DNA of 33,911 nucleotides. It comes from an uncultured Clostridia bacterium. Its GTDB lineage: Bacteria > Bacillota > Clostridia > Lutisporales > Lutisporaceae. Below, piece after piece: positions 1-33,911 of the stretch. The stretch covers positions 1 to 33,911 of the forward strand of contig CALGKJ010000031.1 of the NCBI GenBank assembly GCA_937930535.1. The letters run 5' to 3'. Numbering within the stretch: position 1 is the first letter of the stretch; each line of letters starts with the position of its first letter. The position numbers and the translations under genes are program-made. The notes below the pieces were generated by a model. It had not been told where the DNA came from and did not search any database. It saw only the letters and a list, made by a program, of their open reading frames with translations.

Positions 1-2751
1 TGTTCCGTTTTGTACCGCTGCTACTATTTCACCCTGTTGTCCTGCTACTGTTCCTTGAATATAACCGTAGCCTGTTGTAAGGTTTGTTACAGCCTTGGTA
101 TCAAGGTTTGAGCCTGTGCTTGTTCTTATTCTCAGGTTTAACGCACTGGAGGTTGTTACTACTCTCGCGGTTGCCGCTAAAGGTGCTGTGCCTGATATTA
201 CATTGTATCCCGAGGTTGTCCATGTTCCATTTTTAAATAGCTGTCCAACCTGTGTTCCTGTAGAGTTGTATGCTCCAAACTGAGGATTTGTTACATTACC
301 GCCAACTACTATTGCAAAGGCTTGGTTATTGTATACATAGGCTGGATACAAAGCTATACATGGTGTTGTGCTTCCGCCTGTTGTAACAGTTACTGTACAG
401 CTTGCTGTATAGCCGCCATCAGCAGTTGTTACTGTTATTGTTGCAGTACCTGCCGCAACTGCCGTTACTGTGCCGGCATTTACTGTTGCTATAGCCGTAT
501 TGCTGCTGCTCCAAGTTACTGACTTGTTGGTTGCGTTGCTTGGATTTACTGTTGCTGTCAATGCACCTGTTGTACCTGCTGTCAGGGACATGGTCGATTT
601 ATCTAGGGTTACTCCTGTTACTGGTACTGTTGTGCTGCCTGTAACAGTTACTGTGCAGGTTGCTGTATAGCCGCCATCAGCAGTTGTTACTGTTATTGTT
701 GCAGTACCTGCGGCAACTGCTGTTACTGTGCCGGCATTTACTGTTGCTATTGCTGTATTGCTGCTGCTCCAAGTTACTGACTTGTTGGTTGCGTTGCTTG
801 GATTTACTGTTGCTGTCAATGCACCTGTTGTACCTACTGTCAGAGACATGGTTGATTTATCTAGGGTTACTCCTGTTACTGGTACTGTTGTACCGCCGCC
901 GGTTATTGGCGTTGTAGCTCCGTTGCTAACGGTATATGTATTTGGTAAATCGGATTTCTTTACTCCGTCAACTCCATATAGGGATAGTGTTATTCCTGTG
1001 CCTGATTTTACTGCTATTCTTGCAGTTCCTGTTGAGCTTATTTGAGCAGTTCCTAATATAGCTCCATTTTCTATAGCTGCTACTATTTCACCCTGCTGTC
1101 CTGCCACTGTTCCTTCTAAGAAGCCATAGCCTGTTGTCATGTTTGCAACTGTTTTAGTATCGTATGATGATGAGCTTGTTCTTACTCTTAAATTTAATGA
1201 GCTGTCCGCAGATGTTACTCTCGCTGTTGCGGCTAAAGGAGCGGTTCCTGGTATTGCATTGTAGCCTGAGCTTGTCCATGCACCATTTAGATATAGCTGT
1301 CCTACCTGTGTGCCTGAGCCGTTGTATGCTCCAAATTCAGGATTTGTTGCAGTACCACCTATTGATATTGCAAAGGGTTGATTCTGATATACATATGCTG
1401 GATATAATGCGAAGGTTGCTGAGCCGCTTGGAGGTGGGTTTGTTCCTCCGCCTGATGTGCCATAGGGTGCGCCATATGAGCCTTTTGCAAAGGTGTCTGT
1501 ATTCCATGGGTTATAGGAAGGAGTTGCCCAAGGTTCTGCCTGAGTTATGGTTTTTTCTACCGGTGCCATAGGATTTGGTGTAGCTATTCCAGCCGGATGA
1601 TCAGGGCTGCCAAAGCCTACATAGCTTTCTGGTGTTGCAAGCCAATTTACGATATTTATAGAAAGTACAGAAGCTGTTCCAGCATTTTTCCAGCCGTCAT
1701 GGGTGGATTTGTTTGTGCCGGTGCTTTCTCTTTTGTATTTTGGAGTTATGTCCTCTATTGGAGATGAGTCACCTATAAATGCTGCCTTGCCTGCACTTGG
1801 CTTGGATATGGCAACATAAGGTCCTTCTGCTTCGCCGCCGTAGTATATACCTGAATCTACTGCATTGTTCCATTTTACTGGTCTATCAGTTGCTGAGAAA
1901 TAAACCAGACCCTTTGCCCTTGTTGGGTCTACTATAGCAAGAGTTGAACCTGCCGCCATAAGTATTGGCTGTACTCCTTGAGTCAAGCCTTCAACCTCCG
2001 CCGGTGGTCTGATGCCGGAAACGCCTGTCTTGTAGTCAAGAGCATTGAATCTGAATCTTATTCCAAAATTCTCTGCCAGCCATCCTTTTGTTGCATCACA
2101 TGGATTTCTCAAATCTCCGTATGCTCCGCCCATGTTGTATTCTGAGCTTGTAGATCTATTATAGCCGTTGAAAACCTCGTTTGAATCCCAAGTGTTCATA
2201 TTTCTGTCTGCATTGTAATGGTCTGCTATAAAGTAAATGCCTTTGCCTGAGTCCACGTATTGCTTTAAAGCTGCATATTCAGCAATAGTAAATGGTCTGT
2301 TTGGCTCTGCCATTACAAATACATCAGCATCCTTAATGCCGTCATAGGTTATTACTGCTTCATTCAAAGCAACATTAGCCGCTTGTCTGTCATCATAGTA
2401 ACGGATAACTCCATCACCGTCTTTGTCTACGCCTCTGTATTCTCTAACTGTATAACCCTCTCTTACCAGAGCATCAGCAAAATCCGAGAATGCTCCGTCT
2501 AGTACCCAGTCAGCATTTCCTGCTGTTGAGCCGTGTGAGTTATCAAATAAGACCAATTTGCCATTTCCAGTTCCTGGAGCTGGAGCCTTTTCTGGAATAA
2601 CGTTATTCCATGCATATGGTGCATCTTCTGCATAGGTAGTAACAGCACCACTGATTTGGTAGTCACCGATGTTTACACTTAGCGGACTAAATTGCAGGAC
2701 TACCAGTAGGATTGTGAGAATGAGACACATTCCTTTTCTAATAGATTTCAT
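1..2751 (-). CDS. Large secreted protein with Big2 Ig-like repeats (N-terminal 917 residues, 3' end off the window)
   Basis: An uninterrupted reading frame runs from the ATG at 2751 to the left edge. The start has a ribosome site (AAGGGGGA) about 7 nt upstream. Residues 1-45 look like an export signal: basic MKSIRKG, a hydrophobic stretch, then an Ala-rich region ending near TTYAEDA. Residues about 60-420 form one globular region that begins KLVLFDNSHGS and includes ADVFVMAEPNRPFT and GIYFIADHYNAD; this resembles GATase-like/DUF4350-type folds, but I cannot assign a catalytic function. A Gly/Pro linker (about 430-445) leads to a ~120-residue module, two tandem Big2 domains of 86 residues (motif VTGVTLDKSTMSLTVG and TVNPSNATNKSVTWSSSN), and then a second copy of the ~120-residue module at the window edge. 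The family is extracellular and probably attached to the surface. The protein is partial, so any anchor domain is out of view. Confidence 0.8.
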   Translation of the reverse strand, partial: MKSIRKGMCLILTILLVVLQFSPLSVNIGDYQISGAVTTYAEDAPYAWNNVIPEKAPAPGTGNGKLVLFDNSHGSTAGNADWVLDGAFSDFADALVREGYTVREYRGVDKDGDGVIRYYDDRQAANVALNEAVITYDGIKDADVFVMAEPNRPFTIAEYAALKQYVDSGKGIYFIADHYNADRNMNTWDSNEVFNGYNRSTSSEYNMGGAYGDLRNPCDATKGWLAENFGIRFRFNALDYKTGVSGIRPPAEVEGLTQGVQPILMAAGSTLAIVDPTRAKGLVYFSATDRPVKWNNAVDSGIYYGGEAEGPYVAISKPSAGKAAFIGDSSPIEDITPKYKRESTGTNKSTHDGWKNAGTASVLSINIVNWLATPESYVGFGSPDHPAGIATPNPMAPVEKTITQAEPWATPSYNPWNTDTFAKGSYGAPYGTSGGGTNPPPSGSATFALYPAYVYQNQPFAISIGGTATNPEFGAYNGSGTQVGQLYLNGAWTSSGYNAIPGTAPLAATARVTSADSSLNLRVRTSSSSYDTKTVANMTTGYGFLEGTVAGQQGEIVAAIENGAILGTAQISSTGTARIAVKSGTGITLSLYGVDGVKKSDLPNTYTVSNGATTPITGGGTTVPVTGVTLDKSTMSLTVGTTGALTATVNPSNATNKSVTWSSSNTAIATVNAGTVTAVAAGTATITVTTADGGYTATCTVTVTGSTTVPVTGVTLDKSTMSLTAGTTGALTATVNPSNATNKSVTWSSSNTAIATVNAGTVTAVAAGTATITVTTADGGYTASCTVTVTTGGSTTPCIALYPAYVYNNQAFAIVVGGNVTNPQFGAYNSTGTQVGQLFKNGTWTTSGYNVISGTAPLAATARVVTTSSALNLRIRTSTGSNLDTKAVTNLTTGYGYIQGTVAGQQGEIVAAVQNGT
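383..898 (-). repeat. Tandem 258-bp repeat encoding two Big2 domains
   Basis: Units 383-640 and 641-898 line up without gaps at an offset of exactly 258 bp (86 codons), with roughly a dozen differences by eye. They sit in frame inside the large secreted protein. A second, more diverged pair flanks them: 17-345 matches about 1076-1404 at an offset of 1059 bp. The gene therefore has a module order X-Big2-Big2-X. Confidence 0.85.
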
Positions 2752-3115
2752 AATTTTTTCCCCCTTTTGCTTTTTTCGACAAAACTACTATAGTTTTAAT
2801 TACATCTTAGCATGTATATATGCAAATTACTAGTGACCATGTCGTGTCATTATTGCTTTTTGTTAATACTTCACAAAGCATATTTTGTTTGTTATTATAC
2901 AAATCAATATTACACTAATAAATCTTGTATTTACCTTTCCAATTTCTATTTTGAACAAAATTAAGCAGAGCCATAGTATGCAGGTTGTTATCTAAGCTCA
3001 AGTATTCCGCTTACTGCCTGCAAATGGCTCTGCTTATATATTTATCAGCTGACCACAGTGTCATTTGAGTTCACTTTATCTGCTGATTTTTAATTGTTGC
3101 TGTTTTTAGTTTATC
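2752..3115. other. Intergenic region, 364 bp, one hairpin
   Basis: No credible ORF is present. The region holds the upstream sequence of the large secreted protein gene (minus strand) and the 2963-3035 inverted repeat. A weak promoter-like pair may exist for the minus gene in the AT-rich segment near 2790-2830, but it is not convincing. Confidence 0.5.
2963..3035 (-). terminator. Hairpin, probable terminator of the 3116 gene
   Basis: AAGCAGAGCCAT at 2963-2974 is perfectly complementary to ATGGCTCTGCTT at 3024-3035, and an inner TGCAGG/CCTGCA pair lengthens the stem. On the minus strand the stem is followed by AATTTTG. The loop is long for a terminator, so the call is moderate. Confidence 0.55.
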
Positions 3116-3376
3116 CTAGTCATCCCATCTGTTTTTCAACTGTGCTGGAACATCATCAAAGCCTGTATTTGCCTGAATCTCTTCGCTGTACTCTGTCAAA
3201 AAGTCTGTATTGCCTCTGTTTTTATGCATAAGATAAAGCTTATTGGACTTTTCATCATGATTCCAAGTAAACTCGTTTCCCAGCTTCTGTCTTACTGCAT
3301 CTATTGATTCTTCAGGAACTAAAATGGTTCTGAAATTAGTATTATTTATGTTAACCATTTGATTGTTTGAGTTCAT
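3116..3376 (-). CDS. Small hypothetical protein (86 aa)
   Basis: The ATG at 3376 follows a good ribosome site (AGGAGGTATATTACT then ATG). The protein is hydrophilic, has no signal peptide or membrane segment, and carries no cysteines. The N-terminus is Asn-rich (MNSNNQMVNINNTN); the middle contains LVPEESIDAVRQKLGNEF and the end is acidic (LKNRWDD). I do not recognise the family. It is a single gene, apparently closed by the hairpin at 2963-3035. The function is unknown, but the gene itself is credible. Confidence 0.7.
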   Translation of the reverse strand: MNSNNQMVNINNTNFRTILVPEESIDAVRQKLGNEFTWNHDEKSNKLYLMHKNRGNTDFLTEYSEEIQANTGFDDVPAQLKNRWDD

Positions 3377-3514
3377 AGTAATATACCTCCTTTTGTTTAT
3401 ATAGTGTATTATTTGTTACTAAAGGCTTACTATGCAATGTATATTATTCTATAATTTACACTTTCTTTACAATTTTTCATTTCAAATTTACATTTATGCT
3501 TTATTATAAATAGT

Positions 3515-3612
3515 GAAGCAACCATAAAACTCAACTTATTCATAAGCTAGTTATTGCTTCTCTCTAGGTTTTCAGCTTGGAATAATTCAAGTTTTAAGCT
3601 AAAAACCCTATA
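3515..3612 (+). repeat. Dispersed structured repeat, family 1, copy A
   Basis: This ~98-bp sequence recurs at 7299-7397 and 17226-17320, both inverted relative to this copy. Read from GAAGCAACC, it forms a first hairpin GAAGCAA/TTGCTTC and a second hairpin from TTAGCTT-like and AAGCTAAAAACCCTA arms. It lies in the leader region of the solute-binding lipoprotein gene, about 50 nt before the start codon. Confidence 0.75.
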
Positions 3613-3661
3613 TTAAACATAATCAGGAACGGATTAATTTTATTAAGGAGGTATCGGAAAA

Positions 3662-5068
3662 ATGAAAAAAGGTATTTGTATGATATTAGTACTTATATTA
3701 CTGGTTTTAACTGTTTCATGCAGTAATGTATCACTTGAAACAGACTCATATGACGATATCATATCTCCAGAAAATAAGGGAGAAACATCAGAGTTGACAA
3801 TTGTTATGCGAAAGGATGAATATACACGTTTGCAGCAGGAAGGCTTCTTAAAAATGTATATTAACAGGTTTGAAGAGAATTTTGGAGTTAAGGTTAATTT
3901 TAAAATAATCGGTCAGGAATCTCAAGAGTATGGCACTTTAATTGATTATCAGGATATTAATGATTATACTGAAAAAATCTTAGCAATTCTAAACTCAAAA
4001 GATGGATTTGAGTTAATCTATAGTGAGACGTTTACTTTAGACACTTTAGCACAAGATACAGTAGTTAATCTAAGAGGAAAAATACCTAATGTGGAAAAAA
4101 TCTATGATAGTTTGTTGGCAGATGAGGTTTATTATGCTCCCGTAGCTATAGCTTATCCCTCAAAAGGCTTAAATAAAGGTATTCTGGAAAATCTGCAAAT
4201 TGAAGCGCCAGGTTTAAATTGGACATCAGAGGACTATTATTTAATACGAGATAAGTGGCTCAGTCAAAATAGCATATATTTTAATAGCTCTGAGTATTTA
4301 AGAATAACCGATAGGTATCTAAAAGCTGATGACATAATTGACCTGCATAAAAACACTTCTTTAATAAACACAACAAATATAAAAGATAAAATAATGAGCA
4401 TAATAGACGAAATTTTTTCTGGCAAGTATAAACTCTTTAGCGAATATACCTATAAAAATTACCATAATATGCTTTATGATGAATATTCTGATGAAAATAA
4501 AAAATCCTTTGAGCTATTTGAAAAAAGCTACACTGAACACTTGGAATATTCGGGGGGATTTGTTAATCTTCTAAGAGCAAAGGATACAGACAAGCTGATT
4601 TCAAAAAATTCAGGCATAATATTACCTCAGTTTTCGGACAGATCATCATACCTTTACTCATACGGTTTTTTTGTTAATAAAAACGGTAAGAATTTAGAGC
4701 TTGCTTATGAATTCATCAATGGTCTATTAAGCGATGATATGCAAATGCAAATGTACACAGATTGGGGAAAATACTATCCATTTTACTATCCAATAAGTAA
4801 AGATATAGAAAATCAAATTATGAGTTTAGATGAAAATGCTGGTTTAGACCCAAAGGCGATAGAACTAAAGAAATTTGCTATTGAAGATATCAAAGCGGGA
4901 AATCGTAATCTGTCAACTGAAATGAGCGAAAAAGTAATGATTCTTTATTACATGTTTAAAAAAGATATATTAGAAATAATTTTCGCTGATAACAAGTATA
5001 CAGATGCTCAACTAGAAGCCGAGCTCCAAAAACTGCAAAATAAATATGATGCTTGGCTAAGAGAGTAA
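3662..5068 (+). CDS. Extracellular solute-binding lipoprotein (ABC-type, family 1-like)
   Basis: The 468-residue product begins MKKGICMILVLILLVLTVSC, a lipoprotein signal with lipobox LTVSC (Cys20), so it should be anchored on the outer face of the membrane. The mature part has the layout of sugar-type solute-binding proteins: ELTIVMRKDEYTRLQQEGFL near the N-terminus, a central EIFSGKYKLFSEYTYKN region, and a C-terminal segment with SYGFFVNKNGKNLELAYEFI and MYTDWGKYYPFYYPISKD, where ligand-stacking aromatics are common. The start is set by AAGGAGGTATCGGAAAAATG. No permease or ATPase gene lies nearby, so it is an orphan binding protein; it could serve a distant transporter or act as a sensor for the adjacent kinase. 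The ligand is unknown. It ends at a strong terminator (5089-5156). Confidence 0.8.
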   Translation: MKKGICMILVLILLVLTVSCSNVSLETDSYDDIISPENKGETSELTIVMRKDEYTRLQQEGFLKMYINRFEENFGVKVNFKIIGQESQEYGTLIDYQDINDYTEKILAILNSKDGFELIYSETFTLDTLAQDTVVNLRGKIPNVEKIYDSLLADEVYYAPVAIAYPSKGLNKGILENLQIEAPGLNWTSEDYYLIRDKWLSQNSIYFNSSEYLRITDRYLKADDIIDLHKNTSLINTTNIKDKIMSIIDEIFSGKYKLFSEYTYKNYHNMLYDEYSDENKKSFELFEKSYTEHLEYSGGFVNLLRAKDTDKLISKNSGIILPQFSDRSSYLYSYGFFVNKNGKNLELAYEFINGLLSDDMQMQMYTDWGKYYPFYYPISKDIENQIMSLDENAGLDPKAIELKKFAIEDIKAGNRNLSTEMSEKVMILYYMFKKDILEIIFADNKYTDAQLEAELQKLQNKYDAWLRE

Positions 5069-5088
5069 AAGGCAAAAGGATTTGATGT

Positions 5089-5156
5089 AAGTTTAGTCCT
5101 AGTAATTCTTATTATATGGCAGAATGCCATTAGGGGAGATTACTAGGACTAAACTT
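5089..5156 (+). terminator. Strong hairpin terminator of the lipoprotein gene
   Basis: AAGTTTAGTCCTAGTAAT (5089-5106) pairs perfectly over 18 bp with 5139-5156, and the loop contains a smaller TGGC/GCCA hairpin. On the plus strand the stem runs into TTTTTATAT. It also lies just beyond the end of the kinase gene on the minus strand, so it may work in both directions. Confidence 0.85.
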
Positions 5157-5190
5157 TTTATATCTTATCAACCGAATTTATTACAGTCTC
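5154..5190 (-). repeat. 37-nt element following the kinase gene (copy 1)
   Basis: Read on the minus strand this is GAGACTGTAATAAATTCGG and onward to ATAAAAAG. It is identical over 37 nt to 33426-33462. In both places it starts within 0-17 nt of a gene's stop codon and leads into a hairpin, but the two hairpins differ in sequence. Confidence 0.85.
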
Positions 5191-5206
5191 TGTAAATCGA
5201 TACCAC

Positions 5207-6574
5207 TTATCTTATCATAATTATAAATTCCGTACCTTGTCCCTTCTCACTTGTTACTCGGATATCCCATTTATGAAGCTTTATAATATTGTATACGATA
5301 TACAATCCAATACCACTGCCGCCAGTATTCCTGTTTCTTGATTTATCAACTCTATAAAACATATCAAATATATGCGGCAGCTCACTTTGTAAGATCCCGC
5401 AGCCATTATCTTTAATACTTAATTCTACAAGCTTGCCTTTCTTGCAGCTTACTTCTATATATCCCTTTTCCTTGCCATATTTTATACTATTATCTATTAA
5501 ATTAATCAGTATTTCCCGAAACATGTTTTTATCTGCTTCGATAGTAAGTTCGCTGCTGCAATTATTGCTTAGCTTCATTTTTTTCTCACTAAGTAATGGA
5601 TTTAAGAGCCTGATTACTAAATCAACCTCATCATACAAGTTTATGCTTTCCTTTTTTATCTCAAATTCTTCAAACTTAGTAACTGTTAGTAAAGATTTAA
5701 CAAGAATAGTCAACCTGTCAATTTCATTATTTATGTCGACTAGATATTCTTTGTACAGATCAACATTGCTATTGCTTTCTATAAGTGATTCTATAAGGAC
5801 TTTTATGGATGTAAGAGGTGTTTTTAACTCGTGGGAAACGTCACTAATAAATCTTCTTCTATTTGTATCAATTTTAAATATTTCAGCACTCATTTCATTG
5901 AAGGTTTCTGCAAGCAAACCAATTTCGTCCTGCCTTTTTATATCAACTTTAGTATCTAATCTTCCAGCAAGTATTTCAGCAGATGCCTGGGTAAGCTCTA
6001 CTATAGGTCTTGATATTTTTCTTCCTATAAATAAAGATAAAATGATAATGAAAAAAACTGCTATTGAAGATATTAGTATCACTTGATTCCTAAGATCATC
6101 TACATCTTTATAGATGTCCTCTATATATGTAGAAATTAGAGCTGCTCCAACTATCTTTTTTCCTATTATAATTGGTACCGAACACATCATTACTCTTTTT
6201 CCATCAGATAAGTAATACCCGAATGACTCTGACCCTTTAATAAGACTATTTTTTGTTTGCTGATTGGATACATGCTTTCCATAGTATGCGCTCATAGAAT
6301 CAGCTAACACTTTTTCGTTCAAATCCAGAATTAAGACCCGATTTTGGGTATTAATGCTATTCTTTCTTATTTCATTATTTAAGTTCATCGTGTTATCAAA
6401 GTTATTTTTGGCGATATTTGCCATGATATTTGCAAACCAAACTACTTTTGACTCATTCTTTGCAATCTGGTTGTTTTTATATGCAAGCAATATGACTGCA
6501 TCTAAAGCAATTATCGTAAGTATAAAGGACAAGCCATATACAATTGCCATTGTTAAGCTTATTTTTTTGAACAT
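5207..6574 (-). CDS. Membrane-bound sensor histidine kinase
   Basis: The 455-residue two-component kinase has a first membrane segment at about residues 8-32, an extracellular sensing region at about 33-163, a second membrane segment at about 164-184, a HAMP linker at about 185-236, and then the dimerisation/phosphoacceptor box SDVSHELKTPLTSI with His248. The ATP-binding domain shows the N box (NLIDNSIKYG), G1 (DNGCGI) and G2 (GGSGIGLYI). It autophosphorylates and passes the phosphate to the neighbouring response regulator. Its ATG overlaps the regulator's stop codon by one base (TAATG), so the two are translationally coupled. The signal is unknown; the divergent solute-binding lipoprotein next door is a possible partner. 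All catalytic motifs look intact. Confidence 0.93.
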   Translation of the reverse strand: MFKKISLTMAIVYGLSFILTIIALDAVILLAYKNNQIAKNESKVVWFANIMANIAKNNFDNTMNLNNEIRKNSINTQNRVLILDLNEKVLADSMSAYYGKHVSNQQTKNSLIKGSESFGYYLSDGKRVMMCSVPIIIGKKIVGAALISTYIEDIYKDVDDLRNQVILISSIAVFFIIILSLFIGRKISRPIVELTQASAEILAGRLDTKVDIKRQDEIGLLAETFNEMSAEIFKIDTNRRRFISDVSHELKTPLTSIKVLIESLIESNSNVDLYKEYLVDINNEIDRLTILVKSLLTVTKFEEFEIKKESINLYDEVDLVIRLLNPLLSEKKMKLSNNCSSELTIEADKNMFREILINLIDNSIKYGKEKGYIEVSCKKGKLVELSIKDNGCGILQSELPHIFDMFYRVDKSRNRNTGGSGIGLYIVYNIIKLHKWDIRVTSEKGQGTEFIIMIR

Positions 6575-7254
6575 TATTTGCTATCCCTTCTAAAAAAATA
6601 ACCTACTCCCCATTTGGTTTTTATATATTTAGGGTTTGAAGGGACATCCTCCAATTTCTCTCTTAAGTTGCTTATATGTACATCTACAGTTCGTGTGTCA
6701 AATATAAAGTCATTCCATACTAATTCAAATAACTTCTCTCTTGTAAATACTCTTCCAGGAGCTGCAATAAGAGTCTGCAGCAAATCAAATTCCTTTGCTG
6801 TCAGCTCTATTTCTATTCCTTCTTTTATAAGTATCCTTTTAGAGATATCTAGTGAAATATTGTCAAATACTATTAATTCTTCTTCTGATTTTTTATTTGT
6901 ATATCTTCTATATACTGCATTGATTCTTGCAATCAGCTCTCTTGTATGAAAAGGCTTAGTAACATAATCATCAGCTCCAAATTCAAGTCCCAATACTTTA
7001 TCAATATAATCGTCTTTTGCAGTCAGCATAATAATGGGTATATCCTTCTTTTCTCTAACTTTTTTACATACTGTGATACCATCTATTTCAGGCAGCATTA
7101 TATCTAAAAGAATAAAATCAATCTTCTCCGTGGATATCATGTTTAGAGCTTGCTTTCCATCAAAGGCTGCATATACAGTATATCCATTTTGCTCCAAGCT
7201 TTGAGTTAATCCCTTCACAATTAATCTTTCATCATCAACAATCAGTATATTCAT
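6574..7254 (-). CDS. OmpR/PhoB-family response regulator
   Basis: The 226-residue regulator has a receiver domain with the acidic pair D7/D8, phosphoacceptor D51 (LLDIMLPEIDG), T78 and K100 (YVTKPF). The C-terminal winged-helix DNA-binding domain shows ELTAKEFDLLQTL, VWNDFIFDTRTVDVHISNLR and KTKWGVGYFF, as in PhoB/OmpR proteins. It is the first gene of the two-gene operon with the kinase. The start ATG follows GAGGAGGGAGAAA. A copy of the family 1 structured repeat lies 45-143 nt upstream of the start and may be part of its leader transcript. The target genes are not visible. Confidence 0.94.
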   Translation of the reverse strand: MNILIVDDERLIVKGLTQSLEQNGYTVYAAFDGKQALNMISTEKIDFILLDIMLPEIDGITVCKKVREKKDIPIIMLTAKDDYIDKVLGLEFGADDYVTKPFHTRELIARINAVYRRYTNKKSEEELIVFDNISLDISKRILIKEGIEIELTAKEFDLLQTLIAAPGRVFTREKLFELVWNDFIFDTRTVDVHISNLREKLEDVPSNPKYIKTKWGVGYFFRRDSK

Positions 7255-7298
7255 TTTCTCCCTCCTCTTTGCAGATTAACTTTCTTATACTCAGCAAA

Positions 7299-7397
7299 TA
7301 TAGGGTTTTTAGCTTAAAACTTAAATTATACCAAGCTAAAAACCTAGAAGGGGTGCTATAACTAGCCCATAAATAAATTAAGTTTTATGGTTGCTTC
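7299..7397 (-). repeat. Dispersed structured repeat, family 1, copy B
   Basis: Read on the minus strand it runs from GAAGCAACCATAAAACTTA to AAGCTAAAAACCCTATA. The second hairpin arms are TAGGTTTTTAGCTT and AAGCTAAAAACCCTA. Loop 1 contains TAAAACTTAA and loop 2 contains TTAAGTTTTA, which are exact complements. It lies in the leader region of the response regulator gene. Confidence 0.8.
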
Positions 7398-7444
7398 CCT
7401 TTATCTCCTAAATTCAGTGAATATCGTTCTATAGTTGCTTGCCA

Positions 7445-8593
7445 CTAAAAAGATTTACATATATGCCTTTTGTGAGAAAACACGAGCAAACAACATGCTA
7501 GGATACAAATAACAATACATGCCTTAAATGCTGTTTCAATTGATATATCTGCCGCTCCTCCTATAACTGGGTTTAGCACAGCCGCCGATAGGCTTCCAAG
7601 CATTGAATATATTGATAATATTGTAGCCCTGTCTTTTGTGTGAATAGCTTTATTTTGTATATCCATAGCCATAGGCTCTATTAGTGACATACTTGCAGAA
7701 ATCAGCATAACACAGCAAATACTAAGTATAGGATGCTTTGTAAATACCAGCAGGATACAGCCTGTAGTTATCATTAAATACAAACTCAGGATACTTTTGT
7801 ACTTACCGAATCTATTGCTTAGTTGATATGACTTTGCCGAGCATAGGCGTACTAGCTGGACAACAGCTATTAATATGCCGAAGTATTTTATATCTATACC
7901 GCTTCTTGTATACTGCACTTGGTTAAGAAATACCGTTATCGCCTGAACTACCTCTCTTGCTAGTGCCACAGACAGAACAAGCAGTATGATGGATTTGTTT
8001 TTTAATACCAGCAGTATACTGCTTCGCAGCTTTGGTCTGCTTTCCTTATTTACTGGAGTATCCTTTAGAAATAAACATAATATCGCTGCCATACCATAGG
8101 GTATAATAGTTAAAAAGCTGGCTGCATCCATAGAAACACCAATAATAAAGGTATAGAGCAGGGAGGCAATCAAAAATCCGCCAGTGGAAAAAGCACTATA
8201 TCTCCCAAATACCTTTTCTGACTCCTTACCGTCAATTGATGAGTAAAGCAATGCCATATCACATCCTGACAGCCCTGCCAGTGCTACGGACAATAAAATT
8301 CTTTCAGATAAAAACATTCCAAAAGAGTATGCCTTGTAAAATACTATCTTGGATAAATAGAATATAAAGTTTGAAATAACTATGGTTTTTTTGTACCCGA
8401 ACCGATCTGCGAACCAACCCCAGGGAATTTCCAATAATATCATCAATGTCCATGAAATTGACTCAATAATAAATATGTTATACATAGAAAGACCCCTTGC
8501 CTGCCTGTATATGGCCGCAATAGGTCCATAAAAAACAAAGCCCTGTAAAAACACTATCAGATACATCAAGTATACATTTCTGTTTTTATTCAA
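7445..8593 (-). CDS. MFS efflux transporter, attenuator-controlled
   Basis: This major facilitator protein has about 12 hydrophobic segments. Motif A between segments 2 and 3 is visible (GWFADRFGYKKT). I place the start at the TTG at 8593 (382 residues; LNKNRNVYLMYLIV) because GGAGG at 8603-8607 stands 9 nt before it, whereas the upstream ATG at 8617 has no ribosome site and its codons overlap this one. The gene belongs to the drug-efflux-like MFS group, and the leader (see 8593-8758) has the hallmarks of ribosome-dependent induction seen with antibiotic resistance genes. The substrate is unknown. A related MFS gene lies at 30566-31762 in the operon on the other strand. Confidence 0.85.
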   Translation of the reverse strand: MNKNRNVYLMYLIVFLQGFVFYGPIAAIYRQARGLSMYNIFIIESISWTLMILLEIPWGWFADRFGYKKTIVISNFIFYLSKIVFYKAYSFGMFLSERILLSVALAGLSGCDMALLYSSIDGKESEKVFGRYSAFSTGGFLIASLLYTFIIGVSMDAASFLTIIPYGMAAILCLFLKDTPVNKESRPKLRSSILLVLKNKSIILLVLSVALAREVVQAITVFLNQVQYTRSGIDIKYFGILIAVVQLVRLCSAKSYQLSNRFGKYKSILSLYLMITTGCILLVFTKHPILSICCVMLISASMSLIEPMAMDIQNKAIHTKDRATILSIYSMLGSLSAAVLNPVIGGAADISIETAFKACIVICILACCLLVFSHKRHICKSF

Positions 8594-8680
8594 TTTAATA
8601 CACCTCCAAAAACGCATGACAAAAAACCCTTCGCTATATCAAAAGGTTTTTAATAATATGCAATATGTGGTGTATTAAAT
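8593..8680 (-). promoter_or_regulatory. Attenuation stem masking the MFS ribosome site
   Basis: On the minus strand ATTTAATACACC (8680-8669) is a perfect 12-bp complement of GGTGTATTAAAT (8604-8593), which includes part of the Shine-Dalgarno sequence and the first base of the TTG start codon. Pairing would hide the initiation site. The upstream arm begins inside the leader peptide's last sense codon and stop, so a ribosome held there would keep the arm single-stranded and free the MFS start. The terminator-like hairpin at 8621-8650 lies in the loop. Confidence 0.8.
8621..8650 (-). terminator. Intrinsic terminator inside the MFS leader
   Basis: On the minus strand AAAACCTTT pairs with AAGGGTTTT (9 bp with one G-U) and runs into TTTTTTG. 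It sits between the leader peptide and the MFS start, where it could act as a transcription attenuator as well as a spacer in the translational switch. Confidence 0.65.
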
Positions 8681-8692
8681 GGGCTTTCTCAT
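8675..8692 (-). CDS. Leader peptide MRKPI of the MFS gene
   Basis: The reading frame ATG AGA AAG CCC ATT TAA encodes five residues. It has its own ribosome site, AAAGAGGT, at 8 nt spacing (GAGGT at 8701-8705). It lies about 30 nt after the predicted transcription start and its last codons form the start of the 12-bp masking stem. Its small size, ribosome site and overlap with the stem fit a regulatory leader peptide at which a drug-stalled ribosome opens the downstream gene. Confidence 0.65.
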   Translation of the reverse strand: MRKPI

Positions 8693-8729
8693 TTTGTTCT
8701 ACCTCTTTATAGTAGTTTTTCTTATTTCT

Positions 8730-8758
8730 ATTTTATTACAGTTTCTGTATCTTTGCAA
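8730..8758 (-). promoter_or_regulatory. Promoter of the MFS leader transcript
   Basis: On the minus strand there is TTGCAA (8758-8753), a 17-nt spacer, then TAAAAT (8735-8730), a good housekeeping-type sigma promoter. Transcription should start near 8723, giving a leader of about 130 nt. Confidence 0.7.
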
Positions 8759-8838
8759 TACTACTATAGTATAATCTATTGCTGGAGCCATACTACGCAT
8801 TAACGATGTGTTTAGCAAGAAACACCAGTTTTGAGCTG

Positions 8839-9444
8839 TTATGATTTTTTACACTTTATGCCTAATTTTACACATAATAATTTTAATTGAGTACACGCAG
8901 ACCTAGAACACATTACTTTTTCTATATCTAATGAATCAGCAAATCCTTTTATACTAGCTCCCTTTACATAGGGCTTATTAACTTTTCCAAATAAGTTTTT
9001 TAGCTTGTCCGCTCCATTGCTACCATGGAAATTTACATTATCAGATAGTTTCAGATACTTAAATATGCCTTGTAAATCGTTAAGAATCCAATCTTCTATA
9101 GAACGTTTAGCCTGTACATGCACTATGTTTTTTGCACCTGCTTCTTTTAATGCTTTTTCTACATCTTTCCAATCAACTGGAGGTTTAGATGAAAATTCAA
9201 AAACATCTGTATCATAGCATAAAAATATATCAAACTCTACATCAGGGTTTTTGGGTATGATTTCTTTTGTAAAAACTCTAATAGCTCTATTCTTATAATT
9301 TCCAATACCCTTTAGATTTCGTATTATTAGTTTATCTATTGAAAATCTCTTGTTAGGACACATAGAATGTAACTTGTCTATAAATTTATCGTAAATTTCC
9401 TTTTCAGTGTCTCCCTCAATAAAAATTACTACCCCTTTATTCAT
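8839..9444 (-). CDS. TOPRIM-like protein, partner of the AAA ATPase
   Basis: The 201-residue protein starts at the ATG at 9444 (MNKGVVIFIEGDTEKE), which follows GGAGG and overlaps the 3' end of the ATPase gene by 8 nt. Three motifs fit the TOPRIM-like fold of the RloB/DUF4276/DUF4435 and OLD-nuclease groups: an N-terminal acidic turn FIEGDTEKEIYDKF (Glu10), an acidic pair DIFLCYDTDVF, and a later RSIEDWILND. Proteins of this type act as nucleases or toxic effectors controlled by an ABC-type ATPase in phage defence pairs such as PARIS, AbiL or OLD/Gabija. I cannot place it in one named system. A nuclease activity is inferred from the acidic residues. Confidence 0.65.
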   Translation of the reverse strand: MNKGVVIFIEGDTEKEIYDKFIDKLHSMCPNKRFSIDKLIIRNLKGIGNYKNRAIRVFTKEIIPKNPDVEFDIFLCYDTDVFEFSSKPPVDWKDVEKALKEAGAKNIVHVQAKRSIEDWILNDLQGIFKYLKLSDNVNFHGSNGADKLKNLFGKVNKPYVKGASIKGFADSLDIEKVMCSRSACTQLKLLCVKLGIKCKKS

Positions 9445-10786
9445 ATCTAGGTTCCTCCAAGTAGTGCTCAAGTGCTGAAAGATCTTCATCCGTGCCGCTT
9501 AGCAACTCGAAAATATAGTCGCCTACGGACATTCCAAGACTGCTCGCATCACTAATAATTGTCTTTTGAGCAGATTGGCGTATACGAGAAAACTTTGCAA
9601 TTCCATTTGAGTGAGGTATACCAACATAAACATTATGAGGTTCTAAATATTGTATAATATATGGCGAATGACTGGTAACAATCACTTTACAATTTACAAT
9701 AAATTGCGATAATACTCTAAGATATTTTTGCAGCAAACTAGGGTGTATTGAGTTCTCCGGTTCTTCAATTGCAACAATAGCGTATCCGTTAATATCTGCA
9801 AGCAATATACTCGTCAAAACTAAAAATACTCTTTTCGCTCCATCAGAAATGCTTTCAAAGCTTATTGGCTGATTAATATTACTATCTATTACATATAAGA
9901 AGTATAGCTGATTATCTATTCTAAGGGGTATATCATTAGGCAGATTGGCTTCAATGATATTTTTTCTTTCTAATTTTTCAACTATGATATCAGTTATTTG
10001 TGGAAAAAGCAGTGTAAATGAATTTATTAATAGCTCATATTTATCAGGAAATTGCTTCTTTAAGTGAAAAATAGTCCTAGGTATATTTACGTTATTATCC
10101 ATATGCAATACTTCCATATCCGTTCGGATAAAAGACTCTGGATCATATGATGAGCTGGCATCTAAATGTCTTTCTATGTACATGCTAATATTATTAATCC
10201 TTTTGATCATTTCAAAATAGTAAAGAAAATCAAATGCCTTTAGTTTATTTATAATGAGTTCATTTGACTCAATATTAGTCTTATTACTACATCTTCCACT
10301 TTCAGATGTTCTATAATATGCTTCATCCTCAGTGCGGATAATATAGCTATTATACTTTTGGTTTTTTTCATCTAGTTTAATCTTTAGCCATTCTCCAACT
10401 ATACGTGCTCCAGTATCATCGTCTCTTAACCATCTAAACTGGTATCCATAAATAGCTTTATACCTTTTTTCCTCTATTACAGTTGACATCTCAAGTTGAA
10501 TAAAATAATCCTCTGATGCCATCTGTTTATTCAACGGCACACCTTTAGTCCATGACATCATATGCTTTTTAACCATTTCATCATATCTAATAAAATCAAT
10601 ACCAAAATCTATAGCACTTAACACATTAGATTTACCATAGCTATTTAAAGAAACAAGGGAAAGTATATTTCCAAGCTCTATCTCCACTTTTTTTATATTT
10701 TTAAAACCGCCAACAGTTACTTTATTAATATCCACAGGAATCACCCTTTCATCTCTTGTTATTATAGTTAAATGCTTCATAAACAT
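9437..10786 (-). CDS. AAA family (ABC-type, AAA_15/AAA_21-like) ATPase
   Basis: The start is placed at the ATG at 10786 (449 residues; MFMKHLTIITRDE) because GAGGTG stands 8 nt upstream; the longer frame to 10870 lacks a ribosome site. The Walker A loop is SLNSYGKSN (Gly51-Lys52-Ser53) with Ser where the first Gly usually is. An ABC-like signature follows (ESISDGAKRVF), then Walker B (AIVAIEEPENSIHP) and the switch histidine (VTSHSPYIIQYL). This is the OLD/RecF-like ATPase class. It is cotranscribed and translationally coupled with the TOPRIM-like gene, which resembles two-component anti-phage ATPase/effector systems where the ATPase senses infection. The role is inferred from this arrangement. 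Confidence 0.8.
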   Translation of the reverse strand: MFMKHLTIITRDERVIPVDINKVTVGGFKNIKKVEIELGNILSLVSLNSYGKSNVLSAIDFGIDFIRYDEMVKKHMMSWTKGVPLNKQMASEDYFIQLEMSTVIEEKRYKAIYGYQFRWLRDDDTGARIVGEWLKIKLDEKNQKYNSYIIRTEDEAYYRTSESGRCSNKTNIESNELIINKLKAFDFLYYFEMIKRINNISMYIERHLDASSSYDPESFIRTDMEVLHMDNNVNIPRTIFHLKKQFPDKYELLINSFTLLFPQITDIIVEKLERKNIIEANLPNDIPLRIDNQLYFLYVIDSNINQPISFESISDGAKRVFLVLTSILLADINGYAIVAIEEPENSIHPSLLQKYLRVLSQFIVNCKVIVTSHSPYIIQYLEPHNVYVGIPHSNGIAKFSRIRQSAQKTIISDASSLGMSVGDYIFELLSGTDEDLSALEHYLEEPRYE

Positions 10787-11131
10787 AATTATAGCACCTC
10801 GTTTCGATTTACGCAATATAATATTACGCCTATTAAACATTATATGCATACATTCGGCATTATTATTCACGTTATGTAAAATTATTTTGCATTGTATTAA
10901 AATTCTACAGTTAATATTGTGATTTTGCGTATAGTATATAAGAAACGCTTACAATATGAAACAGGCTAATTCCCACTACAAATAATGTGTATTAGCCTAA
11001 CAAACTAATGGATTTGAATTTTATTAACTTTATATATTATTGATGGTTTCTTTTACACTAACTTCTAATAAATGTTTTTTGTAAGATAGTTTATAAAAAT
11101 CCAATCAATCCTATAGCCTAGCAACTTTACA
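10787..11131. other. Divergent intergenic region, about 345 bp
   Basis: The region lies between the ATPase gene (minus) and the acetyltransferase gene (plus). It holds one modest hairpin (AGGCTAAT near 10965 and ATTAGCCT near 10990) without a clear T-run. I see no convincing promoter for the ATPase operon and no small ORF with a ribosome site. Confidence 0.4.
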
Positions 11132-11160
11132 TTGACTTACAGTAAAATATTAAATATAAT
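11132..11160 (+). promoter_or_regulatory. Promoter of the acetyltransferase gene
   Basis: TTGACT (11132-11137), a 17-nt spacer and TATAAT (11155-11160) form a near-consensus housekeeping promoter. The start codon is about 53 nt downstream of the likely transcription start. Confidence 0.8.
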
Positions 11161-11219
11161 ATTCCCAGAACAAGCGTTCGCCACCATCTGTATAAACTAT
11201 AAAGAAAGCAGGTAACAAT

Positions 11220-11774
11220 ATGATTAACTTTACTCCCTTTCCCAATCTTGAAACACAAAATCTTCTATTAAGAAGGATGAATCATAATGACGTCTTTGAT
11301 TTGTTTCAAATGAGAAATAATCCTCGTATGATTGAATATACTGACTCAAAGCTGGACGAAACAACTGAGGAAACACTAGCTTATATTGATAAGATGAATA
11401 AAGGCATTGATGAAAACAAATGGATTATATGGGCTATTGTACATAAGATATCAGGAAGGGTAATAGGCTCTATTAGTGTCTGGAACTTTAGCAGTGATCA
11501 TACTAGCGGAGAGCTGGGGTATGGAATCATTCCAGAGTATCAGGGTAAAGGCTTTATGAAGGAAGCTTTATTAAAGGTAGTTGACTACAGCTTTAAGGTG
11601 CTGAAGCTTAGCTTTATAGATGCCTATACAGAAGAAAGCAACTTGAAGTCCAATAAGCTTTTGGAAAAGTGCAGTTTCGCTGAGGTAGATAGAGTTGACG
11701 ATAATGGATTTTTTAGCGACAGGGTTTATCATATGGTAGTTTATAGGCTGAAAAATTCTGGTGTTGATTGTTAA
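11220..11774 (+). CDS. GNAT acetyltransferase (RimJ/RimL-like)
   Basis: The 184-residue protein opens with FPNLETQNLLLRRMNHNDVFDLFQMRN, typical of the RimJ/RimL branch of GNAT N-acetyltransferases. The acetyl-CoA-binding region is visible as GELGYGIIPEYQGKGFMKEAL (Q/R-x-x-G-x-G/A type loop), followed by the usual DAYTEESNLKSNKLLEKCSF segment. It transfers an acetyl group from acetyl-CoA to a protein N-terminus or a small amine; the substrate cannot be told. The gene is alone on the plus strand, within minus-strand genes, and has its own strong promoter (11132-11160). A second GNAT gene of the same branch is at 15911-16459. Confidence 0.88.
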   Translation: MINFTPFPNLETQNLLLRRMNHNDVFDLFQMRNNPRMIEYTDSKLDETTEETLAYIDKMNKGIDENKWIIWAIVHKISGRVIGSISVWNFSSDHTSGELGYGIIPEYQGKGFMKEALLKVVDYSFKVLKLSFIDAYTEESNLKSNKLLEKCSFAEVDRVDDNGFFSDRVYHMVVYRLKNSGVDC

Positions 11775-11793
11775 ATGCCAGTAACTAAAAAAT

Positions 11794-11928
11794 TCAGGTA
11801 CTATGCAAATCCCCCAAAGCATAGTACCGAAGGCAACAATAGCACTTCCGCCGCATATAACAGTGCCGCAGCTTTCCCAACAGCAGACCTGCTGCCAGTA
11901 GGACTGCCAGTGCTATTCCAGTTTGCAC
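11794..11928 (-). CDS. Possible small membrane protein (44 aa) after the thioesterase gene
   Basis: A GTG at 11928 follows a strong ribosome site (AGGAGGGAGTTT) that starts at the thioesterase stop codon. The frame encodes one hydrophobic helix (TGIALAVLLAAGLLLGK) and a short basic, Cys-rich tail (RHCYMRRKCYCCLRYY). It recalls the size and plan of FeoB-associated Cys-rich membrane proteins, but no feo gene is present and the resemblance is loose. Against it, the last codons lie within the terminator hairpin at 11797-11828, which is unusual for a coding region. No family is recognised. Confidence 0.4.
   Translation of the reverse strand: MQTGIALAVLLAAGLLLGKLRHCYMRRKCYCCLRYYALGDLHST
11797..11828 (-). 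terminator. Terminator of the thioesterase transcript
   Basis: GGTACTATGC (11797-11806) and GCATAGTACC (11819-11828) form a perfect 10-bp stem. On the minus strand it is followed by TGAATTTTTT, a classical intrinsic terminator. Confidence 0.8.
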
Positions 11929-11939
11929 AAACTCCCTCC

Positions 11940-12443
11940 TTATAAGTCTATTTCTACTGGCTCTTCTGGTAATCGTATTACCTGCCAGTCCAACTCTTTT
12001 TCATCTGTGCCTGATATTTTATCCAAAGTCATCTTTATATATCTTCCATGTGCTGTCGCCGCAATATCACCGTTTGGCAGTATCAGCTCTCCTGTTCCTT
12101 CAAATATCCTGCTGGTATCCTTGGTTATTCTCCCTACTATTTTAAGCTCTGCATTTAACGGGATGGGCTTTTTATAGCTTACATTAAGCTCTATGGTAAC
12201 TCCCCATATTTCCTTATACTTTATCATAATGGCTCTGCCGATTGTTTCGTCCAGCAATGCACCTGTTATTCCGCCGTGGAGTCTGCCGGGATAGCTTTGA
12301 TGCTCGTCAGTTGTTTTGCATATGGCAACCAGCTCTCCACTTTCCAGCTCGTAAAATGATGTCTTAAGTCCAAAAGCGTTTTCCATTCCGCATATCAAGC
12401 ACATCTTGCTGTTCTGCTGTTTGTTTATAATCTTGTATTTCAT
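11940..12443 (-). CDS. PaaI-like hotdog-fold thioesterase
   Basis: The 167-residue protein contains the hotdog thioesterase signature LHGGITGALLDETIGRA (His56-Gly-Gly, acidic Asp65/Glu66), as in PaaI/YbgC-type acyl-CoA thioesterases, and the core strand VTIELNVSYKKPIP. The N-terminus carries a short Cys pair (MCLICGMEN), seen in a subgroup of these proteins. It should hydrolyse an acyl-CoA or related thioester in the cytoplasm; the substrate is unknown. The start follows TAGGAGGAAAAGGATTTTATG. It may be cotranscribed with the small ORF at 11794-11928. Confidence 0.85.
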   Translation of the reverse strand: MKYKIINKQQNSKMCLICGMENAFGLKTSFYELESGELVAICKTTDEHQSYPGRLHGGITGALLDETIGRAIMIKYKEIWGVTIELNVSYKKPIPLNAELKIVGRITKDTSRIFEGTGELILPNGDIAATAHGRYIKMTLDKISGTDEKELDWQVIRLPEEPVEIDL

Positions 12444-12562
12444 AAAATCCTTTTCCTCCTAGAAGAATATCATAATAAAACTATATCATATTGATGATAT
12501 TTAAGGCTATTGTTGCACAGAATTTATATGTATAGAACCGTGTGATAAGAACCCACGCAAAG

Positions 12563-13447
12563 TTAAAAAAATGAAAGCTGCATATTTTCATAGTCACTTT
12601 TTGATGCTTGTCTGATATCCGACATTTTGTATATTAAGCCATACTTTTCACATTCTGCTTTCAATACCTTCCACAAGCTTTCCTGATTTATGGAATTACA
12701 AACATAGCTGTCTCCATACTGGTTGATATATCTCTGCTTTAACCCCGGAAACAACCTGTCCAATTGCTGATAGTAGTATACCCTCTGATTTTGTCTGAGG
12801 GTTACTCCAAAAAAGGGATTAACAAACTTAGCTCCATTCTCGGCAGCAGCTCTTACAATAAGCCTGATATTTTCCTCCGTATCGTTGATAAAAGGCAATA
12901 TAGGATGAATAAGCACCCCTGTAAATATACCTGCCTGTGATATCTGCTTTATGGCTGCCAAGCGTTTTGAGGTTACGGCAACATGGGGTTCTATCTTTTT
13001 GCACAGCTCATCCTCAAAGGTTGTTATTGTAAGCTTAACCATTGCTGGTGAATGCTCTTTTATTCTTTGAAGTATATCTATATCCCTAACTACCAAGTCT
13101 GATTTTGTAAGCAGATTTGCTCCAAAGCCATATTTTCTGATAAGCTCAAGAGCCCCTCTGGTAAGCTTGTGCTTTTCTTCAAAGGGGTTATAGGGATCAG
13201 TCATGGCACCTGTCCCTACTATTCCCTTTTTCCTTTTGGACTTTAGCTCCTTTTCCAGCAGTAACAGCACGTTTTGCTTGGCTCTGACTTCATCAAAGTT
13301 GTCTACCTTGTAGCAGTCGCTTCTTGAATCGCAGTATATACAGCCATGACAGCAGCCTTTATAGATATTCATATTATAGTTGCTGCCAAACCAGCCCTCT
13401 CCGTTTGACCAGGCTGATAGTATTTGTTTTGCTTCTATGTATTGCAT
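12563..13447 (-). CDS. SPL-family radical SAM protein
   Basis: The 294-residue protein has the radical SAM cluster motif C32-x3-C36-x2-C39 (GCCHGCIYCDSR), the SPL/Rv2578c-like motif GAMTDPYNPFEEK, and LLTKSDLVVRDIDILQRI. Members relate to spore photoproduct lyase but mostly have unknown substrates; this one lacks any clear DNA-binding extension. I use the ATG at 13447 because AAAGGTG stands just before it. A family 2 structured repeat ends 50 nt upstream. A paralogue with the same motifs is in the plus-strand operon (31810-32625), but the two differ greatly outside the core. Confidence 0.85.
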   Translation of the reverse strand: MQYIEAKQILSAWSNGEGWFGSNYNMNIYKGCCHGCIYCDSRSDCYKVDNFDEVRAKQNVLLLLEKELKSKRKKGIVGTGAMTDPYNPFEEKHKLTRGALELIRKYGFGANLLTKSDLVVRDIDILQRIKEHSPAMVKLTITTFEDELCKKIEPHVAVTSKRLAAIKQISQAGIFTGVLIHPILPFINDTEENIRLIVRAAAENGAKFVNPFFGVTLRQNQRVYYYQQLDRLFPGLKQRYINQYGDSYVCNSINQESLWKVLKAECEKYGLIYKMSDIRQASKSDYENMQLSFF

Positions 13448-13496
13448 GATAATCACCTTTTATTGATAAGATTTGTGTGTTTTAGCATACAGTTAT

Positions 13497-13610
13497 CTAT
13501 ATAGAACACGTTAAAGAAATTACATCAGCAATCGCTATGTACGTGCTATATTAAATATAAATACCTCTTCTCATCTCAGTAAATGCAAAATCTTTCTCGG
13601 TATTCATATA
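13497..13610 (-). repeat. Dispersed structured repeat, family 2, copy D
   Basis: This ~114-bp sequence is clearly related to 23504-23619. On the minus strand it forms a TATGAATACC/GGTATTTATA hairpin and a second one with TACAT/ATGTA and CACG/CGTG arms. It ends about 50 nt before the radical SAM start codon. Confidence 0.75.
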
Positions 13611-13628
13611 GGAATATAAAATAATTAT

Positions 13629-13668
13629 AGCACTTTAATTTGACAAGTGTATGTCATATTAAAGTGCT
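13629..13668 (-). terminator. Hairpin terminator of the ATPase-nuclease operon
   Basis: AGCACTTTAAT plus TGACA (13629-13645) pairs with TGTCA plus ATTAAAGTGCT (13652-13668), with one T/T mismatch. It lies 10 nt after the last stop codon of the operon and is followed on the minus strand by an AT-rich tail ending in TTTT. Confidence 0.65.
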
Positions 13669-13678
13669 AACGCTTATG

Positions 13679-13867
13679 TTATAGCACAATAGGCTGTATA
13701 ACAACTGATTCTATGTGCTTACTGCTTCCGTCCCCAGAGTAAACTTGTATAAATGCATCTGCATTTTTAATAATTTTCTCTTTATCATATATGAAAAAGA
13801 ATATATTTGAGTATTGGTAATGATATGCATCAGCTCCCAGCTCCTCTGTAAGCTTCTTTTCTGTCAT
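13679..13867 (-). CDS. C-terminal piece (62 aa) of the split PD-(D/E)XK nuclease
   Basis: The frame starts at an ATG that overlaps the stop codon of the nuclease gene (ATGA). Its sequence MTEKKLTEELGADAYHYQYS followed by IFFFIYDKEKIIKNADAF reads as the direct continuation of the upstream protein. After the catalytic EVK strand these nuclease domains continue with a helix and a FFFIYD-type strand. One extra A in the AAA run (13867-13869) would fuse both frames into a single 274-residue protein. It is thus either a frameshifted gene, a sequencing error or a true split protein. No separate ribosome site stands before it. Confidence 0.6.
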   Translation of the reverse strand: MTEKKLTEELGADAYHYQYSNIFFFIYDKEKIIKNADAFIQVYSGDGSSKHIESVVIQPIVL

Positions 13868-14502
13868 TTATCTCTTGTACATTTAACTTCGATTATCATG
13901 TTATATTGTTCTATAATAATATCATATCTAATCATGCTATAACCAGTATTATCTGATACCTCAACTCTTGCCAGCGGAAATATTGGCTTGATAAGCGCAT
14001 ATAATATTCTTTGGACATCATATTCATTACCTATTTTTATTTTATCCAAGTTCTCTTTTAGAATTTTCCCATTGCCATGGACATTACTGTTATACATAAC
14101 ATCAATATGCTTGTAAAAATTATTTAAAATCTTTCTTATAATCAATTTAGCAGCATCTAGTGTAAACTCGCTATTATTTGCGTTATTGCTTGAATTTTGG
14201 CTATTAGAAATTTGCCAAATCAATCTCTTCAAAAAGTTTATACCTCTCTCTGCTGCTTTTGATATATTTTGCTTTGTATTTATACTTGAAAAAGTATTTT
14301 CCATGACCAATGTTTCCGAGTTGAATTCAATAGAAACAGCCTTATCTTCCATTATTTCATTAAGCAAATTTTCTATATCTGCTCTTATGTTAATAAAAGT
14401 ATGGCTGTCAATATTACCTTGTTCCCTAAATTTCTCTAATATATCTAATCGTTCTTGAAGCTTTACTAATGCACTTTCTATATTTACTTTAATATTTAAC
14501 AT
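13864..14502 (-). CDS. PD-(D/E)XK nuclease-like protein, N-terminal part (212 aa)
   Basis: I use the ATG at 14502 (MLNIKVNIESALVKL) because GGAGGG precedes it directly; it lies after the ATPase stop. The N-terminal two thirds are helical and coiled-coil-like (LERLDILEKF and IENLLNEIMED). The C-terminus holds the nuclease core RYDIIIEQYNMIIEVKCTR with Asp194 and Glu205-Val-Lys207, the D...ExK signature, and then stops eight residues later, before the usual last strand and helix. Those parts are found in the next frame (13679-13867). It follows the P-loop ATPase gene and probably acts with it. The domain is like restriction-type DNA nucleases; the target is unknown. Confidence 0.7.
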   Translation of the reverse strand: MLNIKVNIESALVKLQERLDILEKFREQGNIDSHTFINIRADIENLLNEIMEDKAVSIEFNSETLVMENTFSSINTKQNISKAAERGINFLKRLIWQISNSQNSSNNANNSEFTLDAAKLIIRKILNNFYKHIDVMYNSNVHGNGKILKENLDKIKIGNEYDVQRILYALIKPIFPLARVEVSDNTGYSMIRYDIIIEQYNMIIEVKCTRDK

Positions 14503-14519
14503 ATGCCCTCCAAAACCGC

Positions 14520-15710
14520 TTAGTGTACTCCCCATCTAAGATAGAATAAAAACAATGGATCTAGTATATACAGCATATTATCCTTCCACTCGAAAACTTG
14601 ATAAATAGCTTCTTTTTCTTTAATAATACTTTGAAGTTGGTTTAATGAGTCTTTTACCTTTTTCTTATCCAGTTTTTCTTTAGAAGCCTTTGTTAATCTA
14701 TCTATCCTATTTATTAATTCATCCAGACTCAGCCCTACTAAGGGTGGGTTTTCTGCTAATGCTTTTATTATCAATCCATATACATCTAAAGCTTCATTTT
14801 CATTGATGTTATATATTTTTCTTGGCTTGCCTCTTGGATTAGGTCCTTCTTTTAGTACCTTAATTACATCCTTATATTCAAAATTAATAGTAGTGAATCT
14901 GTAACTATCTTCCAGCCTTGTTTCATCAATTTCTTTTTGTGAGCTTTCATCATCTATACCTAATAGTGTACATAAGCTCAAACAAATATATTGCATTAAT
15001 TGAGGAGATGTCAGACTTTCCGTTGCTACCTTTAAAGCAATATCATCCGTTATATTTACATTAAGCTTATTGAATCCTTTTATTGCGATCTGCTTTAATT
15101 CTCCCTTATCCCAAGGTTCTATATTTATTAAGCTTAGTCTTCCAGTCAGATCAGCATTCTTTCTTATTGCATCGTCGGCTCTATGCGGCAATGTTATAAC
15201 AATGGCTTTAAATTCTTTTCTTATTGCATCCTTAAGCTGCTGTGCAATATATACCTGAACTTCTTCAGGTGCATAATGAAAATCATCTATTACAAGTACT
15301 AACCCATTTTCTTTAAAATAGTTGATTACTATATCCTTACTTATAATAAACTTTTCAGTCTTGTTTAATTGCTTCTTTCGACTATTGCTATCATATTGTT
15401 GATACTCTCCGTACTCTCCTTCAATAGAGAGACCAACCTTTACAGCTAATACCTTCCAAAAATCAGCATTAGTAGTAAAGTCACCTCCTGATACTTCAAC
15501 AAGCTTATCTAGGTCGATAACCTTCTCACATAAAACAGTCTTCCCCATTTTAGAAGGTCCGATAATGGAGGTCAGACAGCCAGCTATTTTTAAAGCCTGC
15601 TTTAATCGAATCTCATATTCGACTTTTAGTTCGGGGGATATCCTAGATACGTAAGTATATTCAGGAAAAGACCCCGGTTTAAATACTTGTTCTGATAATA
15701 CCCGCTCCAT
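14520..15710 (-). CDS. P-loop ATPase with C-terminal winged helix (STAND/ORC-like)
   Basis: The 396-residue ATPase has Walker A at residues 51-58 (GPSKMGKT) and Walker B ending in Asp142-Asp143 (LVLVIDDFHYAPEE). A helical middle region (SPQLMQYICLSLCTLLG) and a C-terminal winged-helix-like part ending in LDPLFLFYLRWG resemble AAA_16/ArcATPase-type STAND proteins. The start follows AAAGGAGAATTAAC. It is the first gene of a two-gene unit with the nuclease 17 nt downstream. A STAND ATPase next to an uncharacterised PD-(D/E)XK protein fits a sensor-effector defence pair, but this is inference; it could also serve DNA repair or a mobile element. Confidence 0.75.
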   Translation of the reverse strand: MERVLSEQVFKPGSFPEYTYVSRISPELKVEYEIRLKQALKIAGCLTSIIGPSKMGKTVLCEKVIDLDKLVEVSGGDFTTNADFWKVLAVKVGLSIEGEYGEYQQYDSNSRKKQLNKTEKFIISKDIVINYFKENGLVLVIDDFHYAPEEVQVYIAQQLKDAIRKEFKAIVITLPHRADDAIRKNADLTGRLSLINIEPWDKGELKQIAIKGFNKLNVNITDDIALKVATESLTSPQLMQYICLSLCTLLGIDDESSQKEIDETRLEDSYRFTTINFEYKDVIKVLKEGPNPRGKPRKIYNINENEALDVYGLIIKALAENPPLVGLSLDELINRIDRLTKASKEKLDKKKVKDSLNQLQSIIKEKEAIYQVFEWKDNMLYILDPLFLFYLRWGVH

Positions 15711-15887
15711 GTTAATTCTCCTTTATAGTTAATTACTATATTAATTATAATTATATACATTTGTATGGTTTTTAAACGCTTTTATATGGTTTTATTATAT
15801 TTTAATATATTTTAATGATATAATCTATATTTTTATATAAAATGATGGTTAAATACCATTCTCTTATACTCATTTGCTATACTATAT

Positions 15888-15910
15888 TATAGAGAAACAA
15901 CTTCAAAATT
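15888..15910 (+). repeat. 23-nt repeat shared with 17155-17177
   Basis: TATAGAGAAACAACTTCAAA plus ATT occurs here directly at the acetyltransferase stop codon and again at 17155-17177. At the second site it continues into a hairpin (AGAAACAACT 17160-17169 with AGTTGTTTCT 17188-17197); here the second arm is missing. Confidence 0.7.
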
Positions 15911-16459
15911 TTATCTATCATAATCCTCATTAATAATAGCCAATACCTGATGATCCTCCCATTTGCCGTTTATTTCTACATTTTTTCTTGCTATGCCCTC
16001 TTTTACAAAGCCTGCTTTTTCTAATACTCTGATGGAGCCTATATTGTGGGGCATAACTCCTGCTTCTATGCGGTGAAGCTTCAGCTCCTTGAAGCCGTAT
16101 TCTACTATAAGCTTTATTGCTTCTGACATGTAGCCCTTACCATTGTGCTCCTTGTCCAGATAGTAGCCTACAAAGCAGCTTTGCATCGCCCATCTTAGTA
16201 TTTCCGCCAAGGTAATGTTTCCTATCAGCATATCATTTTCTATCAGAAAAATACCAAAGGAGTATCTTAAACCTTGTTTGGTTTTTTCTATTGAGGTTTT
16301 TATAGCCGTAAGGTGGTTATCAAGCGTATAAAAATCATCGTCCTTTTTGGGACTATAGTCTTTAAAAAACTCTCTGTTTTTAACATGCAGCTTTAGCATT
16401 GCCTCTGCGTCTGATTCCTCCAGCAGTCTGAGATATATTTTTTCCCCTGTAAGCTTCAT
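15911..16459 (-). CDS. GNAT acetyltransferase (RimJ/RimL-like)
   Basis: The 182-residue protein starts MKLTGEKIYLRLLEESDAEAML, typical of the RimJ/RimL group, and carries the acetyl-CoA loop region VGYYLDKEHNGKGYMSEAI. The C-terminal HRIEAGVMPHNIGSIRVLEKAGFVKEG segment is the conserved end of this fold, and KWEDHQVLAI closes it. It acetylates an amine, perhaps a ribosomal protein N-terminus or an antibiotic. The start follows AAGGGGTTGATAGT. It is flanked upstream by a strong terminator (16531-16570), so it is probably transcribed alone. Confidence 0.88.
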   Translation of the reverse strand: MKLTGEKIYLRLLEESDAEAMLKLHVKNREFFKDYSPKKDDDFYTLDNHLTAIKTSIEKTKQGLRYSFGIFLIENDMLIGNITLAEILRWAMQSCFVGYYLDKEHNGKGYMSEAIKLIVEYGFKELKLHRIEAGVMPHNIGSIRVLEKAGFVKEGIARKNVEINGKWEDHQVLAIINEDYDR

Positions 16460-16530
16460 ACTATCAACCCCTTCGATATATGTATTTTTTATATTAAACT
16501 ATATATATCTTATCACATTTTACCATATAA

Positions 16531-16570
16531 AAAGGTGAACTAATACCCTTTGAAATATTAGTTCACCTTT
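16531..16570 (-). terminator. Hairpin with T-run upstream of the acetyltransferase
   Basis: AAAGGTGAACTAATA (16531-16545) pairs perfectly with TATTAGTTCACCTTT (16556-16570), 15 bp with a 10-nt loop. On the minus strand the stem ends in TTTTTAT. It would stop read-through from the gene at 16716, or act as an attenuator in the acetyltransferase leader about 70 nt before its start. Confidence 0.7.
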
Positions 16571-16648
16571 GGAAATATTTTAGCTTACTTGAGATATCAT
16601 TGTAACAATGACTGATGTATACAAGTATAAATTTTAGGCACAAAAAGG

Positions 16649-16688
16649 GCTGTACTCTGAATAACTTAAAAGTTATTCAAAGACAACC
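16649..16688 (-). terminator. Terminator of the 16716 gene
   Basis: On the minus strand GGTTGTCTTTGAATAACTT pairs with AAGTTATTCAGAGTACAGCC (long imperfect stem) and is followed by CTTTTTG. It lies 28 nt after the stop codon of the hypothetical gene. Confidence 0.7.
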
Positions 16689-16715
16689 TCATTTACTGAT
16701 ATACTAAGCCATCTA

Positions 16716-17021
16716 CTAACTATAGTTTTCCTCAAACCATTCGGTGATCTCGTTTATTCCATCCTCGTCTTCCTCATTTTGCAATACAAAGCTTCTGATA
16801 GCTCCATCCAATAGGCTTATATCTACGGCGATTTCCCCTTCGTCTTGTCCTACTATTATTGTTCCTGTTTTGTTGGGATTATCCTTTGCTTTAAAGGACA
16901 TGCCTCTGGTGTTAAAGTTTCCGCCTACAGATCTTATATCATCAAATTCCACCAAATCGTTTACTTGTTCTTCTATGCTTTCCAGTACTGCTTCAAAATC
17001 TACAGGCTCAAAGTTATTCAT
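16716..17021 (-). CDS. Small acidic hypothetical protein (101 aa)
   Basis: The ATG at 17021 (MNNFEPVDFEAVLES) has AAGGAG about 10 nt before it; the in-frame TTG at 17027 is too close to that site. The protein is acidic, without signal or membrane segments: EDEDGINEITEWFEENYS at the end and VGQDEGEIAVDISLLDGAIRSF in the middle. It is predicted cytoplasmic. I do not recognise a family. It is transcribed alone and followed by a terminator. About 200 bp upstream, a family 1 repeat is oriented toward it. Confidence 0.65.
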   Translation of the reverse strand: MNNFEPVDFEAVLESIEEQVNDLVEFDDIRSVGGNFNTRGMSFKAKDNPNKTGTIIVGQDEGEIAVDISLLDGAIRSFVLQNEEDEDGINEITEWFEENYS

Positions 17022-17154
17022 GTGCAAACACTCCTTTTATGAGATTTTATCAGTTCTAAAAGTTTATCCAATGTTTAAGTCTATTATTCAGATTTAGCAC
17101 AGCAAGACATAACAGCAGATTTATATAGTATTTTTTTCAGTGAATGATGGATAC

Positions 17155-17197
17155 TATAGAGAAACAACTTCAAAATTGTATTTTTCCAGTTGTTTCT
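17155..17197 (-). repeat. Small hairpin repeat, full copy
   Basis: The first 23 nt match 15888-15910. AGAAACAACT (17160-17169) pairs with AGTTGTTTCT (17188-17197) around a 18-nt loop. No gene directly precedes it, so it may be a relic of a small mobile repeat and not a terminator in use. Confidence 0.55.
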
Positions 17198-17225
17198 TAC
17201 AAAAGATTAGCAGCTCTTAACAAAA

Positions 17226-17320
17226 GGTATTTTTAGCTTAAAACTTAGTCTATTCCAAGCTAAAAAACTAGAATGGAAGCAATAGCTACTCATGAATAAG
17301 TTAAGTTTTATGGTTGCTTC
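17226..17320 (-). repeat. Dispersed structured repeat, family 1, copy C
   Basis: Read on the minus strand it starts GGAAGCAACCATAAAACTTA and ends with AAGCTAAAAATACC. Hairpin 1 is GGAAGCAA/TTGCTTCC; hairpin 2 is TTTTTAGCTT/AAGCTAAAAA. Loop sequences TAAAACTTA and TAAGTTTTA are complementary. It lies just before the plus-strand gene at 17367 but points away from it. Confidence 0.8.
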
Positions 17321-17366
17321 CATATATAATACTGTATCAAATAATAAAATATCAGGAGGTTCAAAA

Positions 17367-17558
17367 ATGGAAAAAAGAAATGGAAAGCAAAGCGTTCAGG
17401 ATGTATATAACAGATTAATAAACTGCATGGAAATACTTAATGAAGCAGTCGGCTCAGTAGAGAAATTTGAAAACAAACAGCATATAGAGCATACTCTAGG
17501 TGCTGTTGATCATGCTATAGAGATGGCTAATCACGCATTAGCAAATTACAAGGATTAA
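17367..17558 (+). CDS. Small hypothetical protein (63 aa)
   Basis: The ATG at 17367 follows a strong ribosome site (AGGAGGTTCAAAA). The product, MEKRNGKQSVQDVYNRLINC and onward, is probably all helical (VYNRLINCMEILNEAVGSVEKF and HIEHTLGAVDHAIEMANHAL) and has no signal peptide. Such short amphipathic helical proteins are common in spore-formers, but I cannot assign a family. It is alone on the plus strand, between two convergent or divergent minus units, with a terminator 13 nt after its stop. Confidence 0.75.
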   Translation: MEKRNGKQSVQDVYNRLINCMEILNEAVGSVEKFENKQHIEHTLGAVDHAIEMANHALANYKD

Positions 17559-17571
17559 TCCGGCTTATATT

Positions 17572-17610
17572 AAAAATGGATGAGGCTTTTCCTTAGCTTC
17601 ATCCATTTTT
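17572..17610 (+). terminator. Bidirectional terminator
   Basis: AAAAATGGATGA (17572-17583) pairs with TCATCCATTTTT (17599-17610). T-runs are present on both strands, so it can end both the 63-aa gene (plus) and the oxidoreductase operon (minus, stop at 17627). Confidence 0.85.
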
Positions 17611-17626
17611 ATATACAGCAATATGC

Positions 17627-20600
17627 TTATTTTATGATCCCCTGCTTCTTTAACCTTTCTGTCAGATCATTAACAAGGTGATTGGTATTTGTTTTGCTTA
17701 TAAACAATTCCCCATCTCCTGCCGGCTTTAGGACAGCACAGCCGCTTTCAGTGGCAAAGCCTTCCTCATATAGTACGGGACTTCCGCCTATTGGCCAGAA
17801 CAAGCTTGAGCCTATATAGGATACTGCATTTTTGTACAGAGGTATTTCCTTGGATATCTGTACAAATATTTCTTCGGGACTGTTAAAGCTCATTTTCAAG
17901 CCAAAGGCTGTGCACAGCTTCATCAGTATATCCCAGTTCTCTATGCCGGATATTGGCGCAATAGCTTTTCTAAGCTGCTGTATCCTTCTTTCGGTGCTTG
18001 TTATAGTACCTCGGGATTCCGCAAAGCCTATGGCTGGCAGTACTACGTCAGCCTGCTCTGCGGTTTTGGTCAGGTGAGTGTCCTGCACCATCAGAAAGTC
18101 CAGCTTGTCAAGGTCAATACCTTCAACATCCTCGCCAAATATAAGCATTCCCTTTACTGCTCCAGACTCGATGGCCTCAAGCAGCTCACTGCTTTCTGTG
18201 CTTACGCCCATATCAACAAGTCCCTGACTGTTGCTGTTTGATTTTAGCTGTATTATGCCGCTTCTTGGCTTCCCAATATGCCCTGATATGACAGCCATAT
18301 TTGCAAGCATACTAACAGCATGAGCCGATAGGTTGTTTTGTGCAAATACTATCATAGCCTTTTTGGATTTTGTATACAGCTCTGCTATTTCTGCCGCTTC
18401 TCTGCTGACTTCCACTTCTGTTAGTGAAGCTTTCAGCTTTTCCAAGCCGGAGACGTTTTTATGAGCAGTACAGTTCATATTTAGCAGATGCTTTGTGATT
18501 TCCTTTAGTATACTGATTTTATCAGTTTTTAAGCTTATATGTGCGTATTTGTCTATGACTGTTTCTCTGGAATTTATTGTTATAAGCTTGGCACCTTTTT
18601 TAATTGCCTGCTTTACCTTCAAGCCCACAATAACATGCTCCTTTAAGATATCCGAGCCTACGAGTATTATGGTGTCTGTTGATTTCAGCTCCTCCAAGGC
18701 ATTGGTAGAGGCATCATAGCCTAATACATCCATTAAGCCTGAATGCATCCCATTTAAACAGTATATTTTGTTTGTTTTTATAGCTTCTGCGGCAAGCTTT
18801 CTGGCAAGGAAAATCTCCTCGTTGGTATAGCTGTCTGATACGCTGACTCCTATACTCTCATTGCCGTATATGGAGGTAAGGCTTTGTATCTTTTTGCCTA
18901 TATATACCAAGGCATCTTCAAAGGAGGCTTCCACCAGTACCCCGCTTCTTCTGATCAAAGGCTTTCTGAGCCTTGTTCCTTTTACTGTAACATCTATGCC
19001 GAATCTTCCTTTAACGCAAAGCAGTGCATCATCAACCCTGTTATCATTTACAGGCATTGAACGCACAAGCATACTTCCCTTTGTCTTAAGGTTTACATTA
19101 CAGCCGATACTGCATAGTGAACATACTGTATGGGTATTGTCCAGCTCCAGAGGAACTGACTTTTCTATATTCAATCTTTCCTGCAAAGCTCCTGTGGGGC
19201 ATACGCTTACGCACTGACCACAGCAGATACAGCCTGTTTCCATCAGAGGTCGGTTAAGAGATGGCTTTACTATGCTGTCAAAGCCACGCTCGGTAAGTCC
19301 CAGAGCTGCTATGCCCATAACCTCGTCGCACATCCTTACACATAAGCCGCAAAGTATGCATTTGTCAGGGTTTCTTAATACATAGGGGTGGTTATCCTCA
19401 AACTCTCTTTTATGCGCCTCTCCTGCTATTCTTTGGGGGTTGACATCATATTGGTTTGCCATAGCAATCAGCTTGCATTCAAAAACATCGTGACAGCCGC
19501 ACTCAAGACATCTTTTTGCTTCCTTTACTGCCGCTTCCTCACTAAGACCAAAATTTATCTCATGAAAATTATCCTTTCTCTCCTCAGCACTTAGATGCTC
19601 TACATGCACCCTTGGCACTCTCGGCTTATCTTTGTAGCTTTCCGCTGTAAGATCCTTGCGTTCAACAAAGTAAGGCTTTTTATGATCCATGTGCTTTCCA
19701 GCCAGATAGCTGCATATGGAGGCGGCGGCTTTTTTGGCATCGCCTATTGCCTTTATTGCTATGCTTGCCCCTTTGTTGATTACATCACCGCCGGCAAATA
19801 TTCCGGAAATACTTGTAGCAAAGGTGTTTTCATCAGCCCTGATTGTACCTCTTCTAGTAAGCTTCAAATCCTCAAGACCATCTATATTGGGGATCTGACC
19901 AATGGCAGAGATTACTGTATCAACCGGCAGTATTTCTTCCTCGCCCTCTATTGGTATTGAAGACCTTCTGCCGCTTTTATCGGGTGCACCGGATTGCATT
20001 TTTTGCAGTCTGATAGCTGCGGCTTTTCCGTCAGCTTCCACTATTTCTATAGGAGCTACAAGAAACTTGAAGATTACTCCTTCTTCTCTGGCTTCCTTTA
20101 TTTCTATTGCCTCGGCAGGCATTTCCTCCTCAGTCCTTCTGTACAGTAGATATACTTCCTTGGCTCCCAGTCTTACTGCTGTACGGCAGGCATCCATAGC
20201 GGTATTTCCGCCTCCCACCACTGCTACTCTGCTTCCTATTTTGATTCTCTCATTAAGAGAGACCTTTTTAAGAAAGCTGGTACTGCCTATAACTCCCTTG
20301 GCTGTTTCACCTGCACAGCCCATTTTGGAGCTTCTCCATGCTCCTATGGCTACATATACAGCATCATATCGGTTTCTGATAAAATCCAGTGTAACATCCT
20401 TGCCGATACGTACATTGTTGATAAGTTTTACACCCATTTTTTCTATTATACTTATTTCCTTATCCAGTATATTTTTCGGAAGTCTGTATTCGGGTATGCC
20501 GTATCTCAGCATTCCCCCCATTTGGGGCATTGCATCGTAGATAGTAACCTTATGCCCCTCTCTGGCAAGAAAATAGGCACAGCTTAGTCCTCCAGGACCT

Positions 20601-21202
20601 CCGCCTATTATGCCGACTTTTTTATTTGTCGGCGGTTTCAGCTCTGGTATAAACACCTCTGGATTTTTTAAGTCCAAGTCTGCTACAAAGCTTTTCAGGG
20701 ATGCAATCGAAACAGGCTCTTCCACAAGCCGTCTTCTGCAAGCATCCTCACAGGGATGGGGGCATATTCTGCCTATGCTTGCGGGCAATGGAAGCTGTTC
20801 CTTGATAAGCTCAAGTGCCGCTCCATATTCCTTATTGGCTATCAGTCCTACATAGCCCTGACAGTCAGTGTGTCCGGGACAGGACAGTACACAGGGGGGA
20901 CGGCAGTCGCCCACGTGATCCGAAAGCAGCAGCTCCAAAGCCAGCTTTCTGGAAGCTCTCACCCTTTCGGTGTTTGTTTTTATTATCATTCCATCAGTTA
21001 TTTCTGTAGCACAGGATCGCAGCAGCTTGGGTATGCCTTCAACCTCCACAATACACAAGCCGCAAGCTCCGTATGCATTCACCCTTTCATCATGACAAAG
21101 TGTAGGAATCTCTATTCCGCTTTCTTCTGCAATTTGAAGTATGGTTTGTCCTGCAAAGCCTGTTACCTCCATGCCATTTATATTTAATCTTAGTTTCGCC
21201 AC
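17627..21202 (-). CDS. NuoG/GltD/formate-dehydrogenase-like fusion subunit of an NAD(P)-linked oxidoreductase
   Basis: The start is the GTG at 21202 (GGAGGG 7 nt upstream), giving 1191 residues. Domains in order: plant-type [2Fe-2S] (CHDERVNAYGACGLC and RSCATE), a NuoG-type Fe-S segment (DHVGDCRPPCVLSCPGHTDC), a GltD/NfnB-like flavin and NADPH module (VGIIGGGPGGLSCAYFLARE, VAVVGGGNTAMDACRTAVRL, YLLYRRTEEEMPA), two [4Fe-4S] sites (CILCGLCVRMC and CICCGQCVSVCPTGA), and a formate-dehydrogenase/NuoG-like region opening with CSLCSIGCNV and LCVKGRFG. At the position of the catalytic Sec/Cys this protein has Met819 followed by a conserved His (GMHSG), and no in-frame TGA is present. Formate dehydrogenase activity is therefore unlikely. 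With NuoE- and NuoF-like partners, the most likely role is electron bifurcation among NADH, NADPH and ferredoxin (compare Bfu/Nfn-type enzymes). Confidence 0.82.
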   Translation of the reverse strand: MAKLRLNINGMEVTGFAGQTILQIAEESGIEIPTLCHDERVNAYGACGLCIVEVEGIPKLLRSCATEITDGMIIKTNTERVRASRKLALELLLSDHVGDCRPPCVLSCPGHTDCQGYVGLIANKEYGAALELIKEQLPLPASIGRICPHPCEDACRRRLVEEPVSIASLKSFVADLDLKNPEVFIPELKPPTNKKVGIIGGGPGGLSCAYFLAREGHKVTIYDAMPQMGGMLRYGIPEYRLPKNILDKEISIIEKMGVKLINNVRIGKDVTLDFIRNRYDAVYVAIGAWRSSKMGCAGETAKGVIGSTSFLKKVSLNERIKIGSRVAVVGGGNTAMDACRTAVRLGAKEVYLLYRRTEEEMPAEAIEIKEAREEGVIFKFLVAPIEIVEADGKAAAIRLQKMQSGAPDKSGRRSSIPIEGEEEILPVDTVISAIGQIPNIDGLEDLKLTRRGTIRADENTFATSISGIFAGGDVINKGASIAIKAIGDAKKAAASICSYLAGKHMDHKKPYFVERKDLTAESYKDKPRVPRVHVEHLSAEERKDNFHEINFGLSEEAAVKEAKRCLECGCHDVFECKLIAMANQYDVNPQRIAGEAHKREFEDNHPYVLRNPDKCILCGLCVRMCDEVMGIAALGLTERGFDSIVKPSLNRPLMETGCICCGQCVSVCPTGALQERLNIEKSVPLELDNTHTVCSLCSIGCNVNLKTKGSMLVRSMPVNDNRVDDALLCVKGRFGIDVTVKGTRLRKPLIRRSGVLVEASFEDALVYIGKKIQSLTSIYGNESIGVSVSDSYTNEEIFLARKLAAEAIKTNKIYCLNGMHSGLMDVLGYDASTNALEELKSTDTIILVGSDILKEHVIVGLKVKQAIKKGAKLITINSRETVIDKYAHISLKTDKISILKEITKHLLNMNCTAHKNVSGLEKLKASLTEVEVSREAAEIAELYTKSKKAMIVFAQNNLSAHAVSMLANMAVISGHIGKPRSGIIQLKSNSNSQGLVDMGVSTESSELLEAIESGAVKGMLIFGEDVEGIDLDKLDFLMVQDTHLTKTAEQADVVLPAIGFAESRGTITSTERRIQQLRKAIAPISGIENWDILMKLCTAFGLKMSFNSPEEIFVQISKEIPLYKNAVSYIGSSLFWPIGGSPVLYEEGFATESGCAVLKPAGDGELFISKTNTNHLVNDLTERLKKQGIIK

Positions 21203-21217
21203 AAATTTTCCCTCCAA

Positions 21218-22963
21218 TCACACTAACACAGCATTGAAATTACATGCTTCAAAGCATTTTCCACATTTTATGCATTTTTCTTTATCTATTGAGTGAACAG
21301 CCTTTCGCTCAGCAGAAATCGCACCTGTGGGACATTTTCTCGAACATAGAGTACAGCCTGTACATGAGTCCTTGCTTATGGTATAAGCTAATAGACTCTT
21401 GCATTGCTTTGCCGTACATTTTTTATCATATATATGCTGTTCATACTCCTTGCGGAAATATCGCAGAGTACTAAGAACAGGGTTGGGAGCAGTCATACCC
21501 AAGCCGCATAAGGAGCTTTCTTTGATTTTGTTTGCCAGTTCCTCTAAAAGCTCTATATCTCCCTCTTTCCCCTCGCCGCCGCATATTCTTTCCAATATTT
21601 CAAGCATCCTTTTTGTGCCTAGTCTGCAATGTATACACTTGCCGCAGGATTCTTTTTGTGTAAAGTCGAGAAAATACCGTGCCATCTCTACCATGCATGT
21701 TGTTTCATCCATTACTACCATACCGCCGGAGCCCATTATTGCGCCTGTCTTGTTTATGGACTCATAGTCAACTATGGTATTTAGCAGCTCCACAGGGATA
21801 CAGCCGCCGGAGGGGCCTCCCATCTGTACCGCCTTAAACTGCTTATCCTTTACTATCCCATCTCCGATATCGAATATAATATCTCTAAGGCTTATGCCCA
21901 TTGGTACTTCTACCAATCCGCCTTTTTTTATCTTGCCTGTCAGTGCAAAAACCTTTGTACCCTTGCTCTTATCTGTGCCTATTTGGGCGTATTCACTTCC
22001 TCCATTATTAATAATCCAAGGTATATTTGCAAAGGTCTCAACGTTATTTATATTTGTAGGCTGCTGCCAGTAGCCTTTTTGGGCTGGAAAAGGAGGCTTA
22101 AGCCTTGGCATTCCTCTCTCTCCTTCCATAGAAGCTATTAATGCCGTCTCCTCTCCGCATACGAAAGCACCAGCCCCCACCTTTATTCTCATATCAAAGC
22201 TAAAGCTTGTCCCTAGTATGTTCCTGCCTAAAAATCCCCTTTGTACTGCTTGTTCAATTGCAATTTTCAGCCTTGCAATAGCAAGAGGGTACTCTGCCCT
22301 CACATATATTACTCCCTCTGATGCGCCAATAGCGTATGCACCTATCATCATCCCTTCAATAATGCTGTGAGGATCACCCTCCAGTACGCTTCGATCCATA
22401 AATGCACCGGGATCCCCTTCGTCAGCGTTGCAAACCATATACTTTGATTCGCTTTGAGATCTGCGTGCCGCATCCCACTTAAACCATGTAGGAAAGCCTG
22501 CCCCCCCTCTGCCCCGCAGGTTTGAAGTCTTTACCTCGTCAATTACCTGCTTTGGGGTCATCTGTCTCAGACATTTTTCTATGGCTTTGTAGCCGCCTTT
22601 TGCTATGTACTGTTCAATATCCTCTGGGTTGATATTACCGCAGTTTCGCAGAACTATACGAGTCTGCTTGCTTAGTATGAGCTTATCCTCTTGGGACATG
22701 CTTATATGCTCCAGCACAGTATTCCGTATCAAGCTGTTTATAATATCAGCGATTAAAGCTTCTGTAACCTTTACATAAGTATGCTTTTCTCCATTGTCTG
22801 CAACAGTTTCCACGATTGGCTCCAGATAACACATTCCGATACAGCCTGTAGATGTCAGATCTATATCCAAGCTATTCTGCTTTATATACTGCTTTGCCGC
22901 CTCATAGACCTTGTTTGCCCCTGCTGCATTGCCACAGCTTCCCTGACCTATAATAAGCTTCAT
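21218..22963 (-). CDS. NuoF/HydB-like NADH-binding flavoprotein subunit
   Basis: The 581-residue subunit has an N-terminal thioredoxin-like [2Fe-2S] domain (GQGSCGNAAGANKVYEA and TGCIGMCYLEP), the FMN/NADH core (RGRGGAGFPTWFKW, NADEGDPGAFMDR, GAGAFVCGEETALIASMEG), the [4Fe-4S] site ESCGKCIHCRLGTKRM, and a C-terminal pair of [4Fe-4S] ferredoxin motifs (CTGCTLCSRKCPTGAI and CIKCGKCFEACN). The extra end domains are those of HydB-type bifurcating enzymes, not of plain complex I NuoF. It binds NADH and FMN and passes electrons between partner clusters. Its ATG overlaps the NuoE stop codon (ATGA), and its TGA stop lies 16 nt before the GTG of the fusion subunit. Confidence 0.92.
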   Translation of the reverse strand: MKLIIGQGSCGNAAGANKVYEAAKQYIKQNSLDIDLTSTGCIGMCYLEPIVETVADNGEKHTYVKVTEALIADIINSLIRNTVLEHISMSQEDKLILSKQTRIVLRNCGNINPEDIEQYIAKGGYKAIEKCLRQMTPKQVIDEVKTSNLRGRGGAGFPTWFKWDAARRSQSESKYMVCNADEGDPGAFMDRSVLEGDPHSIIEGMMIGAYAIGASEGVIYVRAEYPLAIARLKIAIEQAVQRGFLGRNILGTSFSFDMRIKVGAGAFVCGEETALIASMEGERGMPRLKPPFPAQKGYWQQPTNINNVETFANIPWIINNGGSEYAQIGTDKSKGTKVFALTGKIKKGGLVEVPMGISLRDIIFDIGDGIVKDKQFKAVQMGGPSGGCIPVELLNTIVDYESINKTGAIMGSGGMVVMDETTCMVEMARYFLDFTQKESCGKCIHCRLGTKRMLEILERICGGEGKEGDIELLEELANKIKESSLCGLGMTAPNPVLSTLRYFRKEYEQHIYDKKCTAKQCKSLLAYTISKDSCTGCTLCSRKCPTGAISAERKAVHSIDKEKCIKCGKCFEACNFNAVLV

Positions 22964-23475
22964 AAGGTATCCACCTCCTGATCACTGCTTTGTCTTTCCT
23001 TAAGCTCTCTTAGTATTTCCTTTGTTTTTGCAGAAGTCAGCTTTCCAAAGGTTTCTCCGTTTATCATCATTACAGGTGATAAGCTGCAACAGCCGAGACA
23101 TGCCACGTTGTTGAGGGTAAACAGCTTATCCTCTGTTGTTTCTCCTTCACGAATACTAAGCTCCTCACATATTGCTTCCTCAATGAGATTTGCACCGTTA
23201 ACATGACAGGCAGTACCCTTGCACAGCATAATAAGGTATTTACCCACAGGCTTAAGCCTGAACTGGGTATAAAAGGTCGCAACCCCATGTACCTTTGAGG
23301 CTTCAACTCCTATATTTTTTGCAATATACTCTAATGTCTCCATTGAAAGATAGCCGTATAATTCTTGTGCTTCTTGAAGCACACTTATCAAGCTTCCGGG
23401 CTTGTTTTTGTATTTATCAAAAACAGGATCTAATTTGTCAAAAGGTTTACTATTAGCTTCACAACAACAATTCAT
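22960..23475 (-). CDS. NuoE/HydC-like [2Fe-2S] subunit
   Basis: The 171-residue protein starts at the ATG at 23475 (MNCCCEANSKPFDKLDPVF), 7 nt after GGAGGG; the TTG 15 bases further up is part of the ribosome site. It shows the thioredoxin-like NuoE fold with LISVLQEAQELYGYLSMETL, VHGVATFYTQF and the four cluster cysteines in CKGTACHVNGA and NVACLGCCSLSPVMMING. It is the first gene of the three-gene operon and delivers electrons to or from the NuoF-like subunit. The leader contains a family 2 structured repeat. Confidence 0.92.
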   Translation of the reverse strand: MNCCCEANSKPFDKLDPVFDKYKNKPGSLISVLQEAQELYGYLSMETLEYIAKNIGVEASKVHGVATFYTQFRLKPVGKYLIMLCKGTACHVNGANLIEEAICEELSIREGETTEDKLFTLNNVACLGCCSLSPVMMINGETFGKLTSAKTKEILRELKERQSSDQEVDTL

Positions 23476-23503
23476 CTTATTTCCCTCCAAAACTCTTGAG
23501 CTG

Positions 23504-23619
23504 CTATATAGAACACGTTAAAGAAATTACATCAGTCAATGGCTATGTAGGTGTTCTATCAAATATAAATACCGCTTCTTATCTTAGTGAATGTAAAATC
23601 TTTATGGGTATTTATATAG
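23504..23619 (-). repeat. Dispersed structured repeat, family 2, copy E
   Basis: This ~116-bp copy matches 13497-13610. On the minus strand ATATAAATACC pairs with GGTATTTATAT, and ATAGAACAC with GTGTTCTAT, the latter enclosing TACAT/ATGTA. It ends 29 nt before the NuoE-like start codon, so it lies wholly in the operon's 5' leader. Confidence 0.78.
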
Positions 23620-23642
23620 TAACGCAAATGATTCTTTTTGTA

Positions 23643-23651
23643 ATTATATCA
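23643..23651 (-). promoter_or_regulatory. Extended -10 promoter of the oxidoreductase operon
   Basis: On the minus strand TGATATAAT (TGn plus TATAAT) stands upstream of the family 2 repeat. The -35 region is weak. Transcription would start near 23636 and include the repeat in a leader of about 160 nt. Confidence 0.5.
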
Positions 23652-23950
23652 CAATTCTGAATTAAGTGAATATTCGTTATATTTGTGTCAATGATTTTTT
23701 TGAAAAAAGGACAATGAAGAAATAGATTGTCATAGATGTGGCTATATGATATAGAAGTAAATATATGAAGCCGTACGTTGGTATAATAGTTAAAGCAGTA
23801 TTCGGCATGATATATACCTTCTACCCTGCCTATAAGGATAGTTGTGCTCCCACTCCCCCTATTTCTATATCGCCATTATATATGTTAAACCAAGTTACAT
23901 TAAATATAATATTTTACACACAAATGCTTTTAAGTATTAATTTTGTATAG
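23652..23950. other. Intergenic DNA between divergent units
   Basis: The stretch between the oxidoreductase operon and the secreted peptide gene (about 535 bp in total, 23476-24010) holds the family 2 repeat and two promoters described separately. A 61-codon frame at 23765-23950 has no ribosome site and no recognisable protein features. I see nothing else in it. Confidence 0.4.
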
Positions 23951-23979
23951 TTGATATTTATTTACATATATGTTAAAAT
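23951..23979 (+). promoter_or_regulatory. Promoter of the 98-aa secreted protein gene
   Basis: TTGATA (23951-23956), a 17-nt spacer and TAAAAT (23974-23979) lie about 30 nt before the start codon at 24011, in good agreement with a housekeeping promoter. Confidence 0.7.
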
Positions 23980-24010
23980 TACAAATACAAATATTTAAGG
24001 AGGTGAATAT

Positions 24011-24307
24011 ATGTTTAGAAAACGAATCGCATCTGTACTTATTGTTGTACTTATTTTAACTCTTTCAGTAACTTTAGTTTCAGCAATACATTCTCATAAC
24101 TATGTAATAATCGGCGGCAATTCCTACAATAGCTATTCTAGCCACCCTTTTACAGCTGATTTAGGAGGTGGAGTTAAAATTCCCATGGTATGCGATGTTA
24201 CTACAACATATTGGAGTGCTGCATATAAGTGTACTATTTGTGCATCTTCATATGTAGATAGCGGTACTTCTTATTACCACGCAAATCCATATTGCCCAAG
24301 TCACTAA
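24011..24307 (+). CDS. Small secreted Cys-containing protein (98 aa)
   Basis: The ATG follows AAGGAGGTGAATAT. Residues 1-26 form a classic signal peptide (MFRKRIASVLIVVLILTLSV, then TLVSA with cleavage before IHSHNY). The mature part, about 72 residues, is rich in Tyr, Ser and His and has four cysteines, two as a CTIC pair (PMVCDVTT, YKCTICASSY, NPYCPSH), so disulfides or metal binding are possible. It is released to the outside or the cell wall. I do not recognise a family. It has its own promoter and a strong terminator (24324-24373), so it is a separate transcript from the operon that follows. Confidence 0.75.
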   Translation: MFRKRIASVLIVVLILTLSVTLVSAIHSHNYVIIGGNSYNSYSSHPFTADLGGGVKIPMVCDVTTTYWSAAYKCTICASSYVDSGTSYYHANPYCPSH

Positions 24308-24323
24308 TAACAAAATAATCAGC

Positions 24324-24373
24324 GAATATAAAAAATGAGTATGCTTTGAATTGCATACTCATTTTTTATATTC
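24324..24373 (+). terminator. Perfect 21-bp hairpin terminator
   Basis: Arms 24324-24344 and 24353-24373 are perfectly complementary over 21 bp with an 8-nt loop, with A and T runs inside the stem that work as a terminator on both strands. It separates the secreted peptide gene (plus) from the channel remnant (minus). Confidence 0.9.
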
Positions 24374-24382
24374 ACTAAACCT

Positions 24383-24690
24383 CTATCGTTTACTTTTTAT
24401 AAATTCAATAAATCTTAAAGCCTCACTGTATTCCTCTTTGCTCAAATCACCTAAGTCAATACTAGTAGCTTCTTGTGGATGTATGTTTTTTGTTTTCTTT
24501 ACATTTATAAAAAATGTGGCGATAGTACCCGTAAGCATACCAATGAATCCAATGCCAACTAACATTAAAATTGCAGCAACAATTCTGCCTTGGGCTGTAA
24601 TAGGAGAAATATCTCCATATCCAACGGTCGTTACAGTAACAAAGCTCCACCAAAGAGCATCTGCAAAATTATGTCGATTGCCGTCGAACG
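24383..24690 (-). pseudogene. 5'-truncated potassium channel gene
   Basis: The minus frame reads ADALWWSFVTVTTVGYGDIS, the pore helix and TVGYGD selectivity filter of two-transmembrane potassium channels, then the second membrane helix (GRIVAAILMLVGIGFIGMLT) and a short cytoplasmic tail ending in EALRFIEFIKSKR. The first membrane helix and any start codon are missing: just upstream the frame meets a TAA at 24716-24718. An internal Met could start a 60-residue fragment, but it would lack the filter. It therefore looks like the remains of a gene whose 5' half was lost, with the promoter of the plus-strand operon now at the break. Confidence 0.8.
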
Positions 24691-24697
24691 ATATCCT

Positions 24698-24727
24698 TTG
24701 ACAACATATACCATATTATAGTATAAA
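24698..24727 (+). promoter_or_regulatory. Promoter of the seven-gene operon
   Basis: TTGACA (24698-24703, full consensus), an 18-nt spacer and TATAAA (24722-24727). It starts at the break point of the truncated channel gene. Transcription would start near 24734. Confidence 0.75.
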
Positions 24728-24733
24728 TAATAA

Positions 24734-24909
24734 AGTATTTGTAAAAAGCGAGTTATATACGTGAATTGCGGATACAACTTGCTTTTGGGGTAAAGTCCTT
24801 GAAAGTTTATGAGAGTATATATACCCTTAATGTATTCATTGCTTACCCTACTGCATATGAAATTTTATGCACATACTATATTTTACTTAACTATGATCGG
24901 AGGATTAAA
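24734..24909 (+). promoter_or_regulatory. Long leader of the seven-gene operon with a hairpin
   Basis: The predicted leader is about 175 nt. AAAAGCGAGTT (24744-24754) can pair with AACTTGCTTTT (24776-24786), one G-U included. No T-run follows, so it is not a terminator. It may be a regulatory structure, but no known riboswitch class was recognised. Confidence 0.3.
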
Positions 24910-25890
24910 ATGGTAACTAACGAAAAAACATCGATAATATGGAATTTAACACAATTGTGCTCATGGAATTGCAAATTTTGTTGTGTAAACGCAAAATATA
25001 TTGGTGATTTAACCCAAGTAAATACGGATAAGAATATTAATTATTCCCATAAAAATGAGCTAAGCTATAAGGAAAAAATAGAAATTATTAATCAGCTTAC
25101 CTTTGGGAAGTACAAGATTGATTTTTCAGGTGGAGAAGTGCTGATTGATCCGCTAAATATTGATTTGATTTTGTATGCTTCCGAGAAGCTAGGTGCTGAA
25201 AATATAGGAATCAGCACGTCGGGTTCATTTTTCACCGATGACGTTATAAAAAAATTGGCAGGAAAAGTCCGAGATGTAGAGCTTACATTAGATTACCTTC
25301 CATTCAGACCATATAAATTCAGACCAGTAGGCTATCATGAATATGCTTCATATTCTATAAACAGACTTATTGCTAATAACTTTAGAGTAGGTGTACAAAC
25401 CGTAATTACAAAGGATAATATAAGCCAGAAAAAGATATCAGAAATGTATAATTGGCTTGTCAAAAATGGTGTGCATGAGTGGAGCTTGCTAAGGTTTTTT
25501 CCAGCAGGAAGGGGAAAAAAATATGCCGATTTTGTTCCATCACATATTGAATACTGCAACGTAGTAGATTATATTAAAAAAATATCTAAAAATAGTCCTT
25601 TGGAAGTTCACTTCCAATACCTCCTTCCGAACCATAATAGCTATACACACCAATGCAGAGCTGTAAAAAAGTCAATAGGTATTTTACCTGACGGTACAGT
25701 AACAGCATGCTTCTGGGCTCTAAATGATGAAATGAAACCCCAAGATGATATCTTTTATTTAGGAAATGCATCAAAAGATAACATTGAAAGTATTTTAAGT
25801 AATGAAAAGTCAAACTACTGGAAATCATGCAGCCATGAATGTAAAATTTTCAAAGATGAATCTGTATTAAGTGAGCTTATAAAGCCCTGA
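24910..25890 (+). CDS. Radical SAM enzyme with partial SPASM/twitch-like C-terminus
   Basis: The ATG at 24910 follows CGGAGGATTAAA and gives 326 residues. The cluster motif is C17-x3-C21-x2-C24 (LTQLCSWNCKFCCVNA), with IDFSGGEVLIDP (GGE motif for SAM binding) next. The C-terminal part has a twitch/SPASM-like set of cysteines: HQCRAVKKSIGILPDGTVTA, then CFWALN and SCSHECKIF, which may hold a second Fe-S cluster. Such enzymes modify peptides, sugars or cofactors by radical chemistry. It is the first gene of the operon, followed 53 nt later by the amylase. No precursor peptide gene is evident inside the operon; a sugar substrate is therefore at least as likely as a peptide. Confidence 0.82.
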   Translation: MVTNEKTSIIWNLTQLCSWNCKFCCVNAKYIGDLTQVNTDKNINYSHKNELSYKEKIEIINQLTFGKYKIDFSGGEVLIDPLNIDLILYASEKLGAENIGISTSGSFFTDDVIKKLAGKVRDVELTLDYLPFRPYKFRPVGYHEYASYSINRLIANNFRVGVQTVITKDNISQKKISEMYNWLVKNGVHEWSLLRFFPAGRGKKYADFVPSHIEYCNVVDYIKKISKNSPLEVHFQYLLPNHNSYTHQCRAVKKSIGILPDGTVTACFWALNDEMKPQDDIFYLGNASKDNIESILSNEKSNYWKSCSHECKIFKDESVLSELIKP

Positions 25891-25943
25891 TAATTATACA
25901 TCGGAATGCTAAGCTCAAAGAGCTAGAAAGGTAGGAAGTTTTA

Positions 25944-27947
25944 ATGGAGCTGAAACACTTTAAAAAGGAGTTTGTTGCATACACTGACACCAAGATTTCT
26001 TCATTGGTTTTTGGTGCACTTCCATCTGTGGGACGATATTTTACAAAGCCCTGTAAAAAAATTAGTGATGGAGTATTTAAAGTTGAAATAGAAGCACCAG
26101 AAGGTGATTTATATTACCACTTTAAATATGGTGACGGATGGGAGAATGTGTTGTTAGACCCTAATAATACACAAGAAGGGGCAAAAAGCTGGCATTCAAT
26201 CTGTAGATTAGGAACAGTGCATTTGCTTCCTATAGAGTTTGATCTAACTCCTTCCTATATTTTTAAAGTATCAGAGCATGATTATGAACTAAAGATTATA
26301 TCTTATCATGAATGGGTGTCGACAGTTACCATTTTACTATTTGATAATGATGAAAATTTAGTTTCTGAGGTTGAACCCGAATTATGTTATAAATATAAAG
26401 GCTGCAAATATTTTAAATTGCTGATTAATCAAAATGAACTTCTTGAAAAAAAGTTCTGTATAAAGATCTATGGGAATAATAGCATTTATTATTATGGTAA
26501 AAACAAAAAAATGAATAAGGATATAAACTCACTATTCTCATTAAACAGAAATGACAGCTATGCAGAAAATCAAAGCTTACACACAGAAGTCGTTTATCAT
26601 ATATTTCCTGACTCATTTAACCGCTGTGCTGATATTACAAGCGAGACAGAAAAAATCACCTTCGCTCCTTGGGATAGTATGCCAGATGGTAAAAAGCTAT
26701 TTGGTGGGAATATAAACGGAATACGTGAAAAACTAGACTACATAAAAGAAATAGGTGCTTCATGTATATATCTAACACCTGTGTTTAATGCAAAAAGTAA
26801 CCATAGGTATGATTGCATCTCATTTACTGAAATTGATCCCATATTAGGTAGTCCCGCTGATTTCAGAAAGCTTGTAGAAGAGTGTCACCAAAAGAACATA
26901 AAAGTAGTTCTGGATATAGTACTAAATCACTGTGGAATTAATTTCTGGGCGTTTCAGGATGTCCTTAAAAATCAGGACAAATCTAAGTATAAAGACTGGT
27001 TTATTATAGAAAAATTTCCTGTAGAGGTGAAAGAGAATAATCCAAGCTACAGCGGCTGGTGGGGTAATGGATATATGCCACAATTTAAATTGGAAAACCC
27101 TGAGTTAAAATACTATTTATTAGAGTGCTGTACACACTGGGTTAAATCCTATGAAATAGACGGCTGGAGGCTTGATGTTGCTCCTGAGCTTGGTTTTGAG
27201 TTCTTGAGGGAAATTAGGGTATATATGACCAAATTAAAAAAAGATATTCTAATCATAGGTGAAAACTGGAAAGACTCTAGGAAATTTCTTTATGGTGACC
27301 AGCTTAATGCAGTTACAAATTATCTCGTGTGGTGGAAGGGCTTTGAGCCTTTCTTTATAAGAAAAAGTTTAAAACTGTCTGAATTTATAAATAACCTTAT
27401 GCACTGCTATTTTATATATCCCCATGTTAGAGCACTTGAAAACTGGACTATTATCAGCAGTCACGATATACCGAGATTCTCACCTATGCTGACTGAATCT
27501 AACGATATTTATAAAGCTGTATTTATGCAGATATTCTTTCCAGGTAGTCCCGTGATTTACTATGGTGACGAAATTGGTATGGAAGGAAAGGATGATCCTG
27601 ATAACAGGCGATGTATGGATTGGTCTGTAGTTAATTCTGAAAATAAGCTTTTAAATTGGTATAGAAAGCTTTTAATGATACGCAATAAAGAAGATATAAT
27701 AGTAAAAGGTCATTTTAAAGTTGTTTATATTAGTGACGATGATCAAATCCTAATATTTTCTCGCTACTTAGATACTGATGAAATCTACTTCATTATAAAC
27801 TTTTCTGATTTGGACAAGCAGTTGGATCTATCGGAAAAAATAGGAGCATTTTGCTTTTATGATATACTAAATCAAATTGATAGTATTAAAAATCAGATTA
27901 CAGTTAGTGGTGGATATTTCTCTATATTAAAACGACAAATTATTTAA
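25944..27947 (+). CDS. GH13 alpha-amylase-type glycoside hydrolase (neopullulanase/cyclomaltodextrinase-like)
   Basis: The 667-residue protein has an N-terminal beta-rich domain (about residues 1-200) as in GH13_20-type enzymes, then the catalytic barrel: DIVLNHCG (His329), GWRLDVAPE with nucleophile Asp411, IIGENW with acid/base Glu440, and SSHDIPR with His507/Asp508. PGSPVIYYGDEIGMEG closes the barrel and a small C-terminal beta domain follows. No signal peptide is present, so it acts in the cytoplasm. It should hydrolyse or transfer alpha-1,4-glucosyl units on maltodextrins or related compounds. Its place beside a glycogen-synthase-like gene suggests trimming or remodelling of the same glucan. 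Confidence 0.88.
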   Translation: MELKHFKKEFVAYTDTKISSLVFGALPSVGRYFTKPCKKISDGVFKVEIEAPEGDLYYHFKYGDGWENVLLDPNNTQEGAKSWHSICRLGTVHLLPIEFDLTPSYIFKVSEHDYELKIISYHEWVSTVTILLFDNDENLVSEVEPELCYKYKGCKYFKLLINQNELLEKKFCIKIYGNNSIYYYGKNKKMNKDINSLFSLNRNDSYAENQSLHTEVVYHIFPDSFNRCADITSETEKITFAPWDSMPDGKKLFGGNINGIREKLDYIKEIGASCIYLTPVFNAKSNHRYDCISFTEIDPILGSPADFRKLVEECHQKNIKVVLDIVLNHCGINFWAFQDVLKNQDKSKYKDWFIIEKFPVEVKENNPSYSGWWGNGYMPQFKLENPELKYYLLECCTHWVKSYEIDGWRLDVAPELGFEFLREIRVYMTKLKKDILIIGENWKDSRKFLYGDQLNAVTNYLVWWKGFEPFFIRKSLKLSEFINNLMHCYFIYPHVRALENWTIISSHDIPRFSPMLTESNDIYKAVFMQIFFPGSPVIYYGDEIGMEGKDDPDNRRCMDWSVVNSENKLLNWYRKLLMIRNKEDIIVKGHFKVVYISDDDQILIFSRYLDTDEIYFIINFSDLDKQLDLSEKIGAFCFYDILNQIDSIKNQITVSGGYFSILKRQII

Positions 27948-27962
27948 ACTGGAGTGGTATAC

Positions 27963-28976
27963 GTGGAAAAAATAATCTTCTTGCTTTTGAGCCTTATATC
28001 TGGGTGTGTGGAGCTGGGGGGAGTAGTTTATGCAATATCAATGAAATTATCTATATTAAATATTGTTGGCATAGGCTTCGCCTATCAGCTAGGCAATCTC
28101 GTTCCTAATCCAGTAAAATTTAATAAAGCATTGACTTTTACTTCTTCTTTTCTAGGACTGATATGTTTTTGTTTCATTAAATTTTGTTCATATAACTATT
28201 GGATCTTGTTTTTAGGTTACATTTTTATAGCTATGTCAATACAATCCCTACGTTCATTGCAAAAGGATAAAGTAAGTACTACTACTAAAAGATTATTCAG
28301 AATACTTGGCTTTGTTGTGTCTCCTTTTATTCAAATTGGTACGGCGGCAATTATTTCCATGATTTTACTCGTAGTATGCCTATATTCTAAATGGTCTGAT
28401 AATAAAATAAAGCTTGTTAAACCAAACTTCAAATTTATTAACGCTATTATGGTGGTTCATCAAATACATTATTTTTGTTATGCATATTTTATATTGATAC
28501 TAATTGCGAAAATGGTTAATATTAACTCTTTGTGGTTACTGGGAATATTGTTTACATTTGGCTGGCTGACATATATAAGTGTTCCACATATCTTAATAGG
28601 TAATAAATTTGCTCGATATTTTATTGCTGGTCACCTTTTGCTGACTGTTATATTAATCCTATTATCACAAAGCTCTGATATTTCATTAATTATTGTTCTG
28701 TGGATTCTAACTGGTTTTGGCGGCGGTACTGTATTTTGCATAGAAAAATTGAACCACATGACAAAGGATTGTTGTAAAAGTGATATAGTTTTTTCTGAAA
28801 ATATTGGTCATATTATAGGTGTTTTAATAGGTATGTTTGTTTATTTGCTATCTGATAATATTAGTCTTCCTATATTTATAAGTGCAGCATTTGCTGGATT
28901 AACAGCCCTATTAATGACAGTATATAATTTTTTTATATTAAAGAATAGACTATCAGTTATAGATAAAGGATTATAG
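27963..28976 (+). CDS. Polytopic membrane protein (MFS-like)
   Basis: The GTG at 27963 (MEKIIFLLLSLISGCVELGG) follows GGAG by 8 nt and starts 16 nt after the amylase stop; 337 residues. About ten hydrophobic segments span the sequence. The fold looks like a reduced MFS transporter, e.g. ILTGFGGGTVFCIEKLNHM late in the protein, but no motif A was found and the family is uncertain. It is likely in the cytoplasmic membrane and may export or import the product of the operon. It is unlike the two clear MFS proteins in this window. Confidence 0.65.
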   Translation: MEKIIFLLLSLISGCVELGGVVYAISMKLSILNIVGIGFAYQLGNLVPNPVKFNKALTFTSSFLGLICFCFIKFCSYNYWILFLGYIFIAMSIQSLRSLQKDKVSTTTKRLFRILGFVVSPFIQIGTAAIISMILLVVCLYSKWSDNKIKLVKPNFKFINAIMVVHQIHYFCYAYFILILIAKMVNINSLWLLGILFTFGWLTYISVPHILIGNKFARYFIAGHLLLTVILILLSQSSDISLIIVLWILTGFGGGTVFCIEKLNHMTKDCCKSDIVFSENIGHIIGVLIGMFVYLLSDNISLPIFISAAFAGLTALLMTVYNFFILKNRLSVIDKGL

Positions 28977-28989
28977 AGGGAGGTTTGCT

Positions 28990-30534
28990 GTGAAATCTAA
29001 TACTTTATATAATAATCAAAATCATACAGATGAAAAAAAGATGTGTACCACATCGAAAGAAGGATGCATTGTTCATGTAGCTGCCGAATCTGCTCCGTTC
29101 TCTAAAAGAGGCGGACTTGGTGATGTTGTAGGTAGCTTGCCTATATATATAAGTGAAGAAAGTGAAATGACTAATGTTGTTTTTACTCCATACTATTCAA
29201 ATATGCAGGGAAACTTTAGTATTGAATTTTCGGGTCAATTTGATTTTAATGGTATTAATTATTCATATAAAATCTTAGGTGCTAATATGGGCAATGTAAA
29301 GTATTATTTTGTTGATGCGGAGGATACATACTCTTTTGATAATGTTTATATAGATGGAAATAAACCATATCAGACAGATGTTGGATTGCACTATTTTATA
29401 CTAGGCAAATGTATAATTTATTTTTTAAGAGAATTGAAAGTAAAGGTTCATTCAGTTATAACGCATGACTGGCATTCAGCAGGGATATATCCCTATATAA
29501 AGCTTTTAGAAGACTACCAATGCAGCAGGGTGAACTCCATTCATATAGTTCATAATTATCATCACCAAGGTGAGCTGTTTTATGATATATCTGAATATCT
29601 TGAGGATGATTTGGCGGTGAAAATACTAGAACAGTACGAAAAAATCGGGTGGTGCAGTATGAACACCATTGCCATAATGGAAGCGAATCATATTGTTGCA
29701 GTTAGTCCATCCTATGCAAAAGAACTAAATGAGAAAGTGGCACCACATGCTGGTCTGGAGGTTTTAGATTTTAGAAAGGACAGGGTGGTTGGAATTCTTA
29801 ATGGTATAGACACCAAGCTGTGGAATCCAGAAAATGATAGTTACATAGTTAAGCCTTTTAGTTATAAAACAATCGAATATAAGTATGAAAATAAAAAACA
29901 CATACTTGAAAAGCTTAAGCTTATGCCTGATATGGACATGCCTCTGTTGGCTTATATGTGCAGACTTACGCCGCAAAAAGGAATAGATTTATTCGTAGAT
30001 ATGAAAAATGGTATTTCCATTGATATTTACGAAAGAATGGAACGACTTTTAAGTAAAGGAGCTACTCTAGTAATCTGCGGTGTCCCCGCTGACGGACTTA
30101 ATGGCAGTATTAATAATCAGTTATGCAAATTACAAGATAAATTCAAATCTAATTTTAGATATATAAGTTTTTATACTGAGGAAATAGCTCACCAACTTTT
30201 TGCTGGCAGTGATATATTTTTACAGCCCTCACGTTTTGAACCCTGTGGGCTAACTCAAATGTATGCTATGAATTATGGAAGTATACCTATTGTTACACCA
30301 GTAGGAGGGCTGAAGGATACAGTATTAGATATAAGCCTTGATTCCGAAAAAGGAAATGGTTTTTATATGAGTGAATTTTCATTCGAAGCTCTTGAAACAG
30401 CAATTGATAGAGCCGTAAATATATATAGAAATAAAGAAATGTGGAACAAGCTTATTTTAAGATGTATGATTAAGGACTTTTCTTGGCAGAAAAGTATAAA
30501 ATCATACATAAAGCTGATTGACTCCTGTAGTTAG
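28990..30534 (+). CDS. Glycogen-synthase-like glycosyltransferase (GT5, GlgA-like)
   Basis: The GTG at 28990 follows AGGGAGGTTTGCT; 514 residues. The ADP-glucose-binding motif K-x-G-G-L is present (Lys39: SKRGGLGDVVGSLP), as are VGILNGID-type (RVVGILNGIDTKLWNP), MCRLTPQKGIDL and the C-terminal RFEPCGLTQMYAMNYG (Glu417) plus TPVGGLKDTV. These match bacterial glycogen synthases and starch synthases, with GT-B fold. The N-terminus has about 20 extra residues before the first strand. It should transfer glucose from a nucleotide sugar to an alpha-glucan or other acceptor. Unlike usual glycogen operons, no glgB, glgC or glgP is nearby, so the acceptor may be a special one. Confidence 0.88.
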   Translation: MKSNTLYNNQNHTDEKKMCTTSKEGCIVHVAAESAPFSKRGGLGDVVGSLPIYISEESEMTNVVFTPYYSNMQGNFSIEFSGQFDFNGINYSYKILGANMGNVKYYFVDAEDTYSFDNVYIDGNKPYQTDVGLHYFILGKCIIYFLRELKVKVHSVITHDWHSAGIYPYIKLLEDYQCSRVNSIHIVHNYHHQGELFYDISEYLEDDLAVKILEQYEKIGWCSMNTIAIMEANHIVAVSPSYAKELNEKVAPHAGLEVLDFRKDRVVGILNGIDTKLWNPENDSYIVKPFSYKTIEYKYENKKHILEKLKLMPDMDMPLLAYMCRLTPQKGIDLFVDMKNGISIDIYERMERLLSKGATLVICGVPADGLNGSINNQLCKLQDKFKSNFRYISFYTEEIAHQLFAGSDIFLQPSRFEPCGLTQMYAMNYGSIPIVTPVGGLKDTVLDISLDSEKGNGFYMSEFSFEALETAIDRAVNIYRNKEMWNKLILRCMIKDFSWQKSIKSYIKLIDSCS

Positions 30535-30565
30535 AAGTGTAAAATTAAATTTTGGAGGGGAAAAA

Positions 30566-31762
30566 ATGAAATACCTAAGAAATACAAGATTGCTCTTTGG
30601 TGTTGTTTTAGCCATAGTGTTAAGTCTATATGCACCCATTGAAGTTGTATACCTGAATAAAGTAGGAATCCCTATGTCCATTATTTCCATACTTAATCTT
30701 ATTGTTCCAGTGTCGTGTGCCCTTTTAGAAATACCTACTGGAATCCTTGGTGATTACATCGGTCGTAAGAAGATACTGATACTATGTATGCTTGCATTTT
30801 TTACATCAATGGTGTTACTTATATTTGCAAAAGATACATATCAGTTTTTTATTGTATATATACTTGAAGGCTTAGGATGGAGTCTTTTTTCAGGTAATAC
30901 AGATTCTATAATATATGAAGAAGCTATAGAAAAAAAAGTTGATGTCAGCAAACAGTTAGCATTTATGTATACTGCATTTGCTATAGGTCCTATTGTTTCA
31001 GGTGTTCTTAATACTACCATCTTAGGAGTTCCTAATATAAACTTTGAAGCTCTAATAATCATCTCTGCAATCGCTAGAGGAGCAGGGGTATTTCTTGCGT
31101 TTTTCATTACTACAAAAAATGACATCAGTAATAAGGATAAAGCAAAACGACTATCGCCCTTTGGAATACTCATGGAAAGCTTTAAGCTGATTAAGAGCAG
31201 CACATTTACAGCTTCAGTGATTATATATGAAGCCACTGGAAGATTAACATTCTATCTTCCAGTTATTATACAACCATTGCTTTTTAAAAGTGGTGTTAGC
31301 TTGATGTATTTTGGAATAATATTTACACTATCACAAGTAGTATCACTTATAGCCCAATATAAAGTTGATGTTATAATTAAAAAGCTTGGAATGGACTTTA
31401 TACTAAAAGCTTCACCAATAGCAATGACAATAGGGTTGCTGTTATTATTAGTACCTAGCAGGGTTTGTATAATAGGGTGCCTAATAATTATTCAACTTGT
31501 ATCACCCATTAGAAGTCAGTGCTTGACATTGCAGAAAAATAGTTTAGTAAATAACGAAATAAGAGCAACGTATGTTTCAACAATATCCTTCGCAGTGTTA
31601 TTATTTAATGCGGCGTTTTTATCATTAGTTGGAATAATCCTAGAAAATAATTTCAATACAGGTATCTCAATACTTACAACAATCTGCTTATTAGGTGGTA
31701 TATTGCTATACAAAAACCTTATTAATATTAAATCGAATTGCGTAGATTCTGGTGCAGCTTAG
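30566..31762 (+). CDS. MFS transporter
   Basis: The ATG at 30566 follows TTGGAGGGGAAAAA; 398 residues. About 12 membrane segments and motif A GILGDYIGRKKILILC are visible, and the segment after it is typical of drug or sugar efflux MFS proteins. It lies inside the operon between the glucosyltransferase-like gene and the SPL-type radical SAM gene. It probably exports the operon product or takes up its substrate. It resembles the attenuator-controlled MFS protein at 7445-8593 in size and motif A. Confidence 0.85.
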   Translation: MKYLRNTRLLFGVVLAIVLSLYAPIEVVYLNKVGIPMSIISILNLIVPVSCALLEIPTGILGDYIGRKKILILCMLAFFTSMVLLIFAKDTYQFFIVYILEGLGWSLFSGNTDSIIYEEAIEKKVDVSKQLAFMYTAFAIGPIVSGVLNTTILGVPNINFEALIIISAIARGAGVFLAFFITTKNDISNKDKAKRLSPFGILMESFKLIKSSTFTASVIIYEATGRLTFYLPVIIQPLLFKSGVSLMYFGIIFTLSQVVSLIAQYKVDVIIKKLGMDFILKASPIAMTIGLLLLLVPSRVCIIGCLIIIQLVSPIRSQCLTLQKNSLVNNEIRATYVSTISFAVLLFNAAFLSLVGIILENNFNTGISILTTICLLGGILLYKNLINIKSNCVDSGAA

Positions 31763-31809
31763 TTTTGCCACTCTTCTTAAGAAAATTTAAAGATAAGGAT
31801 TGATATAAT

Positions 31810-32625
31810 ATGCTAACGGTTCAACATATCTCTACTAAAGAAATATTAACAAAATCTAAGCTTCCAGATGCAGACTTTGTTATAAACCCCTATGTCGGCT
31901 GCCCTCACAGATGTATCTACTGCTATGCAGAATTTATGAAACGCTTTACCAATCATAAAGAAACATGGGGTGAATTTTTAGATGTTAAACAGTGCTCCAA
32001 AAAGTTAAATACAGCTAATTTATCACAGAAAACTATATTAATTAGTTCTGTTACAGATCCATATAATCCTTACGAAGCTAAATTTAAGGCAACAAGGAAT
32101 ATATTAAATGAACTGGCGGAGTCAGATGCACGAGTTGAGATACTGACAAAATCCAGCCTTGTATTAAGGGATATTGATATAATTAAAAGGTTTAACAATA
32201 TAAAGGTAGGTATTTCGCTTAACACGCTTGATGATAAGCTTAGAAGACATTTAGAGCCTGCCGCATCTCCAATTAAAGAGAGGCTGAAAGTGTTGCAGGT
32301 ACTAAAGCAGGAAGGTATAGAAACATATTTGTTTGTATCCCCAATGTTTCCCGAGCTAACTGATTTTAAAGCAATTGTAGATTGTATCGGTGATACTGTT
32401 AGTTATTATTGCTTTGAAAATCTAAATCTGCGTGGTGGATATAAGGAAAGGATTTTAAAATTTATTTCCCAATACAGACCTGATCTTAAGTCTCTTTATT
32501 TTGATATTTATAATAATAATATGCCCTACTGGGAAAAAGTCAAAAATGATATTGAAGAAGAATTTAGCAAAAATAATCTTAAACATAAAATATATTTTTA
32601 TCATGACAAAATCAAAAAGAAATAA
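31810..32625 (+). CDS. SPL-family radical SAM protein (second copy)
   Basis: The 271-residue protein carries C31-x3-C35-x2-C38 (GCPHRCIYCYAEFMKRF) and the family motifs SSVTDPYNPYEAKF and LTKSSLVLRDIDIIKRF. A typical SPL C-terminal part (VSPMFPELTDF and YCFENLNLRG) follows. The relationship to spore photoproduct lyase is shared with the protein at 12563-13447, but the substrate is unknown. In the operon it sits just before the TIM-barrel gene with 17 nt between them. The start follows AAGGATTGATATA. Confidence 0.85.
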   Translation: MLTVQHISTKEILTKSKLPDADFVINPYVGCPHRCIYCYAEFMKRFTNHKETWGEFLDVKQCSKKLNTANLSQKTILISSVTDPYNPYEAKFKATRNILNELAESDARVEILTKSSLVLRDIDIIKRFNNIKVGISLNTLDDKLRRHLEPAASPIKERLKVLQVLKQEGIETYLFVSPMFPELTDFKAIVDCIGDTVSYYCFENLNLRGGYKERILKFISQYRPDLKSLYFDIYNNNMPYWEKVKNDIEEEFSKNNLKHKIYFYHDKIKKK

Positions 32626-32642
32626 AGGATGTATGATAAATC

Positions 32643-33425
32643 ATGGAAATAGGTATAAACTTGCAACTTCATAACATCAATCAGTCTGACAAATTAAGCG
32701 GATACGATTTTATAGAGCTGGGCGATTTTTGGTTTCCTCAGCACTTATGCAGAAAAGATTTTATGGACAACTTCCATAAAACATTAACATCTAATAAGTA
32801 TAATATTAAATGCATTCAAGGGCCAATTAGAGATATTAAACCAGAAGCTGATGACCCAGATATACTAAAAATAACCAAGGACAGATTCAAGCATTTGATA
32901 GATTTAGCAGCAGAATATGAGGCTAAATACATATTATTTAATACAACCTTTGACCCATTAGTTAAATTTGATTCATATATAAGTATGTGGCTTAACAATA
33001 ATAAAAAATTCTGGGAAGAGCTTATACCCTACGCACAGCAAAACAAGGTTGTATGCCTATATAGTAATGTATGGGATGATGAGCCTTATCTTTTAAATGA
33101 ATTATTAAACCATATAAATTCCGAATATTTTAAGTTCGGCTTTGATATAGGTCATGCAAGATATATTTCAAAAGCACCCTTGGAGGAATGGTTTAAAATC
33201 TTAGATAGACATATTGATTATGCACTAATACATGATAATTTGGGACAAAGGGATGATCACCTTTCTATTGGCAGAGGAACAATGAATTTTGATTTTATTA
33301 TGGAGCAGCTAAAAAGTCTGCATAATATTCCTGATTTGTGTGTACAGCTATTTGATGATACAAAAAATCAGGAGTGTCTGGATATGCTGAATACGTATTT
33401 GCGAAAGCATAATATTAAGATATAG
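32643..33425 (+). CDS. Xylose-isomerase-like TIM barrel protein (sugar-phosphate isomerase/epimerase family)
   Basis: The 260-residue protein has the fold and motifs of the AP_endonuc_2/xylose-isomerase-like TIM barrel family: YDFIELGDFWFPQ, YILFNTTFDP, VVCLYSNVWDDEPYLLN, FKFGFDIGHARYISKAP (metal-binding Asp/His), YALIHDNLGQRDDHLSIGRG and VQLFDD. Members isomerise or epimerise sugars and cyclitols, often with a divalent metal, and some are endonucleases; in this context a sugar or inositol-like substrate is favoured. It is the last gene of the operon; the stop at 33425 is directly followed by the 37-nt element and a hairpin. Confidence 0.8.
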   Translation: MEIGINLQLHNINQSDKLSGYDFIELGDFWFPQHLCRKDFMDNFHKTLTSNKYNIKCIQGPIRDIKPEADDPDILKITKDRFKHLIDLAAEYEAKYILFNTTFDPLVKFDSYISMWLNNNKKFWEELIPYAQQNKVVCLYSNVWDDEPYLLNELLNHINSEYFKFGFDIGHARYISKAPLEEWFKILDRHIDYALIHDNLGQRDDHLSIGRGTMNFDFIMEQLKSLHNIPDLCVQLFDDTKNQECLDMLNTYLRKHNIKI

Positions 33426-33430
33426 GAGAC

Positions 33431-33536
33431 TGTAATAAATTCGGTTGATAAGATATAAAAAGACTCCTTCCTGGTGATAATCAAATATGAATATCAGGAA
33501 GGAGCTTGCAAATATACTTCAGCCGAATTTATTACA
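33431..33536 (+). repeat. MITE-like element with 14-bp terminal inverted repeats
   Basis: TGTAATAAATTCGG at 33431-33444 is the exact reverse complement of CCGAATTTATTACA at 33523-33536. The 106-bp unit holds a hairpin in the middle. Its first 32 nt, with five preceding bases, are identical to the minus-strand element at 5154-5190. It carries no transposase. It could be a small mobile element or a mobile 3' end module. Confidence 0.65.
33464..33504 (+). terminator. Hairpin after the seven-gene operon
   Basis: CTCCTTCCTG (33464-33473) pairs with CAGGAAGGAG (33495-33504), with a further ATA/TAT after a 3-nt bulge. No long T-run follows, so it may end transcription weakly or stabilise the mRNA end. 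Confidence 0.55.
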
Positions 33537-33571
33537 CTTCCGATGTTTCAGTGCCCTCATGTATAGAGCTT

Positions 33572-33727
33572 TTATTTTAAGGAGTTAACCTTTGTATTAT
33601 AGTAAGTATAATGGCAATTTGGTCCTACTGGGTCATCCATACCAATTGCACTTACAGATACCATTGTAGATAGTATCATGGTAAAGGTAAGCATTAAGCT
33701 TATGTATAATTTTCTATTTTTCCTCAT
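33572..33727 (-). CDS. Small secreted peptide (51 aa)
   Basis: The ATG at 33727 follows GGAGGTACAAATAA and overlaps the upstream gene's stop (ATGA). The product starts MRKNRKLYISLMLTFTMILS followed by TMVSVSA, a signal peptide with likely cleavage before IGMDDP. The mature peptide is only about 24 residues (IGMDDPVGPNCHYTYYNTKV then NSLK) with one cysteine. It is too short to show a family. It may be a secreted signal or antimicrobial peptide, which is inference. It is the second gene of a two-gene unit. Confidence 0.65.
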   Translation of the reverse strand: MRKNRKLYISLMLTFTMILSTMVSVSAIGMDDPVGPNCHYTYYNTKVNSLK

Positions 33728-33911
33728 TTATTTGTACCTCCCTCCATCCTTCTTTTATGCATATATATATCTGCAAGTCGGATTTTCAATCTATTAATAT
33801 GCTCAATATTCTTATTCTCTTCACTATTGTATTCTAATATTATTGATTCTACTTCATCCATTAAGCTGCTTAGCCATTCTTTATTATTATACTGGACTGC
33901 TATTTCTATTA
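33724..33911 (-). CDS. C-terminal end of a gene upstream of the small peptide (partial)
   Basis: The frame is open from the right edge to a TGA at 33724-33726 and encodes 61 visible residues: hydrophilic, probably helical (EIAVQYNNKEWLSSLMDEVE, then SIILEYNSEENKNIEHINRL and KIRLADIYMHKRRMEGGTNK). The stop overlaps the ATG of the small secreted peptide gene, so they are translationally coupled. No family can be assigned from this fragment. Confidence 0.6.
   Translation of the reverse strand, partial: IEIAVQYNNKEWLSSLMDEVESIILEYNSEENKNIEHINRLKIRLADIYMHKRRMEGGTNK

Follow-up and report, generated by a model that had tools for sequence, protein, structure and literature searches.

A rare seven-gene clostridial operon combining a GlgA-like glucan synthase with two radical SAM enzymes: a possible pathway for an exported, modified malto-oligosaccharide

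Introduction

What would a bacterium make with a glycogen-synthase-like enzyme and a cytoplasmic amylase that are encoded next to two radical SAM enzymes and apart from the usual glycogen genes? This question is raised by an operon in the draft genome (4.69 Mb in 252 contigs) of an uncultured Clostridia bacterium of the Lutisporaceae, here referred to as the host. The operon lies on contig C31, which was analyzed over its entire length of 33,911 nucleotides (nt) and is called the window below. An initial annotation had read the operon as a route to a modified sugar that is exported and had named no described pathway with this set of genes; in line with the latter, we found no description of the gene set in the open-licence literature. 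The gene content of the host was judged by sequence searches and from short stretches of its genome.

Results

Organization of the operon

The seven same-strand genes that had been proposed were recovered at positions 24910 to 33425, with intergenic gaps of about 6 to 53 nt, and their families were backed by Pfam and NCBIfam profiles as follows.

24698 to 24727, + strand: candidate promoter TTGACA-N18-TATAAA, seen in the sequence
24910 to 25890, + strand: gene 1, radical SAM protein with a SPASM/twitch C terminus, 326 amino acids (aa) (Pfam Radical_SAM, 43.9 bits; SPASM, 27.3 bits)
25944 to 27947, + strand: gene 2, cytoplasmic GH13 enzyme like neopullulanase, maltogenic amylase and cyclomaltodextrinase, 667 aa (Pfam Alpha-amylase, 197 bits)
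27954 (or 27963) to 28976, + strand: gene 3, rare membrane protein with an MFS fold in a predicted model, 337 to 340 aa (no Pfam or NCBIfam family)
28990 to 30534, + strand: gene 4, GlgA-like GT5 glucan synthase, 514 aa (TIGR02095, 375 bits)
30518 to 31762, + strand: gene 5, MFS transporter (Pfam MFS_1, 64 bits)
31810 to 32625, + strand: gene 6, radical SAM protein of the mobile-pair-B/PA0069/Rv2578c group, 271 aa (TIGR04470, 270 bits; cut-off, 410)
32643 to 33425, + strand: gene 7, xylose-isomerase-like TIM barrel, 260 aa (Pfam AP_endonuc_2, 57.1 bits)

The ATG of gene 1 at 24910 has a GGAGG site, and the open reading frame (ORF) could also begin at a TTG at 24766; the likely start of gene 5 is the ATG at 30566, which is preceded by GGAGGGG. 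The operon has a slightly lower GC content (32.4%) than the initial 24 kb of the window (36.7%). The hexamers that had been taken for one strong promoter are present with an 18-nt spacer; however, promoter-like sites are no more common in the region than in shuffled sequence (50 versus 55.8 ± 8.3), and therefore a strong promoter at this position is only plausible. Genes for a precursor peptide, a cyclitol synthase, a nucleotidyltransferase and a branching enzyme are all lacking from the operon. The reported lack of glgB, glgC and glgP was likewise borne out, and such genes were located elsewhere in the host genome.

The GT5 and GH13 genes are separate from the storage glycogen genes

The GT5 protein exceeded the TIGR02095 cut-off (375 versus 328 bits). 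Both the host protein and its counterpart in an operon of Clostridium cibarium Sa3CVN1, described below, contain the donor loop KxGGL (KRGGL in the host), the HN-HQG acceptor segment, the R..QKG motif (RLTPQKG in the host) and EPCG. Identity between the two proteins is 47%, compared with 26 to 32% to ordinary GlgA, and in a phylogenetic tree they formed their own clade with a support of 100/100 and a long branch. The GH13 enzyme gave its best PDB matches with 1sma and 1j0h (maltogenic amylase and neopullulanase; E value of 3e-94), and all four conserved regions with their D/E/D residues (DIVLNH, GWRLDV, GENW and SHDIPR in the host) are intact in both species. Neither enzyme has an evident signal peptide.

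A GT5 of the TIGR02095 family together with a GH13 enzyme is also what the bacterial glycogen operon (glgBCDAP) contains. The operon studied here differs from it in having no linked glgB, glgC or glgP, in the separate clade of its GT5, in its radical SAM and MFS genes and in its coexistence with an ordinary glycogen operon: contig C3 of the host carries a complete and separate glgB-glgC-glgD-like-glgA-glgP-amylase operon, and amylomaltase/phosphorylase genes are found on contig C240. Given a glgBCDAP locus elsewhere in the genome and a clade of its own for the operon GT5, we rejected an ordinary storage glycogen operon, and the concern that the GT5 and GH13 genes might be nothing but storage enzymes was dispelled.

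The locus could still be an accessory intracellular operon for a second α-glucan or maltodextrin storage or turnover system, in which the radical SAM proteins and the TIM barrel serve sugar salvage. The retained catalytic motifs and the lack of an evident signal peptide would fit such a role, and a second active GT5 could be of use to the host, whose glycogen-operon GlgA lacks the Lys and Arg that bind the donor. However, the operon has no ADP-glucose pyrophosphorylase, branching enzyme or phosphorylase, and the ordinary glg genes are located elsewhere. Moreover, C. cibarium has two ordinary GlgA genes besides the operon GT5, one of them intact, and the host has a further GlgA C terminus at a contig end. 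Two exporters and two radical SAM enzymes would also be left unexplained, and we consider this reading unlikely.

The altered GlgA of the host glycogen operon (L046:8223-9653) has NTGSL in place of the donor-loop Lys motif and SELTMQKG in place of the R..QKG arginine motif. One of the two ordinary C. cibarium GlgA proteins (L127, contig C48) is altered likewise (RSGSL and SKLNNQKG). Judging from these motifs, the Lys/Arg-deficient GlgA proteins encoded next to glgP are possible noncatalytic paralogues.

Two radical SAM proteins of different groups

Protein 1 exceeded the gathering threshold of Pfam SPASM (27.3 versus 21.5 bits) and has CxxxCxxC at residues 17/21/24 and CX12GX4C...C at residues 249/267/311, both of which are common to the C. 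cibarium copy. Outside the radical SAM motif, only C249, C267 and C311 (plus C216) are common to both copies; the full SPASM cysteine set for two auxiliary clusters was thus absent from this comparison, and the auxiliary cysteines appear to be twitch-like. Twitch radical SAM enzymes have one auxiliary cluster, and BtrN, which is among them, oxidizes an aminocyclitol (PMC9012708). Protein 1 resembles the twitch/SPASM enzymes BtrN, MoaA, PqqE, SkfB and SuiB in CxxxCxxC, in the auxiliary-cluster cysteines and in overall fold; however, its identity to them is about 15% by structure. The nearest structures to its model (pLDDT of 77) were SkfB, anSME, SuiB, viperin and PqqE, and its sequence bears a distant resemblance to TIGR04053, NirJ and the mycofactocin maturase, scoring under every NCBIfam cut-off.

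Several of these relatives invite the idea that the operon makes a RiPP or a glycopeptide, with the SPASM protein maturing a peptide and the GT5 and GH13 enzymes decorating it: SkfB, SuiB and anSME are the structures closest to the model, and the distant sequence likeness to TIGR04053, NirJ and the mycofactocin maturase points the same way. On the other hand, the SPASM cysteine set of protein 1 is partial, GT5 and GH13 proteins are not peptide enzymes, and the precursor is missing, as no small ORF preceded by a ribosome-binding site and common to the host and C. cibarium was found within or beside the operons. We regard a peptide product as quite improbable.

The second radical SAM protein, protein 6, had been described as spore photoproduct lyase (SPL) type. 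This did not survive the profile searches, in which it scored below both curated cut-offs for that enzyme (15.8 versus 27 bits for Pfam SPL and 21 versus 400 bits for TIGR04070). It was closer to the mobile pair B, PA0069 and Rv2578c models, all of them matched below their cut-offs; the nearest was TIGR04470 (rSAM mobile pair B), with 270 bits against a cut-off of 410. All the other family assignments of the initial annotation held. Protein 6 is 44% identical to mobile pair protein B, which is known from Bacteroides plasmids; however, the pair A partner is missing here and the neighbors are different. Membership in a mobile A/B pair was rejected, as protein 6 is below the TIGR04470 cut-off and protein 1 is unrelated to a pair A protein. 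The relatives of gene 6 are spread over many phyla, and no common partner gene was found around 70-odd of them. Neither radical SAM protein matched a characterized sugar-modifying family. The window also encodes a PA0069/Rv2578c-like radical SAM protein at positions 12563 to 13456 (− strand).

Membrane proteins and TIM barrel

The 337-aa membrane protein, protein 3, belongs to no family in Pfam or NCBIfam profile searches. Its AlphaFold model has 12 transmembrane segments, an MFS-like arrangement and a TM score of about 0.7 to NorA and SotB; at a pLDDT of 62 the model is of low confidence, and it suggests that protein 3 may fold like an MFS exporter. Proteins 3 and 5 have no detectable sequence similarity to each other. 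Protein 7 exceeded the gathering threshold of AP_endonuc_2 (57.1 versus 31.1 bits), and its nearest solved structure was 3wqo (MJ1311; E value of 2e-13).

The gene set is conserved in C. cibarium and occurs sporadically

C. cibarium Sa3CVN1 was recovered with gene 6 in a scan of one genome per species. According to tblastn, the full set of seven lies on a single strand in this distantly related species, spanning no more than 9.8 kb in the order 1-2-4-GT2-7-5-3-6, the additional gene encoding a family 2 glycosyltransferase (GT2). Identities to the host proteins are 55% for gene 1, 51% for gene 2, 55% for gene 3, 47% for gene 4, 35% for gene 5, 61% for gene 6 and 51% for gene 7. The possibility that the set might not be conserved in other genomes was thereby answered, and its association, as judged from the genes reunited in C. 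cibarium, is more than chance.

All searches yielded two complete copies, those of the host and C. cibarium, and a single remnant. The latter, in Peptostreptococcus porci, comprises a 70-residue C-terminal piece of gene 7 and intact genes 5 (49% identical to that of the host) and 6, with an EF-Tu gene alongside; the GlgA of this species is of the ordinary type only. Gene 3 turned up in a single genome of each sample, namely the host among 391 genomes of the class Clostridia, C. cibarium among 68 of its genus and, on the Bacillales side, Anoxybacillus tepidamans among 397 of the Anoxybacillus order. For gene 1, one of the 398 genomes sampled from the phylum had a true copy, the remaining matches scoring less than 70 bits compared with 603. 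These phylum-, class- and order-wide searches revealed no true orthologues of genes 1 and 3 beyond those already known, and the numerous weak matches to genes 1 and 7 belong to the background of their families. The operon is rare and patchy, as expected for a horizontally moved accessory pathway, and was probably acquired horizontally. A phage origin was rejected, as relatives of genes 1, 3 and 7 are absent among viral contigs and the ends of the operon have no phage genes. Searches of plasmids gave nothing for gene 3 and just distant radical SAM matches for gene 1.

The sporadic distribution, a truncated K+ channel gene to the left of the operon and a MITE-like hairpin to its right would also suit unrelated genes that travel together passively on a mobile segment. 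Yet all seven genes have been retained at 35 to 61% identity through rearrangement, the gaps are short and there are no foreign payload genes, which makes a merely passive association decidedly improbable. The GT2 gene of C. cibarium could alternatively indicate a locus for a cell-surface or secreted polysaccharide, but neither copy has a polymerase, flippase, ligase, priming transferase or ABC exporter, and long polymers are not the usual cargo of MFS proteins. Of all the readings, we hold this one to be the most improbable.

Parts of the operon recur in other settings. In A. tepidamans, a cluster (L066:3081-13632) encodes homologues of protein 3 (27 to 31% identity) and protein 6 (51%). One side comprises genes for a FemAB-like protein, an MFS protein, the mobile-pair-B-like radical SAM protein, a DUF1611 protein, the MFS-like orphan and an Asp/Glu racemase, and the divergent side a ribonucleotide-reductase-like gene and a SPASM radical SAM gene. 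This cluster, of which we found no description in the open-licence literature, shares with the operon the orphan membrane protein, the second radical SAM protein, an MFS protein and a SPASM radical SAM protein; in contrast, an amino-acid-type payload replaces the GT5, GH13 and TIM barrel genes, and the cluster is apparently natural-product-like. Relatives of proteins 1 and 6 are also paired on a Woesearchaeota contig. These shared parts suggest that proteins 1, 3 and 6 may be modules re-used across different small-molecule pathways.

Discussion

A possible pathway for an exported, modified malto-oligosaccharide

The one precedent that we found for recruitment of a GT5 outside storage metabolism is acarbose-type clusters, in which the GlgA-like GT5 AcbI extends maltose by a modified sugar and its homologue AcbS couples a pseudosugar (PMC9200736). 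The acb and gac clusters resemble the operon in placing such a GT5 (AcbI/AcbS), together with a glucan-active enzyme (the amylomaltase AcbQ), in a cluster for a maltose-based exported small molecule (PMC9200736, PMC10146171). Acarbose-type clusters encode a sugar phosphate cyclase, a cyclitol nucleotidyltransferase and usually an aminotransferase (PMC9200736). In contrast, Pfam and NCBIfam profiles identified no sugar phosphate cyclase (AcbC), nucleotidyltransferase (AcbR) or aminotransferase (AcbV) among the seven genes; furthermore, the operon GT5 has 514 aa versus over 700, and the operon has two radical SAM enzymes. Because the defining genes are missing, the operon is not a member of this group, and we regard acarbose synthesis as its closest working analogue, comparable in logic.

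We infer a modified sugar, exported from the cell, as the product. Specifically, we see an even prospect that the operon constitutes a rare, sporadic, natural-product-like pathway for an exported, radically modified malto-oligosaccharide. The interpretation of the initial annotation thus stands with respect to the conserved set and to GT5 and GH13 genes apart from those of storage glycogen, and falls with respect to an SPL-type second radical SAM enzyme. In the order proposed here, the GT5 would extend an acceptor by α-1,4-glucosyl units from nucleotide-glucose, as GlgA does, possibly in the manner of AcbI with its modified sugar. The neopullulanase-like GH13 enzyme would then trim or transglycosylate the chain until it is short and of defined length. 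Protein 1, the twitch/SPASM enzyme, may oxidize or otherwise modify a ring carbon, compare BtrN and its aminocyclitol, and the TIM barrel may isomerize or epimerize either the keto-sugar that results or a precursor. Protein 6 could add a second modification, the two MFS proteins could export the product and/or protect the producer, and the GT2 of C. cibarium might add an extra sugar or group.

More tentatively, and with less confidence than for the pathway itself, we propose a new class of oligosaccharide natural products of gut and anaerobic clostridia, in which dedicated GT5 and GH13 enzymes build and cut an α-1,4-glucan, respectively, and two radical SAM enzymes modify it without cyclitol chemistry; such a product might act as an amylase inhibitor, antibiotic or signal. 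If true, radical SAM chemistry on oligosaccharides in a dedicated cluster would point to a group of natural products from anaerobes that is still largely unexplored. As C. cibarium Sa3CVN1 is a cultured isolate, the pathway is testable.

Flanks of the operon and other features

A 5′-truncated Ion_trans_2 potassium channel remnant (24386 to 24715, − strand) abuts the start of the operon; its broken end falls in the operon promoter region and is a possible insertion boundary. Immediately 3′ of the operon lies a 105-nt near-perfect hairpin (33431 to 33536; z of −9.8) with 18-nt terminal inverted repeats. It is MITE-like, and partial copies occur elsewhere in the host genome, positions 5154 to 5188 among them. 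Small secreted Cys-containing peptides are encoded on both sides of the operon, one of 98 aa (24011 to 24307, + strand), which had no family match in a profile search, and one of 51 aa (33572 to 33727, − strand). Farther upstream, an AAA_21 ATPase and an adjoining, weakly OLD-TOPRIM-like protein (8839 to 10870, − strand) resemble a defense pair. Finally, contig C75 of the host (L163:3793-6452) encodes a 315-aa protein with repeated (N)NCVVKYGVP-like units followed by a radical SAM/SPASM-TPR protein, which together constitute a probable multi-core RiPP system.
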